Positions 1-64,000 of a stretch of 64,000 bases of DNA are shown one piece after another; the stretch's first letter is position 1, and each line of letters starts with the position of its first letter. The notes under the pieces were generated by a model. The model searched no databases. It was not told the origin of the DNA and saw nothing but the letters and a program-made list of their open reading frames with translations. Made by a program: the position numbers and the translations under genes. This stretch comes from a virus, in IMG/VR virus record IMGVR_UViG_3300042305_002088, positions 39,279-103,278 of that record. One strand, 5' to 3'.

Positions 1-1
1 C

Positions 2-847
2 GATATTGTTTTTAGAGAAGATATTCCTGACTTTAATCGTAACAAAGATGCGTTTGTAGCAGATGAAATTCGTAACTCTATTTTAGAAATTCTTGATATG
101 TGTGACGAGGTTACAGTTACCTGTGACTTTATGAAAGATTACTTTAACGAAAAAATGGGAGTAAAAAAGACTACTGTTATTCCAAACTATCTTACAAGAT
201 GGTGGTTTGACAGATATTACAACCTCGATAAGCTTGTTAAGAACTTTGAGAAGAATAAAAAGAAGCCTGTTGTATCTATTTTTGCCTCTGGTACCCACGT
301 CGACGTCACTAATCGTACAGGGCAAAAAGATGACTTTGAAATGGTTGTACCCGCTATTATTAAAGCTAGAAAAGATTTTAGGTGGAAGTTCTACGGGTGT
401 TATCCTCTACCTCTAAAGCCGTTTATTGACAGAGGTGAAATAGAATTCTGTGAATGGACACCACTTCCAGAGTTTCCAGGCGCTATGGCAGAGTCTGGTA
501 CTCAAGTAACCTTTGCTGCTCTTCAAGATAATAACTTCAATAGAGCTAAATCTAATATTAAACTCTTAGAAGCTGCTGCTTTGGGCATTCCTTGTATTTG
601 CCCAGATATGGTTACATATAAGGACGCTAAGCTCAAATATTCAAATCCTGCAGAATTTATTGACTGTATTAAAACTGCTACTAAGAACCAACATACCTAT
701 GCTGACTATTGTAAGAAAGCACGTGAGTATGCTGATGGCTTTTGGTTAGAAGATGAAAAGAACCTTATGAAACATCATGAGGCTTATTTCACACCTTACG
801 GTTCACCTGACCGCAAATATTTGCTTGAGACTAATCCTAAGTCATAA
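2..847 (+). CDS. Glycosyltransferase, GT-B/GT4-like (5' partial)
   Basis: The reading frame is open from base 2, so the gene starts outside the window; an internal ATG at 98 is not the real start. The C-terminal half has the GT-B donor-binding signature KLLEAAALGIPCICPD (nt about 556-606), where a Glu followed by a small-residue loop binds the nucleotide-sugar. Family knowledge: such phage enzymes glycosylate DNA bases, virion proteins or cell-surface glycans. The substrate cannot be read from sequence. It lies 14 nt upstream of the DNA polymerase gene and may be co-transcribed with it. The fold assignment is fairly sure; the role is open. Confidence 0.7.
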   Translation, partial: DIVFREDIPDFNRNKDAFVADEIRNSILEILDMCDEVTVTCDFMKDYFNEKMGVKKTTVIPNYLTRWWFDRYYNLDKLVKNFEKNKKKPVVSIFASGTHVDVTNRTGQKDDFEMVVPAIIKARKDFRWKFYGCYPLPLKPFIDRGEIEFCEWTPLPEFPGAMAESGTQVTFAALQDNNFNRAKSNIKLLEAAALGIPCICPDMVTYKDAKLKYSNPAEFIDCIKTATKNQHTYADYCKKAREYADGFWLEDEKNLMKHHEAYFTPYGSPDRKYLLETNPKS

Positions 848-861
848 TACAATAGGTAGTA

Positions 862-3408
862 GTGTATAGGAACGCATCATATAACCCACGAGAAGGAACT
901 GTTTATCTTAGAACTTGGACTGAAGACGGTGTAAGAATTGATACTGAAGTTCCGTTTACTCCTTATCTCTTTACAGAAAGTAAAGATGCTAAGGATGCTA
1001 CTTCTATTTTCAAAACACCCCTAAAGAAGCATTATTTCAAGAATACCTTTGAGCGTACTAAATTTGTTCAAGAAACTAAGAATCCAAGATTATTCGGTAA
1101 TCTATCAGTGGATCAGCAGTTCTTAGTAGATAGATTCAAAGAGGAAGTTCATAAACCTGAGTTCAGTCAGTTCCCTCTCAAGGTTTACTTTATAGATATC
1201 GAAACATACTCACCAGGTGCGTTTCCTATTCCTAAGTATGCAAAAGACCCAGTCAATCTTATTACAGTATTAGATACACTTAGCGGTAAAATACACACTT
1301 GGGGTCTCAGAGAAGACTACAAACCAAAGCTTGATAACGTCACATACTATTGCTGTAAGACCGAAGGTGAGTTGTTTGAAAGATTTGTTAATTTTTGGAA
1401 GAAAGATCCTCCAGATATCTTAACTGGTTGGAACACCGAGCAGTTCGATATTCCCTATATCATTAATCGCGCTAAGAACTTACTCGGTGAAGACTTTATT
1501 CGTCAACTCTCACCCGTCGGTCAAGTTCATTACAGAGAAAATTTTGCCAAGTTTGGTAAAGAAATGGGTAGATGGTATATCTCCGGGGTTAGCTGTTTGG
1601 ACTACATGGAGATTTATAAAACTTATTCAAAGGGTGATAGAGAGTCGTTCTCTCTGAATTATATCTGTGAATATGAACTTGGTGAAGGTAAACTTGCTAT
1701 TAATGCTACTAACCTTTCATCTCTATCTGAAACTGACTGGGAAAACTTTGTAGATTATAACATTCAAGATGTTGATCTGCTTCGTAAACTTGAAGAGAAG
1801 CTTAACTATCTTAAGATTATTCGTCTCTTATCCTATAAAGGTTGTACCAACTTCGAAAGAGCTTTAGGTAAGGTATCGATTGTAACTGGTGCTATGACAC
1901 TTCAGGCACAGAAACAAGGCTACATTATTCCTACCTTTAAGAATGAGACAGAAAGAGAGTCCCTTGAAGGTGGCTATGTCCGTGATCCGGAAAGAGGCCT
2001 CAAAGAGGCTATCGTATCCTTTGACGTTAACTCTCTATACCCGAATACCATTATCACTCTTAATATTGGTTCTGAGACTAAACTTGGTAAAATTGTAACT
2101 GGGGATCCAGAATACGATAAAGAGGTTGAGATCAAGCTTGAGTCCGGAGGAATGTTTAAAGTAACTGTAGCTAAACTTAAGAAGTTTCTAAAAGACGAAA
2201 ACGTAGCTCTATCAAAGGCTGGTGTACTTTACTCTCAGAAATTTAAAGGTGTTTGCCCTAACTTGATTAATAGTATCTACGAAGAGCGAGTGTACGCTCG
2301 AAATGAGATGATTAAACTCAAGAAGACAAAACAAAAGGATAAAGAGACTGTTGGTAAGATTCAGTATTTTGATACTCTTCAATATACGTTAAAGATTCTT
2401 CTTAACTCCATCTACGGAACGTTTGCTAACAAGCATTCAGCGTTCATGGATATTGATAACGCCTCGTCTATTACTCTAACCGGTCAAGCAGTTGCTAAAG
2501 CTGGTGGAGCTATTGTAGATGCCTGGGCTAAAGAAAAGTTCGGTATTGATGAGTCACTTATTATTGCTGGTGACACCGACTCTCTTTATACCACAATTCA
2601 GCCTATTCTTAATAAGCTTAATTTACCCCTTGTAAAAGACGGTACTATTACCCAAGAGGCTCATAAGATTATTAATGCCATGGAAAAGCATCTCAATACT
2701 GAGATCATTAACTGGGCTAAAACCGATCTTAACTCTGCTGATCCTCGATTCGTCTTTAAACGAGAAGCTATTGCTGATGTAGGCTCCTTCTTAATGAAGA
2801 AACGCTATATTATTCATATCCTGGATGAAGAAGGTGTTCCTACTAATAAGTTCAAGTACGTAGGTGTTGAACTAGCTCGGTCAACAACCCCTAAGGAAGT
2901 TAAGGCTTTGATTAAGAAAACCATTGATACGGCCTTTCTATCAAAGGATGTTAAAAAGACTAACGAAGTGTTCCGAGAAGCTTATGACCACTTTAAAAAT
3001 TTAGATATAACCGAGGCTGCCTTTCGCAAAGCTGTTAAAGAGCTTGAGAAGTATTCAGGTGGCGCCTCACTTCATAAGTTTAACCTCGGTACACCCTGCC
3101 ACGTTAAAGCGGCATTAGCTTACAACTTCCTTCTCGAAAAAATGGGCATACAGACCAAATACGAACAGATTAATTCAGGGCAGAAGATCAAATATTTTTA
3201 TGCGATGAAAAACCCCTATGGCTTAGATGCCGTAGCGTTTGCAAGTGAGTATCCAAAAGAGTTTCATGAGATTAAAATCGATTACGATAAAATGTTTGGT
3301 AAGATTGTTGTACCACCAATTGAGGCTGTTTACGAGGCTATTGGATGGAGAATACCTGTGATCGGTAAAGAAGTACAAACTGATTTATTTGATTTATTTG
3401 GAGATTGA
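862..3408 (+). CDS. 43: DNA polymerase, family B (T4 gp43-like)
   Basis: Replicative polymerase with proofreading exonuclease, 848 residues (T4 gp43 is about 900). Exonuclease motifs: YFIDIE (catalytic D112, E114), GWNTEQFD (D196) and YNIQDVDLL (D303). Polymerase motifs: FDVNSLYPN (motif A, D388), K-x3-NSIYG from residue 511 (motif B), and GDTDS (motif C, D571 and D573). The C-terminus DLFDLFGD resembles the short hydrophobic tail with which T4 gp43 docks on the sliding clamp, here encoded at 12253. The start is GTG, preceded by a purine-rich AGGTAG. All catalytic residues are present. Confidence 0.97.
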   Translation: MYRNASYNPREGTVYLRTWTEDGVRIDTEVPFTPYLFTESKDAKDATSIFKTPLKKHYFKNTFERTKFVQETKNPRLFGNLSVDQQFLVDRFKEEVHKPEFSQFPLKVYFIDIETYSPGAFPIPKYAKDPVNLITVLDTLSGKIHTWGLREDYKPKLDNVTYYCCKTEGELFERFVNFWKKDPPDILTGWNTEQFDIPYIINRAKNLLGEDFIRQLSPVGQVHYRENFAKFGKEMGRWYISGVSCLDYMEIYKTYSKGDRESFSLNYICEYELGEGKLAINATNLSSLSETDWENFVDYNIQDVDLLRKLEEKLNYLKIIRLLSYKGCTNFERALGKVSIVTGAMTLQAQKQGYIIPTFKNETERESLEGGYVRDPERGLKEAIVSFDVNSLYPNTIITLNIGSETKLGKIVTGDPEYDKEVEIKLESGGMFKVTVAKLKKFLKDENVALSKAGVLYSQKFKGVCPNLINSIYEERVYARNEMIKLKKTKQKDKETVGKIQYFDTLQYTLKILLNSIYGTFANKHSAFMDIDNASSITLTGQAVAKAGGAIVDAWAKEKFGIDESLIIAGDTDSLYTTIQPILNKLNLPLVKDGTITQEAHKIINAMEKHLNTEIINWAKTDLNSADPRFVFKREAIADVGSFLMKKRYIIHILDEEGVPTNKFKYVGVELARSTTPKEVKALIKKTIDTAFLSKDVKKTNEVFREAYDHFKNLDITEAAFRKAVKELEKYSGGASLHKFNLGTPCHVKAALAYNFLLEKMGIQTKYEQINSGQKIKYFYAMKNPYGLDAVAFASEYPKEFHEIKIDYDKMFGKIVVPPIEAVYEAIGWRIPVIGKEVQTDLFDLFGD

Positions 3409-3423
3409 TTTATTATTACAACT

Positions 3424-4254
3424 ATGCTTATATCACACGAAACACCTGTATCGTTGCTTCCATACTCTTGGGGCTATAATGATTACTGCTATTGTTTAGT
3501 ACATCTATTGCCTGAGAATCAAAAATACAAAGACTTCTATTTTAAGTCTGTAGAATACGGACGCAGAGTACTTTTAGACAATTCTATTTTTGAGCTCGGT
3601 ACTGCTTTTGATCCTGAGCAGTTTGCTTATTGGGTTAAAGAGCTTAAGCCTTTTGAATATGTTATCCCTGATGTCTTAGAAGATACTACAGGTACTTGTA
3701 TGTCCATGGATAACTTCTTGTCCAAGTATTCCGATCTCCCTGGTCGTAAGATCGGTGTTGTTCAGGGCAAGACATATCAAGATATTGTTGACTGTTATCG
3801 TTTTGTAGCACCAAAGGTTGATAAAGTCGCCATTTCTTTTGATTACTCGTATTATCTAGAAAATTGCGATTGGTCTCAGATTAATGTTCCCGGTTTTGTT
3901 AAGAAGCAGGAAGATAACAAATGGCTAAAGTACGCTATTGGTAGAGTTAAACTACTGGATGACCTCTATGACGATGACGTTCTTGATGTAAATAAGCCAC
4001 ACCACCTACTTGGGGCATCATTACCTTGGGAGTTTGCTCTGTATGCAGATAATTACCTTAGTGAATATATTGAAACTATTGATACTTCAAATCCAATTGT
4101 CGCTGGTATTTTGGGGAAAAAGTACGAACCTGAATACGGTCTGTCAGAAAAATGGTCAGTGAAGCTTGTTGACTTTATTGATGCTGAATTGACCACCCAG
4201 CAAATTTACGATTCGTTCTGGAATATTACACAGTTTAGAAATCTATGCCGGTAG
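3424..4254 (+). CDS. dpdA: DpdA/TGT-like 7-deazaguanine transglycosylase
   Basis: 276 residues resembling the compact phage members of the tRNA-guanine transglycosylase superfamily, which exchange guanine for a 7-deazaguanine base. Visible landmarks are LLDNSIFELG near residue 50, VIPDVLED near 80, GVVQGKTYQDI (the TGT-type G-x-QG base-pocket loop) near 112, HHLLGAS near 193 and ETIDTSNP near 218, which carries a candidate catalytic Asp. The CxCxxC zinc site of bacterial Tgt is absent. That, and its place among DNA replication genes, favours DNA rather than tRNA as substrate (inference). Its last 10 nt overlap the formyltransferase start. Function is inferred from family motifs and context; I could not search for homologues. 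Confidence 0.68.
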   Translation: MLISHETPVSLLPYSWGYNDYCYCLVHLLPENQKYKDFYFKSVEYGRRVLLDNSIFELGTAFDPEQFAYWVKELKPFEYVIPDVLEDTTGTCMSMDNFLSKYSDLPGRKIGVVQGKTYQDIVDCYRFVAPKVDKVAISFDYSYYLENCDWSQINVPGFVKKQEDNKWLKYAIGRVKLLDDLYDDDVLDVNKPHHLLGASLPWEFALYADNYLSEYIETIDTSNPIVAGILGKKYEPEYGLSEKWSVKLVDFIDAELTTQQIYDSFWNITQFRNLCR

Positions 4255-4793
4255 CACAGCCCTGGGTTACGTTCTTTAGTCAGACCGGTTCTGAGATTTA
4301 TAAAATATCTAAAAGAATTAATCGTGTTCCAGATGTTATTGTAACAAATAAAACTAAAGATAAAGTTTTAGAAATTAACGAAGATTTATTCTTTGAATAT
4401 GTAGATAAAATTGTTTGGTTACCTAAAAAACCTACTATAGAAGAATACAGACAAGTTATTCCTAAAGGCGCTTTTGTAACTCTTCATGGCTGGTTAAGAA
4501 TTATTCCTCCTGAGATTTGTCAAGAGTTTGAAATTTATAATTTACATCCTGCTCCAATCCATTTAGAAGGTTATGACAAATATAAAGGTAAAGACCCTCA
4601 AGTTAGAATCTTTGAAGATAAAGCTACATATTCCGGAAATGTTATTCATGAATGTATTGCCGAGCTTGATGCAGGAAAGATTCTAGCTCAAAATCAATTT
4701 GATGTTCGAGGTTTTGATCTTGATATGGTTTTTAAACTAACACATTCTAAAGCTACGGAACTTTGGTGTAGCTTTTTAGAAAATAGAATATAA
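4245..4793 (+). CDS. Formyltransferase (GART/PurN fold), putative deazapurine N-formylase
   Basis: 182 residues with the formyl-transfer core of the PurN/Fmt family. The line TLHGWLRIIPPE matches the 'AGFMRIL' strand, YNLHPAP gives the catalytic N99 and H101, and ELDAGKIL gives D142. Spacing of the three residues is close to that of E. coli PurN (N106, H108, D144). The expected reaction is transfer of formyl from 10-formyl-tetrahydrofolate to a primary amine. It starts inside the end of the dpdA-like gene (10 nt overlap), so it is translationally linked to it, and queF lies nearby. PreQ1 carries a free aminomethyl group, so I infer that the acceptor is preQ1 or preQ1-DNA rather than glycinamide ribotide. 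It is shorter than PurN (about 212). Confidence 0.75.
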   Translation: MPVAQPWVTFFSQTGSEIYKISKRINRVPDVIVTNKTKDKVLEINEDLFFEYVDKIVWLPKKPTIEEYRQVIPKGAFVTLHGWLRIIPPEICQEFEIYNLHPAPIHLEGYDKYKGKDPQVRIFEDKATYSGNVIHECIAELDAGKILAQNQFDVRGFDLDMVFKLTHSKATELWCSFLENRI

Positions 4794-4804
4794 TATAGAG
4801 AGTT

Positions 4805-5353
4805 ATGAGAGTTTCGTTTACAGGTGCGCAGAGTACTGGTAAGACTACATTACTGAATAAGTGTAAAGAAATCTACAAAGATTATAAATTTGTAGACGAG
4901 GTTACTCGTTATGTTCGTCGGACTTATGACGTTAAGATTAACGAAATTGGTGGTACTGAAACTCAGCTTTACATTTTAGCTGAACATATTAAGAACCATC
5001 TTAAACTAGATGAAAACTTGATGCTTGATCGTTGTATCTTAGATGGTTATGTTTATACAAAATATCAAGTGGAACAGGGTAAAGTAAAAGAAGATGTTTT
5101 ACGAGCTTTTAATGGAGTGTTTAATGCACTCTTTGATAGACTTGACTACGTCTTTTATACTGATCCGTCGGATGTAAAATTAGTAGATGACGGAGAACGT
5201 TCTGTCGATTTTAAATTTAGAGATGATATTATTGTACTTTTTGAAGATTTGATTACACATAAAATATCTCCTAAGAATAGAGAAAAGATTATCCGGCTTA
5301 AAGGCTCTGTCGAACAGAGAATGAAAACAATTGAAAAATATTTAAAACAATGA
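4805..5353 (+). CDS. P-loop ATPase/kinase, NadR-like AAA_28 type
   Basis: 182 residues. The Walker A motif GAQSTGKT is at residues 7-14. A second conserved block, LMLDRCILDGYVYTKY (about 74-89), looks like the DRS/substrate region of nucleoside-kinase-like NadR domains. FVDEVTRYVRR (about 33-43) is also typical of this group. The likely activity is phosphorylation of a nucleoside, nucleotide or cofactor precursor; the substrate is unknown. It sits between the formyltransferase and queF and overlaps queF by 4 nt, so it probably belongs to the same operon. Whether it has a part in base modification cannot be decided from sequence. Confidence 0.65.
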   Translation: MRVSFTGAQSTGKTTLLNKCKEIYKDYKFVDEVTRYVRRTYDVKINEIGGTETQLYILAEHIKNHLKLDENLMLDRCILDGYVYTKYQVEQGKVKEDVLRAFNGVFNALFDRLDYVFYTDPSDVKLVDDGERSVDFKFRDDIIVLFEDLITHKISPKNREKIIRLKGSVEQRMKTIEKYLKQ

Positions 5354-6294
5354 ACACTAACTTAAACGACATCGCATCCAAGTCACTCGGTTCTTCAGCA
5401 TCTTACGCTGTTTATACTGACAGTCATGACGCTTCACTTCTCAACCCAATGCCTAGAAAGCTCGCCCGAGACGGCTGGAATATTAAAGGTACTGAGTTTG
5501 TAGGGTACGACACTTGGCATTGTCATGAATCTACTTTTCTTTTAAACAACGGAGCCCCTATCGCGGGTACTTTAAAATACACATATTCTTCTGACTCAGA
5601 GTTTATGGTAGAATCAAAGTCAGCTAAACTTTATCTTAATACATTTGATATGTGTAAGATGGGTCAGTCCGTTGATACAGCTATTCAAAATTACGAATTA
5701 CAGGTTAAGGCTGATCTTGAAAAAGCTTTAGAAACTTCAGTTGATGTTAAGTTTTTTAAATCTGGTGACGACGAGATGGGGTTATTTCCTATGACAGGTT
5801 ATCTCGATCTTCAAACCTTTTTAGGTAAAGATCTTGAAGAGTTAGAAATTAACGATTACAACGCTGAGAGTAATCACTTAGAGTTTGAAAAAGCTAATTT
5901 CTCAGGTTATGGTTATAGTGTTAACGAAAATAAAGCACTATTTGCAAACAAATACTTTACTAATGCACTAAGATCTCGTTGCCGTCATACGAAGCAAAAA
6001 GATACAGGAGCTGCTTACATCTCTATCAATTCCTTAGATTCAGTCATTAAACCAGCCTCCCTCTTTAAACAGATTATCTCTCTGAGAGAGGTTAATGAGT
6101 TTCATGAATTCTGTGCAGAAAAACTTTATACAGAAATTATGAAGTGCCCGGAGGTTGAATCCTGTTGTGTCACTTTACTTTATTCTAGGAGAGGCTCTTT
6201 AGATATTAATCCTACCCGAGCTACATCCTTCGATATGCTACCACCTGCACTGTACAATACAAAATACTACACTAAAAAGGCAATGGGGCAGTAG
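5350..6294 (+). CDS. queF: QueF-like 7-cyano-7-deazaguanine (preQ0) reductase
   Basis: 314 residues in the bimodular (E. coli-type, 282 residue) arrangement. The N-terminal half carries the QueF signature ESKSAKLYLNTF (88-99). The C-terminal half has the nucleophile C211 in SRCRHTKQKDTG with acid D218, NEFHE at 249-253 (substrate His/Glu) and YSRRGSLDINP (278-288). The enzyme reduces the nitrile of preQ0 to the aminomethyl of preQ1 with two NADPH, the only known biological four-electron nitrile reduction. All active-site residues are present. The related amidinotransferase-type QueF-L is a possible alternative, but the intact NADPH-type signature favours the reductase. The start ATG at 5350 overlaps the previous stop. 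Confidence 0.88.
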   Translation: MNTNLNDIASKSLGSSASYAVYTDSHDASLLNPMPRKLARDGWNIKGTEFVGYDTWHCHESTFLLNNGAPIAGTLKYTYSSDSEFMVESKSAKLYLNTFDMCKMGQSVDTAIQNYELQVKADLEKALETSVDVKFFKSGDDEMGLFPMTGYLDLQTFLGKDLEELEINDYNAESNHLEFEKANFSGYGYSVNENKALFANKYFTNALRSRCRHTKQKDTGAAYISINSLDSVIKPASLFKQIISLREVNEFHEFCAEKLYTEIMKCPEVESCCVTLLYSRRGSLDINPTRATSFDMLPPALYNTKYYTKKAMGQ

Positions 6295-6329
6295 AACTTT
6301 AAAACTAACAAATATAAATTATATACATT

Positions 6330-6704
6330 ATGGCTAACACAGAAAATAAAATTGCAGTATTCTTCGACTCAGTCGGTAGAACAATCCTCGGAGAAAAATT
6401 AGAAGATAAAACAACTGATAAAGTTCTTTCAATTAAGAACCCAGCTGTTGTTCACATTATGCCTAATCAGCAAACAGGCCAACTTCAGCTTCAAATTCTT
6501 CCTTTGTTCTTTAAGGAGTTCTTAGCTGATAAAGATTCTGGTACTATTTGGAGCTACAATCGAGAAAACATCACTGAAGCTGTTGACGTAACCTTTGACT
6601 TTAAACTTGAAGCTCAATACCGTCAAATCTTTGCTTCAGGCCCAGCCCCTGCACCTCAGCAGCCACAAGGTTCACCAGAAGTTATTAAACTTTTTGACGA
6701 ATAG
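6330..6704 (+). CDS. Conserved hypothetical phage protein between pol cassette and uvsX
   Basis: 124 residues, not recognised. The N-terminus KIAVFFDSVGRTILG is followed by a beta-rich middle and a Pro/Gln/Ala linker (about 104-114), ending in the acidic EVIKLFDE. There is no signal peptide or membrane segment. The 35 nt before it contains TATAAATT. My recollection is that marine T4-like phages carry a small unassigned gene at this place upstream of uvsX; I could not check this. A DNA-replication accessory role is possible from context only. Confidence 0.6.
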   Translation: MANTENKIAVFFDSVGRTILGEKLEDKTTDKVLSIKNPAVVHIMPNQQTGQLQLQILPLFFKEFLADKDSGTIWSYNRENITEAVDVTFDFKLEAQYRQIFASGPAPAPQQPQGSPEVIKLFDE

Positions 6705-6742
6705 TAAGTTGCAATCCTCTAGGTTTCCTTCATCATTGAGGT

Positions 6743-7852
6743 ATGGCAAAAAAGACTAATAACCCTTTAGATAACCTCAAAGACATCTTTAAGTCTGTTG
6801 ATGATTTAAACCCTGATGCAGCAGTACTAGACGCTTCTACACTATCAACCGCTGAAGATTGGATTGATACAGGCTCATATGCCCTCAATGCAATTATTAG
6901 CGGTTCGATGTATAAAGGTATCCCGGTAGGTCGTATCACTGGGTTCTCCGGTCCTTCAATGGCTGGTAAGACTCTCATCATGAATAAGATTATGGCTAAT
7001 GCTCAGAAGAAAGGGTATATTGCTGTAATTTGGGATTCTGAGGTAGCTGTTGATAAGAAGGGTGCTGAAGCAGTTGGCATGGACCCAACCATGACAAAGT
7101 ACTACCCGGTTGAGACTATTGAGGATTGCCGTAATCAGATTTGTACGTTCCTAGATAACGTTATTAAGTCTGAAAATCCTGATCTGAAGTTTATTGTTTC
7201 AATTGACTCGTTGGGTAACTTAGCTTCTGCTAAAGAGATTAGAGATACAACCGCTGGTAAAGATGCCTCTGACGTCGGTCAAAGAGCTAAAGCTATCAAG
7301 TCGATGATGCGAGTCTTAACTTATAAGGCTGCAAAAGCACGCGTACCGATTCTCTTTTCCAATCACGTCTACGACTCAATGGAGATGTTCCCGACCTTGG
7401 TTAAAACCCAATCAGGTGGCAAGGGACCGATTTATCTTGCTTCTGTCCTTGTACAGCTTTCTACACGAAATGAAAAAGTATCTGACAACCCTAACGAACA
7501 GTCTATTGCTATCGCTCACAATATCAGTGGTGTCACTTTGGGCGCTCTTACTATTAAAAATCGATTCGTACCTAATTACCTTAAGACTGAATTGTACCTT
7601 AACTTCAAAACAGGTCTGGATAAGCATGCGGGTTTATTTGAAATTGCTGAGGCGTTTAGCGTCATTGAAAAGCCAGGCCGCACAGTAATGTTTAATGGGG
7701 AGTCTCTAGGTTATCGTAAAGACCTTGAAAAGAATTCAGAGTTCTGGGGCAAGATTATGCCTAAACTCGAAGAGGTTCTTCAAGACAAGCTTTGTTACGG
7801 TGGCGGTGAAACGTCAGTTGATATCGAAGAAGAAATTGATAATATTGATTGA
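6743..7852 (+). CDS. uvsX: UvsX, RecA-like recombinase
   Basis: 369 residues; strand-exchange ATPase used in recombination-dependent replication and repair. Walker A is GPSMAGKT at 70-77, and KFIVSIDSLGNL near 150 is the Walker B strand. The L2/DNA-binding region around PTLVKTQSGGKGP matches the RecA/UvsX core, and the C-terminus is acidic (SVDIEEEIDNID), as in UvsX. Its stop codon overlaps the ATG of the helicase gene in a TGATG junction, showing translational coupling. Confidence 0.95.
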   Translation: MAKKTNNPLDNLKDIFKSVDDLNPDAAVLDASTLSTAEDWIDTGSYALNAIISGSMYKGIPVGRITGFSGPSMAGKTLIMNKIMANAQKKGYIAVIWDSEVAVDKKGAEAVGMDPTMTKYYPVETIEDCRNQICTFLDNVIKSENPDLKFIVSIDSLGNLASAKEIRDTTAGKDASDVGQRAKAIKSMMRVLTYKAAKARVPILFSNHVYDSMEMFPTLVKTQSGGKGPIYLASVLVQLSTRNEKVSDNPNEQSIAIAHNISGVTLGALTIKNRFVPNYLKTELYLNFKTGLDKHAGLFEIAEAFSVIEKPGRTVMFNGESLGYRKDLEKNSEFWGKIMPKLEEVLQDKLCYGGGETSVDIEEEIDNID

Positions 7853-9207
7853 TGTCTTCTAAACTCGATCTTGATTATTACGAGAATATAATCCTCTTTA
7901 ACTCTCTCCTAAGTCAGGAGTATCTCTCGTCGATTATAGAGTATGCAGATCCTGCTTACTTTAATGACAGTAATATTAAAACTGTCTTTAAGGCTATAAC
8001 TTCATTCTTTAATGAAAGAGGTTTATGTCCTTCAGTTACAGAATTAAAAGCTCGTCTTACTACTGATGAAGAGAGAAAAGCTTTTAATGAAGTAGCAGTT
8101 AAGTTTAAAGAACTTGATACAAAGTTTAATAAAGAGGAGTTGCTCAATAATACAGAGCGCTTTCTTAAAGAGCGGTGCTTATATAAAACTATTGTTGATA
8201 CTGCTGAGAAGTACGCTCAAGGTAAAGCAGATCCTGCCGATACTTTAAGAGACTTTGAAAAAGCTTATAATATTACTTTAGCTGAAGACTTTGGTTCTTG
8301 GTATTTCGAAGACATTGATGAGCACATTAATGAATTAACTAAAATTTATAACCCACTACCTACTGGTTGGAACTTCTTAGATGAAAGATTAGAAGGTGGG
8401 TTATTCCCTAAAACTTTAACATGCCTTGTCGGGCAGGTCAATGTCGGTAAGAGTATCTTTTTAGGCAATTTAGCCACTAATATGGTTATGAAGGGTAAGA
8501 ATGTCTTACTCATTTCTCTTGAGATGTCTGAGTTCATGTATGCAAAGAGAATTAGTACTCAGCTAACTCAAATTCCTCATAACGACTTAAAGGTTTATAC
8601 AGATGAACTTAAGCAGCAGATTAGTCATCTTAAAAAGCAATTAGACTCTAGACTGATTATTAAAGAGTATGCACCTAAAACAATTACCGTACGTCACGTT
8701 GACGGGTATATTGGTAAATTAAAGCATAAAGGGTTTACTCCAGAGGTTGTAGTTATCGACTATATCAATCTTTTAAAACCAACTTCAAAGAATCTAAATT
8801 CTTATGCTGAAGTTAAAGAGATTGCTGAACAACTCCGTGCACTCTCCTTTAAATATAATATACCGTTTGTTACGGCATCTCAATTAAACCGTGGAGCATT
8901 TAACACAGCATCGCCCGGGATGGAGGGCATTTCTGAAAGTATTGGCCTTGCTGCCACTTGTGACGTTATTTGCTCTCTTTGGCAGGAAGAAGAAGACAAA
9001 GAACTCGGACTCATTCATTTGGGTATGCAAAAAAACCGATTCGGGGTTAACTACGGTCACTGTACCTTTAAAGTTAAGTACGAAACACTCACACTCACTG
9101 AAGTTAACCCAGACCATTTTGCCCAAGAAAATACTCAACAAGCTGTACAAGAAGCTGAAAACACTTTAGCAAAATTAACAGAAGATAAAAAAGATCCGGA
9201 AACTTGA
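7852..9207 (+). CDS. 41: Replicative DNA helicase (T4 gp41, DnaB family)
   Basis: 451 residues; hexameric 5'-3' helicase that unwinds the fork and works with primase. Walker A is GQVNVGKS (194-201), and EVVVIDYINLL is the Walker B/H2 strand. FVTASQLNRG is the H3 motif with its Gln sensor, and KNRFGVNYG carries the arginine-finger region. I chose the ATG at 7852, inside the uvsX stop, over the TTG one codon upstream. The N-terminal about 130 residues are the helical hairpin region expected for gp41. Confidence 0.95.
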   Translation: MSSKLDLDYYENIILFNSLLSQEYLSSIIEYADPAYFNDSNIKTVFKAITSFFNERGLCPSVTELKARLTTDEERKAFNEVAVKFKELDTKFNKEELLNNTERFLKERCLYKTIVDTAEKYAQGKADPADTLRDFEKAYNITLAEDFGSWYFEDIDEHINELTKIYNPLPTGWNFLDERLEGGLFPKTLTCLVGQVNVGKSIFLGNLATNMVMKGKNVLLISLEMSEFMYAKRISTQLTQIPHNDLKVYTDELKQQISHLKKQLDSRLIIKEYAPKTITVRHVDGYIGKLKHKGFTPEVVVIDYINLLKPTSKNLNSYAEVKEIAEQLRALSFKYNIPFVTASQLNRGAFNTASPGMEGISESIGLAATCDVICSLWQEEEDKELGLIHLGMQKNRFGVNYGHCTFKVKYETLTLTEVNPDHFAQENTQQAVQEAENTLAKLTEDKKDPET

Positions 9208-9210
9208 TTA

Positions 9211-9244
9211 TTGGAGTAGTATGTAGTAAATACTCTACATACAA
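9211..9244 (+). promoter_or_regulatory. Candidate split ribosome-binding site with looping hairpin
   Basis: The only Shine-Dalgarno-like string before the ATG at 9245 is TTGGAG at 9211-9216, too far away in linear distance. Between them an 8-bp inverted repeat (GTATGTAG at 9219-9226, CTACATAC at 9235-9242, 8-nt loop) would fold away the spacer and bring the site to about 4 nt from the ATG. T4 gene 25 is known for a comparable hairpin-split site. Confidence 0.5.
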
Positions 9245-9553
9245 ATGTTTAACGAAAAAGTCCTCAATGATTTTAATTCTCGAACAAATCCATTAAATCA
9301 GATTTGTACAAAAGAGTATATTCTTGGGGTATTTAAATTTGGATCTTTTCTTTCTATCATTCATAATAAAAGACTAAACCCTGCTGCTATATTTGTATGT
9401 ATTTTAGAGAACAAAGAAATAAGAGACTTATTTGTAGAAGTTACTCATTCAGACAGTGTGCACGAAGCCTTACTTGGCCTGTTGCAATTATACCCCCCGC
9501 TATTAAAATCGAAAAATACCAAACGGTTGTTTAAGAAGTCGATAGCAAAGTGA
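9245..9553 (+). CDS. Small hypothetical protein, positional counterpart of T4 gp33
   Basis: 102 residues, not recognised by motif. It has a hydrophobic core (ILGVFKFGSFLSII near 28-41), an acidic stretch (ENKEIRDLFVEV) and a basic C-terminus (KNTKRLFKKSIAK). In T4 the transcription order is 33-59-32, and here this gene is followed by a gp59-like gene and gp32. Position and size therefore fit the late-transcription co-activator gp33 (112 residues), but no sequence motif supports it. Its end overlaps the next gene by 4 nt. Confidence 0.5.
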   Translation: MFNEKVLNDFNSRTNPLNQICTKEYILGVFKFGSFLSIIHNKRLNPAAIFVCILENKEIRDLFVEVTHSDSVHEALLGLLQLYPPLLKSKNTKRLFKKSIAK

Positions 9554-10221
9554 TTACTGATTTAGAGCGCAGAATTTATAACAAACATTTAGCTGTATCT
9601 CGTTCTCTACGAGGTAAGGCTTTTAAGTTAAAACAAGACTTTACAGACTTTCAAAACGATCCCAAATATCTTCATATTAAGCGTCTTGCTACCTTCTTTT
9701 CCAAGTACCCAGACGTTAATATGGATACCTATTTTATAGCACCTTATAAACTCTATACAGACGTTCAATATTTTGATCTATCTTATTTTGCATCGCCGAG
9801 AGCCATCAAAACTTATACAATTTATAAACAACAACTCTTACAAGAATCACCAGACTCTCAAAAAACAGATGTTAAGGAATCATTAACATTTTTAGTCCGT
9901 TATTGTTTACAGAACAGTATTCAACTTCATGATTACGTCTTTCATAAAGAAAAAGGAATAGAGCCAATTTGGACATACCATATTAAACATAACAAAATTA
10001 ACCCTTACGTTTTAATGGAATTTCCAAATCTTTTTCATACAATACAAGAAATGCCGAGAGATGAGAGGGAAATACTTCTAGGTCGTTTTGGAACTAATTT
10101 CCTCGAATACCGGACACGATATATGAATTCTAAAGAACTAAGACCGTTTTTGGAAAAAGCTTTTGTTCGCCTAAAACTTTTTGTAGATAAAAACTTGAAC
10201 TCTGCAAAATATCAACCATAA
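9550..10221 (+). CDS. 59: Putative helicase loader (T4 gp59-like)
   Basis: 223 residues, mostly helical and basic, close to the 217 of T4 gp59, which loads gp41 helicase on gp32-coated DNA. The pattern in the middle (RLATFFSKYPDVNMDTYF, then FYREY-like YTIYKQQL) is reminiscent of gp59 but weak. The case rests mainly on synteny: it lies directly between a gp33-sized gene and gp32, as in T4. Start is GTG at 9550, overlapping the preceding stop (GTGATTAC). Confidence 0.55.
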   Translation: MITDLERRIYNKHLAVSRSLRGKAFKLKQDFTDFQNDPKYLHIKRLATFFSKYPDVNMDTYFIAPYKLYTDVQYFDLSYFASPRAIKTYTIYKQQLLQESPDSQKTDVKESLTFLVRYCLQNSIQLHDYVFHKEKGIEPIWTYHIKHNKINPYVLMEFPNLFHTIQEMPRDEREILLGRFGTNFLEYRTRYMNSKELRPFLEKAFVRLKLFVDKNLNSAKYQP

Positions 10222-10231
10222 TAATAACACT

Positions 10232-11158
10232 ATGACATTCACTAAAAATATGTTTAACGAAATTAAGGCCTCTTTGTCTGATAAGAAAGATTCTTCTTAT
10301 AAAGAGATCATGAAATTTGAGCCCGGCAAGACTTACGTTGTTCGTCTTGTACCTAATGTTACCGATCCTAAATCGACCATGTATCATTACTATCACCATT
10401 CCTGGAACAGCCTTTGTACAGGTCAGTTTGTTACTACCCTTTGCCCTTCGACTTATGGAGAGCAATGCCCTATTGATCAACTCGTTCTTAAGACCTACAA
10501 TACAGGTTCTGCAGAAGAGAAGGAGAAGATTAAGCCTATTACTCGTAAAGAGAACTGGTATGTTAATGCTTATGTTATCTCTGATCCTACCAACCCTGAG
10601 AACGAAGGTAAGGTTAAGGTTATTCGCTACGGTAAAGAGCTTGCTAAGATTATTAACTCTGCCATTGATGGCGATGATGCCGATGAGTTTGGTGTTAAGA
10701 TCTTTGACGTTGCTGAAGGCTGTTCTCTGAAGGTTAAGTGTGAATCCCGCACTGGTATGGGCGGTAGCCGAGCTTTTGTTACTTACTCGGCCTCTAAGTT
10801 CACCTCACCTTCTAAGCTTGAGGGTATTGATGCCAAGAAGCTCGACGCTATCTATGAATCCGCTCACGATCTTAGTAAGCTTGTTAAACCTAAGACTTAT
10901 GCTGAGCTTCAACGTATGCTCGATCAGCACTTCTTCTGCATTCAAGATGTAACTAATCTTGAAGAAGAAGACGAAACACCAACACCTGCTAAAGTAGCTG
11001 AGGTTAAAAAGAACGATGCTCTTGATTCAATCTTTGCAGGTATTAAAGAGTCTACCTCTACTACTGAGCCTGCTGTATCTAAAGTAGCAGTCTCTGAAGA
11101 GAAGCCTGCCGTGGATGACACTGATGCTAAACTCAAAGAACTTCTCGCAAGTCTCTAA
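10232..11158 (+). CDS. 32: Single-stranded DNA-binding protein (T4 gp32-like)
   Basis: 308 residues (T4: 301). It has the three-part gp32 plan: a basic N-terminal cooperativity region, an OB-fold core with zinc-type insertion, and an acidic, variable C-terminal tail (about 240-308) used to recruit partners. The zinc region reads YHHSW then TLCPSTYGEQCPID: H55 or H56, C71 and C79 align with T4 ligands H64, C77 and C87, while the fourth ligand C90 is replaced by D82. There is no Shine-Dalgarno in the 24 nt before the ATG. Confidence 0.93.
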   Translation: MTFTKNMFNEIKASLSDKKDSSYKEIMKFEPGKTYVVRLVPNVTDPKSTMYHYYHHSWNSLCTGQFVTTLCPSTYGEQCPIDQLVLKTYNTGSAEEKEKIKPITRKENWYVNAYVISDPTNPENEGKVKVIRYGKELAKIINSAIDGDDADEFGVKIFDVAEGCSLKVKCESRTGMGGSRAFVTYSASKFTSPSKLEGIDAKKLDAIYESAHDLSKLVKPKTYAELQRMLDQHFFCIQDVTNLEEEDETPTPAKVAEVKKNDALDSIFAGIKESTSTTEPAVSKVAVSEEKPAVDDTDAKLKELLASL

Positions 11159-11161
11159 TTT

Positions 11162-11827
11162 ATGTTAAGAAGTAAAAAGAAACTCCAATACGCTAACCAC
11201 AACGTAATTCATTCTCAAGAAGAGATTAATGAGCTTATTGAGAATGGAGCTAAAGCTTACGAAGCATATCTTGATGCCTTAGGTTTTGACTGGCGCAATG
11301 ACCCTAATAGTTCAGATACACCTCGTCGTGTTGCCAAGGCATTTGTTACAGACCTAGCTATGGGCTGTTATACAGAACCACCTAAAGTGACTGCCTTTGA
11401 TAACGTAGATAGTTACGATGGTATGGTCTGTCAGAATAACATTAAGGTTGTTTCGATGTGCTCTCATCACCATGCACCTTTTATGGGTGTTGCGCACGTT
11501 GCCTATATACCTGCTGCAAATGGTAAAGTAATTGGTCTCTCGAAGCTCAATCGTATTGTTGATTGGTTTTCACGCCGCCCTCAAGTTCAGGAGAACCTTA
11601 CTATGCAGATTCACCAGTATATTGATGCAGTCTGCGAGAAGAATAAAGGAGTAGCTGTCTTAATTGAAGCTAATCATACTTGCTGTTCTAATCGCGGTAT
11701 TAAACATGATAGTACTATGAGGACTGCTAGAATGTCTGGATCTTTCTTAGATGAAAAAGATAATTCAAGGGCTGAGTTTTACAAATTTGTTGAATTTGCC
11801 CAAAACAATAAAGGCCACATTTCGTAA
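11162..11827 (+). CDS. folE: GTP cyclohydrolase I (FolE)
   Basis: 221 residues; converts GTP to 7,8-dihydroneopterin triphosphate, the shared first intermediate of folate and of queuosine/7-deazaguanine. The catalytic zinc ligands are C100 and H103 in SMCSHHHAP and a Cys in HTCCSNRGI (174-175). The signature [20 protein letters not shown] (125-144) is diagnostic. It lies 3 nt after gp32. Given queF and a dpdA-like gene in the same window, supplying deazapurine precursor is the likeliest reason to carry it. Topping up folate (also the formyl donor's carrier) is an alternative. Confidence 0.92.
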
Positions 11828-11828
11828 A

Positions 11829-12278
11829 ATGATCACGGATGAACAACTTGCAACAGCGCTAGTCGCTAAAATGGCTGGTATGGAGCTTAAAAAGGTTGAC
11901 GATAACACCCTTACTCAATCTTCTACTGGTCCTGCTACTAAAATTGACCCGAAGAATTTTCTTCCCGGGGTTCAACAACATCAGCAAAACCAGCAGCAAA
12001 GAATGATCGAAGAGCTCAATAGGCAGGCTATGATGGCCCATCCACTACCTCAGCAGCAAATGCCTATTCAACAAGCGCCTGTTGTTCAAACAGTAAGTAC
12101 ACCACAACCGCAAACCTTCACGGGACAGGATCCTAATCAATTAACCTTTGATTTTATTGATGAAGCTACACAGAAAAAGTCACTTAAGCAGCTTGATTTA
12201 ATTGTTGATTACCTGTATTCTATTAACAACAAATTAGATAAGATTTTAAGTCGTGACAAACATTCTGTCTCTCAATAA
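11829..12278 (+). CDS. Hypothetical Gln-rich protein before the sliding clamp gene
   Basis: 149 residues, not recognised. The ATG at 11829, 1 nt after the folE stop, is preferred over an in-frame ATG at 11751 that would lie inside folE. The middle (about 45-100) is rich in Gln, Pro and Met and probably disordered. Near residue 107 is NQLTFDFIDE, whose QLTFDF core resembles the QL-S/D-LF type clamp-binding peptide. The C-terminus (about 117-143) is a short amphipathic helix or coiled coil. The last 26 nt overlap the clamp gene. A clamp-associated role is inference only. Confidence 0.55.
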   Translation: MITDEQLATALVAKMAGMELKKVDDNTLTQSSTGPATKIDPKNFLPGVQQHQQNQQQRMIEELNRQAMMAHPLPQQQMPIQQAPVVQTVSTPQPQTFTGQDPNQLTFDFIDEATQKKSLKQLDLIVDYLYSINNKLDKILSRDKHSVSQ

Positions 12279-12990
12279 AGAATCCTTCGTACAGAAGTTC
12301 TTAACACCTATCAGCAAATTAGCTGATAACGTTTCAATATCGTTTAATGATGATGAGGTGTTTACTACTTGTGCTTCTCAAGACGGGTCAATTGTATTAC
12401 TGGCCAGTTATAAAACTGATACAGCTGTAAAAGGTATTCCTCGGATTAATCTTCCTGATGTTAAGAAGTTTGTAAGGCTTCTTGATTGTGTAGACCAGGA
12501 TAATATTGCCTTAACCATTGAGAACAATCATCTCAAGTATACTACTCCTTCCTTTAAGTTTAATTACTTCTTACTTGAAGACAGCTACATGCAGAGGTGC
12601 CCGGTTAACCCAGATAAGATTAAACAGCTAAAATATGATACAGCTTTCCTTTTACCTAATACAAAGTTTAATGAAGTATTAAAGGGTAGCTCCATTGCTA
12701 CAGATTCTGATAAGTTATATTTTTATACAAAAGACGGTAAGGTGTATTGTGAATTAAATGATCTGGAAAGACAGAACATTAATAATATTACATATCTTGT
12801 AGCAGAGAAGTTTGTTGGTGAAAGCATTAAGAATACTTTACCTCTTAACTTAGAGAATATCCGTTTACTTGCTGGAACTAAATGCAACGAATTCACTGTA
12901 AAGGTTAACAACGAACTAAAAGTAACCCTTTTTCAGATTGAAGAAAAAGATATTGATATAAAATTTATTATATCAGCGCTGGTAAAATAA
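12253..12990 (+). CDS. 45: DNA polymerase sliding clamp (T4 gp45-like)
   Basis: 245 residues (T4 gp45: 228). The pattern of alternating strands, with an opening SLNKESFVQKFLTPISKLAD helix and a C-terminal FQIEEKDIDIKFIISALVK strand, fits the two-domain PCNA-type clamp. It also has a 'VFTTCASQDGSIVLLASY' strand pair near residue 35. It tethers polymerase to DNA and in T4 is the mobile activator of late transcription. Start is GTG at 12253, inside the preceding gene. Clamps are poorly conserved, so this rests on fold-like pattern and context. Confidence 0.75.
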   Translation: MTNILSLNKESFVQKFLTPISKLADNVSISFNDDEVFTTCASQDGSIVLLASYKTDTAVKGIPRINLPDVKKFVRLLDCVDQDNIALTIENNHLKYTTPSFKFNYFLLEDSYMQRCPVNPDKIKQLKYDTAFLLPNTKFNEVLKGSSIATDSDKLYFYTKDGKVYCELNDLERQNINNITYLVAEKFVGESIKNTLPLNLENIRLLAGTKCNEFTVKVNNELKVTLFQIEEKDIDIKFIISALVK

Positions 12991-13013
12991 CACCTTGTAG
13001 TATAAGTTTTAAT

Positions 13014-13343
13014 ATGTCAAATAAATTGTCCACATTAGGTTACACACTGAAACGTTTACGGGATTCAGGTTATTATGCTCATAAACTTTTTACTGAGTAC
13101 AATGAAGCTGATCCTCGAGCTTGGACAATTGTTATCGACCCAAGTGTATCATCAGTGTTTTGCACCTGCTTTGTCAACGAACCTTTTTATGGAGATTCTT
13201 ATTTTGAGTTAACAGATGGTGATCAAAGAATTCCTGGTCGTTTAAAAATTTCTACCTCTTCGTTTGAGGTACTTGTTGAGCATTTAGTCAAATATAACAT
13301 TAATAATAAAGCACCAGGGTATAATAAGAAATTTAATAAATAA
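13014..13343 (+). CDS. Hypothetical protein
   Basis: 109 residues, not recognised. It is compact, opening LSTLGYTLKRLRDSGYYAHKLF, followed by DPRAWTIVIDPSVSSVFCTC and a basic Asn/Lys-rich C-terminus. Two Cys (CTC) lie mid-protein. It has no membrane segment. The gene lies alone between the clamp and the gene upstream of terminase, with 23-nt and 4-nt gaps. Confidence 0.55.
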   Translation: MSNKLSTLGYTLKRLRDSGYYAHKLFTEYNEADPRAWTIVIDPSVSSVFCTCFVNEPFYGDSYFELTDGDQRIPGRLKISTSSFEVLVEHLVKYNINNKAPGYNKKFNK

Positions 13344-13347
13344 TTGT

Positions 13348-13722
13348 ATGCCCGGGGAGGACAAAAATAAAAAGAAACCCAAACGGGCTTATCGTAAAAA
13401 GAAGACTGATGCTATGGGTCTGAGTGCCCTAAACCCTGAAGATCAATTACTACCAGCTAAACAGTTAGCACAAGTTGAAGATGTTATTAAACAGGCTTTT
13501 CTTCGCTTCTACGATAACGCAACCCTAAAACAATATAAGGTTAAAGATCTAGAACACCTTGATACTGTTGTATCAGAGTTTTTAGGTTCATTTATGATTT
13601 TAGGTTACGATATAAATGGTGAAAAGGTTCTTATTATGCATGCCACAAACCCTCATGATAGGGATGCACTTATAGAGCATATGAGAACAACATTGCTTGG
13701 AATTATCAATCCACAAGGTTAA
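13348..13722 (+). CDS. Hypothetical protein upstream of terminase large subunit
   Basis: 124 residues with a strongly basic N-terminus (KNKKKPKRAYRKKK, residues 6-19) followed by a compact alpha/beta region. The place directly before gp17 is where T4 has gp16, but the gp16-type sequence is found instead at 28639, so this is probably not the small terminase. The basic arm suggests nucleic-acid contact. Function unknown. Confidence 0.55.
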   Translation: MPGEDKNKKKPKRAYRKKKTDAMGLSALNPEDQLLPAKQLAQVEDVIKQAFLRFYDNATLKQYKVKDLEHLDTVVSEFLGSFMILGYDINGEKVLIMHATNPHDRDALIEHMRTTLLGIINPQG

Positions 13723-13730
13723 ATAACTTC

Positions 13731-15512
13731 GTGCCAAAAAACGAAGAGGTATTTAAAGATCCCTACGAAGATGTTATAATAGAGAACCCTATAGACGATT
13801 CTCAGTTCTATAGAGGTGATAAAAATGTACCAAAAGAGGATGCCCAGTTTGAATGGACTCCTAAGATGGTTAAGGAGCTCAAGAAGTGTAAAGAGAATAT
13901 CATACACTTTGCTGAGAACCATTTCTGGATTGTAAACCTCGATCGAGGTAAGATGAAGATTGAGCTCTATAAAGCTCAAAAACGTGCCCTTAAGTCTCTT
14001 GCCGACAATAGGTTTGTCTGTGTCTTAGCCTCCCGTCAATGTGGTAAGACGACGATTACTACGATATACGCGCTCTGGAATACCTGCTTCTTTGACGACC
14101 AAAGAGTTATTATTGTTGCCAATAAAGAAAATACTGCAATTAACATTTTTAAGAGAATAAGAATGGCTTATGAATTATTACCGAACTATCTCAAACCCGG
14201 TGTTAAAGAGTATGGTAAGACGGGTGTTACTTTTGCTAACGGTTCTAGTATAGGTATTAGTACCACGACGTCGACAGCAGCTCGTGGTGATACGGCTTCT
14301 ATTCTTTGTATTGACGAGGCAGCTTTCATTGACCCTCACTTTATGGATGAGTTCTGGAAATCAGTTATCCCGATTGTTTCATCTGGTAAAAAGACAAAAA
14401 TTTTCATGGTCAGTACCCCAAACGGTTCAGGTAACAAGTTTTACGAAATATATTCTGGTGCTGAAAAGGAAACTAATGGTTGGACAGCTGAAAGAATTGA
14501 TTGGTGGGATGTTCCCGGAAGAGGTGAAAAGTGGCGAAAGCAGATGGTAGCAGCTCTTGGTTCTGATGAAGCTTTTCAACAAGAGTTTGGTAATACGTTT
14601 CTTGATGCTGGTAATTCTGCAGTCGGAGCTTCGGTTATTGAGAGATTTAAAGAAAATAAAAAACCTGCCATCCATACAAGCGATGAAGGTGCGTACAAAG
14701 TCTTTGAGGTCCCAGATATTAACAAACTTTACGCAATCGGTGTTGACGTCGGAGAGGGTATTGGGAGAGCCTCCTCTGTGGCCCAAGTACTTGATGTTAC
14801 AGACTTAACTGACATTAAACAGGTAGCTGTGTACGGAACTAATACTGTTGAACCTTATCACTATGCTAACAAATTAGTTAATCTTTGTTCCCAATGGGGT
14901 AACCCACCTCTGTTAGTTGAGAGAAATAACTGTGGTGCACAAATTATTGATGCCCTTTTCCACAAACACATGTACGAAAAAATTGTATCATGTTCCAAGT
15001 TAGCCAACACCGGGTCATTTTCTAATACCAGACATCTAGGAATTCTTTCACATAATAATCTCCGCTTTGCAGGTGTTGCTAATATGCGTTACTGGGTCAA
15101 CTTCCTACAGGTTGTCCATATTAATGATCTCGACACAATTAAAGAGTTTGAAACTTTCATCCGTTACCCAAACGGAACTTACAGAAAGAAGAATGACCAA
15201 TTTTACGATGACCGAATTATGTCTCTTGTTTGGGCTTTGTTTATTTTAGAACCAGAAATCTGCCAACAATATTTTGAAGTTAAAGAGTTTGATGACCAAA
15301 ATAAACCTCTACGCATTGGAAACCTCGATTACTATGAACCTGATAAAAGTCTTTATAAGGTAAAAGACTTAAATAATAGTAACAATATAACAACTTTGGG
15401 TAACACTGAAGAGTCAATGTTTCAGCCATTAGTTTCAGAAAAAGAATTTGAAAAAATGTATGATACATCGGATTTAGACGATTTAATGTCTCAAGGTTGG
15501 AAACCAATGTAA
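13731..15512 (+). CDS. 17: Terminase large subunit (T4 gp17)
   Basis: 593 residues (T4: 610); ATPase and nuclease that cuts concatemers and drives DNA into the prohead. Walker A SRQCGKTT is at 101-108 and Walker B ILCIDEAAF at 191-199 (D195, E196). FMVSTPNGSG is the coupling motif. In the RNase H-like nuclease domain, GVDVGEG gives D339, LLVERNNCG gives the Glu, and DDRIMSLVWA the C-terminal acidic residues. The start is GTG with no Shine-Dalgarno; GTTAAATA lies 5 nt before it. Confidence 0.96.
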   Translation: MPKNEEVFKDPYEDVIIENPIDDSQFYRGDKNVPKEDAQFEWTPKMVKELKKCKENIIHFAENHFWIVNLDRGKMKIELYKAQKRALKSLADNRFVCVLASRQCGKTTITTIYALWNTCFFDDQRVIIVANKENTAINIFKRIRMAYELLPNYLKPGVKEYGKTGVTFANGSSIGISTTTSTAARGDTASILCIDEAAFIDPHFMDEFWKSVIPIVSSGKKTKIFMVSTPNGSGNKFYEIYSGAEKETNGWTAERIDWWDVPGRGEKWRKQMVAALGSDEAFQQEFGNTFLDAGNSAVGASVIERFKENKKPAIHTSDEGAYKVFEVPDINKLYAIGVDVGEGIGRASSVAQVLDVTDLTDIKQVAVYGTNTVEPYHYANKLVNLCSQWGNPPLLVERNNCGAQIIDALFHKHMYEKIVSCSKLANTGSFSNTRHLGILSHNNLRFAGVANMRYWVNFLQVVHINDLDTIKEFETFIRYPNGTYRKKNDQFYDDRIMSLVWALFILEPEICQQYFEVKEFDDQNKPLRIGNLDYYEPDKSLYKVKDLNNSNNITTLGNTEESMFQPLVSEKEFEKMYDTSDLDDLMSQGWKPM

Positions 15513-15513
15513 T

Positions 15514-16122
15514 ATGCCAGATAACGACCTTTGCGAGACACCTCAAGCTACCCAGCAATCAGTTCTTAATAGATCAAGTAAAGATAAATTTTTGCTTGTT
15601 TTAAATTTACCTACCATTCTTAAAGAAAGATCTAAAACCGATTCTAAAATTAAACTTGACCCTTTACAGATGAGTGTGCACGGAACTATAGTTCCTGCTA
15701 TTCAGGTACCAGCTAATGAAGTTCGTTTTGCAGGACAATCTTACAATGTATCCTCTCACTCTCGCCCAAACTATCAACCACTAACTGTTAATTTTATTGT
15801 TGACAACAAATTTTATAATTATTGGCTACTTTGGAAATGGTTAGATGTACTCAATACATCCCGTGGTAGCTTGTATGACGGTACAAAAGAAAAAAACAAA
15901 ACAAGACAATATAACACAGAACAAGGAGATCTATTAGAATATCAATCTAATTTAACTGTTTTTAGTTTAAACGAATACAATCAAAGAAGTGTGGAATTTT
16001 TATATTTTAACGCTTTTATAACCAATCTCGGAGCTATTAATTATAGTTATAGAGATTCAGAAATTATAGAAGCCACTGCAGAATTTCAGTTTAGTCAGCT
16101 TAAAATTAATTTATTAAGCTAA
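15514..16122 (+). CDS. Tail-tube-fold structural protein
   Basis: 202 residues. The stretch VRFAGQSYNVSSHSRPN then LTVNFIVDNKF, and the late SYRDSEIIEATAEFQFSQL, follow the strand order of the gp19/tail-tube family ('small molecular binding to the next ring' type). It lies between gp17 and the sheath, where T4 has no tube gene. A tail-terminator or neck-proximal tube ring is a reasonable guess (inference). The ATG is 1 nt after the gp17 stop, so it is translationally coupled. Confidence 0.6.
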   Translation: MPDNDLCETPQATQQSVLNRSSKDKFLLVLNLPTILKERSKTDSKIKLDPLQMSVHGTIVPAIQVPANEVRFAGQSYNVSSHSRPNYQPLTVNFIVDNKFYNYWLLWKWLDVLNTSRGSLYDGTKEKNKTRQYNTEQGDLLEYQSNLTVFSLNEYNQRSVEFLYFNAFITNLGAINYSYRDSEIIEATAEFQFSQLKINLLS

Positions 16123-16150
16123 ATTTCGATAAAAAAATATACCCAGAAAC

Positions 16151-16158
16151 AATAAATA
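16151..16158 (+). promoter_or_regulatory. Late-promoter-like motif AATAAATA before sheath gene
   Basis: An ATAAATA core like the T4/cyanophage late -10 element lies 13 nt before the sheath ATG, in a 49-nt AT-rich gap. No -35 element is expected for this promoter class. Confidence 0.5.
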
Positions 16159-16171
16159 ATAATATAACAAT

Positions 16172-18376
16172 ATGGCTATTCAAAGACCGCAAAGAAGAAT
16201 TAATTCACCGGGTGTACAGATCGACGAAACTGATTTGTCCCAATATTTAAACCCAACACCAGGTACAACAGTATTTGTTGCTGGTTATGCCCCACAAGGC
16301 CCGGTAGATGAAGTATTAAGTATTACTTCAAATTCTGAGTTAGATCAAGTTTTCGGTCTTCCGCAGACACCTGCTGAGCGTTATTTTTATCACTCATGTA
16401 AGGAAATTTTAAATTCACCAGGTAACTTACTTGTTACTCGTCTACCATATGGTTCTGGTGGAGGTGAAGTTTTTGGCGGTTCATACGGAGCATTATTTTA
16501 CCCTGTTTTAAGCTCAGGTACAACAATAGGTACAGGAATCTCGGGTGTCGGTGCACTTTCAGCAACAGAGCTTTCAGCAACTACAATAACCGGTTATCAG
16601 ATTGGTCAACCAACACATCTTACATTAAATGACGATCAATACGACAATATTATTCAAGGTAACGTTACCTGGTCGTCTTTATCATCTACTCAACTAACAC
16701 CAAGTCTTTCTACAACTGGATCAGTATATAATATTAACAACACAGGTATTATTGTTCTCAACTCTTCTAAAACAACAATTAATGAAGCATTTGAAGGTTA
16801 TTACATAACATTTGCTGATAATACAAATTTTGGTCCTGATTCTGATTACAACGCAGTAACAAGTCTGTATAGTCTTACTGCAGCAAATGATTTTACACAA
16901 CTACCATCAACTCGTCTCGGTTTTGCATTATCAGCTGCTTCCGGTACTACAAGAGATTCAATCTCTGAAGTTATTGAGAAGACACCAACATACAATTTTG
17001 GTGATTCGTACTATAAAGATTCTCTGATCGTTAATATCTTTAAAATTCGTAATTCGATTTATGAGCCAGAAAATTTAACATACTCGTTAGCAGAAACCCA
17101 CATCGGTTCTTTTGATCCTAATAAACAAATCGTAGCCGATGGTGGCGGTACACCGAAAACGTTTTACTTAGAAAATATCGTTAACCGTGGTTCAAATAAT
17201 ATAAAGCTACTAATTAACCCAGCACTAACAGATAGAACTAATTGGGTATCCCTAAGTGCTAATACACCAGCAAGAGCTGTTACGATTAATTCAGCAGCAC
17301 GAGCCATATTCCCGGTAGGTTCATATTTACCAACATACGCTTATCAAAGAGGTAAAGATATCGGTAATGTAGTAACAAAACTACAGCGTGCTTTAACCCT
17401 AGTTGAATTACCTGAAACTATTAATATCGATGTACTCGTTGATGCAGGCCTTTCAACAATTCATGCAAATAGTATTACAACCAGTAACGGTGACAAGTAT
17501 TATGATGATAAAACCTTCCAAGTTACTACAAATCTTACCTCAAGTATTGAGTTATGGCAGTCAATTACAAATACATTTAATACATTTGTAACACTGACTC
17601 GTAAAGATTGTGTATTTATTTCTGATCCACTACGTCAAATATTTGTAAACGGTGAAGATACTAAAACACTCTCACTTAAAACTAAAAACTTTACAACAAA
17701 CGTTTACACACCTCTCAAAAACAGCTATGGGAGTATAAATTCAAATTACTTAGCAGCATATGCTAACTGGGTTAAGATATACGACTCAACAATTGATAAG
17801 CGCGTATGGGTACCTATTTCAGGTTTTGTAGGAGCTGTTTATGCTCGTTCTGATGCACAAACTCAACAGTGGTTTGCACCAGCTGGCCTAAATCGCGGTA
17901 TTATTGCTAACGCTCTTGATTTAGCTATCAACCCCAACCAAAAGCAAAGAGATAACCTTTACACAATTGCTCTTAACCCTGTTGTATTCTTCCCAGGAGA
18001 CGGTTATGTAGTATTCGGTCAAAAGACCTTACAAACAAAACCAACAGCATTTGACAGAGTAAATGTAAGACGTCTGTTCTTAGCTCTGGAAAAAGCAACT
18101 CTTAAAGCTCTTAAGTACTTCGTATTTGAACCTAACACTGAGTTTACACGCTCACGTCTCAAAGCAACCCTTACACCAATTTTTGAATTGGCTAAGAATA
18201 CAGAGGGTGTTTATGACTACCTCATTGTTTGCGACGAGCGTAACAATACATCAGATTCAATCGATCGTAATGAGTTACTAGTAGATATCTATATCAAGCC
18301 AGTTAAGGCTGCAGAGTTTATCTTAGTCAACTTCATTGCAACACGCACTGGTCAAAACTTTGAAGAATTGATCTAA
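16172..18376 (+). CDS. 18: Tail sheath protein (T4 gp18)
   Basis: 734 residues (T4: 659). It forms the contractile outer tail cylinder. The N-terminus RINSPGVQIDETDLSQY and GTTVFVAGYAPQGPVDE are typical sheath openings. The conserved C-terminal half includes NYLAAYANWVKIYDS, VPISGFVGAVYAR, WFAPAGLNRG and, at the end, FILVNFIATRTGQNFEELI, which forms the inter-subunit linking strand. The variable insertion (residues about 110-330) likely makes the exposed protrusion domains. Confidence 0.96.
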   Translation: MAIQRPQRRINSPGVQIDETDLSQYLNPTPGTTVFVAGYAPQGPVDEVLSITSNSELDQVFGLPQTPAERYFYHSCKEILNSPGNLLVTRLPYGSGGGEVFGGSYGALFYPVLSSGTTIGTGISGVGALSATELSATTITGYQIGQPTHLTLNDDQYDNIIQGNVTWSSLSSTQLTPSLSTTGSVYNINNTGIIVLNSSKTTINEAFEGYYITFADNTNFGPDSDYNAVTSLYSLTAANDFTQLPSTRLGFALSAASGTTRDSISEVIEKTPTYNFGDSYYKDSLIVNIFKIRNSIYEPENLTYSLAETHIGSFDPNKQIVADGGGTPKTFYLENIVNRGSNNIKLLINPALTDRTNWVSLSANTPARAVTINSAARAIFPVGSYLPTYAYQRGKDIGNVVTKLQRALTLVELPETINIDVLVDAGLSTIHANSITTSNGDKYYDDKTFQVTTNLTSSIELWQSITNTFNTFVTLTRKDCVFISDPLRQIFVNGEDTKTLSLKTKNFTTNVYTPLKNSYGSINSNYLAAYANWVKIYDSTIDKRVWVPISGFVGAVYARSDAQTQQWFAPAGLNRGIIANALDLAINPNQKQRDNLYTIALNPVVFFPGDGYVVFGQKTLQTKPTAFDRVNVRRLFLALEKATLKALKYFVFEPNTEFTRSRLKATLTPIFELAKNTEGVYDYLIVCDERNNTSDSIDRNELLVDIYIKPVKAAEFILVNFIATRTGQNFEELI

Positions 18377-18382
18377 TAAATA
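18375..18382 (+). promoter_or_regulatory. Late-promoter-like motif AATAAATA before tail tube gene
   Basis: Overlaps the sheath stop codon and ends 9 nt before the tube ATG. It would allow the tube to be transcribed apart from the sheath. Confidence 0.45.
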
Positions 18383-18391
18383 TTTAAAATT

Positions 18392-18919
18392 ATGGCACAA
18401 AATATAGCAGACTTCTATAGAACAGTACAAGAAAGAGATTTTGCACGTCAATTTCAATTTCGTGTAATTCAGCTTGCAAATACTAACTTTAACGAAGATG
18501 AATTCGTTTATTTAGAAACTGCAAATCTACCAGGCAGAACAATTAATAATATTCAGGTACCTTTCATGGGCTTGAATTTCAATGTACCTGGTACAGCTTC
18601 ATACCCTGGTTCTGAGAGTTATGCCGTATCATTTAGGTGTGATCAGAATTATGACATTCGTTCTACTCTAGAAAACGCTACATTTAACACTTTTGATGAT
18701 CAAACATCAACCGGGGACTACAATATTGCAAGAAATTCTTCTGTTATCATCTTAAATCTTCTTGGCAAAGACTCAAGTGTTATTAGACAATATACCCTAT
18801 ATGGAGCTTATGTAGTATCAGTAGGAGATATTGCTTACAATCTAGGAGATAACGGAGCTATCGTAACCGTTCCTTCTACTCTAGCCTATCAGTACTGGAG
18901 AGTTACTGCTGCCTCCTAA
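18392..18919 (+). CDS. 19: Tail tube protein (T4 gp19)
   Basis: 175 residues (T4: 163). It forms the stacked hexameric rings of the inner tube through which DNA passes. Landmarks are RQFQFRVIQL, ETANLPGRTINNIQVPFMG (the conserved tube loop), YPGSESYAVSFRCDQNYDIR and the C-terminal GAYVVSVGDIAYNLGDN strand. Length, order after gp18 and motifs all agree. Confidence 0.93.
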   Translation: MAQNIADFYRTVQERDFARQFQFRVIQLANTNFNEDEFVYLETANLPGRTINNIQVPFMGLNFNVPGTASYPGSESYAVSFRCDQNYDIRSTLENATFNTFDDQTSTGDYNIARNSSVIILNLLGKDSSVIRQYTLYGAYVVSVGDIAYNLGDNGAIVTVPSTLAYQYWRVTAAS

Positions 18920-18925
18920 TTTATA

Positions 18926-18946
18926 TTAATAGGTAAAACCTATTAA
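18926..18946 (+). terminator. 9-bp perfect inverted repeat after the tail tube gene
   Basis: TTAATAGGT (18926-18934) and ACCTATTAA (18938-18946) pair perfectly around an AAA loop, 7 nt after the tube stop. No U-tract follows on either strand. It may be an mRNA-end stabilising or processing hairpin rather than a true terminator. Confidence 0.4.
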
Positions 18947-18959
18947 ATAATATAAATGT

Positions 18960-19634
18960 ATGGGTGTCGAGCTCACTAATCAAATACCATTCTTTTTAGA
19001 GTCGTTTCTTAGCAAACCTGCATCTGCTTTACCGAAAGGTGCGCAGTGGGTACTAATATTTGATCCTATTCCAACTACTTTAATTAAGAGAATTGCTTCA
19101 GGTTGGGAACCACGAAAATGGAATATAGATAAAGCTATAGAACAAACAAACGATAACAGCAACTACATGAATAAAAAGGGCTGTTTGTTTGTTCAAGCTG
19201 CAGAGATTCCTAGCGAAGGAACTGTTATAAACGCAGAAGGTTTACAATATAATGGGTTTTTAAGAACAAATATCGGAGCTGGCCGGGAAGCATACTCTAC
19301 TGTACAAATTATATTTCTAGATACAAATATTAGTTTTGCTGATAATGTTATTAGACCTTGGGTTATAACTACATCCCATTTAGGTATGATGGCACGTGGC
19401 GTAGAAAATGGAGTCGACTACAATTACAGATGTAATTTTACCCTTTATAAATTAGGTGTTAAAAATAGAAAAGACCCTCCAAAAATTACTCAAAAAGTAA
19501 CATTTATTGGGGGATGCCCGGTATCAGTTGGCAGTGAGGAATTAAATTACTCCCCGGTTACTTCTCCAAGTCTACGAAGCACAACATTCACTTTTCATTA
19601 TTATACGGTAGAAGGTCCTCAAAGTACCTTTTAA
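18960..19634 (+). CDS. Tail-tube-like baseplate/tail structural protein
   Basis: 224 residues. It has strand patterns like the tube family (KGCLFVQAAEIPSEG near 62, GAGREAYSTVQIIFLDTN near 105, WVITTSHLGMMARG near 131). It could be the tube-initiating ring (T4 gp54-like), since the tape measure and gp48 follow. The upstream leader holds a perfect hairpin and TATAAATG just before the ATG. Precise T4 equivalence is uncertain. Confidence 0.55.
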   Translation: MGVELTNQIPFFLESFLSKPASALPKGAQWVLIFDPIPTTLIKRIASGWEPRKWNIDKAIEQTNDNSNYMNKKGCLFVQAAEIPSEGTVINAEGLQYNGFLRTNIGAGREAYSTVQIIFLDTNISFADNVIRPWVITTSHLGMMARGVENGVDYNYRCNFTLYKLGVKNRKDPPKITQKVTFIGGCPVSVGSEELNYSPVTSPSLRSTTFTFHYYTVEGPQSTF

Positions 19635-19646
19635 GTAAAGGTAAGA

Positions 19647-20549
19647 ATGAGCTTTTTATATAAGGCAAAATTATTAGATCAAGAGATATTCTATAGTGAG
19701 TTAAGGGTTTATCAGCATAAAAAACTTTTAAAATGCTTTATAGGAGATCAAATACAGCCAGATGTTTTAATAAAGAACCTTAATGATATAATTTTTCAAA
19801 ATACACAACTATCTGAAAAAGATATTGAAAAAATGTCTTTCTTTGATTACTTTTTATTAGTATTGTATTTACGTTATACAAGTATCGGTGATTTAATTTT
19901 TGCTGAAATTGTTACTGATAAAAAGACAAAATTAGAAATCAGTATTAATAAAATGTTAAAAGAGTTTTATTCTTTTAATATTCAAGATATTTTAAAATCA
20001 ACTATATTAGAGAATTTCGAAATCGGTTATAAAATACCAGATATATATTCTATTTTAAAGCTTCAAGACAAAGTAATCCAAAATACTTTTTACTTATATT
20101 TTTTAAAATATATAAAAGTAGGAGACCAAATTTTAAATTTAGAAAAATTTAACGATACCGAGAAACAGATTATATTTGATAGTCTGCCTGCTAAGGTTAC
20201 TGCCCAAATTATCAAACATACCTCAATGATTATTAAAACAATTAATAACTTTAACATTTTAACATTTTTGCCCGGACTTGAAGCAAAAATTTATTTTAAT
20301 CTGAACATAGAAAACTTTTGCAGTTTAATAAGATTATTAGTTGGAGGGGATTTACTAAGCCTTTATGAAAACATTTTTGCTCTTAGTAAGTATGGAAATC
20401 TACCCCCTGAGTACATAGAGCAATGCACACCTGGTGAATACTTGTTCTTTGTTAAGAAGTTAGAAGAAATTGCTAAAAAACGAGCAGCTGAAAATATGCC
20501 ACCCTCTGATATGAGTGAAACACCATTTGATGATGGTATAAGTGGATAA
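19647..20549 (+). CDS. Baseplate hub/tail-assembly chaperone-like protein, paralogue A
   Basis: 300 residues, helical, Lys/Ile-rich. Its middle-to-late region (LKYIKVGDQILNLEKFNDTE then FDSLPAKVTAQIIK, about residues 158-190) aligns with the next gene's SKYITKLQIGEKVIDLSNYN then IEKLPTNLINNAIK, so the two genes are paralogues. The family resembles the T4 gp26/gp51 'T4 baseplate' group, by my reading. Position directly before the tape measure is where tail chaperones sit. A good purine run AAAGGTAAGA precedes the ATG. Confidence 0.6.
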   Translation: MSFLYKAKLLDQEIFYSELRVYQHKKLLKCFIGDQIQPDVLIKNLNDIIFQNTQLSEKDIEKMSFFDYFLLVLYLRYTSIGDLIFAEIVTDKKTKLEISINKMLKEFYSFNIQDILKSTILENFEIGYKIPDIYSILKLQDKVIQNTFYLYFLKYIKVGDQILNLEKFNDTEKQIIFDSLPAKVTAQIIKHTSMIIKTINNFNILTFLPGLEAKIYFNLNIENFCSLIRLLVGGDLLSLYENIFALSKYGNLPPEYIEQCTPGEYLFFVKKLEEIAKKRAAENMPPSDMSETPFDDGISG

Positions 20550-20563
20550 TTATTTTACACAAA

Positions 20564-20571
20564 TATAAATA
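20564..20571 (+). promoter_or_regulatory. Late promoter TATAAATA, 5 nt before ATG
   Basis: Exact T4 late consensus TATAAATA, ending 5 nt before the ATG at 20577. If used as a -10 element, transcription would begin at or next to the start codon. Confidence 0.6.
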
Positions 20572-20576
20572 CCGCT

Positions 20577-21443
20577 ATGAGTGAAATTATAGAACAAGCC
20601 CAGCCCACCCCTAAAGAAAGTCTTAGTAGCATCTTATCTCTTCTTAGTAACGAAGATTCTAAACTAACATTTAGTATTTTAGTACCCTCTCTTCAACAAG
20701 AGATAACTTTCAAACAGCTTACTACAGAACAGCTTAAAAGACTTTTAAAGACTATCATTGATTCTCCTGTTTATAATACCGAGTTTACCCTTACTATTAA
20801 TAGTGTCATTAAAGAGAATTGCACAGATAAAACTATTGATACCGGTAAATTTACCATTTTTGATAAGTTATTTATTGTCTTTAAAACAAGAATAGAAAGT
20901 ATATCTGATACCTATATAGTTAAATTTACAGATGAGGAAATTAAAGACAATAACTTAACTGAAAAATCTTTATCTATTAATCTCGTTGAACGTTTAGATA
21001 ACTTTGCAAAACAGAACAACACATTTGATAACAAAGACTATTCTTTAAATGAATTTACTATCACATGCTCATTACCTACTTTGGAAATTGAAAATAAATT
21101 TGAAAAAGAACTTCATAAAAACATTAAGACAGATATTAACACACCTGAAGAACTACGAGAAATTATCGGTAGCACCTTTGTAAATGAGATTAGCAAATAC
21201 ATTACTAAGCTTCAGATAGGTGAAAAAGTTATTGATCTATCTAATTACAACTTTAAAGAACGAGTTAAAGTAATAGAAAAACTTCCAACAAATTTAATCA
21301 ATAATGCCATCAAATTTATTGAAAAATATAAAGACCTTACCGGTTTGTTATTTAAGATTAATACAGACATTAAAGACACTACTGGCAATAGTGTAGTACT
21401 CGAAAAAGAACTTCCATACGACGCAACTTTCTTCAATATCTAG
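20577..21443 (+). CDS. Baseplate hub/tail-assembly chaperone-like protein (T4 gp26/gp51-type), paralogue B
   Basis: 288 residues. The N-terminal part, with FKQLTTEQLKRLLKTIIDSP and FTIFDKLFIVFKTRI, looks like the T4 baseplate family (gp26/gp51 hub assembly). The C-terminal region is homologous to paralogue A upstream. It likely helps assemble the hub or keeps the tape measure soluble (inference). It has its own TATAAATA motif. Role in T4 terms uncertain. Confidence 0.65.
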   Translation: MSEIIEQAQPTPKESLSSILSLLSNEDSKLTFSILVPSLQQEITFKQLTTEQLKRLLKTIIDSPVYNTEFTLTINSVIKENCTDKTIDTGKFTIFDKLFIVFKTRIESISDTYIVKFTDEEIKDNNLTEKSLSINLVERLDNFAKQNNTFDNKDYSLNEFTITCSLPTLEIENKFEKELHKNIKTDINTPEELREIIGSTFVNEISKYITKLQIGEKVIDLSNYNFKERVKVIEKLPTNLINNAIKFIEKYKDLTGLLFKINTDIKDTTGNSVVLEKELPYDATFFNI

Positions 21444-21449
21444 GCTTCT

Positions 21450-21469
21450 CTTCTTAAATATTTAAGAAG
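21450..21469 (+). promoter_or_regulatory. 20-bp perfect palindrome over the tape-measure start
   Basis: CTTCTTAAATATTTAAGAAG reads identically on both strands, and its last base is the G of the GTG start codon. It could form a 9- or 10-bp RNA stem that hides the start and the purine run AAGAAG, or serve as a protein-binding site. It also contains CTTAAATA, a variant of the late motif. Confidence 0.5.
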
Positions 21470-23742
21470 TGACAGCATCAACGTTCTTACAGTCAAATCC
21501 TGAATTAATTGATATTCTAGCGGATTTATTGTCTTCAAAGTTTGACATTCCCCCGGATATGTTGAAGACAATAACCCAGAAAGCTATAGCTACTTCTACA
21601 CGCAAAACAAACATTTTAATAGATAAAACTCTCAAAGAGAGATTAAAAGATATTAATGATAGATTTAAAGAGAGCGGGTTAATTGGTTTAACAAAAGATT
21701 TTCTTAAAAGCAAAGCACAAGCTAAAATAACCCCTGCAAAAGAAAAAACAGTTACTGAATTAACTGTACCAAAGTCTAAAGAGTTACCTACCTTACCTTC
21801 TATTATACCATCTAATATACAAACTTTAGGGTCTGAAAAAAGCGGTTCAGAAGCAGATAGAAAATTAACTGAAGAAAAAAAAGAACCGATACCTGTATTA
21901 TTAGCCGGTATTACTAACGACGGTGAAAAAAGCTTAAGAGAAAAATTACCCGGTATTTTTGAAGATATCTTTAAAAAGATGCCTAAACAAGAACAAAAAG
22001 AGGATATGAAGTCTCAATTCTCTGAAAAAGGTCTTTTAGGTCTATTACCAAAAGGTTTATTAGGTTTAGGGGCTGGTGTTGCGCTGCTGCTGGGCGGTTT
22101 AGGAGCTTTAGTGGCAGGTCTTCAGACAGAAGGACCTTTTAAAGGTCTTCTTAAAATTTTTAGTAGAGTTGGTCTTGAAGGTGGTTTAAAACTTTTACAA
22201 AAAAGCGCTCTAACATTTTATAAATCCATATCTTCTTTTGTAGAGGCTCCAATTCGTTTGCTACAAACAGCAGCAAAATCTATAACCGAAATTTTTACAA
22301 CAGGAGCTTTAAAGGGAGTAGGCGGGTTATTAAAAGGCGCTAAAGGTATCTTCACTAAGATGTTTGGTGGTGTAATAAAATTTTTAACCCCTTTTGTTAA
22401 GAGAATACCTTTTGTTGGCTCGTTAATTAGTTGGGGATTTGCATATTCTCGTTTTAAGTCAGGGGATATAGTAGGCGGAGCCATAGATCTTTTATCCGGT
22501 ATCGCGACGCTTTTCCCCGGTATAGGTACCGCCATAGGTATTGGATTAGATATACTCAACGCTTTCTTAGATTATAAATCTGGAGGTGCTGATAAAAAAG
22601 CATCACAGAAAAAAGGTAATATATTATGGGATTGGGTTAAAGGTCTCGGTAGTATGATCTGGAAAGGCATAAAATATGTCCCTGTGATTGGCCCGTTACT
22701 TGACATGGTTGAATCAATTACAAAAGGTAATTGGTTTGATGCTCTATGGAATTTTGCTCGTATTAACCCGTTATTTGACCCTCTAGTAGGTATTATAGAA
22801 TACTTCACTGGTGGCAACATAAAAGAGGAGGCGCAAAAAGGAGTAATAAACTTTGCAAGTAAAATGCTCGACTGGGGTAAAGGTCTCAGTAAATGGGTTT
22901 ATGAAGGTGCTAAAAAGCTTCCAGTAATTGGTCAGCTTATTAAGACAGGGGAGTTTTTATTACAAGGAGAATGGAGTAAGGCTCTTGTAGCGTTTTCTCG
23001 TGTAATACCTGGCGTCGGTTGGGTAATGGATATGCTTGGCTTTACTGAAGAAAAACAATTACAAGCAACAGAGAAAGGTTTAGATGCAATTAAAGGTCTT
23101 TGGAAATGGATTAAAGATTCACTTTGGGAAAAAGTTACCGGCTTTGTTGGTAGTTTAATTGACAGTGTTAAAGACTGGTGGAACAATTTATCTTTGGACC
23201 CTCGTTCTTGGGTAGGTATGGGCCCTCAGGCCCCTGAACCAACTACCTCTCAAACCACCCAATCTACATCTACTCAATCAACTCAGCAGACTACCCCCCA
23301 GACTACATCAACACCTAACTCTGCACCTCTTTCTACAACGCCCGAACCAATAATACCTATAAGTACGCCCGAACCAATAATACCTATAAGTAGCGAAAAA
23401 ATTATAACTCAAACAACAAACCCCTTAATAGGGGAAGCGGCACCCGAAATTACAACACCTTCAGAAACTCTATTAAGTGGTGCGTTTGGAGATGAAAATA
23501 ATATTTTAAATAATAAAGCTCTTGAAGATATTGCTAGTAATACCGGAGACACAAATAATGCTATAGGTAATTTAACAAATGCTATTTTTAAATTAGCTCA
23601 AACTTTTGCAAAACAACAGCCACAAGCTGGTAATAATATTATAATTAACGGTCAGCAGCAAAGTAACATACCTTCAGCCTCGCAAATTGCTGCTACTAAT
23701 GTTGACCCAATAAGAAATATTAGAGCCCAATTTGCGATTTAA
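21469..23742 (+). CDS. 29: Tail tape measure protein (T4 gp29-like)
   Basis: 757 residues; it would set tail length and lie inside the tube. A charged N-terminal part is followed by a Gly/Leu-rich hydrophobic stretch (LLPKGLLGLGAGVALLLGGL near 192-211). Next come three related blocks with a PxxGxLI...G-x-W/I...AL...P core (about 22402-22527, 22675-22793, 22915-23036), then a Thr/Ser/Pro/Gln-rich linker. Position between chaperone-like genes and gp48 is as expected. Start is GTG at the end of a 20-bp palindrome. Confidence 0.75.
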   Translation: MTASTFLQSNPELIDILADLLSSKFDIPPDMLKTITQKAIATSTRKTNILIDKTLKERLKDINDRFKESGLIGLTKDFLKSKAQAKITPAKEKTVTELTVPKSKELPTLPSIIPSNIQTLGSEKSGSEADRKLTEEKKEPIPVLLAGITNDGEKSLREKLPGIFEDIFKKMPKQEQKEDMKSQFSEKGLLGLLPKGLLGLGAGVALLLGGLGALVAGLQTEGPFKGLLKIFSRVGLEGGLKLLQKSALTFYKSISSFVEAPIRLLQTAAKSITEIFTTGALKGVGGLLKGAKGIFTKMFGGVIKFLTPFVKRIPFVGSLISWGFAYSRFKSGDIVGGAIDLLSGIATLFPGIGTAIGIGLDILNAFLDYKSGGADKKASQKKGNILWDWVKGLGSMIWKGIKYVPVIGPLLDMVESITKGNWFDALWNFARINPLFDPLVGIIEYFTGGNIKEEAQKGVINFASKMLDWGKGLSKWVYEGAKKLPVIGQLIKTGEFLLQGEWSKALVAFSRVIPGVGWVMDMLGFTEEKQLQATEKGLDAIKGLWKWIKDSLWEKVTGFVGSLIDSVKDWWNNLSLDPRSWVGMGPQAPEPTTSQTTQSTSTQSTQQTTPQTTSTPNSAPLSTTPEPIIPISTPEPIIPISSEKIITQTTNPLIGEAAPEITTPSETLLSGAFGDENNILNNKALEDIASNTGDTNNAIGNLTNAIFKLAQTFAKQQPQAGNNIIINGQQQSNIPSASQIAATNVDPIRNIRAQFAI
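23338..23391 (+). repeat. Perfect 27-bp tandem duplication in the tape-measure linker
   Basis: Two identical 27-nt units, 23338-23364 and 23365-23391, encode TPEPIIPIS twice. Perfect identity suggests a recent slippage event. The reading frame is kept. Confidence 0.9.
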
Positions 23743-23752
23743 ATAATATAAT

Positions 23753-24796
23753 ATGGCCGCTCAACCAACAGATACATATAAAAAAATATATGAACCTAAA
23801 CCCCAAACAGGTGGTGGAGGATTAGCTAGTCTATATAAACCTTCTGGAGGCACATACGGTTATGTAAACGTTGTAAAGGATTATGAATGGACTTTATCCC
23901 CTTCCTATATTCGAGATACAGCTCCCGTAGTGGTTCTTAAAGAATATGAAGTTAATGAAACAGCTATAAAAAGACAATTATATTTTTACGGAGCAGGGGC
24001 TACCGGACAGACAAGTGATACTACTAAAGGTATACTCGCACCTTATGCAGAATTATTTCCAAAAGATAAACCTACAGGATTTGTTTATCAGCTTCCTTAT
24101 TTAACTGATATAAATTTTCAATTAAACACCCCTCAGTGGGCCTCACTAGATACCCTTGAACAAGGTCAAAAATTTGCTAGTAGCGTGGCAGGTGTTATAG
24201 GTGGGCAAGGTGCAGCTGCTACTACTGAAGCAATTCTTGGCGCTGCTGGTGGAGCTTATATGGGTGCACAAGCTTTAAGTTACCCAAAAGTAGGTATCAT
24301 GGATAGACCAAAATTATGGCAAAGCCATGATTTTCGAACAACAGAAATTAGATTCCCTCTCTTCAATACTCATACAGTAAATGTATGGCAGCGTAATAGG
24401 GATTTATGTTGGCTTTTAATAAATCAAAATTTGTATAATAAAAGAGACTTCATTACAAGTGTGCCTCCTGTATTTTACGAACTATACGTCCCTGGTCAGC
24501 ATTATAGTATTGCTGCCTGTGTGACTAATATTACAGTTACCAATCGAGGAAATATGAGAAGAATGGTAGGTTCTGATGGAATGGAGAGCAATGTACCGGA
24601 CGTTTATGATGTACAGCTCACTTTAACAGACATGGTTATGCCAAGTAAAAATTTACTACAAACACTAGAAAATAGAACTGTAAGAGTACAAGTATTTCAA
24701 TCTCAAACAGGGATCGGTGCTCGTGCTACTGAAGCTACTGTTAACGCTGCTGGACAAATAGAGGAAGGTATTAGAGAAACAAGCCAACCAACCTAA
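23753..24796 (+). CDS. 48: Baseplate tail-tube cap (T4 gp48-like)
   Basis: 347 residues (T4: 364). It caps the hub and starts tube polymerisation. Motifs include KDYEWTLSPSYIRDTAPVVV, QLPYLTDINFQL, an Ala/Gly-rich segment (VAGVIGGQGAAATTEAIL, about 144-170) and IMDRPKLWQSHDFRTTEIRF followed by FPLFNT. The last of these is strongly reminiscent of gp48. It is followed at once by gp53. TTTAAATA ends 7 nt before the ATG. Confidence 0.8.
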   Translation: MAAQPTDTYKKIYEPKPQTGGGGLASLYKPSGGTYGYVNVVKDYEWTLSPSYIRDTAPVVVLKEYEVNETAIKRQLYFYGAGATGQTSDTTKGILAPYAELFPKDKPTGFVYQLPYLTDINFQLNTPQWASLDTLEQGQKFASSVAGVIGGQGAAATTEAILGAAGGAYMGAQALSYPKVGIMDRPKLWQSHDFRTTEIRFPLFNTHTVNVWQRNRDLCWLLINQNLYNKRDFITSVPPVFYELYVPGQHYSIAACVTNITVTNRGNMRRMVGSDGMESNVPDVYDVQLTLTDMVMPSKNLLQTLENRTVRVQVFQSQTGIGARATEATVNAAGQIEEGIRETSQPT

Positions 24797-24805
24797 AATT
24801 AATAT

Positions 24806-25156
24806 ATGAAACAAAACAGTATTAAAGATTTACCTAAACTAAGACCTGATTGTTACGAAAATATTTTTAATATCTATGAAGATGTTAGCGGTCTTTATTT
24901 TTATAATATATTACAAACTATTTCATTACCTGATAATTTACCCAAAGGGTATTATAAAGAATATAATGTAGTGTACGGTGATACTTGGCCTTTAATTTCA
25001 TATAAAAATTATAATACTCCAAATTTATGGTGGTTGATACTAATGGCTAATAAAATAAATAACCCAACAGTTCAGCCACAAGTTGGTCAAAAAATTGACA
25101 TACTAAACAATAATGTAGCTCGTTCTGTTTTATCCCAAATAACTGTATCTGAATAA
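24806..25156 (+). CDS. 53: Baseplate wedge protein (T4 gp53-like, LysM fold)
   Basis: 116 residues, shorter than T4 gp53 (196). The C-terminal half has the LysM-like pattern known in gp53: VVYGDTWPLISYKNY, then LWWLILMANKINNP, then PQVGQKIDI. In T4 it locks neighbouring wedges together around the hub. One nt separates its stop from the next ATG, so the two genes are coupled. Confidence 0.8.
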   Translation: MKQNSIKDLPKLRPDCYENIFNIYEDVSGLYFYNILQTISLPDNLPKGYYKEYNVVYGDTWPLISYKNYNTPNLWWLILMANKINNPTVQPQVGQKIDILNNNVARSVLSQITVSE

Positions 25157-25157
25157 A

Positions 25158-26774
25158 ATGGCAGAAGTAACTACAAAGTTTAATCAATTACTACATAGCG
25201 TTGAAATTTACATCGAGACTGGTAACGGTCAAAAGTACAACGTTAACCCTAATTCTATTGTAAATTTTTCTATTGAAGATACCCTATCAAACTGGGTAAC
25301 TCAAGGTACTTTATCCTTTTTTTATAACCCTGATATTGATGGCAACACAATTTACGATTCCCGGACAGGTAACGATGTAAAAGCAACAGACGGGTTAACA
25401 AATAGCGATGAAACAGCTAGTTTAAACTTTACTTGCGACGGAAATGATAACGTTTTTATTCATATAGTACCTAAAACAGAAAATACTAACTCAGCATCTG
25501 TTGGAGGTGTTTCAACACCTGAATTTAACATACCTGAAGACTCTGTATTCTGGAGTATAACTCATAAAATGGCCATATACGATATGGAAGATATAGATCT
25601 ACCACCCGGTGCTCAAAACGCTGCCTCTTCTACTCTTAAATGTTATAAGCTTTATTTTTGGGATTACTGGTATCAAAAATTACTAACTAATGTTATAGAG
25701 TATTCAACCGGGGAATCGTCTAATGCTAACCCTCAATCTGATATTGAAAAGGGTTATGAGCACCCGGGTACTATACCAACAGGTATTGCTATGAAGGAGA
25801 TTTTAGAAAAAGGATTAGAAGATGAATTAAAAATAGGTGAAGGAGAGGACTGGGAAGATGGAGCTACAAATATATTTTATACTGCCCCTGCTCAAGCAAC
25901 AGCGTATGATAATTTAACGTACATTTACGAACAACATATTAGTAATAAGAGTTCCGGAGATATACACGATCAAAGTATACTATTAAAAGAAAAAGGTCCT
26001 AACTTTAAAGACACCGGATACCTAACGTTACGACCTATTTCACATTTTTTCGAAAAGGCAGGTAACTCAGAAAAAAGCCCAGGGGAATATCAAATTGAAC
26101 ATTTCTTTTTACAGAGTTATACTGACAGCGATACTGAAGGATCTCGACCTACTAAAAACTTTAAAGCGCCTATAGCTGAAAACTCTAGTAATATAGAGGT
26201 AGATATTAAAACTTTAAAATATCATCAAATCACTAATTACCGTTTTGTTGATGTTGCTTCAATTACTAATTCTCGGGAGTTTTTATCTCGACCTGTTTAT
26301 TCAGTTAACTTTAAAACTCGAGAACTCTTAGTTGAGTTTCAGGCTAATAAAGTTGATGCTGCTAAAAAATTTATCGCTGATAATTACATTTCCCAGTTAT
26401 ATAAGGGTGGTGGTTCTCCAGAAGATTTATTCTTAATTAACGTCGATAAAAACAAACAAAGTAAAAATATAAGACCTGTGTTTTCTTTATTCCGAGACGA
26501 ATCTAAAGGTAGACAAGCGGTAGGGGCTCAAAAAATATTATACACCGGGCTTTATCATAATGCCTGTATAAACTTTAGAACTTTAGGCCTCACTTATCGA
26601 GAGCCGGGCCGTTTTATAGCAATCGATAAAACCGAGGGTGTCGAGTCTGGAGATTTTCAGAATAAATTTTTCGGTCAGTGGTTTGTAATAAACGTAAAAC
26701 ATATTTTTGAATCTGAAATGTATTATAACGATATTACTGCTGTTAAAATACATAGATTTGAACCTTTAAGTTAG
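25158..26774 (+). CDS. Baseplate hub protein (gp27-like)
   Basis: 538 residues, beta-rich. The opening LLHSVEIYIETGNGQKYNV and SIEDTLSNWVTQGTLSFFY, and the late GLYHNACINFRTLGLTYREPGRF with FFGQWFVINVKHIFE, follow the layout of gp27-type hub proteins (two barrel-like domains and a loading domain). It is longer than T4 gp27 (391). No gp5-type lysozyme or needle domain is visible in it or next to it. Assignment is by pattern and position. Confidence 0.6.
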   Translation: MAEVTTKFNQLLHSVEIYIETGNGQKYNVNPNSIVNFSIEDTLSNWVTQGTLSFFYNPDIDGNTIYDSRTGNDVKATDGLTNSDETASLNFTCDGNDNVFIHIVPKTENTNSASVGGVSTPEFNIPEDSVFWSITHKMAIYDMEDIDLPPGAQNAASSTLKCYKLYFWDYWYQKLLTNVIEYSTGESSNANPQSDIEKGYEHPGTIPTGIAMKEILEKGLEDELKIGEGEDWEDGATNIFYTAPAQATAYDNLTYIYEQHISNKSSGDIHDQSILLKEKGPNFKDTGYLTLRPISHFFEKAGNSEKSPGEYQIEHFFLQSYTDSDTEGSRPTKNFKAPIAENSSNIEVDIKTLKYHQITNYRFVDVASITNSREFLSRPVYSVNFKTRELLVEFQANKVDAAKKFIADNYISQLYKGGGSPEDLFLINVDKNKQSKNIRPVFSLFRDESKGRQAVGAQKILYTGLYHNACINFRTLGLTYREPGRFIAIDKTEGVESGDFQNKFFGQWFVINVKHIFESEMYYNDITAVKIHRFEPLS

Positions 26775-26777
26775 CAA

Positions 26778-26785
26778 GATAAATA
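26778..26785 (+). promoter_or_regulatory. Late-promoter-like GATAAATA, 5 nt before ATG
   Basis: Ends 5 nt before the ATG at 26791, the same spacing as at 20564 and 53812. Confidence 0.5.
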
Positions 26786-26790
26786 AACTT

Positions 26791-27036
26791 ATGAACGGTT
26801 TTTTCTCAACTATTACTATGGAAAACGGGGGTTATATTGGTACTGTTTTTAATTCATCAACAAATCAACAAGTGTATCAAACCCAGCCTCATCCATCTCA
26901 ACTTTTAGCTACAAGAGATATGAATAACTTTATTAAAAGAGGGCAGACAAATATCTCTACTACAGACGCTGTTCCAACCACACAAACCACAACTCCAACA
27001 GTCTACTCTAGCCCGAAACGTTGTTGTGGCCGTTAA
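26791..27036 (+). CDS. Small hypothetical structural-block protein
   Basis: 81 residues, not recognised. It opens MNGFFSTITMENGGYIG, has a Thr-rich tail and ends in SSPKRCCGR with vicinal cysteines. It is the last gene of the first late block. Its TAA and the TAA of the convergent gp44 gene share the palindrome TTAA (27033-27036). Confidence 0.55.
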   Translation: MNGFFSTITMENGGYIGTVFNSSTNQQVYQTQPHPSQLLATRDMNNFIKRGQTNISTTDAVPTTQTTTPTVYSSPKRCCGR

Positions 27037-27938
27037 TTATAGAGTTTTAAACAGGTACTAAACCAATTAATCTCTTTATCAATTACGATGGCATCTTTAT
27101 ACATGCCTTCAGAGATTACAAGCAAGGTATTAGCATCTGAATTAGCTTCAAACATTACCTCAAACATCTCTTTAAGAAGCTGGAGATAGTCCCCGGAGAA
27201 TTCTTGCTCTCGTTCAATAACATACTTACGAAGTTCATGAGGTGTAACTTTACCTCTAATCTTGTCTACCACTTTACTAGCAATCCCTTTAACCTGATTG
27301 TCTTTAATCGTTAAAGTTCCAGTATAAGAGAACTTCTGAATATCGTTAATAATACGCCGTAAGTCAGGGTAACCAGAACGAACAAGTTCTACTAGCTTCT
27401 GTTTCTCGGTATCAGGAACGGTGATTCCCTCATTTTTAAGTATAGCTACTACTCTATTCAATACTCCATCTAAAGGAGGTGTTAAACTAAAGATCTGACA
27501 CCGCGATTGCAGAGCAGGAATGATCTTAAACAGATAGTTACAAGTAAAGATAAACCTTGTATTATGTGAATACTCTTCAATAACATTGCGAAGTGCTTTC
27601 TGTGAATCTAAAGTAAGGGCATCACATTCATCAAAGAGTACAATTTTTAACTTACCATCTAAAGACTTTGTAGAGGCAAACCCGATAACTTTAGAACGTA
27701 TCGTGTCAATACCGTTCTCGTCAGAAGCATTAATGTAAAGATACTGACAATCTAGGATATCATTTGCGATGATCTTAGAGAGTGTAGTCTTACCAGTACC
27801 TGGGTTACCAGCAAATAAAAGATTTGGTACCTCTTCTTTACTCTTAAGAGACTCAAAGTATAACCGATCTTCGTTAGCAAGAACAATATCAGTTAAGGTC
27901 TTAGGCCTATACTTCTCAACAAATAGATTCTGAAACAT
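27033..27938 (-). CDS. 44: Clamp loader large subunit (T4 gp44, AAA+)
   Basis: 301 residues (T4: 319); the RFC-type ATPase that opens and loads the gp45 clamp. Walker A GNPGTGKTT lies near 43-51 and Walker B LFDECDAL near 98-105. Sensor 1 is FIFTCNYL and the SRC arginine-finger motif is in ALQSRCQIF. The C-terminal collar domain is present. The small subunit gp62 is not seen in the window. It is transcribed against the surrounding late genes, 15 nt after the dUTPase gene on its own strand. Confidence 0.95.
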   Translation of the reverse strand: MFQNLFVEKYRPKTLTDIVLANEDRLYFESLKSKEEVPNLLFAGNPGTGKTTLSKIIANDILDCQYLYINASDENGIDTIRSKVIGFASTKSLDGKLKIVLFDECDALTLDSQKALRNVIEEYSHNTRFIFTCNYLFKIIPALQSRCQIFSLTPPLDGVLNRVVAILKNEGITVPDTEKQKLVELVRSGYPDLRRIINDIQKFSYTGTLTIKDNQVKGIASKVVDKIRGKVTPHELRKYVIEREQEFSGDYLQLLKEMFEVMFEANSDANTLLVISEGMYKDAIVIDKEINWFSTCLKLYN

Positions 27939-27953
27939 GAATAGATTATACTA

Positions 27954-28427
27954 TCAATGACCGGAACTGCCAAATCCTTTTTCCCCTCGTTCAGTTTCAT
28001 GAACGGTTTCAGACCAAAACGAATCTAAAGTAACAAGAGGGTAGAGAACAAATTGTGCAACTCTGTCACCTTTCTTAACTGTATAATCGTTATCAGAATG
28101 ATTAAGAATACGAATACCTAAATCACCTCTATATTGATTATCAATAATTCCGTTGAAGGCTTGAAGACCGTATTTGAACTGTAAACCAGAACGAGACTCT
28201 ACTCTAATCCAAAACCCCGGTGGAAGATAAGCCAGTTTAAGACCAACAGGTACAATAGTGGCACCTCTTGCAGGAATAACAGTATCTTCAACTGCTGTTA
28301 CATCATAACCAGAATCTCCTGTTTGAGAGTCTTTATGATTACGTTCAGGTAGAACTGCATCAGGATGAGTTTTAAGAAACTTTACCCCTGAATTAGGACT
28401 TGTTGTATATGTGAATGAACTATTCAT
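27954..28427 (-). CDS. dut: dUTP diphosphatase (trimeric dUTPase)
   Basis: 157 residues; hydrolyses dUTP to dUMP, preventing uracil in DNA and feeding dTMP synthesis. All five trimeric-dUTPase motifs are visible: DSGYDVTAVED (I), ESRSGL (II, Ser in place of the usual Pro), GIIDNQYRGDLGI (III, with catalytic Asp), GDRVAQFVL (IV) and RGEKGFGSSGH (V). The start overlaps the end of the small upstream gene by 8 nt. Confidence 0.95.
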   Translation of the reverse strand: MNSSFTYTTSPNSGVKFLKTHPDAVLPERNHKDSQTGDSGYDVTAVEDTVIPARGATIVPVGLKLAYLPPGFWIRVESRSGLQFKYGLQAFNGIIDNQYRGDLGIRILNHSDNDYTVKKGDRVAQFVLYPLVTLDSFWSETVHETERGEKGFGSSGH

Positions 28428-28584
28428 TGATTAATTGACGTCCAGTGTAGTTACCTTCTTTAATTTCTCCAATAGGCTTTGCACCAGGTCTTACAGCATT
28501 AATTTCAAGCCACTGAATAAGCTGATCGAGTTTATCAGTAGGAACGATATAAGTCCCATTAATTGTGTTAACAATAGTTTCCAT
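28420..28584 (-). CDS. 54-residue hypothetical protein upstream of dUTPase
   Basis: Not recognised. It begins METIVNTINGTYIVPTDKLD and ends GNYTGRQLINE. Support comes from an uninterrupted frame filling the space before dUTPase, an 8-nt overlap with the dUTPase start (typical coupling), and a protein-like composition with a helical LDQLIQWLEINA segment. It is probably the first gene of the short minus-strand operon. Confidence 0.65.
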   Translation of the reverse strand: METIVNTINGTYIVPTDKLDQLIQWLEINAVRPGAKPIGEIKEGNYTGRQLINE

Positions 28585-28638
28585 CTCGATATAATACTAT
28601 AAAGTTTATAAAAAGCAACTGGCAGCTTAATTAATTTG

Positions 28639-29148
28639 ATGTCAGATTTAGATACCCTTTTAGATGAACTGTCTTCTTTTTCGTTCCCTCAACCTACAAC
28701 AGCTAAGTCTGTACCTAGAGGTACCCCAACTCATATTACTGAAGATAATATTAACGATTATATTTTACAGAAAACCGGTACACTAATTGATGCTGGTCTC
28801 GGAGCTGTTAGTGATTTAAAAGACTTTATTGTACAAGGACAGAACCCTGATGAGATAGCCGCTCTTTCTGAACTTATTTCTTCTACCACCAAAGCTATCG
28901 AGGCTCTTAATAAAATTAACTTACAGAATAAAAAAGCTAAAACCGATAAAGAGCTTAAAGCTATTGATATTGAAGGTAAGAAAGCTATTGCCGGTTCTTT
29001 ACCAGGAAACGTTACCAACAATACAGTTAATTTGGTTGCCAGTAGAGAAGAGATCTTCAAACAGCTTTTAAACAATGTTCAAGAGGATGTTGTAGAAGCT
29101 ATTGAAGTAGTTGATTCTATTGTTATAGAAGAAAAAGAAGATAAATAA
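28639..29148 (+). CDS. 16: Terminase small subunit (T4 gp16-like)
   Basis: 169 residues from the ATG at 28639 (a TTG lies one codon upstream); T4 gp16 has 164. The layout matches the family: an N-terminal LDTLLDELSSF, a central helical hairpin (SELISSTTKAIEALNKINLQ) and then NVTNNTVNLVASREEIFKQL, corresponding to the 'NxxNATVFxGSxxEL' block of T4 gp16. The C-terminal tail is acidic. It forms the ring that recognises packaging-start DNA and regulates gp17. It is about 13 kb from gp17, whereas in T4 they are adjacent. Confidence 0.78.
   Translation: MSDLDTLLDELSSFSFPQPTTAKSVPRGTPTHITEDNINDYILQKTGTLIDAGLGAVSDLKDFIVQGQNPDEIAALSELISSTTKAIEALNKINLQNKKAKTDKELKAIDIEGKKAIAGSLPGNVTNNTVNLVASREEIFKQLLNNVQEDVVEAIEVVDSIVIEEKEDK
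29140..29147 (+). promoter_or_regulatory. Late-promoter-like GATAAATA, 6 nt before ATG
   Basis: Lies across the gp16 stop and ends 6 nt before the ATG at 29154. Confidence 0.45.
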
Positions 29149-29153
29149 TTGAT

Positions 29154-29840
29154 ATGGCACTTCCTATTTCAATTAATAATGACCCGAACTTCCCGCCAAC
29201 AGGTGCAGGACCTTATAGAATTGATAGAACCTGGTGTTTAGGTGACACGTTACCATACTTAAACGGTAATACTACAATTTTTGCAAATGAAATTAATAGT
29301 TTAGGTACTGCATTAGCTTCTACTAGTGCTAATTTAGTTACAGGGTATACAACGCTTGTAAATTCAACAAGTTCAAATTTAAATAATCAAATTTCTGAAA
29401 CCGGGAAAGTGCTTCAAGTAGTTGCTCAAACAACTGATTTGTCCCAACTCGGCGGAGCAATTACCTCAATAACTGATACAGGTATACCCGCTCTTACTCT
29501 TACTCGAAAAAGTACCACATCCAAAATATTGATAGACTTAATAGGAGGCCGCGCCTATACCAACTCACTAGCGCCTGCTCGAACATATTTTTATATTCAA
29601 TTAAATGGCTCGGGTAGTTATGTAAATATTGACGGTAGTGGTAGATCTGTCGAATATTTAGATTCCAGTACTCAAGTCTGGACTCCACATTCAGCTCGTT
29701 ATTTTTATACACCGATTTCTACAACAACTACTATAAGTTTAAAAGTTTATTATAGTATAAGTACAGCTGCTTCAACTTTCTGGCATCATGTTGGTACTAC
29801 AGCAGAACCGTTTATATTAACAATGTCTGAAATCGCTTAA
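29154..29840 (+). CDS. Fibre-like structural protein with CLGDTLxxLN anchor
   Basis: 228 residues. The N-terminal region DRTWCLGDTLPYLNGN then EINSLGTAL resembles the IGxSLxxIN anchor found in three proteins at 53825-55683. It is followed by a coiled or shaft segment (about 55-85) and a beta-sandwich-like C-terminus with KILIDLIGGRAYTNS, ARTYFYIQLNGSGSY and TISLKVYYSIST. A virion surface or neck/baseplate fibre is likely. It converges on the RNR gene with a 4-nt gap. Confidence 0.6.
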   Translation: MALPISINNDPNFPPTGAGPYRIDRTWCLGDTLPYLNGNTTIFANEINSLGTALASTSANLVTGYTTLVNSTSSNLNNQISETGKVLQVVAQTTDLSQLGGAITSITDTGIPALTLTRKSTTSKILIDLIGGRAYTNSLAPARTYFYIQLNGSGSYVNIDGSGRSVEYLDSSTQVWTPHSARYFYTPISTTTTISLKVYYSISTAASTFWHHVGTTAEPFILTMSEIA

Positions 29841-29844
29841 TAAT

Positions 29845-31836
29845 CTACTTGATCGGACAAGCACCGCCTGCACATTCCATACTTTCAATATCCCCTTGAC
29901 CGATATTAATTGATGTAATTGACTTAACTTTTTCAGTTAACTTCTGATACTCTTCTTCAGAAATCTCTTCGTACGGTGCTTGTGCAAATCCATGCTCATT
30001 ATGAAGCAGGAATGATACCGATTTAATAGATGTCTCGTAGTTGTATTCAAGCCAAGCTTTAATCTCTTCTAGCTCTTCTTGTTTATAATATACTGTAACA
30101 GACACAGCATTATCTGACCAATAGGTTTGAAGCTTCTTAACTAAGTCAAGCTGCTGAACAGCTGTCATTGATTTAGCTACTACACATTCATTACCTGCTG
30201 AACAAGGAAATGAAACAACTACAGTTGAATGGTCATCTTTACCATCAAAACCGCGAACATATTCTACATGATAACCAAGATCGCGGCAGATATTAACAAG
30301 CTTATCTCCAGACCCCATTCTCACTCTACGAATATAGAACGGTGAATAAGCAGGGTGAACCCCAGGTGTTGAACCTGCGAGTAATGAAAGAGTACCAGAC
30401 GGTTTAACTGTGGTTAACTTAATTGATTCAGGATAACCCTTATGTTTTGACCACTCTTTATCAAATTTACGAAGAGCCTCATAAGCCTTATCAAGCCATT
30501 GAATCTTCTCATCTGAACACTGACAGATGCCGGTAACACCGAGTCCTAAACGCATGTTCTTATGAACAATCTTATTTGTCTCATCATGAATAAAGGGCAT
30601 CGCTGCTGTTGCTTTTTGTGTCTTATAAAGCAGAGTAGCACAGTCAGTCAATTCTTCAACAGATGTAATATTGTTAAGATATAGCTCAGACAGATTGCAG
30701 CACTCATAAGATGTTAAAGAGATTTCTGCACAAGGGTTAGTTCCAAGTACGTTATCTTCATTTGTAGGATAGAGCTTAGAACTCTTCATAGGACCATCTT
30801 TAAGACGACCAAACTTTTGAGATAAAGGAAGATTAAAGAAGCCGTAAGGTTCCCCTTTAGCAAAACCTGTCTCTTTATCTACAATATAACCGTTAGTCCA
30901 AATTTCACTAGAAATATGAGAAAAATCATCGGCATAGATTGTATTATTGGACATTGCTCTCCAGTTAGGAATGTTACCCAATGACCAGTTCTTAGCTCTT
31001 AGATAAAGATAATCATCCGGGTCACCAAGAGCGATTTGCGCTGAACGACGTACATTTCCAGCCACTACAATAGACCCAATAATATTACAGATATCGAGAA
31101 CATCTGTAGAACGAAGTTTTTTACCTTCTCTTGATTGAAAGATCTTAGAAATCTTTTCAATACCTTCAATAAGGATACCAGGACCAGAAGCCGTACCACC
31201 AAAACCTGAAATACGTTCACCGGAACCTCTAACTAAGATAGTTGAGTAACTAAATGATTTACCAGTTACATAATAAGCGTCCAAAACTTTACGAAGCAGT
31301 TCAACCCAACCAGAACGTGAATCAGGAACAATAAAATCAGCATCCTTAGTGCATTGATGCTCAATAGATACACTCTTCTTAATCTTAGGAAGTTCGTGAA
31401 TGTCTTCTCTACGGATAGAGAAACCAACACCACCTCCAAGCATTAAGTTCTCAAAAATAAAGAGAAAAGTCTTCGGGTCGTTAATACTGCAGTACCAGCA
31501 GTTAAGTAAAGAGTTAGCACCAAACTTCTTAACTGTTTCAGTACCTAACTGCCAAAGCATTCTACCAGCAAAGTTACACTTGAGATTAAAAACTAAATCA
31601 TACAAACGTTGAGCTTCTTCAGGTGTATAGTCAGCACCAATTTCTTGCGCACCATTAATACAACGAGCCACTGTCTGCCACCACTCCTCAGTATTGTCTG
31701 TACCTTCTATTTTTCTAGCATAGGTTCTTTTATAGACAATATATCCTAATCCGTTGAAGCCCCAAGGCACTTCTTTATTGATATATTTTTGTAGAAATTT
31801 TTCTGGTAACAGGTCAGAGGTATAGTTTGTAATCAT
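29845..31836 (-). CDS. nrdJ: Class II (B12-dependent) ribonucleoside-triphosphate reductase, monomeric
   Basis: 663 residues; makes dNTPs from NTPs with adenosylcobalamin, needing no oxygen and no NrdB subunit. Catalytic features as in Lactobacillus leichmannii RTPR: SLLNCWYCS (C113) forms the active-site disulphide with a Cys in SYECCNL. NPCAEISL carries the Asn, thiyl-radical Cys and Glu. C655 and C660 in ECAGGACPIK at the C-terminus are the shuttle cysteines. It is somewhat shorter than RTPR (739). It requires cobalamin from host or environment. Confidence 0.93.
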   Translation of the reverse strand: MITNYTSDLLPEKFLQKYINKEVPWGFNGLGYIVYKRTYARKIEGTDNTEEWWQTVARCINGAQEIGADYTPEEAQRLYDLVFNLKCNFAGRMLWQLGTETVKKFGANSLLNCWYCSINDPKTFLFIFENLMLGGGVGFSIRREDIHELPKIKKSVSIEHQCTKDADFIVPDSRSGWVELLRKVLDAYYVTGKSFSYSTILVRGSGERISGFGGTASGPGILIEGIEKISKIFQSREGKKLRSTDVLDICNIIGSIVVAGNVRRSAQIALGDPDDYLYLRAKNWSLGNIPNWRAMSNNTIYADDFSHISSEIWTNGYIVDKETGFAKGEPYGFFNLPLSQKFGRLKDGPMKSSKLYPTNEDNVLGTNPCAEISLTSYECCNLSELYLNNITSVEELTDCATLLYKTQKATAAMPFIHDETNKIVHKNMRLGLGVTGICQCSDEKIQWLDKAYEALRKFDKEWSKHKGYPESIKLTTVKPSGTLSLLAGSTPGVHPAYSPFYIRRVRMGSGDKLVNICRDLGYHVEYVRGFDGKDDHSTVVVSFPCSAGNECVVAKSMTAVQQLDLVKKLQTYWSDNAVSVTVYYKQEELEEIKAWLEYNYETSIKSVSFLLHNEHGFAQAPYEEISEEEYQKLTEKVKSITSINIGQGDIESMECAGGACPIK

Positions 31837-31901
31837 AAATTTGACAAAGAATGTGTAGGAATAACTTAAGCTATTCTACGCCAAAAAACTAGTAAATCTA
31901 C

Positions 31902-32447
31902 TTAGTATTTTCTCTTTGGCGAATTACCTGCACCTGGCTCTTTATCATTCCACTTTGTTCCGCCAGGAAGTTGTACATTTTTGTTTTGCAGGTTAATATC
32001 AAAATCAGCCTTTTGTTCAGCTTCTACCTTTTCAGGTTTAATATTAATTTTAGATTTACGACGAACTGAATCAGGTACCGGGCCTGTATTGATACCATCA
32101 TCTTGAAGCTCCAATATCTCAATAGGTACTGTCATTGGTGTACGATAAAGACCTGGAGCGTATTCTACAATAACATCTGCATAAATACTATCAGGAGATT
32201 CAGTACCACCACGATAGTTTTGAGTTGTTGTTGGATAGATTGATTTAATTGCGGAAATTCTTAAGTTAAGATCAAAACCCGGATCCATACAAGATTTTAC
32301 AACATCGATAAAGTTTTGCCCTTTACCTTTCATAAAATCTGATTTTAAAGCGTCCTTTTTAAAACGAACACGGTCTCCAATAATAAAACCGCCCTGTTGA
32401 TAACGCTCCAATAGATTTTCGAATAAGACATCAAATTTAGTTTCCAT
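31902..32447 (-). CDS. Hypothetical protein upstream of RNR
   Basis: 181 residues, not recognised. The N-terminus is a helix (DVLFENLLERYQQGG). Next comes FIIGDRVRFKKDALKSDFMKG, which looks like a small SH3-like barrel, and YADVIVEYAPGLYRTPMTVP; the C-terminus is charged and disordered. It is divergent from gp25 across a 50-nt gap. The 65 nt between it and RNR contains an imperfect stem (31855-31879). Confidence 0.55.
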   Translation of the reverse strand: METKFDVLFENLLERYQQGGFIIGDRVRFKKDALKSDFMKGKGQNFIDVVKSCMDPGFDLNLRISAIKSIYPTTTQNYRGGTESPDSIYADVIVEYAPGLYRTPMTVPIEILELQDDGINTGPVPDSVRRKSKINIKPEKVEAEQKADFDINLQNKNVQLPGGTKWNDKEPGAGNSPKRKY

Positions 32448-32461
32448 AATAATTCTGATAT

Positions 32462-32469
32462 TATTTATG
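32462..32469 (-). promoter_or_regulatory. Late-promoter-like CATAAATA on the minus strand
   Basis: Ends 14 nt before the ATG at 32447 (minus). The same 50-nt divergent gap has TCTAAATA (32480-32487) 10 nt before the gp25 ATG on the plus strand, so it may fire both ways. Confidence 0.45.
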
Positions 32470-32497
32470 CAACTCTTGCTCTAAATAATAGTGTAAA

Positions 32498-32998
32498 ATG
32501 GCTATTAAGATACAAGCACTAGAAAACATCTCAAAAACATATAAAGACAAGACATATGTTTATAAAGATCTTACTCTTGACTTAACAACCACAAAAATTG
32601 ATTCCCCGGGGGTTTCTTTACCAGTACCTGGATCCGATATCAAAGCTTCATTTGATTTAGCAGCCATAAACAACTCTCTAACAAATCTTTTTAATACTCT
32701 TCCTGGTCAGAGATTTTTATTCCCCGAATACGGACTTAATTTATATCAGTTTTTATTTGAACCTGTAACACCTGAAAACGGCGAACTTATTGGCGATGCT
32801 GTATTTCGTGCAGTTACAACTTTTGAACCAAGAATAACTGTCAAGAACATCAATATTTCAGTAGACGCAGATAATAATCAATATTACGTTACAGCTATTA
32901 TTCAACTACCTATACTCAATCTTATTGAAGAACTTGACTTTGTTTTTAATATTAAAAAACAATCTTTTATCTCTTTACCCGTACAAAGAAGAAAATAA
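32498..32998 (+). CDS. 25: Baseplate wedge protein (T4 gp25-like)
   Basis: 166 residues (T4: 132), from the gp25/gpW family whose fold resembles lysozyme but has no lysozyme activity. It carries the conserved core FNTLPGQRFLFPEYGLNLYQ, FEPVTPENGE and TTFEPRITVKNI with the invariant EPR triad. It seeds sheath assembly at the baseplate. It is followed by gp6 with a 3-nt gap, the T4-type pairing. Confidence 0.92.
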   Translation: MAIKIQALENISKTYKDKTYVYKDLTLDLTTTKIDSPGVSLPVPGSDIKASFDLAAINNSLTNLFNTLPGQRFLFPEYGLNLYQFLFEPVTPENGELIGDAVFRAVTTFEPRITVKNINISVDADNNQYYVTAIIQLPILNLIEELDFVFNIKKQSFISLPVQRRK

Positions 32999-33001
32999 CA
33001 T

Positions 33002-34903
33002 ATGGCAACTAACTCACTAAACAACTTCGATTTACCGAAAAAAGGCTATGCTGCCTTTGACGCTCTATCTTTACGACAACTTATTATTGACCGACTTAAC
33101 GATCAAAAAACATTTACCGATCAAACTTATCTAGGCTCTAATCTCGCAGCAATTATAGACATTGTAGCATACTCCTATCATACTTTAATTTACTATCTAA
33201 ACAAAACTGCAACAGAGTCAATGTTTACAGAAGTTCAGCTTTATGAAAATATTAACCGCATCGTTAAACTTATTGACTACTCCCCGGTAGGTTTTCAGAC
33301 ATCAACTCTTTCCTTTACGTGTTCTGCTTTAGGTCCTACTCAAACTGTGGAAGGCCTTCTAGCTGGTTTGTATACAATTCCAAGATATTCATATGTTATG
33401 ACCGGAAATGGTAGTATACCGTTTTCATTTAACGAAGACATTACTTTTAATAAAACTATTGATGGTAATGAAGAACAAACTGAACTAAGTCAGCAAAAAT
33501 TGATATATCAGGGATACTACGTTGAACATCCTGTATTTACAGCGACAGGGGAAGACAGAGAAATGTTTGTTGTAAACCCCGGAGATGATCTAGTAGATCA
33601 TTTTAATATCGATGTTTATGTTAAACCTGCCTTAACAAATAAGTGGGAGCAATATACAAAAACTGCTAACCTTTATCTTGAAGACGGATCTGCTAAAAAA
33701 TATGAAATTCGTTTAAATGGTAATAACCGCTACGAAGTGCAATTTGGTAACGATGTTAATGGCAAAAAACTTTCTCAAGGAGATCAAGTAGCTGTTTACT
33801 ATCTAGGATCAAAAGGTACAGACGGAGAAGTAGGACCTAATGCCTTGGGTGTATCTCGTCTTGTTCGTTTTAATACTGTACAATATAATAGCATTGTTAA
33901 TGACATATTAGACAACCAGTACAACCTCCTAACTAATGATCGAATGAACGCTGTTATTTTTAATAACACTAGTAGTTCTACACCAATTAAGTTAGCAGAG
34001 TCGGTTGATGATATTCGTAAGACAGCTCCAGCCACTTACCGTAGTCAATATCGCCTAGTAACAACGGGAGATTATGAAACATACTTACGCACCAATTTTG
34101 CTAATCTTTTAGCAGACGTGAAAATTGTTAATAACTGGGATTATATTTCAGGTTATCTAAAATACTTTTATGATATTGGCTTAACACAACCGGCTCAAAC
34201 AGAAAGAGCATTATTTAACCAAGTATTATACTCTGATTCATGTAACTTCAATAATATATACTTTTTAATAGTTCCAAGAACAGCAAGTACTAATTTTGAT
34301 TACCTGTTACCCGCTCAAAAAGAACTTATAAGCTCGTCTTTATTAAACGTAAAAATGGCTACTACTGAAAACGTATTTGTAGACCCGGTATATAAGGCTG
34401 TCAGTTTCGGTGTCGCAAGCACCACAATACCTGATGAACTTTATGCTGATAGACCTGCTAATTTCGTTCCTTACCTCTTAACAAACTTTGACCCTGTGTT
34501 AGATGAAAGTGTATGTGAATTACAAGTAATAAAGAAAGCATCTTCTCGTAGAGATAATCAAGCAATTGCAAATGACATTGCTAATGTTTTTATAAATTAC
34601 TTTAGTCGAGAAAGTGTTAACCTTGGCCAAACAATTGACGTACGTCAATTAACTCAAAACATTCTAGCTGTCGACGGTGTAGAAACTTTTTATACTATTC
34701 GCAACGGAGACGAATTTGCTAAAGTTGAAGGTCTGTCACTTTTTGTATGGAACCCCATTTACCCGAGTAACGATAAACAGGTTATAGCTAATAACTTACC
34801 TTTAAGATATTTTGAATATCCGTACTTTAATAATATTAGTACAATAACAAACAAAATTAAAGTAACATCTGTTTCAACTGTTTACGAACAGGTTGAATAC
34901 TAA
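33002..34903 (+). CDS. 6: Baseplate wedge protein (T4 gp6, gpJ-like)
   Basis: 633 residues (T4: 660). It forms the iris of the inner baseplate. N-terminal ALSLRQLIIDRLNDQKTFTD and LAAIIDIVAYSYHTLIYYLN are the gpJ/gp6 signatures. NRIVKLIDYSPVGFQTST follows. YRLVTTGDYETYLRTNFAN and the C-terminal SRRDNQAIANDIANVFINYF with LGQTIDVRQLTQNI also match this family. Confidence 0.93.
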   Translation: MATNSLNNFDLPKKGYAAFDALSLRQLIIDRLNDQKTFTDQTYLGSNLAAIIDIVAYSYHTLIYYLNKTATESMFTEVQLYENINRIVKLIDYSPVGFQTSTLSFTCSALGPTQTVEGLLAGLYTIPRYSYVMTGNGSIPFSFNEDITFNKTIDGNEEQTELSQQKLIYQGYYVEHPVFTATGEDREMFVVNPGDDLVDHFNIDVYVKPALTNKWEQYTKTANLYLEDGSAKKYEIRLNGNNRYEVQFGNDVNGKKLSQGDQVAVYYLGSKGTDGEVGPNALGVSRLVRFNTVQYNSIVNDILDNQYNLLTNDRMNAVIFNNTSSSTPIKLAESVDDIRKTAPATYRSQYRLVTTGDYETYLRTNFANLLADVKIVNNWDYISGYLKYFYDIGLTQPAQTERALFNQVLYSDSCNFNNIYFLIVPRTASTNFDYLLPAQKELISSSLLNVKMATTENVFVDPVYKAVSFGVASTTIPDELYADRPANFVPYLLTNFDPVLDESVCELQVIKKASSRRDNQAIANDIANVFINYFSRESVNLGQTIDVRQLTQNILAVDGVETFYTIRNGDEFAKVEGLSLFVWNPIYPSNDKQVIANNLPLRYFEYPYFNNISTITNKIKVTSVSTVYEQVEY

Positions 34904-34908
34904 TTTAT

Positions 34909-37900
34909 ATGCACACAGTAGACTTTATAGTGACACCTAATATCGGGGATGTTTATGCAACAGGGTTTACTGCTTCTGTAATAACTACAGGTATTTCAAT
35001 TGCAAAGTATATTTGGAATTTTGGGAATAACGAAAATTTAATTTATAATGTTGCTACACCAACTTACATTTATAATTACCCAGGCATATATACTATTACC
35101 TTAACTGCTGTTGACTTTGATGGTCATGCTGCTACTTCTACACAGCAAGTTACTGCTGATTTTGTTTATAGAGATTACATCCGTTTTACACAGATACCGG
35201 AAAAATACCCTGACCCGGGTAAATCCACAACACTACCCTTTAAGGCTGAAATTGTTTGCTCTCAGCCTAACCAACCATTAGTCGTCGATTTATTCGCTAC
35301 TAACTCTCAATCTACACCTTATCAATACATTCCTGATAGATGGAGGTTCCTAAACCCTACATGGAAATTTTTAGATAAAGATCAAAATATTATAACTTCT
35401 ATCTCTGCTACACCAGTACCTCTTTATAAAAACAATACTGTAGTCGGGGTTTCAAGCACCATAGAATTTTATTATGTTGATTCAATCGGTATTACAAATC
35501 CCGTAGAACAATGCCCGATTTTAATATCTGTTACTCTACAAACTTCTGGTTTTAGTAACCCTAATGACTCTAGTTTTTATACATACCCAGGCTACGCTAA
35601 TAACCAAACAGTTCGCGCAGGGGTATTATGGCAAATTAACGATTTATTTCCAAACGTATTGAAGGTGACTGGTAACTATATTGACCCTATACAATCCCCA
35701 CAATGGACTGAGGTACCCACACCTGTTTTAATTACCTGCCACTCAAATCGAAGTTTAGTACTATCTGGAAGTGAAGATTCATTAAGTGAGCCTATCTTCA
35801 CCTACCCGGTAAGTAATGAAGTAGGTCAGAAAACTTCTCTTAATCTAACAGTAACTAATTTGCTGTCTAATGAATACACTGTAGATGAAGCTCCTTTATA
35901 TTTTCAAGCAACAGATAGCGGTGATTTTGACTCAAGAGGGTACGTTTTTACAACTATAACATCTAAAGCTACTGCAGTTAGCGCAACAATTTTAGCAGAA
36001 ACTAACGCATATACCGGTGCTGAATATCCTTCTGGGCAGTTTTATTACCCAAAAGGTTTTGCTCCAAATACAAGTGTATGGGTATCAAATCCAGAGCGTA
36101 ATACCCTTAATAAGATTACCCTTGTACCTTATAATAGTTCTTGTTCTACAGTTAATTACTTCGTAGAAAATAATATTTTAGTAGATGGTCAGGTAAAACA
36201 AATTGAAGTACCTCACGTAAATACATCAAGCACATTTAACTATTCAATGTCTGGTTTTTCTGGCATTTACGGTATAGCTATTGACCCTCGTAAATATGAC
36301 ATTATTGCCTGTGATAGCGAGCTTGATCGTCTATACCGCATATCAAATACTGGTGAGATTTTAAAAACCTTTGAACTTTCAAGTCTTGGTGATTACGATC
36401 CGTTCAAAAAAATGATGGACTACTGGCACTTCACAACACCAGCTCAAAGTCTTTCATCTACAAGATATGCTTTATATAACCCTACATTTATATCAGAAAA
36501 TATTGCAAACTATATTATATCTATCGGTGGAGTTGTGCAGCCTGTTAAAGACCGTTTAATAGATCGTTATGATAGAATTTGTCGTCTAATGGCTAGTCGA
36601 GTAGTTAACGGAAATGTTAACGCTGACTACCCACCTGGAGATGTACCTATTGATATTATACAAATTTTTAGTCCTACTCTACCTACAGAATATATTTCAA
36701 CTTTAGCTTACTGGTTAACGAGCTTTGCCGCACCTTCAAATACGTTCCACTTAACTGATGCGCCAAATCTTTCATCTAATACCAGTCATTATCTTGTAAC
36801 TATTGACGGTGTAGTTCAAAACCCTTCAACATACACAATTAACAATACTACAAAATCCGTTCAATTTACTGAAACTGTTCAGCCCGATTTAGACGTTCAG
36901 GTACATTATATACCAAAACTTAATAACCCAATTACTATTAGTTATACAACTACTAATCCTACCTCATCTATAAGCGTTTCTGCTATTAATGACGATCCGG
37001 AGTCATCATTTATTGTTGCAATAGGGGGAGTATATCAATCCCCAAATAACTACAAATATAACTACTCTGACCAAACTATAACATTTGGTGGCACTATACC
37101 TGGCAGTACACCTGTACAAATAACACAGTTATCAATTAGCGACAAGGTGTATATACCCGCTGCATATACGCCTTCTTATATTTCAATCGATAAAAATTAT
37201 GATATTTGGATATCTCTCTATAATACAGTTTCTGTTTTAAAGTTTGATCAAGACTTTAACTTACTGTTTAGTGTAGCTCCTTCAGGTGTAGGCTGGCAAC
37301 ACGAAGCATGGACAGTACAGCCGGAAGGTATAGACTATCAATTTTCTAGATATGGTGTAGATACTCGATATTCAAACCCGGAAACTCTTCCGCCTGAGCC
37401 CTACATGAAAGAGTTTTTCTTAAGACCGCCAGTTGTTGAAACTGATAGAGAAAATAACTGTTGGGTCACCTATGCGCACCCACTATGTAGTATCTTAACA
37501 AAGTATAGTCCTACCGGGCAGTTACTCGGTCAAGTAAATTTACCGGATTATACTATCCCTGTAGGGATAGCTGTTAATGCAAATAACAACGTATGGATTA
37601 CAAACACTCATAATAGTTCCTATACCTATACCCCGCTTTCCGGTAGTTTGCAATTGTTTGACACCACATCCTTGAGCCCTTTGAGTACTATTACCGGCTT
37701 TACAAGACCTCAATATATAGCTCTTGATAGAGAAAACAATGTTTGGTTTACTCACGGTTTACGCAGAATCGGTTATTACAACCCAACTACAACACAGCTA
37801 CAGATGTGGACTCTAACTCTCACAGGAACGTTTGAACCATTTACTGTTCCTACTGACTCAACCCTTCAGGTCTTTGATCAAGATATTTTAGAAGATGATG

Positions 37901-38979
37901 AAGAACTAAATGGCTTAGCAGTAGATGTCTTTAACAGAGTTTGGATTATAGATGGAATGCAAAACTTCGCCTGGGTTATATCCGCTACTCCAAACTTTTC
38001 TCAAGCACCTATTCGTTACTTTAAAATAAAACCTGATTCTACTATCGGTTATTATGCAGACTCAGAATCAGGAGAAACTTATACAGAATCAGGAGACTAT
38101 TATTATAAATCCGCTCAAGCCACCGGAGACTGGACCGGAAACAGATGGTATCAAAAATACGTAACAGCGCAAATGCTTTCAGGGTTAGCTCTTTCAGGTA
38201 TTTCAGAACCCTTCACAATAAGCCCGTTTGAAAATTCTAATCAGATATACAGAGTCAATGAATCATTTAATGCTTCAGAGTATATGCATTCTTTAGCGCT
38301 ACCTGAAAATTTATATAGTAATACATTATTCTTTGATCAGTTTTTAGGTGCTGCAGCTGGAACGGGTATGTTAAGTTCTTATGAAGACGTAGGCCAGATT
38401 ACTTACGAAAAAATTGCAAACTTTATCAATAATTTTGCCGATATTGATACATGTAATGTCGATCAGTTATTGTCAATTGCTGTTCAAACTGACACAGCAG
38501 CTTCTGATTATGGTGCTACATATCCTACAGAAATTAAAAGACTTATTGATATAGCATCAGTTAGTAGAACAAGACTATGGGGTATTAAAGACGATGTACC
38601 AGTTTTACCGAGAAGCACTGGAAACGAGCTTGACACTCAAACCAGTTATATTACTGCAGGAACTAGAATTATTTTAAAAAGTAAGTTAGATAATACATAT
38701 AGTCTGATACCGGTACCACCGAAAGAAGATAATACCTTAATTTACCCTCTATCTCAGCTATCTGGCTATGGTTTTGTTCAGCCGGTATTAGTAAACTATC
38801 AGTTTTTTGAACTTGACCCTCAATATGATAACACATATCTAGAAAATATAATAGATTGGGATTCCCCGTATACTCTATTAACACCAACAGCATCTTCATT
38901 TAACGAGTGGTATGGTCCAGGTGGTGCTATAGAAACAATGTTTAGATACGTGCTAACTAAAAATCTCTTCACTAAATAA
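34909..38979 (+). CDS. Giant baseplate-region protein: PKD domain, DGVxQ beta repeats, NHL/Vgb-like propeller
   Basis: 1356 residues, in the T4 gp7 position (after gp6), but not recognisably gp7. Domains in order: a PKD-type Ig domain (about 1-85; YIWNFGNNE, YPGIYTITLTAVD), uncharacterised beta domains, and a propeller blade (GIYGIAIDPRKYDIIACDS near 450). Next are three copies of an xIxGVxQxPxxY beta domain (nt 36430-37130). Then comes a row of blades with SIDKNYDIWIS, ETDRENNCWVTY, AVNANNNVWITNTH, ALDRENNVWFTHG and AVDVFNRVWIIDG (nt about 37180-37960), and a helical C-terminal region. Likely surface-exposed and able to bind glycan or protein (inference). Confidence 0.65.
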   Translation: MHTVDFIVTPNIGDVYATGFTASVITTGISIAKYIWNFGNNENLIYNVATPTYIYNYPGIYTITLTAVDFDGHAATSTQQVTADFVYRDYIRFTQIPEKYPDPGKSTTLPFKAEIVCSQPNQPLVVDLFATNSQSTPYQYIPDRWRFLNPTWKFLDKDQNIITSISATPVPLYKNNTVVGVSSTIEFYYVDSIGITNPVEQCPILISVTLQTSGFSNPNDSSFYTYPGYANNQTVRAGVLWQINDLFPNVLKVTGNYIDPIQSPQWTEVPTPVLITCHSNRSLVLSGSEDSLSEPIFTYPVSNEVGQKTSLNLTVTNLLSNEYTVDEAPLYFQATDSGDFDSRGYVFTTITSKATAVSATILAETNAYTGAEYPSGQFYYPKGFAPNTSVWVSNPERNTLNKITLVPYNSSCSTVNYFVENNILVDGQVKQIEVPHVNTSSTFNYSMSGFSGIYGIAIDPRKYDIIACDSELDRLYRISNTGEILKTFELSSLGDYDPFKKMMDYWHFTTPAQSLSSTRYALYNPTFISENIANYIISIGGVVQPVKDRLIDRYDRICRLMASRVVNGNVNADYPPGDVPIDIIQIFSPTLPTEYISTLAYWLTSFAAPSNTFHLTDAPNLSSNTSHYLVTIDGVVQNPSTYTINNTTKSVQFTETVQPDLDVQVHYIPKLNNPITISYTTTNPTSSISVSAINDDPESSFIVAIGGVYQSPNNYKYNYSDQTITFGGTIPGSTPVQITQLSISDKVYIPAAYTPSYISIDKNYDIWISLYNTVSVLKFDQDFNLLFSVAPSGVGWQHEAWTVQPEGIDYQFSRYGVDTRYSNPETLPPEPYMKEFFLRPPVVETDRENNCWVTYAHPLCSILTKYSPTGQLLGQVNLPDYTIPVGIAVNANNNVWITNTHNSSYTYTPLSGSLQLFDTTSLSPLSTITGFTRPQYIALDRENNVWFTHGLRRIGYYNPTTTQLQMWTLTLTGTFEPFTVPTDSTLQVFDQDILEDDEELNGLAVDVFNRVWIIDGMQNFAWVISATPNFSQAPIRYFKIKPDSTIGYYADSESGETYTESGDYYYKSAQATGDWTGNRWYQKYVTAQMLSGLALSGISEPFTISPFENSNQIYRVNESFNASEYMHSLALPENLYSNTLFFDQFLGAAAGTGMLSSYEDVGQITYEKIANFINNFADIDTCNVDQLLSIAVQTDTAASDYGATYPTEIKRLIDIASVSRTRLWGIKDDVPVLPRSTGNELDTQTSYITAGTRIILKSKLDNTYSLIPVPPKEDNTLIYPLSQLSGYGFVQPVLVNYQFFELDPQYDNTYLENIIDWDSPYTLLTPTASSFNEWYGPGGAIETMFRYVLTKNLFTK

Positions 38980-38984
38980 TAATA

Positions 38985-41900
38985 GTGAGTACCATTAACC
39001 AACAGCTAGATCGTTACGCTAGACCACAGCTTATATCTACTGATAAAAATGATATACAGTCACCGTTTTCGTTTCGTTCTTGGTATCAAGCCCATCGAGG
39101 TATTATACCTGGTCAAGAGTATAAGCAATATAATGATTACCTCCTACAATGGTATAAAGATAAAAACGCTCAAACTGTTGATTTTAAAACACAGTTGCGC
39201 ATTAACTATCTAACTTTATTAAGACAAGTACAATTATTCTTTACAAAAGAAGAGGCTGATAATTGGTATAATAATATTGATCTTAATAATGACAAAGAGC
39301 TTTTACTTTCTATACCTTATTTTGCAAAAAAATTAAAAGATATTTCTTTATATTATTTACAGCTCCGGGAAAACATCAAACACTCTCGGTTACTATATAA
39401 TCAAACAGGCACAGAATCAGGCATCCTACTCCAGCTACAAAAGTTTCTTTTAAATAATTACACCCAAAAACCTGATACAACAATATCTATACCTCCAACT
39501 ATCTGGAAAAACGTACCCGCTTTAAGCTCCATTAAAGACACTATTACTCTTCAAGTTGAAGACTTATACGACTTTCATGACTATTACGACCAAACAACTG
39601 ACGTTCCAGTTTCTGCATACTACGATTTAACAAATGCTGATTTACAAAACTTTTTAACTAGTAAGAATCTTACTTTAACTTCTTCAGAATGGATATACCG
39701 TTTAGGCACTTACTCAGTTTCAGGAGATTTAACTCCGAGAGATAGTGCTTTACCAGAAGTTCCGCTGTTAAGTGATATAGTACAAAAATATATCGGACAA
39801 GATTTATATACTGCTCTAGCACCTGTTTTAAGTGCACAAAAAGACTTTTATGTTATGCCAATAGAAGTCGGCAACAACTTCTTCTATTGGCCGTATGGCC
39901 CGTATGTGAGTAGTGATTTTAACCCTAAGCGCTACACCTCTGTTGCGTTAAGCTCTGTTGGTTTAGAAACTTTAGCTACAGGGGGTTCGAGTATTGAACT
40001 TGCTGATACAATCTTTGTAAAAACTAAAAAAGGTGTACAGGGCGCCTGGTTGCACAATATACCTTATAGCCGTCAAGAGAAAACAATGGAAGCAATTATA
40101 CCTGCTTCTAAAAAAATTAAATTTAAATTTCCGTTCCCAGGTTACGGCTTATCAGGTGATGACTTTGAATGGACAGGTCCTGGCCTTGTTACTGATAATA
40201 GATTCTTTTACCTTGAAGACAAGTATAAACAAGCAGTAGAACAAACATACTGGTCAACCACTTACGGTTTAACCTCTATCAATCAAATATCAATTAACGA
40301 TACAAATTTAATTGATAACAAAGCATATGCAAGTAGATCTTACGACCTAGCCGATAAAGTTCGCTATTGGACCGAACCTCCTGCCTATAATGAACCTAGC
40401 TATATAGGGGAGGTTAAAGAGGCTTGGTTGTATCGCATGAATACAACTGATATCTCTATTGCCCCTGGAGACAATGTAGTTTATTGGCCATTTGAAAAAA
40501 TATCATCTAGTGATTCTTTCCCTACATACTTTCCTACTGATGTAACTAATTTCTGTACCTCAATACCCGTTTCAAATGTTAAATTACCTTTTGCAACAGC
40601 AGGTAAAGCTTTAACTGCTGGTGCTGATATGATTTTTAAAATTCGTAATTACCAAGACTCTAAAGACGATGCTATTGAATGCTGCTGGTTATCCGGCCAA
40701 GATTCTTTTTACCCTAAATATAGCACCCTCGCTACAAAACAACCGGGTCTAAATTTACTTTTACAGCCTGGTGAATTTACAAGATTTGTTTGGGACGGAG
40801 GGGATAACGTAAGTGTTGATAGTGTATTTGGTAACTTTAAACATCAGCCAGATTGTGAGTTTTCTACAAACCCTGACCTCACCTACAAAGATCATGAAAA
40901 GTGTTCTTGTCGTCAAGTGTTGTTTGCTCCATTTGGCCACCCTAATGACAACTACACAGATAAAACATTTTTAGCAGATTTCATAGCAGAAGATACGTTT
41001 ACACCACGGTCAATTAATATTGACTCAACATATTTTAACAACAGTAAAACATATTGCTGGTATCAAACAAATTCAAAAATAGGCTGGGGGGACGGTAAAT
41101 GGGTTTCAAAAAATAACGCTTTATATAACCGTTTTAACCTTAAAAAAGGTCAGGCATATATTTACTACCGTGCTAACGAAAAAATCGATAGTGAAACCAC
41201 TAACAGTTTACCTGAACTTGTTATTCGCTATCCGTACTCTCAATATGAATCTGAATATAATAAATCTTTAGTTTGGTTAAAAGCAGTTAAAGATGAAAAT
41301 GATAACTGGGTGTCCACGAATGAGCGTTCCAGGATGGTTTTATTCCCGGGAGACACTCTCATTTACAGTAAATTCGATACTGCCACCTATAACCTCTCAA
41401 CAAATGTAATTGCTACTAGAACAGTAACGGAGAACAGAGGAAGCATATGGTCTAATTACGATTATGTAACTATTAATAACTCTCTAAATGAAGTAGTAGT
41501 TGCTCCACCGGTTACTTTTTATCCTGGTATTTCTACTCTTAATCAAGGTGATCCATATAAGCAATATGTTAATCTACAGCCACCCACTTTACAGAGAGTT
41601 GTTCAGTGGATAATTACTAGCCCTGACAACAGAATAAGTCGCCTCACAAACGGTGAACCGATTATCACTTTTACACCTACCCTCACTGGTTTATACACAA
41701 TCGGGTTGACAGCTTTAACTGCGCAATCTGTTGTACTATCTGGAACAGTTCCAATATCGATTTATCAGTTTACTTCAGCGTTTAACGCTTCAACAGAAAC
41801 AGCACGTATATCAACAATCCAAGGTTACGCTTTTATTAACACGATACCACCTATAACAGCTATTTCAGAAAAATACAACACAATATCCTTAACAAGTATT

Positions 41901-44063
41901 CAAATACCTCAAGTAGGTTTTGCAATGAATACACCTCTAGAGGGTTGGGATTATAACCGCAGTATATATAGTCCTTATACAGCTTCTGAAAATAGAGGTG
42001 CACGGCCCTATTGGGCTATAACCGGGGTAGTTAAAAATGAGTTTACTAGTTTTAAGGGTATTGAATCCTGGGGACAAGCTTTAAGACTAACAGATAGACA
42101 TAATGTAATTTCTCAGCCATTATTCTCAGATATTATTTTTAACATTGGTAATTACATTGAATACATACGTAACTATCCAGTAGAGATGACTTGGATCCAG
42201 CCGGTTACACTATTTTACCCTATTAATCAAAATATATGGTCAACTTTAAACTTTAATACAACTGCGATTTCTAATTTTGCAAACTTCCTTAAAAACACTC
42301 AAAATCAACTTGTAGTAAATACTACTACTGATCCATCACCTATAATGCTTACAAATGTAGTTGAGGACGAACCAGTTGAAGTTTATTACAATGCTCTCAG
42401 TTCATTTACTTGGCCAATAACTGCTGAATCAGAAATTCTTATAACAACTTACTCTGAACCCTCTGTTAGTTTAGGTGTTAAAGCCGCTAGACCTTGGAGC
42501 AATTTATTAAACCAATTTAACCCAACGGTAGCAGCGTTTCCAGCTTTTGAAGATTTATACAGTGTAACAGATACAGGCGGATTCTTTACACCTAACAATC
42601 TTGGTATTTCAGTTTATACCGACAAAGATTATACAGCAGAATATAATCTTTCTTCAACAGCTTATTCAGGTTATTTTGAAGATGTTAAAAAACATGTTGG
42701 TGGTCGAGGGTTGTCAAAGACGGATAACCCTACACCTTATAAAATCACCGAAGAAAATAATATATGGCTTAAAGAATCCTTATTATCGGGGCCTATTGCA
42801 GGTAGTGTAAATAAACAAGTATTTAAAAAGTTTCAAAAGTTTATTCCGTATCAATCTGGCTACGAATCTAACCCACGCTTAAGAGTTGGGTTAATTTCAC
42901 CAGCCTCAATACAAACACCTTGGACCGGAAAAGAAGATTCTGAATGGGGCGATCTAGCCAATTACCCAAAAACATATACTGGAGAAGTAGACGTATCTAA
43001 ATGGGCTGACTCCCAAATTCTTAAACAAAATAAACTAGAAGTTGACAACTGGGTTACAGATATCTTTGGTAACCAGTACGGTTTGTATAAAAATCTCGAT
43101 GGTACTTTACCTAACGACCGTAAAAACATATCTGGGGAAATTTGGGTTCGTAAAAATTCTCAATATACATCTCCTGCTAAAATTGCTCTAGAAAACGTTT
43201 TTGATACATATAAAACAATTCCTCTTTACAATGAGTTAACCGGTATAGGAATTAAAAAAATTGACATGTTCTTTGATACGCTGTATGTTGAAACTACGGG
43301 TCTAGTTCTTTTTGAAAAAATAAATTACGATTATGATAATGATGTTGTGTTTAGTTTAGCAGATGAAGCACGTTACATTTCATTACCACTTCCAGTAACT
43401 ACAAATATTAGTAGAGAGCTTACATCAACAAACCTGCCAACTAATATTGCTAAAGTTGGTGAAACTTGGTTTTTCCCTAACGAGAAAAAAGTTATAATAA
43501 GTGTTTGTGGTTTAGAAAATAATATACTCACCCCAGAGCTATATGCTTTAGACACCAATCTTTTGAATCTTACAAAGGTATTCCCTGTATTAGAAAGTGA
43601 TAAAATTTTAGTTAACGAGCTTTCAGGTCTGAATACATCATCTATTAACTCTCCAGTTTTAACGCATAATACTCTTAAAAAAGAATTTATATTAACCTTA
43701 CAAGCCGGTACAAACATTATTGAGTTTAATATTAGAGACTTACCTGTATTAGAGCTAACTAATATCACTGTATATCAGTCAACAGTACAAACAGATAGTC
43801 AAATACCACCTTATATTTCACAAAATCTAACTATTACTACTACAACAAATACTTCTTTTGAGTTTGAATGTAGTACTGTAAACAGCTCTACTACATTTAT
43901 ATCTACGTCAACCCCTACATGGGTTAACTTGAATCAAATAAACAGTAACACATGTAAGTTTATAGGAACTGCGCCAAATACAACAGGAACATATTTTGTA
44001 GAATTTTATGTAGAAAACAGTGTAGGTAAGACTTATTACACTTTAAGTATTATAGTGCAATGA
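38985..44063 (+). CDS. Very large beta-repeat virion protein with C-terminal Ig-like (He_PIG) domain
   Basis: 1692 residues, the largest gene in the window, not recognised as a whole. Start is GTG at 38985 with ACTAAATA ending 6 nt before it. The N-terminal about 130 residues are helical and charged. A degenerate unit with a PG-D/N-xxxYWPF core recurs: VGNNFFYWPYG (nt 39866), APGDNVVYWPFE (40460), QPGEFTRFVWDG (40765), KKGQAYIYYRANE (41143) and FPGDTLIYSKFD (41345). An Ig/PKD-like segment lies near 41640-41780. The last about 85 residues (TPTWVNLNQI, CKFIGTAPNTTGTYFVEFYV) fit the putative-Ig He_PIG type. Baseplate or fibre role by context. Confidence 0.6.
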   Translation: MSTINQQLDRYARPQLISTDKNDIQSPFSFRSWYQAHRGIIPGQEYKQYNDYLLQWYKDKNAQTVDFKTQLRINYLTLLRQVQLFFTKEEADNWYNNIDLNNDKELLLSIPYFAKKLKDISLYYLQLRENIKHSRLLYNQTGTESGILLQLQKFLLNNYTQKPDTTISIPPTIWKNVPALSSIKDTITLQVEDLYDFHDYYDQTTDVPVSAYYDLTNADLQNFLTSKNLTLTSSEWIYRLGTYSVSGDLTPRDSALPEVPLLSDIVQKYIGQDLYTALAPVLSAQKDFYVMPIEVGNNFFYWPYGPYVSSDFNPKRYTSVALSSVGLETLATGGSSIELADTIFVKTKKGVQGAWLHNIPYSRQEKTMEAIIPASKKIKFKFPFPGYGLSGDDFEWTGPGLVTDNRFFYLEDKYKQAVEQTYWSTTYGLTSINQISINDTNLIDNKAYASRSYDLADKVRYWTEPPAYNEPSYIGEVKEAWLYRMNTTDISIAPGDNVVYWPFEKISSSDSFPTYFPTDVTNFCTSIPVSNVKLPFATAGKALTAGADMIFKIRNYQDSKDDAIECCWLSGQDSFYPKYSTLATKQPGLNLLLQPGEFTRFVWDGGDNVSVDSVFGNFKHQPDCEFSTNPDLTYKDHEKCSCRQVLFAPFGHPNDNYTDKTFLADFIAEDTFTPRSINIDSTYFNNSKTYCWYQTNSKIGWGDGKWVSKNNALYNRFNLKKGQAYIYYRANEKIDSETTNSLPELVIRYPYSQYESEYNKSLVWLKAVKDENDNWVSTNERSRMVLFPGDTLIYSKFDTATYNLSTNVIATRTVTENRGSIWSNYDYVTINNSLNEVVVAPPVTFYPGISTLNQGDPYKQYVNLQPPTLQRVVQWIITSPDNRISRLTNGEPIITFTPTLTGLYTIGLTALTAQSVVLSGTVPISIYQFTSAFNASTETARISTIQGYAFINTIPPITAISEKYNTISLTSIQIPQVGFAMNTPLEGWDYNRSIYSPYTASENRGARPYWAITGVVKNEFTSFKGIESWGQALRLTDRHNVISQPLFSDIIFNIGNYIEYIRNYPVEMTWIQPVTLFYPINQNIWSTLNFNTTAISNFANFLKNTQNQLVVNTTTDPSPIMLTNVVEDEPVEVYYNALSSFTWPITAESEILITTYSEPSVSLGVKAARPWSNLLNQFNPTVAAFPAFEDLYSVTDTGGFFTPNNLGISVYTDKDYTAEYNLSSTAYSGYFEDVKKHVGGRGLSKTDNPTPYKITEENNIWLKESLLSGPIAGSVNKQVFKKFQKFIPYQSGYESNPRLRVGLISPASIQTPWTGKEDSEWGDLANYPKTYTGEVDVSKWADSQILKQNKLEVDNWVTDIFGNQYGLYKNLDGTLPNDRKNISGEIWVRKNSQYTSPAKIALENVFDTYKTIPLYNELTGIGIKKIDMFFDTLYVETTGLVLFEKINYDYDNDVVFSLADEARYISLPLPVTTNISRELTSTNLPTNIAKVGETWFFPNEKKVIISVCGLENNILTPELYALDTNLLNLTKVFPVLESDKILVNELSGLNTSSINSPVLTHNTLKKEFILTLQAGTNIIEFNIRDLPVLELTNITVYQSTVQTDSQIPPYISQNLTITTTTNTSFEFECSTVNSSTTFISTSTPTWVNLNQINSNTCKFIGTAPNTTGTYFVEFYVENSVGKTYYTLSIIVQ

Positions 44064-45598
44064 AAGCTGATTTTTCAATATATACAGGTGTAACCGTGCC
44101 GTCCAATTATTCTTGGGATAAAGGAGAGCCTCTAGACGGTTCTGTTGCAACAACTACCTCAGCATATAACACTCAAACATATATTTCAGGTTATGCTCCA
44201 GGACTTAAGGTTTCATTTTTTAATGAATCTATAGAAGAATTAAATTATAATTTAATAGATTATAATTGGAATTTCGGGGATTACTATAATGATGAAAATA
44301 ACACTGTTGCGTTATCATGTCTATCTTATATAGAACATACATATATAATGCCAGGTAAATACACTGTATCAATGACAATGACTCAGGCTCAAAATGAGGA
44401 AGATAAACAACCCGATCTTATTGACCCGAATGATTTAATTTGTAGAGGTAAGGGCGGTATTAGATGGTTCTGGGATGCATTAAGTGCCACTGATTGTATT
44501 ACCTGGGATGGAGCTGAGTGTCAAATTTATGGTAATTTAGTACCTCCTAACTCTGCATATGATAAGTGGTGGGATGACGAGTTAAAATGTATACAAAAAT
44601 ATTGTAAGCTATGGTCTTGGGAAGCTTTAAAGAAGGGTTATACCTTTTATTCTCCGCAAATTGAACCTGATAAGCCAGTCACGGATAACCCTGTAACCTG
44701 GAAAGAGACAAAATACAATCAAGCTTTTGAGAAAAAATGGATGTATGAAGCACTTGGTAAAGCGTGTAGAATTGATATTATTGATGTACCTACAGCATTT
44801 GTACAAACCGTTACAAAACCTTTTGTTGTTGAAGTATTTGAGCTACCACCAACAGCCGGTTTAACCTGTATTACACACCCTGTTACAGGCTACTCACCAT
44901 TTACTGTTAGACTTTCCCCGTCTGCATGTTTGCCTGGGTCGTTCCCGATTGACCGTCTTGACTGGGACTTCGGAGATGGTTCACCAATTAAAACAGTATC
45001 CCGCTATACACCTTTAACTAGTGACCCAGAAGTTATAAACACTAATACGTTTTTTGACGATAGAGACGATGTCCGTAATTTTGATATCATACATACATAT
45101 ATAGTTAATAAGAATACATATCCGGTATTTTATCCTTCTTTAACCTGCTATAGTGCAAATACAGACACATCTGATGCATGTAGTACTGTAGTTGGCCCTG
45201 TTCTATTAGAACCTGTACCTCAAGATATACAACTCATTAAATCTAAAGATACTCTTAAGGGCACAGTATACGCCTTTAATGTTGATAAAAATTTAATGTT
45301 TACAACAACTAATATTATTACTTCTGATAGTACAACTATTGTTGCAAATAAGCCATCTGCACCAAATAAAAACTCCTACAATACCCCCCTTGGTGGCCGT
45401 AGTGGTTTTACTGCAGTTTCAGGTGTAGGTGCAAATAGTGTACCTATTTACCCAAAATATGTTACACCTTCATGCTTACTTACGGCTGTTACTTACAAAC
45501 GTATAGTTACTGAAGATAATAATATGCCTCCACCAGCTGAAAATTTACCTAATACCCCTATTAACACTGAACTGAATAGTTTCGATATTATTCCATAA
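44060..45598 (+). CDS. Structural protein with two PKD domains flanking a Trp/Cys-rich module
   Basis: 512 residues. PKD-like domain 1 is at about 30-110 (DYNWNFGDYYND, MPGKYTVSMTMT). PKD-like domain 2 is at about 270-380 (GYSPFTVRLSPSACLPG, RLDWDFGDGSP). Between them (about 130-240) lies a Trp- and Cys-rich stretch: GGIRWFWDALSATDCITW, then CIQKYCKLWSWEALKKG, PVTWKETKY and KKWMYEALG. This stretch has relatives in the gene at 51087. Overlap with the preceding gene is 4 nt (coupled). PKD domains usually serve protein-protein or glycan contact; a virion role is inferred from location. Confidence 0.62.
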   Translation: MKADFSIYTGVTVPSNYSWDKGEPLDGSVATTTSAYNTQTYISGYAPGLKVSFFNESIEELNYNLIDYNWNFGDYYNDENNTVALSCLSYIEHTYIMPGKYTVSMTMTQAQNEEDKQPDLIDPNDLICRGKGGIRWFWDALSATDCITWDGAECQIYGNLVPPNSAYDKWWDDELKCIQKYCKLWSWEALKKGYTFYSPQIEPDKPVTDNPVTWKETKYNQAFEKKWMYEALGKACRIDIIDVPTAFVQTVTKPFVVEVFELPPTAGLTCITHPVTGYSPFTVRLSPSACLPGSFPIDRLDWDFGDGSPIKTVSRYTPLTSDPEVINTNTFFDDRDDVRNFDIIHTYIVNKNTYPVFYPSLTCYSANTDTSDACSTVVGPVLLEPVPQDIQLIKSKDTLKGTVYAFNVDKNLMFTTTNIITSDSTTIVANKPSAPNKNSYNTPLGGRSGFTAVSGVGANSVPIYPKYVTPSCLLTAVTYKRIVTEDNNMPPPAENLPNTPINTELNSFDIIP

Positions 45599-45601
45599 AT
45601 A
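45594..45601 (+). promoter_or_regulatory. Late-promoter-like CATAAATA, 6 nt before ATG
   Basis: Overlaps the previous stop and ends 6 nt before the ATG of the tail fibre gene at 45608. Confidence 0.5.
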
Positions 45602-45607
45602 TAGTAT

Positions 45608-47266
45608 ATGGCAGGTATTAAAATTTCTCAATTAGAAGACGGAGGTAATATAAATTCTTCAGACTACTTCCCTGTAGCAAGAGGTACAAGTACAACTTAT
45701 AAAATACCTGCCAATAAGATAGCAACAGATGGTCAAAATTTAGGAAACGGGGTTGGCGTGTTTCATAGTAAAGATACCGGTAATAGCACTACCTTACAGT
45801 TTCGTTCTCTATCAGGTACTGATGAGAGTTTATCAATCACTCAAGTTGGCAGCACTATTGTAATTAATACTTCAGCACAAAATCCTTTAAAGTATAGATA
45901 TACCGGTAACGGAGCAAATACTTCATTTGCTGTAGGCGGTAACTTATCTCGTAATATTAATAACTATAGAGTTGATATTGATGGGGTATTACAAGAGCCT
46001 GGCGCTGACTATAATATAGTAGGATCTAATATTGTATTTACTGATGCACCACCTCTATCAAGTAAAGTAGTTATTGTTACAAACAATCTTCTTAAAGCAG
46101 TTGATCTCAATCTCAATACTACAAACTCTGATACAATTAATTTATCAATACAAAATACTACTTTATCAGCAGATATAAGAAGTAATTCTGTTGGTATTGT
46201 ACAATTGTCGGCAGGTGCTGTTCCTACAAAACTTGGTAGTGAAATTGGTGCTTTTAGTTTTAGAAATAAGATTATTAATGGTAATATGGCTATTAGTCAA
46301 AGGGGTATCTCTTTTTCAATACCATCTTTAACACCAAATATATATACACTAGATAGATGGACTGCTTATAATGCTACAACAACAGGCGCCTTTACGGTTT
46401 CAAGTTTTAGTCTTGGATTACAAGATGTTAATCCTATTAATGATGGTTCCCGTTATGCACTGAGAGTTGTTGTTAATACTGCAGATACATCCCTAAGCGG
46501 TACAGAACATGTAAGCTTAGTACAGTTTATTGAAGGTAACAATATACATAACTTATTATACAAAACATTCACATTATCTTTTTGGGTTCAATCATCAAAA
46601 CCTGGTACATATAGTGTTTCTTTTAGAAATGGAGACACTGTCGCTCTTAATATAGATAGAAGCTATGTTTCACAATATACTATTAATGCTGCTAATACTT
46701 GGGAATACAAGACAGTAACTGTTGTTGGAGGAATTGATCCTACTGTTGGTTCGAGTTGGAACCTCAATGAAAAAGCTGGTCTACATGTACTTTTTACTTT
46801 AGCTAACGCTACAACTTATAGAACATCAACACTCAATCAATGGCAAAATGGTAATTTTATTGCCGGTAGCTCTCAAACAAACATTATGGATGCTATCAAT
46901 AATGAATTTTATATTACGGGAGTTCAACTTGAAGAAGGCCCCTATGCAACACCTTTTGAACAAAGACCTATCGGGACCGAGTTAGCTTTATGTCAAAGAT
47001 ATTTTCAGTATTATCCGGGTAATAATACTAACGCTGGTTATACTACCTCTGGTACCGCTCAAGTAGTTACAACATTTTTACCCGTACCAATGAGAACTTC
47101 ACCGGTAATTAATTTTACCCCTCTAAATGTTGTAAATGCTACATTAGCTTATTTTGATGACGGAGGATCAAATGATAGAGTATTTTTTGGTGTATTTTCT
47201 ACATCCTCTACAGGAGGGGTATTTCAATATACTGCTCAAAACGCTTCTTTTAATGCTGAGTTATAA
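45608..47266 (+). CDS. Tail fibre/receptor-binding protein
   Basis: 552 residues. The N-terminus KISQLEDGGNINSSDYFPVA and TTYKIPANKIA is a common phage fibre attachment region. A DGVxQ beta domain follows (RVDIDGVLQEPGADYNI, about 120-135). The C-terminal half is the widespread fibre module beginning FRNKIINGNMAISQRG then YTLDRWTAY, and containing FYITGVQLEEGPYATPFEQR and LCQRYFQYYPG, usually linked to host or carbohydrate binding. The next gene is a tail-fibre chaperone type, which supports this role. Confidence 0.82.
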   Translation: MAGIKISQLEDGGNINSSDYFPVARGTSTTYKIPANKIATDGQNLGNGVGVFHSKDTGNSTTLQFRSLSGTDESLSITQVGSTIVINTSAQNPLKYRYTGNGANTSFAVGGNLSRNINNYRVDIDGVLQEPGADYNIVGSNIVFTDAPPLSSKVVIVTNNLLKAVDLNLNTTNSDTINLSIQNTTLSADIRSNSVGIVQLSAGAVPTKLGSEIGAFSFRNKIINGNMAISQRGISFSIPSLTPNIYTLDRWTAYNATTTGAFTVSSFSLGLQDVNPINDGSRYALRVVVNTADTSLSGTEHVSLVQFIEGNNIHNLLYKTFTLSFWVQSSKPGTYSVSFRNGDTVALNIDRSYVSQYTINAANTWEYKTVTVVGGIDPTVGSSWNLNEKAGLHVLFTLANATTYRTSTLNQWQNGNFIAGSSQTNIMDAINNEFYITGVQLEEGPYATPFEQRPIGTELALCQRYFQYYPGNNTNAGYTTSGTAQVVTTFLPVPMRTSPVINFTPLNVVNATLAYFDDGGSNDRVFFGVFSTSSTGGVFQYTAQNASFNAEL

Positions 47267-47267
47267 T

Positions 47268-47618
47268 ATGAAAATATATATTAAAAATAATGAAAGAAAT
47301 ACTTTAACTACTACTAATGAAAATGGTTCAATTACTATTGTACCTATTAATAGTGCAAGTGAGGTATACTTAAATATTTTAAAAGATATTGAGGATAAAA
47401 AAGCAGAAATTATACCTTATGTAGCATCTGCTCCTACCTGGGAACAAATTAGACAACAACGAAATCAATTACTAACAGAGTCTGATTGGATAACATTAAC
47501 AGACGCGACACCTAAACCAAACAAAGAAGCTTGGTTAACCTATCGCCAGGCTCTGCGCGATATAACTAAAACATATTCAAAACCAGAAGACGTCATTTGG
47601 CCAACAAAGCCGCAGTAA
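47268..47618 (+). CDS. Tail fibre assembly chaperone (Phage_tail_APC-like)
   Basis: 116 residues from the ATG at 47268, 1 nt after the fibre stop; an upstream in-frame ATG at 47154 lies within the fibre gene and is rejected. The C-terminal half has the diagnostic pattern TWEQIRQQRNQLLTESDWIT, then AWLTYRQALRDI and VIWPTKP. Such proteins help fold or trimerise the fibre encoded just upstream. Confidence 0.85.
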   Translation: MKIYIKNNERNTLTTTNENGSITIVPINSASEVYLNILKDIEDKKAEIIPYVASAPTWEQIRQQRNQLLTESDWITLTDATPKPNKEAWLTYRQALRDITKTYSKPEDVIWPTKPQ

Positions 47619-47644
47619 TCTTCTTTATAGCTCCTAATTTAAAC

Positions 47645-47652
47645 GATAAATA
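47645..47652 (+). promoter_or_regulatory. Late-promoter-like GATAAATA, 9 nt before ATG
   Basis: Sits in the 43-nt gap between the fibre chaperone and the next structural gene (ATG at 47662). Confidence 0.5.
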
Positions 47653-47661
47653 ATACTAGTA

Positions 47662-48588
47662 ATGGCTAGTATCGTCTATAAATCCTTATCTGCTCTATCT
47701 CCTATTGAGTTAAAGTATAACTATTACAGAGATGAAGAATTGCAGTCTTCTTTACAGACCTATGCAGATGGTCGTAGTTTTTATAAAATAGACGGTTTAA
47801 CAAATTATCAAGATTTAGCTATTAACCGAGAGTCCTGTTTTGTATTAACCACAGCGGTTAATTTAAGCTCCATTTTTACTCCAACTAAAGATGTAACTTT
47901 AGGAGAGCTACCTGCTTCTATCGCTCTACAGCCTAGAAATTCTTTAGTTTATTTTATAGATTATGATGAAATAGCAGACAACTTTACTTTAGCTTTAACA
48001 TCAAGTTCTATTTTATTTGTTAAACCAATACCTGAAACAGGAGAAATAGAACTAAAATTAGATGGTAAATTTCTTCAAGTACAAAAAGAATACCCGTATG
48101 AGGTTAATTTAAATTTACGCTCTTTAGATCCTGAAGATATAAACCGTCAAAGATTTAAGATTGTTTATCAAGGCGGGCTAATAACTATAAGAACTCGAAC
48201 AGATGAAGGATATCGCTATCTTGCTCTCGGTAATGATTATATTCTTCGAGCTACAGGGCTTATTTTAAATAATTCAGTTGTTAATGATTATGTTTTTAAA
48301 TGTGTGCCAGTTACTGATGACATATTAAAGCGTGGCTTTATTTCTGCTAACACTTGGGCAACATACTATTTCGATATTGAGTCAGGTGTAAATAACAAAA
48401 ACGTTAAAATAAACAAAGATATTACCCCAGTCCAAACTAACCTATTGATAGACTTTCCTGCAGAAAAAGCTGCTGAAACAGGGATTGCCCATATTAATGC
48501 AGCAAATCTTAAAACTGCTGTTACACCTTCTGGTGGCCCTGCTCCAATAGAAAACGCATATACAAAAGAAGTTATAACCACAAATTAA
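47662..48588 (+). CDS. Hypothetical structural-block protein
   Basis: 308 residues, beta-rich, not recognised. It contains SLSALSPIELKYNYYRDEEL, LQPRNSLVYFIDYDEIADNF and QGGLITIRTRTDEGYRYLALG, the last like a ricin-B or fascin-type beta hairpin. The C-terminus (AKAANLK..., TPSGGPAPIENAY) is Ala/Pro-rich. It lies in an uninterrupted series of virion genes and its stop is 1 nt before the next ATG. Confidence 0.55.
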   Translation: MASIVYKSLSALSPIELKYNYYRDEELQSSLQTYADGRSFYKIDGLTNYQDLAINRESCFVLTTAVNLSSIFTPTKDVTLGELPASIALQPRNSLVYFIDYDEIADNFTLALTSSSILFVKPIPETGEIELKLDGKFLQVQKEYPYEVNLNLRSLDPEDINRQRFKIVYQGGLITIRTRTDEGYRYLALGNDYILRATGLILNNSVVNDYVFKCVPVTDDILKRGFISANTWATYYFDIESGVNNKNVKINKDITPVQTNLLIDFPAEKAAETGIAHINAANLKTAVTPSGGPAPIENAYTKEVITTN

Positions 48589-48589
48589 T

Positions 48590-51064
48590 ATGGCTGAATT
48601 AAAACAAAGAAAGTATTATAAAATATTTACAGGTTCAAATCAGGCTGATGGCTATGATAAAATACACCTTGGCTATGAGGCTACCTCAACAGAAATTTTA
48701 TTAAAAAAGGACTACACAACATATTTTCATATGCCCTTTTTTGCTGATATTACACCTATACAAAGTACAACTCTCGTTGCTGATGGTGCTATACCTGGCC
48801 CGATTCCCGCTCTTGCTGATAGAATTTATAAAAAATTAGGCAATTACGGAAACACAACCCCCTGGGGAACATCAACACAGAGACAGGATGGTACCTGGCT
48901 CTGTTCTTGGCTATATGCTGTATCATCAGAGCCACCTCAGTGGATGGATCGTTATTATAACCCAGGCCGTTTAGCGTATAAAGAAGCTTTAGAAGGTAGA
49001 GCAAATTTTACTGACTATTACAAAAGTGATCCAATATACTACGACATCCCTTCGGCTCTGACTCTAGAGCCTGGCGTGCTTTATCAATACACACATTGCG
49101 GTGAAAAATTTGCAGCTGAAGCAGTACATACTTTTAGCGGTAATGATAATACTAAACTCAGACTTAATATTGATACCTGGGCTGATAGCCCTCTTGATAG
49201 TTCAATTTATAAAAACACCGTTACTATTAAAGACTTTAAACAGTCTTGGATTGAGAGTGTGTACGACCCTGGTTATCAAGATAGAAATGTTCTTTCTTTT
49301 AATCACTCGGACTTTGTTGACGCTCAATCCTTATATAGTAATTCATACAATTTAAGTAGTGAGTTTACTCTCTCAATGTGGGTAAGTCACCCAAATTGGG
49401 CGAACGCTACATCTACTCAGCTGGTCGGTAACTTACAACGCGGAGGTTACGGCTTATTTTATAACAATTTATATTATAATCCTTTTATAGCCATACCCGA
49501 AACAAACTACGGTCACCTGTTCTTTTTTAATCAAGAGACTAATTTTTACTACGAAAAAAATATACAAAACACTCTAGGTAAATTTGTAGAAACTCAAATT
49601 GTTAATTTAAACTCAGAGCAAGAAGTAATAGGTTTAGTTTCTGACATTGACGTTACTCGTCTTTATAAGTATGACCATTTAGGTTTTAATATAACTCAAT
49701 CAAGAGATCTTTCTGGTGGTTTTTATAACTTTAATAATGGTACACCAAAATCTTTTATAATAGATCAAAATAATAACTCAATTGTATTTACACTTTCCGG
49801 AGTAGAAGTTTTTGATAAAGATCTCTTATATAAGGGAACAACATATAATAATTTTTATAATACCGCTTCTAGTAATACCCCGTATCAGCCTGGTGAACGT
49901 TATGCATTTGATATGGAAGGTAAGTTACATCGAGAACAAGAAAGCAAAGATGTAAAGTTCGATATTTACAATAATAAATGGTCAATTAAAAATGACGGTA
50001 ACGTATACTGCAACAGTTCTCTTGTAGCTACGATGCAATACGGCGCTACAAAGCTCAGCATTGATCCAAATAATTTTGTTTGGGTTATAGGTAATAACAA
50101 TATTGTATATAAGATTAGCACTATTACAAGAACTATATCTCAAACCTTTTTAGTTGGAGCAGAATTTAAAACAGAGAATATTAAAAGTATAGGTTTTATT
50201 AAATCGTATGATAAAAAAACTAATGAATATACCTGGTATGCTGTAATTTCTTGCAATAATGAAAAAACAGTTTATTTTGTCACTCTAGACGGAAAAATTT
50301 TTAAAAACATTTATTTACCACCGAGACTCAATATTAGAGAACCAGCTACCTCCACCCAAAACCCTAACGCTCTTCAGTTTACATGTCCGGGAGACTTCAC
50401 TGGGTATGAATGGAAAAGAGTGTTTAATGAAAAACTATATAATAATAACCCTCAAGTACAGTTCAAGATTTCTACAAAAGGTAATTATCGAGGGCTACCA
50501 ATCGTAACCCAAGTACTATCTGTACCTGTGCAGTACCTTTTAGATAGTGTATGGAATTTAATAACCGCTACTTTTAAAAACGGGGTAATGAAACTGTATA
50601 TTAATAACTATTTACGGGACTCAATTCAAATACCTCAAAACTCAAATCTAGTATATAACCTAAGAAATAATTTAATATTTGGTTGCCCGTTTGGCGAAGC
50701 AGATAATTTAAATAAAGAAATATTGACAACATCTATTATCTGGAATGGCTATATTGATAGTGTTAAGATTTATGATTATGCTCTAGATCCAAAATTTATA
50801 CAATACCTAGTAAGAGAGAAAGTAAAAGCAGGAGATATTACCTGGAATATTCCAACAGCAGCTTTACAGTATGTAGAGGTTGTAGATAGATTCTTTAAAC
50901 ACAGAGTACCCGGTTCCAAAAGCCAGTTCTTTAATATTAGACTCACTGGTTCTAGTATTACTGATCCAGCCGTTAAAAAGCAAATTGAAGAAGATATTAA
51001 ATTAGCCGTCAGTCAAATTAAACCAGCTTACACCGAACTTCTTCAAATTGAATGGATAGAATAA
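48590..51064 (+). CDS. Structural protein: LamG/concanavalin-like domain interrupted by propeller-like insertion
   Basis: 824 residues. After an N-terminal about 240-residue beta region, the first half of a Laminin-G-type lectin domain appears (SSEFTLSMWVSHPNW, GGYGLFYNN, about 258-300). The second half (VWNLITATFKNGVMKLYINN, NLIFGCPFGEADN, WNGYIDSVKIYDYALDP) comes only at about 660-740. The intervening roughly 300 residues look like propeller blades (IDQNNNSIVFTLSG, LSIDPNNFVWVIGNNNIVYKI, YFVTLDGKIFKNIYLP). The C-terminal region RFFKHRVPGSKSQFFNI and VKKQIEEDIKLAVSQIKPAY is a separate small domain. Lectin-type binding is likely; exact baseplate role unknown. Confidence 0.65.
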   Translation: MAELKQRKYYKIFTGSNQADGYDKIHLGYEATSTEILLKKDYTTYFHMPFFADITPIQSTTLVADGAIPGPIPALADRIYKKLGNYGNTTPWGTSTQRQDGTWLCSWLYAVSSEPPQWMDRYYNPGRLAYKEALEGRANFTDYYKSDPIYYDIPSALTLEPGVLYQYTHCGEKFAAEAVHTFSGNDNTKLRLNIDTWADSPLDSSIYKNTVTIKDFKQSWIESVYDPGYQDRNVLSFNHSDFVDAQSLYSNSYNLSSEFTLSMWVSHPNWANATSTQLVGNLQRGGYGLFYNNLYYNPFIAIPETNYGHLFFFNQETNFYYEKNIQNTLGKFVETQIVNLNSEQEVIGLVSDIDVTRLYKYDHLGFNITQSRDLSGGFYNFNNGTPKSFIIDQNNNSIVFTLSGVEVFDKDLLYKGTTYNNFYNTASSNTPYQPGERYAFDMEGKLHREQESKDVKFDIYNNKWSIKNDGNVYCNSSLVATMQYGATKLSIDPNNFVWVIGNNNIVYKISTITRTISQTFLVGAEFKTENIKSIGFIKSYDKKTNEYTWYAVISCNNEKTVYFVTLDGKIFKNIYLPPRLNIREPATSTQNPNALQFTCPGDFTGYEWKRVFNEKLYNNNPQVQFKISTKGNYRGLPIVTQVLSVPVQYLLDSVWNLITATFKNGVMKLYINNYLRDSIQIPQNSNLVYNLRNNLIFGCPFGEADNLNKEILTTSIIWNGYIDSVKIYDYALDPKFIQYLVREKVKAGDITWNIPTAALQYVEVVDRFFKHRVPGSKSQFFNIRLTGSSITDPAVKKQIEEDIKLAVSQIKPAYTELLQIEWIE

Positions 51065-51086
51065 AAAACAACTTTAAATACATATA

Positions 51087-53804
51087 ATGCCTGCAACAAC
51101 ACCTCCATATATATTTACCCAAGGTATACCAGATAACATCTACTTACCTGCTGACGGTCAGGGCGTTGAATATACTACTATTTTAAATATTGGTTTATCC
51201 GGTACTCTTTCTCTTGAAAATTGTTATGACAAATACGGTGTGTTATGGAGATGGTCAACATTTGAATCTGGTGCATCTGCTAATACGAATTTACTAGCTC
51301 TCGGAATAGATTCAAGTACAAACTCTTCAGGTCTCTGTGCTTTAAGCAGCACTCGAGTTCCCTTTCCTTCTTCTTGGGCTACAACAACGTGCTTTTCAGA
51401 CGCTAGCAATATACCGGTTAGTCTTACACCACAGTACGGAACGTATCCAAAAACCTGGCAAAATGAAAGGCCATTATCAGCAGAACTCTTTAATCCGGTC
51501 GCTGTTAATACTATTTGCTCTGCAGTATCTATTACTTTTACTCTAAGTACTGATCTTTGGTCAGACTCCCACACAGTACCACTATCAGTTGGTAATAGTC
51601 ATATTTTTGAATTAAGCTTATTAGAAAATGGTTCTACTGCCTTAACATTATCCCGTAATCAAGCAACTATTTTAACGTTGAATGCAACCTCATCTGGCTC
51701 ATGTTATGATGTTGCCACCGCTACGTTTAATGATTGGGTTATTAGCGAAACTAAACAGCTAACATCTTACCCGCCACCTATTATTAGTATATATACCCCA
51801 AATCGATTTGTATTATCGGGTTCAGTAATAAACTTTGAAAATATTTCTACCTCTTTAGAATTAGTCACCGGTCTTAATATAAATTTAGACGACGGTAAAA
51901 GTATCTTTTTATCAGGTAATAATATTAATAACTCTTTCAGTGTTTCGTATGATATACTAGGATATAAAACAATTCATGTTACAGTACTACCCGATTATAA
52001 CGGTCTAACTTTAACTCAATCTTTCCCTAACATCATTCAAGTAGTAGAAAACTACGACGATGTATCCCCTACGGAGTATCGTTCTCAGCTAACACCTATT
52101 AGCTTACCATGGTCAACACCACCGGTTGTTTACTCTAACGACTGGGTAACAGAAGATAATATCAATAGTTGTTTTAAGAAGTTTTATGACAACCTAGATT
52201 ACCTGGAATCTAGAGGTCGTGTTTATAATAGTAATGTTACAGATTATTTTGGCTATCTCGGGGTTCAACCACTTGACTCCGAATTAAACCGTAGTAGATG
52301 TCTTAGATGGACATGGCAGGACCTCGACTGCTTAAATTCAAACCTACCGTATACAGTAACTTGGGCGGATGTTTTATCTTCTTCAATACCAGGTCTTAGA
52401 GGTGTATGGACTTCAAACGCTTTAAGTGGTAGTTGCGGAACTTGGTTTGATAACAGACCTAGAGCTCGGGACGTAAGTATTAGTTGTTATCAAAAATATT
52501 GTACAGAATGGAAGTGGATATCCCGTAAACTTGAAACCGCTGCAATACCTATTACCTGGTCTCAGTCTGTTTCTGGAGGACAGTATCAAAAGAGATGGTA
52601 TTACGAGCCCTGTGAATCAGAAGACCGTAGTATTGATATCTCTTGTAGTACTGGTGTTTGGAACGTCAATATTCCAAAACTTGACACCTACTACGACCCT
52701 ATTGCTAACCCTTACAGACAACCTAGATGCATACTCACAGGTATTGCTTCTAAGAATAATCAAATTTACCTTACAAGAAAAATACAGCTACTGCTTCTTA
52801 CAAAAGAATATAACTATGGTACTAACTTCTTACCTAGACTTTATTCAAATCTTAAAAATATCTGTATAGATTCTCAAGATAAAATTTATGTTCTTGATAG
52901 TACACAATCTCGAGTAGATGTTTATACATATCAAACGGGTACTCCAGGAGAAGATTGGGAACTATTTACATCATGGGGCGGTGTAGGCACCGCTGGTTCT
53001 AATATTCGTTTCTTTAACCCTAATGATATACATATTGATCAACTTGATAACGTTTGGGTTTGTGATACCGGTAATAATGTTGTTAAACATTATTCAAACT
53101 CTGGTACCTGGATTAAAACACTTCGAGACGATGTATTTAAAGACAATCCGCCAACCTCTCTATGTGTTGACAGTCAAAAGAATGTACACATTTTAACTGG
53201 TAAAGAAATTAGAATTTATACGTATGACGGAGCATTTGTAGGTATATATAAACATGATGAAATAGAAGGCGCAATAAAAATTAACTCATCTCACAACCGG
53301 GAAGTTGTTTACGTTATATCTCAAACCCAAGCTGGTAAATATTTCCGTAATGGTATATTTTTCGGATACATAATTGAAGAAAAACAAAATGTAACTAATA
53401 TAAATGCAATTTATCAAGATGAATTTAGAAATATTTTAATAACAACAGATGATAAAGTTTTAAAGTATCCCGATTTAATGTTATTAGAGCGTATAAAGGA
53501 TACACTACCAACATCCTATTGGACTCTTCAAGATCTCTATATTCATAAAAACGAATATATACAGAGCTGGGTTTATACAAAATCGTTCCAGAGACTCTGG
53601 GACAATATTGAAATCTTTAGAAACACTCTATATTTCTCTTCTGGTAACTGTAAATCCTATGTTGGTCCTATACACGAAAAAGAAAAAATGGTAATAGGTC
53701 AAAACGAAATTGTAACATCTACGGTTGTAAATAGAGTCTTAGGTTATCTTTGGGAAAACCTTTATACTCTTATAGACTACTTTGACCCAGATTGCCGTAA
53801 TTAA
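51087..53804 (+). CDS. Structural protein: Trp/Cys-rich modules, Ig-like region and NHL-type propeller
   Basis: 905 residues. Three Trp/Cys-rich modules can be seen: NCYDKYGVLWRWSTF (nt about 51218), CLRWTWQDLDC with YTVTWADV (52300) and CYQKYCTEWKWISRKLE with ITWSQ and RWYYEPCE (52487). A PKD/Ig-like stretch lies between the first two. Propeller blades follow (QDKIYVLDSTQSRVDVY, IHIDQLDNVWVCDTGNNVVK, CVDSQKNVHILTGKEIRIYT, nt 52860-53230), then a helical C-terminus (NRVLGYLWENLYTLIDYF). TTTAAATA ends 6 nt before the ATG. Likely virion surface protein. Confidence 0.62.
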   Translation: MPATTPPYIFTQGIPDNIYLPADGQGVEYTTILNIGLSGTLSLENCYDKYGVLWRWSTFESGASANTNLLALGIDSSTNSSGLCALSSTRVPFPSSWATTTCFSDASNIPVSLTPQYGTYPKTWQNERPLSAELFNPVAVNTICSAVSITFTLSTDLWSDSHTVPLSVGNSHIFELSLLENGSTALTLSRNQATILTLNATSSGSCYDVATATFNDWVISETKQLTSYPPPIISIYTPNRFVLSGSVINFENISTSLELVTGLNINLDDGKSIFLSGNNINNSFSVSYDILGYKTIHVTVLPDYNGLTLTQSFPNIIQVVENYDDVSPTEYRSQLTPISLPWSTPPVVYSNDWVTEDNINSCFKKFYDNLDYLESRGRVYNSNVTDYFGYLGVQPLDSELNRSRCLRWTWQDLDCLNSNLPYTVTWADVLSSSIPGLRGVWTSNALSGSCGTWFDNRPRARDVSISCYQKYCTEWKWISRKLETAAIPITWSQSVSGGQYQKRWYYEPCESEDRSIDISCSTGVWNVNIPKLDTYYDPIANPYRQPRCILTGIASKNNQIYLTRKIQLLLLTKEYNYGTNFLPRLYSNLKNICIDSQDKIYVLDSTQSRVDVYTYQTGTPGEDWELFTSWGGVGTAGSNIRFFNPNDIHIDQLDNVWVCDTGNNVVKHYSNSGTWIKTLRDDVFKDNPPTSLCVDSQKNVHILTGKEIRIYTYDGAFVGIYKHDEIEGAIKINSSHNREVVYVISQTQAGKYFRNGIFFGYIIEEKQNVTNINAIYQDEFRNILITTDDKVLKYPDLMLLERIKDTLPTSYWTLQDLYIHKNEYIQSWVYTKSFQRLWDNIEIFRNTLYFSSGNCKSYVGPIHEKEKMVIGQNEIVTSTVVNRVLGYLWENLYTLIDYFDPDCRN

Positions 53805-53811
53805 ATTAACT

Positions 53812-53819
53812 TATAAATA
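53812..53819 (+). promoter_or_regulatory. Late promoter TATAAATA, 5 nt before ATG
   Basis: Exact T4 late consensus in the 20-nt gap before the gene at 53825. It heads the group of three small fibre genes. Confidence 0.6.
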
Positions 53820-53824
53820 AACAT

Positions 53825-54376
53825 ATGGCCTGTAATACAAGCATAACAATTATTAATCAAGACGAATATATAGGCAACTCTTTAGACGCTATAAATAGAA
53901 ACTTTGAAAATCTTCGGGATGGTGTAAATACTAATTGCACTAACCTACTTTCAGCTACTGATGTTTTAGGTACTTTAAGAACTATCACAACTACATTGCA
54001 AGGTTATGCACAAGGTAGACCAAAAGCTTGGGTTGTATTCGATGGCACAAGAGATATTGATAATATAGTAAATGCGGTTCCAAGTCTTCGCTATATAAAC
54101 TCATCTTACAAGATTATTGAAGTATATAAAGAGGATACTGGTGTATATAGTGTGTATTTTGCTGAGGATGTTATTTTTGTCGATCCTCCACCAAACGAGC
54201 TACCTGCCTATAGTGCACTTGTAACATCTACTACAAAAACTGCTACTACTGGAGGACTTTATACCTGGGCACAAGTAACACAGTATGAAGTTGACCGGTT
54301 AATTGTAGTAGTAAACGACGGTCAAAGTTCTCCTAATTACGCAGATCCTGATCGTATAACTGTAGCTATATTTTAA
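53825..54376 (+). CDS. Small fibre protein with IGNSLxxIN anchor
   Basis: 183 residues. The N-terminal about 40 residues (ITIINQDEYIGNSLDAINRN, then FENLRDGV) form the anchor shared with the next two genes. The C-terminal domain opens KAWVVFDG and includes GVYSVYF and RLIVVVND; the same KAxVxF-G...GxYxxYF pattern in the next gene indicates the common small fibre tip domain seen in many marine phages (recollection). Probably a baseplate or neck-attached fibre. Confidence 0.65.
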   Translation: MACNTSITIINQDEYIGNSLDAINRNFENLRDGVNTNCTNLLSATDVLGTLRTITTTLQGYAQGRPKAWVVFDGTRDIDNIVNAVPSLRYINSSYKIIEVYKEDTGVYSVYFAEDVIFVDPPPNELPAYSALVTSTTKTATTGGLYTWAQVTQYEVDRLIVVVNDGQSSPNYADPDRITVAIF

Positions 54377-54379
54377 TTT

Positions 54380-54907
54380 ATGAGTGTAAGACTTTGTACA
54401 GACCCTTACGCAATTTTACCAATCAATATAAATGAATGTATTGGTCAGTCTCTTAACACTATTAACTCTTATTATACACTTGTACAAGAGAACGTCTGTC
54501 TACAAAACGATGAAGTAGAAGAGTTAAGAAGTGATCTACGAGCTCTATCCTCTGATGTTTACGCTTTATCATCTGATATTACAAATTTTCCAAAAGCCTT
54601 TGTATCGTTCAGTGGCAACCTTTCAACCGTTGCAAATACTTTAGAAATTTTTAATAGTTATAATGTTAGTACAGTTGTCGTTGTAACAACGGGTATATAT
54701 GACATTTATTTTACTACAAATTTTGCAAATACTAATTTCGGCGCAATTGCAACCTGTTCTAGTGTATTAGGTACAACAGGTTACGGCCGTACAACTCTTG
54801 GTACAGGTAATTACACAGTCTCTTCTGTGAGAGTACGAGTCGAGAATAAAGACGGAACAATTACAACTAACACTCCAACCACAGTAGCAGTAGTAGTATT
54901 TGCTTAA
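54380..54907 (+). CDS. Small fibre protein with IGQSLxxIN anchor
   Basis: 175 residues. The anchor reads LPININECIGQSLNTINSYY, followed by a helical or coiled segment (NDEVEELRSDLRALSSDVYA). The tip domain is KAFVSFSGNLSTVANT, with YNVSTVVVVTTGIYDIYFTT. It is a paralogue of the gene at 53825, with a 3-nt gap between the genes. It is probably co-transcribed with its neighbour. Confidence 0.65.
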   Translation: MSVRLCTDPYAILPININECIGQSLNTINSYYTLVQENVCLQNDEVEELRSDLRALSSDVYALSSDITNFPKAFVSFSGNLSTVANTLEIFNSYNVSTVVVVTTGIYDIYFTTNFANTNFGAIATCSSVLGTTGYGRTTLGTGNYTVSSVRVRVENKDGTITTNTPTTVAVVVFA

Positions 54908-54909
54908 TA

Positions 54910-54917
54910 AATAAATA
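54910..54917 (+). promoter_or_regulatory. Late-promoter-like AATAAATA, 7 nt before ATG
   Basis: Part of TAATAAATAAATAAG, so two overlapping registers are possible (54906-54913 or 54910-54917). AGAAG follows and may act as a weak ribosome-binding site for the ATG at 54925. Confidence 0.45.
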
Positions 54918-54924
54918 AGAAGAT

Positions 54925-55683
54925 ATGCCTCGCAGCTTTACAACTTTTATACCTGATTCAGATTGTATTGGGGATTCTCTCAATACTATTAATACAAGTT
55001 ATCTAAAATTAGATGAAGAGTGTCAGAGGTTAGATACATATGATAACACTTTACGAGCAGCTATAACACCCTCTGGAAACAATCTTACAGTAGCCAATAA
55101 TTTAACAGTTACAAACATAGCTACGACAAATACACTTACAGTAACTAACAATTTAACTGCAACAGGTGGTAACGTTAAACTTCAAACCGGCAGAATAATA
55201 CGACAAATTATGGTAGAGTCAGACACTACCGGTCGTGCTATTCCTGCAGCCTGGACATTAGGGCCTGTATTTACAACAATGACTGGGTGTAAAGCCGGTT
55301 CGTTAATACGTCTATCTTATTATGTGCCTGCCAGAAATGACGGCAACAGCTGGGGCGGCTTATATATTGAACCTCAAATTTCATTTAATAATGGAGCAGG
55401 TTATTTTAGTTTAGGTTCTACCGGCCATTCTCTTGTAATGGAGTCTTATGCAAGTATTGCGACACTCTTTAATCAGTTATTAATAGACCCGAATCAAACT
55501 TCAGACTTTTCGGTTAAGTTTAGATTTTATTATCTATGCTATAACGATGCAAATACTACCGTTAATTCAGGTAATGCTATTAATAATATAAGTTCTACTG
55601 CAACGCTCGGGCTATTACCTAATACAGCAATAAACAACCAAAACCAGCACTATACAAAAATTATAGTAGAAGAGCTTTATTAA
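54925..55683 (+). CDS. Small fibre protein with IGDSLxxIN anchor and shaft repeats
   Basis: 252 residues. The anchor reads FIPDSDCIGDSLNTINTSYL. Next comes a repetitive shaft (LTVANNLTVTN, then LTVTNNLTATG, about 50-80) and a C-terminal beta-sandwich (QIMVESDTTGRAIPAAWTLG, SLIRLSYYVPARND, KFRFYYLCYNDANT). The C-terminal domain resembles that of the gene at 29154. It is the last gene of the long late block before the acidic protein and the terminator. Confidence 0.65.
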   Translation: MPRSFTTFIPDSDCIGDSLNTINTSYLKLDEECQRLDTYDNTLRAAITPSGNNLTVANNLTVTNIATTNTLTVTNNLTATGGNVKLQTGRIIRQIMVESDTTGRAIPAAWTLGPVFTTMTGCKAGSLIRLSYYVPARNDGNSWGGLYIEPQISFNNGAGYFSLGSTGHSLVMESYASIATLFNQLLIDPNQTSDFSVKFRFYYLCYNDANTTVNSGNAINNISSTATLGLLPNTAINNQNQHYTKIIVEELY

Positions 55684-55705
55684 CATAGAAAATCACCCCC
55701 TCTAG

Positions 55706-55713
55706 AATAAATA
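55706..55713 (+). promoter_or_regulatory. Late-promoter-like AATAAATA, 12 nt before ATG
   Basis: In the 42-nt gap before the acidic protein gene at 55726; the spacing would leave a very short leader. Confidence 0.5.
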
Positions 55714-55725
55714 TAATTACAACAT

Positions 55726-56520
55726 ATGAAGAAAAATCCTCTCGAAGAAATCTATGCATCAAAGGTTCTAGTTTCTGAATCAGTACCTTCAAGTAAAGTT
55801 AAAGGCGAAAAAGAATTAGACGCAATGATTCACGGTAAGAAAGCACAACCAGTATCAGGCCAAGGCCCAGATAAGGTTAAAGACGTTGAAAAGCCAGAAG
55901 AAGCTGAAGGCACAGACGTTAAAGCTGCTGCTCCAAAAGTTCTTAAGGATTCAGTAGAAGAAGCCCCTAAGAAATCATTCGAAGGTTCATTTGAAAAACT
56001 TTTCAAAGCCACAATCAATGAAGACATGATGGAAGATATGGCTGCTGATTCAATGGAAGTTGAAGTGCCAACCTCAAACGAAGAGATGGTAGACGAGCTC
56101 GAAGGTGAAGCTGATGAAGTGTCAGATCTCGTATCAGATCTTAAAGATCTTATGGGTAAGCTTCAAACAATTCTCGATAAAGTAACTGACGAGGCTGGTT
56201 CAGAAGAAAAAGAAGACGAAGCTGCTGAGATGGAATTCGGTGACGAATCAGCTGAAGAAGAAGTAGAGTCAGAGGAAAAAGAAGAAGAGAAGCCAATGGG
56301 TGAAGCTACTGAATTAAAGCCGCTCGGTGATAAGAGTAAAGTTCTTCAAAATAAGAACAACAAAGCTGGTTCAGTAAAACCTCACGGTGGTAAAGCTCAT
56401 GGTGGTGATGTTGAATCAGATCCAGAGCTCAAGCCTGCTAAATCATTTGATAAAGCACTTCAAAACCCAAAAGGTAAAGCTGAAGTTGGCAACGTCAAGA
56501 AGGGCGAATTCTTCAAATAA
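55726..56520 (+). CDS. Acidic helical protein, candidate prohead core/scaffold-associated
   Basis: 264 residues, extremely rich in Glu, Lys, Ala and Asp, without Cys or Trp. The middle (about 120-150, SDLVSDLKDLMGKLQTILDK) is a probable coiled coil, followed by Glu-rich tracts (about 155-190). The C-terminus GDVESDPELKP then KALQNPKGKAEVGNVKKGEF is basic. Composition resembles T4 prohead core proteins (gp67/gp68), and it is near the head genes, but no motif proves it. The GC and codon choice (GAA, GCT, AAG) look like the gp21/gp22 genes rather than the fibre genes, suggesting high expression. A strong terminator follows. Confidence 0.55.
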   Translation: MKKNPLEEIYASKVLVSESVPSSKVKGEKELDAMIHGKKAQPVSGQGPDKVKDVEKPEEAEGTDVKAAAPKVLKDSVEEAPKKSFEGSFEKLFKATINEDMMEDMAADSMEVEVPTSNEEMVDELEGEADEVSDLVSDLKDLMGKLQTILDKVTDEAGSEEKEDEAAEMEFGDESAEEEVESEEKEEEKPMGEATELKPLGDKSKVLQNKNNKAGSVKPHGGKAHGGDVESDPELKPAKSFDKALQNPKGKAEVGNVKKGEFFK

Positions 56521-56528
56521 GAAGTCTT

Positions 56529-56570
56529 AACAGAAATTAAATGACGGCCCCGCAAGGGGCCGTTTCTGTT
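56529..56570 (+). terminator. Strong intrinsic terminator with GCAA tetraloop
   Basis: Inner stem ACGGCCCC / GGGGCCGT (56544-56551 and 56556-56563) closes on the GNRA loop GCAA and runs into TTTCTGTTTG. An outer arm AACAGAAA (56529-56536) can also pair with TTTCTGTT (56563-56570), making the A/T flanks symmetrical. It is the most GC-rich hairpin I found in the window. Confidence 0.88.
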
Positions 56571-56596
56571 TGTAGAGAAAAGCTTAAATACAATAT

Positions 56597-57175
56597 ATGA
56601 AGAAACTGTTTGAAGAGGAATTTAATAAGGCTTATCTCAAATATCATACAGACCCTATTGCCCCTAATTCATTAGATCCTCGTGCATGGTACTTCCTCCC
56701 TAATGGTGGAGACCCGAAGTTACAACCCGAGGTAAAAACACAGATACTTCAAGATATCGACCGTATTAATGGTGCTGAGGGAGAGGGTGCAAAAAAAAGA
56801 GTCTGGGATTACTTTATTGTTGGCCCAGTATTAGATGAAAACTCTTCTGAAAAATGCTCTATAAACGTTCTGGTACAAATTAATAAAACAAATTTGGATG
56901 ATACGCTTAAAGAGAGAATACTTCAAACCATCAAACAAATTAATGGACGTTTAGCTACTGGCACCCTTCATCCCATTTATTACATCCCCACCGTTAGAGA
57001 TTTAGACAAAGAAAGATATCCAGCTATCTACCATCCCTTCACTGAGCAATGGGTTAAAAAGCCTAGATTTCTAGGAGAGGCTAAATCTGATTTAGATAAA
57101 CTCACAGAAGATCCAACCAAAAAGAAACACAAGTACTCCCTAAAAAGAGGTCTCAAGAAAATAGCAACTATCTAA
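56597..57175 (+). CDS. Hypothetical protein resembling a degenerate nucleotidyltransferase
   Basis: 192 residues. The stretch VWDYFIVGPVLDENSSEKCS then INVLVQI resembles the G-S...DxDxxV active-site region of phage nucleotidyltransferase-like proteins. INGRLATGTLHPIYYIPT resembles their 'GTxHPI' block. The catalytic Asp pair is not there (SIN in place of DxD), so an enzyme activity is doubtful. The basic C-terminus (KKKHKYSLKRGLKK) may contact DNA. First gene after the terminator; CTTAAATA ends 6 nt before its ATG. It leads directly into gp14. Confidence 0.5.
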   Translation: MKKLFEEEFNKAYLKYHTDPIAPNSLDPRAWYFLPNGGDPKLQPEVKTQILQDIDRINGAEGEGAKKRVWDYFIVGPVLDENSSEKCSINVLVQINKTNLDDTLKERILQTIKQINGRLATGTLHPIYYIPTVRDLDKERYPAIYHPFTEQWVKKPRFLGEAKSDLDKLTEDPTKKKHKYSLKRGLKKIATI

Positions 57176-57176
57176 A

Positions 57177-57890
57177 ATGGAAAAAGTCCGTTATCTAAAC
57201 AAAACAATAAATGATAACGAGAGAAATTTAGTCTCCGGTTATTGGAAAGAACAGATTGAGCACTATGGTGCTGAGGTAACTTATTATACTCATGGCTACA
57301 CTCTTTCTTCTCATTATTATCTTTACGGAGAAGATCCAACAACACCCTTCGTATCAGCTGGTCCTATTGTAATGTTAACCGATATTACAAATGATGCTAT
57401 TATGCTTTCTAAGTTTGGCATTATGGCTGACTGTGATATGACTTGTGTGTTACATATTTCATCCTTTCAAGAGTTCTTTGGAACATATAGAGAACCAAAA
57501 GCTGGAGACTTAATAGAATTAAAAGAGTATGGTGGTGCCGGAGACAGACCTGGCGGTAGAGGTGCTCCTGTATATGAAATAACTGAAAGAGATGATCAAA
57601 ATTTACAATTTAATGCCAACCAACTCATGGGCCATTACATTTGGGTTATAAAATGCAAACGTTGGGAATACTCATCCGAGCCTGGTACACCTCAAGAGCC
57701 GCTCAATATACAGTTTAACGATGACGAAGAGTATGGAAGAGAAGCTGGAGGCGCTAACCCTGAAGAACTGGTACAACCATACGAACAATCAAATGACAAG
57801 TCTGCTAAATGTATCGTTGATCAAGACTTATTACCTAACCAAGAGAAAACAGAAATCTATGGCTACTACGGAGGGTTGAAAGAATTATAA
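57177..57890 (+). CDS. 14: Neck protein (T4 gp14-like)
   Basis: 237 residues (T4: 256). The order of blocks follows T4 gp14: an amphipathic start, HYGAEVTYYTHGYTLSSHYY then LYGED (T4: 'GVECYYVPREY...LIFGED'), SKFGIMADCDMTCVLHISSF (T4: 'SNFGMQVQDEVTLSI'), REPKAGDLIEL (T4: 'KEPKEGDLIYF') and VYEITERDDQN. With gp13 it closes the filled head and joins the tail. It is separated from its neighbours by 1 and 13 nt. Confidence 0.85.
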   Translation: MEKVRYLNKTINDNERNLVSGYWKEQIEHYGAEVTYYTHGYTLSSHYYLYGEDPTTPFVSAGPIVMLTDITNDAIMLSKFGIMADCDMTCVLHISSFQEFFGTYREPKAGDLIELKEYGGAGDRPGGRGAPVYEITERDDQNLQFNANQLMGHYIWVIKCKRWEYSSEPGTPQEPLNIQFNDDEEYGREAGGANPEELVQPYEQSNDKSAKCIVDQDLLPNQEKTEIYGYYGGLKEL

Positions 57891-57897
57891 TTAAATA
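57890..57897 (+). promoter_or_regulatory. Late-motif variant ATTAAATA, 6 nt before ATG
   Basis: Spans the gp14 stop and ends 6 nt before the gp13-like ATG at 57904. Same spacing as several exact motifs. Confidence 0.35.
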
Positions 57898-57903
57898 ACT
57901 AAT

Positions 57904-58764
57904 ATGAACGTACTACCACGTTACACTTCAGGCTCAACAAACTTTAACTCTATTATTACGAGTTATGATGCACTGGCACAGAGAATTCGCAGACAAATGG
58001 GAGAGCCCTTGGTTAACGTTGAAATAGCTAATGAGCAGATTTATGATTGTATTGCCCAGGCTATGGAATTCTTTACTAAGTATGCCGGGTACACGGAAGA
58101 GTTCTTAATATTTGATTCTAAGAAATATACTAGAGGGGTTGGTATTGATGTTGCTACCCTTATTAATCAAACCCCAGAAATGTATAAGTCATTAACCCCT
58201 GGTCTATCAGCGGGCTATGATTATGATTTAAACTCTTATAGAAGAGTACTTGACTGTTTTGCCTTTACATACGGTGAAACTACAGGCATTAATACACTCT
58301 TTACGCTAGAGCAGGCCATGGCCCAGCAAATCTATTCTAGCTATATGATTGGTAACTTTGGATTTGATCTTATAACTTGGGAGGTGCTTAAAGGTTTTAT
58401 TGATACTAGAAATAAAGTCTTAGCTATGACCCCACACTTTAGATTTGATCCTAAGAATCAAATTCTAAGAATTTTACCTGAACCAATTTCTGAACAATCC
58501 TATCTCGGTGTTGTTGGATGCTATCTTGAAAGACCGGTAAAAGATCTTATTAATGAAAGATGGATCTATAGATACGCTTTAGCTCTTTGCAAAGTTGTGG
58601 TAGGTAATGTAAGAGGTAAGTTCGGTGGTACGAATCTTTTCGGGGGCGGACAGGTTAACTATCAAGACTTCATGTCTCAAGGTATTACTGAAAGAGATGC
58701 TTTAGAAAATGAACTTAAAAACACCTATGAAGATGTTACTGGTGCTATGTTCTTTATTGGATAA
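57904..58764 (+). CDS. 13: Neck protein (T4 gp13-like)
   Basis: 286 residues (T4: 309). Typical opening SYDALAQRIRRQMGEPLVNV then EIANEQIYDCIAQAMEFFTK, with a conserved helical C-terminal half (YRYALALCKVVVGNVRGKFG, then LENELKNTYEDV). It forms the head-tail connector ring above gp14. Gene order gp14-gp13 is the reverse of T4's 13-14. Confidence 0.82.
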   Translation: MNVLPRYTSGSTNFNSIITSYDALAQRIRRQMGEPLVNVEIANEQIYDCIAQAMEFFTKYAGYTEEFLIFDSKKYTRGVGIDVATLINQTPEMYKSLTPGLSAGYDYDLNSYRRVLDCFAFTYGETTGINTLFTLEQAMAQQIYSSYMIGNFGFDLITWEVLKGFIDTRNKVLAMTPHFRFDPKNQILRILPEPISEQSYLGVVGCYLERPVKDLINERWIYRYALALCKVVVGNVRGKFGGTNLFGGGQVNYQDFMSQGITERDALENELKNTYEDVTGAMFFIG

Positions 58765-58772
58765 TTACTTTT

Positions 58773-59045
58773 ATGGACTTTAACAATACAGTATTAGAAA
58801 TTTTAGAAGAAGCTAAAGGTGGTAGATGTACAAAAGTTACCAAACAAATGCCTTCTAGTCGCTCAGATAAAAAATATATGAGATGTACTCGTGTAGATGG
58901 TAAGCTAAAAAGAGTACATTACGGTGATCCAAATCTTAGAATTAAAAAATCTAATCCTAAAAAGCGTAAATCATTTAGAGCACGTCATAAATGCTCAACA
59001 GCTAAACCAGGAACTGCAAAATATTTTTCTTGTAAGAATTGGTAA
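58773..59045 (+). CDS. Small basic Cys-containing protein
   Basis: 90 residues, strongly basic. Four to five cysteines stand in GRCTKVTK, MRCTRVDGKLKRVHYGDP, RHKCSTAKPG and FSCKNW, so a small zinc-stabilised nucleic-acid-binding fold is plausible. I recall very similar small proteins in marine phage head gene clusters, without a known role. The stop overlaps the gp4 start (TAATG). Confidence 0.6.
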   Translation: MDFNNTVLEILEEAKGGRCTKVTKQMPSSRSDKKYMRCTRVDGKLKRVHYGDPNLRIKKSNPKKRKSFRARHKCSTAKPGTAKYFSCKNW

Positions 59046-59497
59046 TGCTACAAAGAAAAAGAACATCTAAGTTCAAGCAAGGTATCTTTAAACCTAATCA
59101 TCCAGAAAAGTATAAAGGCACTCTTCCTATCCTTTATCGCTCTTCTTACGAATTAAAATACTTTAGATGGTGTGATTATAACCCCGCTGTGATATCATGG
59201 GGGTCAGAATCTATTATAGTCCCTTATCAGAACCCTCTTACCGGAAGAGTGTCTCGTTACTTTGTTGATTCTAATATAACTCTTAAAACAAAAAACGGTG
59301 AATTTAAAAAGTATCTTATAGAAATTAAACCCTCTATACAAACTATGCCTCCAAAGCCTGGTCGTAATACAAAATCATTATTAAGACGACAGGCAGAGTA
59401 TGTAAAGAATAGAGCAAAGTGGGAAGCGGCCATGGCCTGGTGCAAGAAAAAAGGATATGAATTTCAGATTATAACTGAGAAAGAACTTGGTCTTTAA
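59045..59497 (+). CDS. 4: Head completion protein (T4 gp4)
   Basis: 150 residues from the ATG at 59045, exactly the T4 gp4 length; a TTG two codons upstream is rejected. The pattern ILYRSSYELKYFRWCDYNPA then VISWGSESIIVPYQNP, SRYFVDSNITL, YLIEIKPSIQT and VKNRAKWEAAMAWCKK matches gp4, which has a TnsA/PD-(D/E)XK-type endonuclease fold and acts on the DNA end in the filled head. Its 3' end overlaps the convergent nuclease gene by 29 nt. Confidence 0.9.
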   Translation: MLQRKRTSKFKQGIFKPNHPEKYKGTLPILYRSSYELKYFRWCDYNPAVISWGSESIIVPYQNPLTGRVSRYFVDSNITLKTKNGEFKKYLIEIKPSIQTMPPKPGRNTKSLLRRQAEYVKNRAKWEAAMAWCKKKGYEFQIITEKELGL

Positions 59498-60257
59498 ATG
59501 CTTGTTCTAATATATCATACGACGGTGATTCACCATATTTAAATCTAAAAACCTTCCATCCATTCTGTTTTAAGAAATTGTCTCTTATTAATTCTCTTTT
59601 TTCTTGATTTTTGTGCCAATGATAACCATCATATTCAAAATTTAATTTTAATTCAGGTATAGCGATATCAAGTTCCCAAAAATAATTTTTATCACTTAAA
59701 ATTTTGTATTTGTGTTGAGCAGTTGGAAAATACCTTAATGCTATTTGATATAAATCTTTTTCTGGTCTACTAGTCTTTGTAGTAATAAGCTTTATTAAAG
59801 TGTTTCTTTTTTTAATAATACCATTTAACTTTAACTGCATATTATCTTCTTCTGTTCCATACTTTCTAGTATCAAATCTTACAACACTTGGTGCTTTTAA
59901 TTTTAGCTTTTTAGTTATATCTATTGCTGTTAAACCTTCCCATATTAAAGGCTGTATAGTTTTAAAATATCTTTGTTTGCTTTTTTCTTTTCTTCGAACA
60001 TTATCCCCTAAGACAGTATTTACTCTTTTACGAGTGTTATACCGTAATAATTTTAAAAGTTCTTTTGAACAAAAATTATTACATTCAACCCTTATTTGAG
60101 TTGGTTTTAAATTAATATGATTAGTAATTTCCGATACAGTTAAATTTTGTAATATTAATGGCTTAATGTGTCTATTAAACCGCTCTTGACGTTGCTCGTA
60201 TGTTAACCCTGTACCTTTTTGCACGTAATTATTTAAGCAAAACGTGCAGCTAAACAA
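59469..60257 (-). CDS. Probable free-standing homing endonuclease (VSR/DUF559-like)
   Basis: 262 residues. It has an N-terminal CTFC knuckle and two related helix-turn-helix units (HIKPLILQNLTVSEITNHIN at about 30-49 and TIQPLIWEGLTAIDITKKLK at about 99-118). The C-terminal nuclease core is FWELDIAIPELKLNFEYDGY, then HWHKNQEKRELIRDNFLKQN and GWKVFRFKYGE. This is the very-short-patch-repair/DUF559 fold used by a family of phage homing endonucleases. Start is TTG at 60257, because an in-frame stop (the preceding gene's) lies 9 nt upstream. It is very AT-rich compared with its neighbours, typical of a mobile gene. It is convergent with gp4. Confidence 0.75.
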   Translation of the reverse strand: MFSCTFCLNNYVQKGTGLTYEQRQERFNRHIKPLILQNLTVSEITNHINLKPTQIRVECNNFCSKELLKLLRYNTRKRVNTVLGDNVRRKEKSKQRYFKTIQPLIWEGLTAIDITKKLKLKAPSVVRFDTRKYGTEEDNMQLKLNGIIKKRNTLIKLITTKTSRPEKDLYQIALRYFPTAQHKYKILSDKNYFWELDIAIPELKLNFEYDGYHWHKNQEKRELIRDNFLKQNGWKVFRFKYGESPSYDILEQAFKDQVLSQL

Positions 60258-60266
60258 TGATCTAAT

Positions 60267-61148
60267 TTAGGACTTTGAAGAATACTTTCTAGTCTTTCCT
60301 GAATCGGGAACCACTTCTTCAATAATCTCTTCGGTTATAATTGTTTTAGTTTTAGGCTGAGCTGGGATAGGCTCGTCTACTAAGAGCTGTTTAGTTGATT
60401 TAGTTTCTTTTAAAATTGAACCGCCCTTTGCAATATTATAAGCTAATACTAAAGCTACTGCCAAAGGATCAAACACGAGAACGATACAGATAATAAAGAT
60501 CTTTACAACTGTATCAAGCGGTAAGCCAACAGATTCAGATACAAACTTAAAGGTACCAATATCATGTACTTCATTACCTTCACTACTCAGTGCAATGAGT
60601 TCATTATCTTTTGCAAATACTGTTGTTTGAAGCTCTTGAGCTCTAACTGTCAAACCTTTGATCTCTTCTGCAGCTCTTGCCATATCCTCATAGACGGGCT
60701 TTGCTGCACGGCTTGACATTTCCGGGAGACGAGCTTCCTGAGATTTACGAGCCTCATTAAGCGTAGTAATACGTGAGTTGATCTGGTTAATTTCATTTTT
60801 AATATTTGTCTTTTGTTGTTCTATGAGAGCTACTTTATTGTCAATAAGATCAGTCTTACCAGCATTAACTTGATAACCAGAGGATAGATAGCCAAAAATA
60901 CCCATAGAGGTAATAACCATGAGTACCAAAACGGCTGTTATCATATAAACTTTTAAGAACCAAATAATCTTGTTCCAGTAGCGATAAAGAAAAGAAGTCG
61001 CAACTAATTTGCCTAATTCTAAAGACCCAGCCATAATAGCCACCTGCCAGAAGTGGCCAGAAAATAGTGTTGCGATACCGAGTACGGAAAAATAAGCACC
61101 GCACCCGGCTACCAATAAAGCTGTAAAAGCTAATAGTGCTGTAAACAT
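60267..61148 (-). CDS. Membrane protein with coiled-coil loop
   Basis: 293 residues, function unknown. About four hydrophobic segments: residues 3-28 (LLAFTALLVAGCGAYFSVLG), 35-52, 63-88 (VYMITAVLVLMVITSMGIFG) and 212-240 (VVKIFIICIVLVFDPLAVAL). Between the third and fourth lies a long charged coiled-coil domain (about 98-200). The C-terminus is Lys/Glu-rich and disordered. A role in host membrane remodelling, exclusion or lysis control is possible, but nothing in the sequence picks one. A CATAAATA motif precedes it. Confidence 0.65.
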   Translation of the reverse strand: MFTALLAFTALLVAGCGAYFSVLGIATLFSGHFWQVAIMAGSLELGKLVATSFLYRYWNKIIWFLKVYMITAVLVLMVITSMGIFGYLSSGYQVNAGKTDLIDNKVALIEQQKTNIKNEINQINSRITTLNEARKSQEARLPEMSSRAAKPVYEDMARAAEEIKGLTVRAQELQTTVFAKDNELIALSSEGNEVHDIGTFKFVSESVGLPLDTVVKIFIICIVLVFDPLAVALVLAYNIAKGGSILKETKSTKQLLVDEPIPAQPKTKTIITEEIIEEVVPDSGKTRKYSSKS

Positions 61149-61156
61149 AGTAGCAA

Positions 61157-61164
61157 TATTTATG
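61157..61164 (-). promoter_or_regulatory. Late-promoter-like CATAAATA on the minus strand
   Basis: Ends 8 nt before the ATG (minus) of the membrane protein, in the 66-nt divergent gap with the prohead protease gene. Confidence 0.5.
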
Positions 61165-61214
61165 CTATTTTAACTTGAGAAATTATAACCTAGTAGCTTA
61201 AATAATAGAAACAT

Positions 61215-61889
61215 ATGGGACTTAAATTTTTAGTCGAAGATATCCATGACGGGCTTGATTTCATGATCGAGGAAAAAAACCGTCAAGGTGAACAAAAACT
61301 CTATATCACCGGTCCATTCTTAATGGCTGAGCAAAAGAATCAAAACGGTCGTATCTATAAACTAGATGAGATGGTTAAAGAGGTTAACCGTTATACTGAT
61401 GAAATGGTTAAGTCCCGTAGAGCGATCGGCGAAATGAATCACCCACAATCAACCGAAGTTAACCCTGTCAATGCCTGTCACCTTGTTACAGAATTAAAAC
61501 AAAACGGTAACTACTTCATGGGTAAGTCCCAAGTGCTCAATACACCAATGGGTCAACTTCTTAAGTCACTTATTACTGATGGAATTAAAATGGGTATATC
61601 TTCCCGTGCTTTAGGTAATATTCAAGAGATGTCAGACGCTAAACACGTTTCAAATTTCCATCTTATCTGCTTAGATGTTGTTCACCAGCCTTCAGTACAA
61701 AATGCTATGCTTGAGTCCGTCATGGAGTCAAGAGAGTATATGATTCGTCCTGATGGTTCAATCATTGAATGCTCAGCAAAAGCAAAAGCACAACTCGCTG
61801 AAAAACTTTCTAACATGCCAAGACATGGCACTGACACATTCTTAAGAGAGGCCTTGATTGGTTTCATTAACAAGATTAAATTAGGTTAA
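61215..61889 (+). CDS. 21: Prohead core protease (T4 gp21)
   Basis: 224 residues (T4: 212). Serine protease of the herpes assemblin type that matures the capsid and destroys the scaffold. Catalytic His is H76 in GEMNHP and catalytic Ser is S129 or S130 in GISSRALG. NQNGRIYKLDEMVKEVNRY is the N-terminal family signature. It precedes the scaffold and capsid genes, as in T4. CTTAAATA ends 10 nt before its ATG. Confidence 0.95.
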   Translation: MGLKFLVEDIHDGLDFMIEEKNRQGEQKLYITGPFLMAEQKNQNGRIYKLDEMVKEVNRYTDEMVKSRRAIGEMNHPQSTEVNPVNACHLVTELKQNGNYFMGKSQVLNTPMGQLLKSLITDGIKMGISSRALGNIQEMSDAKHVSNFHLICLDVVHQPSVQNAMLESVMESREYMIRPDGSIIECSAKAKAQLAEKLSNMPRHGTDTFLREALIGFINKIKLG

Positions 61890-61892
61890 CAT

Positions 61893-62042
61893 ATGACACA
61901 AGAAGAACAAAATACAATTACTGGCTTCATTGGTAAGATTGCCAATAAAGATTACTCCGATGCACAACAAGCTCTACAAGATGCTGTTGAAGCTAAGATA
62001 AAAAATAAAATTCGTTCTTACGTAAACCAAGAAGAAAATTAA
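61893..62042 (+). CDS. 49-residue helical protein between protease and scaffold genes
   Basis: Not named with confidence. It begins MTQEEQNTITGFIGKIANKD and continues through an amphipathic helix (DAQQALQDAVEAKIKNKI) to YVNQEEN. The frame exactly fills the space between gp21 (3-nt gap) and gp22 (31-nt gap). Its composition resembles prohead core proteins, and many T4-type phages keep a tiny gene here (recollection). Confidence 0.75.
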   Translation: MTQEEQNTITGFIGKIANKDYSDAQQALQDAVEAKIKNKIRSYVNQEEN

Positions 62043-62055
62043 CCCTTTTAGAATA

Positions 62056-62063
62056 AATAAATA
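62056..62063 (+). promoter_or_regulatory. Late-promoter-like AATAAATA before scaffold gene
   Basis: Part of GAATAAATAAATATAC with two overlapping registers (62052-62059, 62056-62063), the latter ending 10 nt before the gp22 ATG. It would raise scaffold and capsid transcription. Confidence 0.5.
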
Positions 62064-62073
62064 TACAACAAAT

Positions 62074-63042
62074 ATGGACTTCAAATCAATTCTCAAAGAA
62101 CAGTTCAAAGATCTCATCACTGAAGATACTTTAACCGCAGTACACGAAGCCTTCGAAGCTGCCGTAAACGAAAAAGCAGAACAAAGAGCAGAACTTGCTG
62201 TTGAAGCAGCAACTACAAAGCTTGATGAAGATCACGCTGCTAAGCTTGAATCCTTAATCGAGTCAATCGATTCTGATCACACAGCAAAACTTCAGAAGCT
62301 TGTCGAGACAATTGATTTTGATCACGCCCAAAAGCTCAAAGCCGTACTTACAAAAATCGACGAAGATCACACAGCTAAGTTAGAAGCTGTTGTAGGTAAG
62401 TATGAAACAACTTTAAAAGAAGAAGCAGAATCCTTCCGTTCACGTTTAGTTGACGAGATTTCAAATTACATGGATCTGTATCTTGAAAAAGTGGTACCAA
62501 CATCACAAGTTAATGAAGCAGTTGAGAACATTCGCTCACGTAAAGTTCTCGATGAGGTTCGTAAGCTCGTTGGTATTAACGAAGAATTTATCAACGGTGA
62601 GATCAAAGACGCTCTCATTGATGGTAAGACAACAATTGATTCCTTGAAGAAGGAATTGAATGAAGCACTTGAGGCTAACACATCTCTTAACGCTAAGTTA
62701 AATAATGCCGAAGCTAAAATTTTGCTTGAAGAAAAGACAAAAGATATGCCACAAAGTACTAAGGCATATGTCAGTAAGTTACTCAAGGGTAAGTCACCCG
62801 AGTACATTCAAGAGAACTATCAGTACGTAGTTGAGATGTTCGAGAAAGAAACCTCCGAACAAGTCGAAGATGCTAAGGAAAAGGTCGCATCACGGATCGT
62901 TGAGGCCGTGGACCGCCCTGAAGCAACAGAGACTCAAGAAGAGGTCATTTCTACACCAATAGTTGAGAGTCAATCTCCTGTTGGCGGATATCTGAATGAG
63001 ATGAAGAAGCTTGACGGCTCTAAGTTAAAACTTAGACACTAA
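62074..63042 (+). CDS. 22: Prohead scaffold protein (T4 gp22-like)
   Basis: 322 residues (T4: 269), almost fully helical and acidic. It forms the core around which gp23 assembles and is later cleaved by gp21. N-terminal ILKEQFKDLITEDTLTAVHE is followed by four 15-residue repeats (about 50-109), then a coiled-coil-prone middle and KDMPQSTKAYVSKLLKGKSP then EYIQENYQYVVEMFEKE, a conserved scaffold C-terminal block. The place between gp21 and gp23 confirms it. Confidence 0.9.
   Translation: MDFKSILKEQFKDLITEDTLTAVHEAFEAAVNEKAEQRAELAVEAATTKLDEDHAAKLESLIESIDSDHTAKLQKLVETIDFDHAQKLKAVLTKIDEDHTAKLEAVVGKYETTLKEEAESFRSRLVDEISNYMDLYLEKVVPTSQVNEAVENIRSRKVLDEVRKLVGINEEFINGEIKDALIDGKTTIDSLKKELNEALEANTSLNAKLNNAEAKILLEEKTKDMPQSTKAYVSKLLKGKSPEYIQENYQYVVEMFEKETSEQVEDAKEKVASRIVEAVDRPEATETQEEVISTPIVESQSPVGGYLNEMKKLDGSKLKLRH
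62221..62400 (+). repeat. Four 15-residue tandem repeats in the scaffold protein
   Basis: Units at 62221-62265, 62266-62310, 62311-62355 and 62356-62400 share the pattern [I/L]DxDHxxKLxxL[I/V]xx. They are diverged at DNA level, so not recent. Fifteen residues per unit fits a regular right-handed or straight coiled coil. Confidence 0.9.
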
Positions 63043-63090
63043 GGTCATCCTTCATACCTCACAAATAAGGTCGAAAATATTCTTTTTATA

Positions 63091-63096
63091 AAGGAG
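63091..63096 (+). promoter_or_regulatory. Strong Shine-Dalgarno AAGGAG of the capsid gene
   Basis: One of the best canonical ribosome-binding sites in the window, 12 nt before the ATG at 63109 with an A-rich spacer. It contrasts with most late genes, which have none. TTTATAAAGG just before it resembles a degenerate late -10. Confidence 0.75.
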
Positions 63097-63108
63097 AAAA
63101 AAATAACT

Positions 63109-64000
63109 ATGGAACTTCTACATATCGATAAATCGAGAGCCGAAGCTTTAGTTGAGAAGTGGACTCCAGTATTGGATTACTCTTCTGACAAAGTTAAGGC
63201 TATTTCAGACGAACATACACGCTTAAACACTGCTATCCTTCTTGAGAACCAAGAAAAGTGGTGCTTTGAGGCCAGTAACATTGCTGGCGGTGGATCAGCT
63301 GGTACAGGATCCGTCTTCGGTACAAACGCACCCGGCTCTTTCGGTGGCGCAGTACCTAACCGTGATTCTTACGCAGCTGGTGACGCACGTCTGCCTAAAG
63401 TCCTCATCCCAATGATTCGCCGTACATTCCCCGAGCTCATCACAAATGAGATCGTAGGTGTACAGCCTATGACTGGTCCTGTTGGCTTGGCATTCGCAAT
63501 GCGCTACAAGTATGAAGGTTCAGCACTTGGTACATCAAGTAACGGCTCTGACGGTAACTCTACCGGCTTAGCCGCTAACTCAATCTACAACCAAGCAAAC
63601 GTAACAGGCAAAGAAATCGGTTATAACTACCTGAATACATCCTTCACAGGTGTATCCAGTGCAGCTCTTTCCGGTAACTCAGCCTTCGCGGTTGTTGGTG
63701 AAGATTCAGGTGTTGCAGCCCTTCTCTCACAGTTTGAATTAACTTCAAACATCCCACAAGTAACTGTATCGTTTGAAAAGACCGCAGTTGAAGCCGGCAC
63801 ACGCCGTCTCGCAGCTAAGTGGTCCGTTGAACTCGAACAAGATTTAAGAAACATGAACGGTATCGACATCGATGCTGAATTAACAAATGCTATGTCATAT
63901 GAAATTCAAGCTGAGATCGACCGTGAAATGATTGCTCGTATGATCCAAACATGCTTGAATGCTGGCGCTGGCGTTGGCTATTCAACATGGTCAGCTATCT
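63109..64000 (+). CDS. 23: Major capsid protein (T4 gp23), 3' partial
   Basis: 297 codons are present before the window ends. Recognised by the gp23 core: LLENQEKWCFEASNIAGGGS, then LPKVLIPMIRRTFPELITNE, IVGVQPMTGPVGLAFAMRYK and RRLAAKWSVELEQDLRNMNG with IDIDAELTNAMSYEIQAEID. The N-terminal about 54 residues are probably a propeptide removed by gp21. FE-AS near residue 54 is a candidate cut site, by analogy with T4 cleavage at residue 65 (inference). Confidence 0.95.
   Translation, partial: MELLHIDKSRAEALVEKWTPVLDYSSDKVKAISDEHTRLNTAILLENQEKWCFEASNIAGGGSAGTGSVFGTNAPGSFGGAVPNRDSYAAGDARLPKVLIPMIRRTFPELITNEIVGVQPMTGPVGLAFAMRYKYEGSALGTSSNGSDGNSTGLAANSIYNQANVTGKEIGYNYLNTSFTGVSSAALSGNSAFAVVGEDSGVAALLSQFELTSNIPQVTVSFEKTAVEAGTRRLAAKWSVELEQDLRNMNGIDIDAELTNAMSYEIQAEIDREMIARMIQTCLNAGAGVGYSTWSAI

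What the first reader, a model, noticed from the sequence alone, without database searches (positions are those of the whole stretch)
3424..6294. Four-gene 7-deazaguanine DNA-modification cassette between polymerase and uvsX
A TGT/DpdA-like gene, a formyltransferase, a P-loop kinase-like gene and queF are packed with overlaps (10 nt; 4 nt) and gaps of at most 15 nt, so they act as one unit. DpdA-type enzymes put 7-deazaguanines into DNA, and QueF makes preQ1. The combination predicts that the phage DNA carries a preQ1-derived base, probably as protection from restriction. The set of parts in this order in a T4-type genome is unusual as far as I know.
Basis: partly seen in the sequence, partly recalled or inferred. 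Interest (0 to 1): 0.86.

Follow-up and report, generated by a model that had tools for sequence, protein, structure and literature searches.

The report
Phage guanine-replacement cassette with nucleotide kinase
A T4-like virus carries a compact gene set that probably swaps guanine in its DNA for a decorated 7-deazaguanine, and an overlooked kinase that travels with the swapping enzyme suggests the swap may happen on free DNA building blocks before replication.

Summary
Four packed genes (3424-6294) encode a DpdA-type transglycosylase, a formyltransferase, a P-loop kinase and QueF. The contig also has folE (in the window), queD and queE; queC is missing from this 103-kb fragment but present in a 149-kb relative. 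An AlphaFold model (pLDDT 95) finds the bacterial DNA preQ0 insertase DpdA (7ui4) and a tRNA-guanine transglycosylase as its best PDB matches.

The cassette is not unusual. Flavobacterium phage immuto has the same order, and 37 of 55 distinct IMG/VR loci carry all four parts. The transglycosylase belongs to the small family found in Campylobacter phage CP220, whose dG is 100% replaced (PMC8306585). From memory I identify it with "DpdA3" and the formyltransferase with "DpdN"; that paper was not held.

What I add is the kinase. It lies within 6 kb of 53 of 55 distinct loci, including systems without formyltransferase or QueF. Among 50,697 phage records it was detected only in the two DpdA3-bearing phage groups. 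The 9g, nt-1 and KVP40 clusters lack it. Its model resembles deoxynucleoside and thymidylate kinases.

I therefore favour base exchange on dGMP (or dG), phosphorylation, and incorporation as a modified dNTP. This step is inferred (about 0.45); held literature treats DpdA as acting on DNA.

The parts
3424..4254 (+). DpdA-type 7-deazaguanine transglycosylase (DpdA3-like; same family as phages CP220 and immuto)
   Evidence: phrog_19058 3.5e-48; 46% identity to immuto 'DNA guanine transglycosylase', 40% to CP220; AlphaFold pLDDT 95, best PDB fold hits 7ui4 DpdA (1.3e-5) and 7ovo TGT (2.4e-5); D52, D83, H194, G197, D220 invariant in 78 sequences
4245..4793 (+). Formyltransferase, GARFT-like; predicted to formylate the aminomethyl group of preQ1 (DpdN-like, from memory)
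   Evidence: PF00551 1.8e-8; N99, H101 and D142 invariant in 50 of 50; 42% identity to immuto homologue
4805..5353 (+). P-loop kinase of the deoxynucleoside/thymidylate kinase fold; predicted to phosphorylate the modified deoxynucleotide (or deoxynucleoside)
   Evidence: PF13521 1.5e-15; PDB profile hits TMPK and dNK 1.7e-7; Foldseek dCK/TMPK/dNK from 3e-8; within 6 kb of 53/55 DpdA3 loci
5350..6294 (+). QueF, NADPH-dependent preQ0 reductase (preQ0 to preQ1)
   Evidence: PF14819 1.3e-20 and PF14489 1.5e-9; Cys211, Asp218 and the ESKS motif at 88 present
11162..11827 (+). FolE, GTP cyclohydrolase I, first step of the preQ0 pathway
   Evidence: PF01227 1.2e-49; 55% identity to immuto FolE
862..3408 (+). 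Family B DNA polymerase directly upstream (15-nt gap); presumed to use the modified dNTP
   Evidence: PF00136 1.1e-28; the same polymerase lies directly upstream of DpdA3 in several related loci

Best explanation
The cassette makes a 7-deazaguanine nucleotide and puts it into phage DNA in place of dG, probably at most or all positions. FolE, QueD, QueE and QueC make preQ0; QueF reduces it to preQ1. The DpdA3-like enzyme exchanges guanine for the deaza base, most likely on a free deoxynucleotide such as dGMP rather than on finished DNA. The kinase then re-phosphorylates the modified nucleotide so that, after a further kinase step, the phage DNA polymerase can use it as a modified dNTP. The formyltransferase caps the aminomethyl group, giving 7-(formylaminomethyl)-7-deazaguanine. 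Shown here: gene identities, folds, conserved active-site residues, and the near-invariant pairing of transglycosylase and kinase. Inferred: the nucleotide-level site of action (about 0.45 on its own), complete replacement in this virus, the order of formylation and insertion, and protection from restriction.
For: Parts and residues. Pathway genes on the contig; QueC in a close 149-kb relative. Transglycosylase fold. Kinase fold of the dNK/TMPK type. Kinase within 6 kb of 53/55 distinct loci not seeded by the kinase (QueF 51, formyltransferase 38). CP220, with 100% dADG (PMC8306585), has DpdA3 followed directly by the kinase and has neither formyltransferase nor QueF next to it, so the kinase is not tied to one decoration. 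The kinase was detected only in the two DpdA3-bearing phage groups among 50,697 records, and 54 of 55 kinase-seeded IMG/VR loci carry DpdA3 or another pathway gene. DpdA-kinase co-inheritance: Mantel r 0.75, permutation p about 0.0005, equal to DpdA-QueF. The 9g, nt-1 and KVP40 clusters lack the kinase. More distant DpdA relatives in BSP7 and Youna2 have a different thymidylate-kinase-like gene overlapping DpdA. Nucleotide-pool enzymes recur beside DpdA3: GMP reductase, MazG/PRA-PH pyrophosphohydrolase, HD phosphohydrolase, purine-type phosphoribosyltransferase. A modified-dGTP route had been proposed for Campylobacter phages (cited in PMC6884629).
Against: No biochemistry and no mass spectrometry of this virus. 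DpdA enzymes are described as acting on DNA (PMC12783734), and from memory Cui et al. 2023 concluded that insertion is post-replicative. The charge of DpdA3 (median pI 5.5) does not differ clearly from DpdA1/DpdA2 (5.6-6.0), so it gives no support. No MazG, PRA-PH or HD enzyme was found on the window's contig or its 149-kb relative. Sequence-profile similarity of DpdA3 to 9g DpdA1 and nt-1 DpdA2 is not significant, so membership rests on fold. The kinase substrate cannot be told from sequence.
Confidence: 0.5

Rival explanations
1. Post-replicative insertion: DpdA3 exchanges G in finished phage DNA as other DpdA enzymes are thought to do, the formyltransferase then acts on DNA or on free preQ1, and the kinase is an accessory dNMP kinase that only boosts dNTP supply.
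For: The accepted view of DpdA (PMC12783734); [quoted passage not shown] best fold match is the DNA preQ0 insertase 7ui4.
Against: Does not explain why this kinase tracks DpdA3 in 53/55 loci and is absent from the 9g, nt-1 and KVP40 deazaguanine clusters; a general dNTP-boosting kinase should also occur in phages without DpdA3.
Confidence: 0.35
2. The kinase modifies the base itself: it phosphorylates a group on the deazaguanine, or an intermediate of it, as phage P-loop kinases do for 5-hydroxymethyl-dU (from memory), giving a hypermodified base.
For: P-loop kinases are known in phage base hypermodification (from memory); the kinase sits next to the decorating formyltransferase.
Against: CP220 has the kinase, yet its DNA carries simple dADG (PMC8306585); preQ1 and ADG lack a hydroxyl on the side chain; the fold is that of dNK/TMPK.
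Confidence: 0.06
3. The genes raise queuosine precursor supply for host tRNA rather than modify DNA.
For: Phages with pathway genes but no recognised DpdA were suggested to act on tRNA (PMC6884629).
Against: A dedicated DpdA-type enzyme is present; relatives CP220 and CPt10 have fully replaced dG in DNA; the formyltransferase has no known role in queuosine synthesis.
Confidence: 0.04

Closest known systems
Flavobacterium phage vB_FspM_immuto_2-6A cassette (NC_055915)
   Same: Same order: DpdA, a small gene, formyltransferase, 'thymidylate kinase', QueF, with QueD, QueE, FolE just upstream; 46%, 42%, 33% and 35% identity.
   Different: Family A polymerase downstream instead of PolB upstream; a MazG/PRA-PH-like hydrolase two genes upstream; small gp205 between DpdA and formyltransferase.
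Campylobacter phages CP220/CPt10 (Firehammervirus)
   Same: DpdA3 followed directly by the same kinase family; 40% DpdA identity; known 100% replacement of dG by dADG (PMC8306585).
   Different: No formyltransferase or QueF beside it, so a different base; an HD-kinase fusion gene upstream; pathway genes scattered.
DpdA3 and DpdN of Cui et al. 2023 (NAR gkad657; from memory, paper not held)
   Same: DpdA subfamily linked to complete G replacement, and a predicted dPreQ1 formyltransferase.
   Different: That work, as I recall it, infers post-replicative insertion and does not list the kinase as a core part; I could not check this or which phages carried the formylated base.
2-aminoadenine (Z) pathway of cyanophage S-2L (PurZ, DatZ, MazZ)
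   Same: Works alike in the proposed scheme: nucleotide-level synthesis from dGMP, pool-clearing hydrolase, then polymerase incorporation.
   Different: Different enzymes and a different base; an analogy only.

Membership tests
DpdA/TGT base-exchange family | TGT-type TIM-barrel fold | tested here: met
   Model pLDDT 95; top two PDB hits of 350,542 chains are 7ui4 DpdA and 7ovo TGT
DpdA/TGT base-exchange family | Catalytic aspartates (general acid/base and nucleophile) | tested here: inconclusive
   D52 (LDNS, cf. LDSG in 9g DpdA1), D83 and D220 are invariant in 78 sequences, but assignment to TGT Asp102/156/280 is by motif only; profile comparison E 0.18
DpdA/TGT base-exchange family | Zinc motif (CxCxxC...H) of tRNA-acting TGTs | tested here: not met
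   No CxCxxC motif in the sequence and no conserved cysteine set in the alignment; so not a canonical tRNA TGT
DpdA3 subfamily | Homology to the small DpdA of Campylobacter CP220 | tested here: met
   40% identity over 99% of length, E 5e-44; phrog_19058 for both
DpdA3 subfamily | Complete replacement of dG in virion DNA | not testable with these tools
   Needs mass spectrometry; known for CP220/CPt10, not for this virus
Formyltetrahydrofolate-dependent formyltransferase | Asn-x-His...Asp catalytic triad | tested here: met
   N99, H101, D142 invariant in 50/50; PF00551 above cut-off
DpdN (dPreQ1 formyltransferase) | Formylation of preQ1 or dPreQ1 | not testable with these tools
   Inferred from operon with QueF and DpdA; name from memory
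QueF nitrile reductase | Both QueF domains, catalytic Cys and Asp, and the E-S-K-S substrate/NADPH motif | tested here: met
   PF14819 and PF14489; Cys211, Asp218, ESKS at 88
Deoxynucleoside / dNMP kinase | P-loop, DR motif and dNK/TMPK fold | tested here: met
   G7, G12, K13, Q54, R76, R132 invariant; PDB profile and fold hits
Deoxynucleoside / dNMP kinase | Substrate is a 7-deazaguanine deoxynucleotide or deoxynucleoside | not testable with these tools
   Inferred from association only

The most novel reading that the evidence does not exclude
DpdA3 is a nucleotide-level transglycosylase: it swaps guanine for a 7-deazaguanine on dGMP (or dG), and its partner kinase phosphorylates the product, so the phage replicates with a modified dGTP. 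This would explain how these phages can replace all guanine and would reverse the view that 7-deazaguanine DNA modification is always post-replicative.
Probability: 0.45. Interest if true: 0.8.

Novelty: new variant of a known kind. Interest (0 to 1): 0.6.

Why it matters
Some phages replace all their guanine, and how a base-exchange enzyme could reach every G is unexplained. A kinase that is a near-constant partner of this DpdA subfamily, and absent from the other DpdA clusters examined, offers a simple testable answer: the exchange is done on free nucleotides. It would add a second route, besides the aminoadenine route, to fully base-substituted genomes, and would offer enzymes for making modified dNTPs.

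Tried and rejected
Megablast of the region against phages found nothing. PDB sequence search with the DpdA3 profile gave no hits, and profile comparison with 9g DpdA1 and nt-1 DpdA2 was not significant, so fold was used. Net charge as a sign of DNA versus nucleotide substrate did not discriminate. A search for MazG, PRA-PH and HD hydrolases on the window's contig and its 149-kb relative was negative, so a dGTP-removing enzyme is not shown for this virus. The kinase tree has weak deep branches and was not used to argue ancestry. The Cui 2023 paper was not held, so DpdA3/DpdN naming rests on memory.

Full report
WHAT IS THERE. The window is bases 39,279-103,278 of a 103,278-base IMG/VR contig of a T4-like myovirus: PolB, UvsX, T4-type terminase, tail sheath, gp44-like clamp loader, baseplate wedge. 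Directly after the PolB gene lie four genes on the + strand with 15-nt and 11-nt gaps and 10-nt and 4-nt overlaps. Pfam gives a formyltransferase, an AAA_28 kinase and QueF. FolE is at 11162-11827. QueD and QueE, and a second AAA_28 kinase beside QueE, lie upstream on the contig (L002 15404-14958, 14773-14015 and 14012-13380, minus strand). QueC was not found on this fragment but is present in a 148,804-base relative.

THE TRANSGLYCOSYLASE. The 3424 product has no Pfam hit. It matches phrog_19058 and is 46% identical to the immuto protein annotated 'DNA guanine transglycosylase' and 40% to a CP220 protein. An alignment of 78 diverse relatives gave a model with pLDDT 95 and pTM 0.92. The two best PDB matches are the DNA preQ0 insertase DpdA (7ui4, E 1.3e-5) and murine TGT with queuine (7ovo, E 2.4e-5). 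The TM-scores (0.54 and 0.57) show a shared fold with much divergence. D52, D83, H194, G197 and D220 are invariant; their assignment to TGT catalytic residues is by motif and is inferred. At about 270 aa it is shorter than the DpdA enzymes compared (317 aa in 9g, 464 in nt-1, 413 in 7ui4).

THE OTHER ENZYMES. The formyltransferase keeps the Asn-His-Asp triad in 50 of 50 sequences. QueF has both domains, Cys211, Asp218 and the ESKS motif, as expected for a preQ0 reductase. The kinase profile finds thymidylate kinase and deoxynucleoside kinase in the PDB (both 1.7e-7) and NadR (1.5e-5). Its model (pLDDT 88.6) matches human deoxycytidine kinase, Aquifex thymidylate kinase and Drosophila dNK.

HOW COMMON IT IS. 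Scans of IMG/VR gave more than 550 relatives of the transglycosylase, of which the best 80 were kept, with 36 from the first scan. After clustering at 85% identity and keeping loci not seeded by the kinase with at least 3 kb downstream, 55 loci remain. The kinase lies within 6 kb in 53, QueF in 51, formyltransferase in 38, and all three in 37. One of the two exceptions has the kinase further away in the same locus. Thirteen loci have kinase and QueF but no formyltransferase. CP220 has only DpdA3 and kinase side by side. The kinase is therefore the partner shared by systems with different end products.

SPECIFICITY OF THE KINASE. tblastn of the kinase over 50,697 phage records hits 21, all in the Campylobacter and Flavobacterium groups that carry DpdA3. 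One of them, CC_R7, shows only the paralogue next to dUTPase, and no DpdA3 hit. The same paralogue overlapping a neighbour of dUTPase in IBB_35 suggests that the family handles deoxynucleotides. Of 55 kinase-seeded IMG/VR loci, 36 show DpdA3 in view, 18 another pathway gene, and 1 none; the kinase patterns were drawn from these families, so this number is biased upward. The QueF search hits 46 Vibrio records and the kinase search hits none of them. The QueF cluster of KVP40, the DpdA2 cluster of nt-1 and the DpdA1 cluster of 9g have no such gene. Co-inheritance of DpdA and kinase is as strong as of DpdA and QueF (Mantel r 0.75 each, permutation p about 0.0005).

CONVERGENT SIGNS. More distant relatives of this DpdA in Bacillus phage BSP7 and Weizmannia phage Youna2 have a different thymidylate-kinase-like gene overlapping DpdA by 4 nt. 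In Cellulophaga phage phiST a P-loop protein (AAA_18, 9.4e-7) is adjacent and a MazG enzyme is three genes upstream. Immuto relatives have a PRA-PH/MazG-like hydrolase two genes upstream (38 loci, all with DpdA3), and one clade has a GMP reductase in the operon (19 loci, all with DpdA3). CP220 has an HD-kinase fusion upstream. A purine-type phosphoribosyltransferase recurs near DpdA3 (35 of 40 hits) and is also on the window's contig. These are nucleotide-pool enzymes.

MECHANISM. The simplest reading is that base exchange happens on a free deoxynucleotide and the kinase returns the product to the dNTP pool. This would allow full replacement, as known for CP220 and CPt10 (PMC8306585). A modified-dGTP route had been proposed for Campylobacter phages before a DpdA was known there (cited in PMC6884629). 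Against it stands the accepted view of DpdA as a DNA-level enzyme (PMC12783734) and, from memory, the post-replication conclusion of Cui et al. 2023, which was not held. The charge test did not discriminate, and no dGTP-clearing enzyme was found on the window's contig. I give the cassette identity (7-deazaguanine DNA modification by a DpdA3-like enzyme, probably formylated preQ1) about 0.8 and the nucleotide-level step about 0.45.

NOVELTY. The cassette is a member of a known kind and exists in an isolated phage. The kinase as a core part, and what it implies, I did not find described in the papers available here; absence from that library is weak evidence.

Noticed in passing
L002 13380-14012 (-), contig position 13380-14012, outside the window: A second kinase of the same AAA_28 family sits 2 nt from queE and near queD; similar second copies occur beside queE in related contigs.
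   Followed up: partly
L002 3102-3599 (+): Purine-type phosphoribosyltransferase (PF00156) of a cluster that often lies near DpdA3; it could salvage the guanine released by base exchange.
   Followed up: partly
L132 8569-9528 and related loci: GMP reductase (PF00478, 7.9e-56) inside the DpdA3 operon of one clade; all 19 loci with it have DpdA3.
   Followed up: partly
L195 6431-6805: A 124-aa gene between DpdA and formyltransferase that looks by its histidine motif like a HIT-family nucleotide hydrolase (sequence); not searched.
   Followed up: no
PQ092953 (Campylobacter phage CC_R7): A CP220-like phage in which neither DpdA3 nor its adjacent kinase was found while the dUTPase-linked paralogue remains; possible joint loss or assembly gap.
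   Followed up: partly
window 6330-6704: 124-aa ORF of unknown function between queF and uvsX, conserved as a cluster (C9, 15 members) in related loci.
   Followed up: no
L034 5871-6449: A 192-aa gene of unknown function inserted between DpdA and formyltransferase in a close relative.
   Followed up: no
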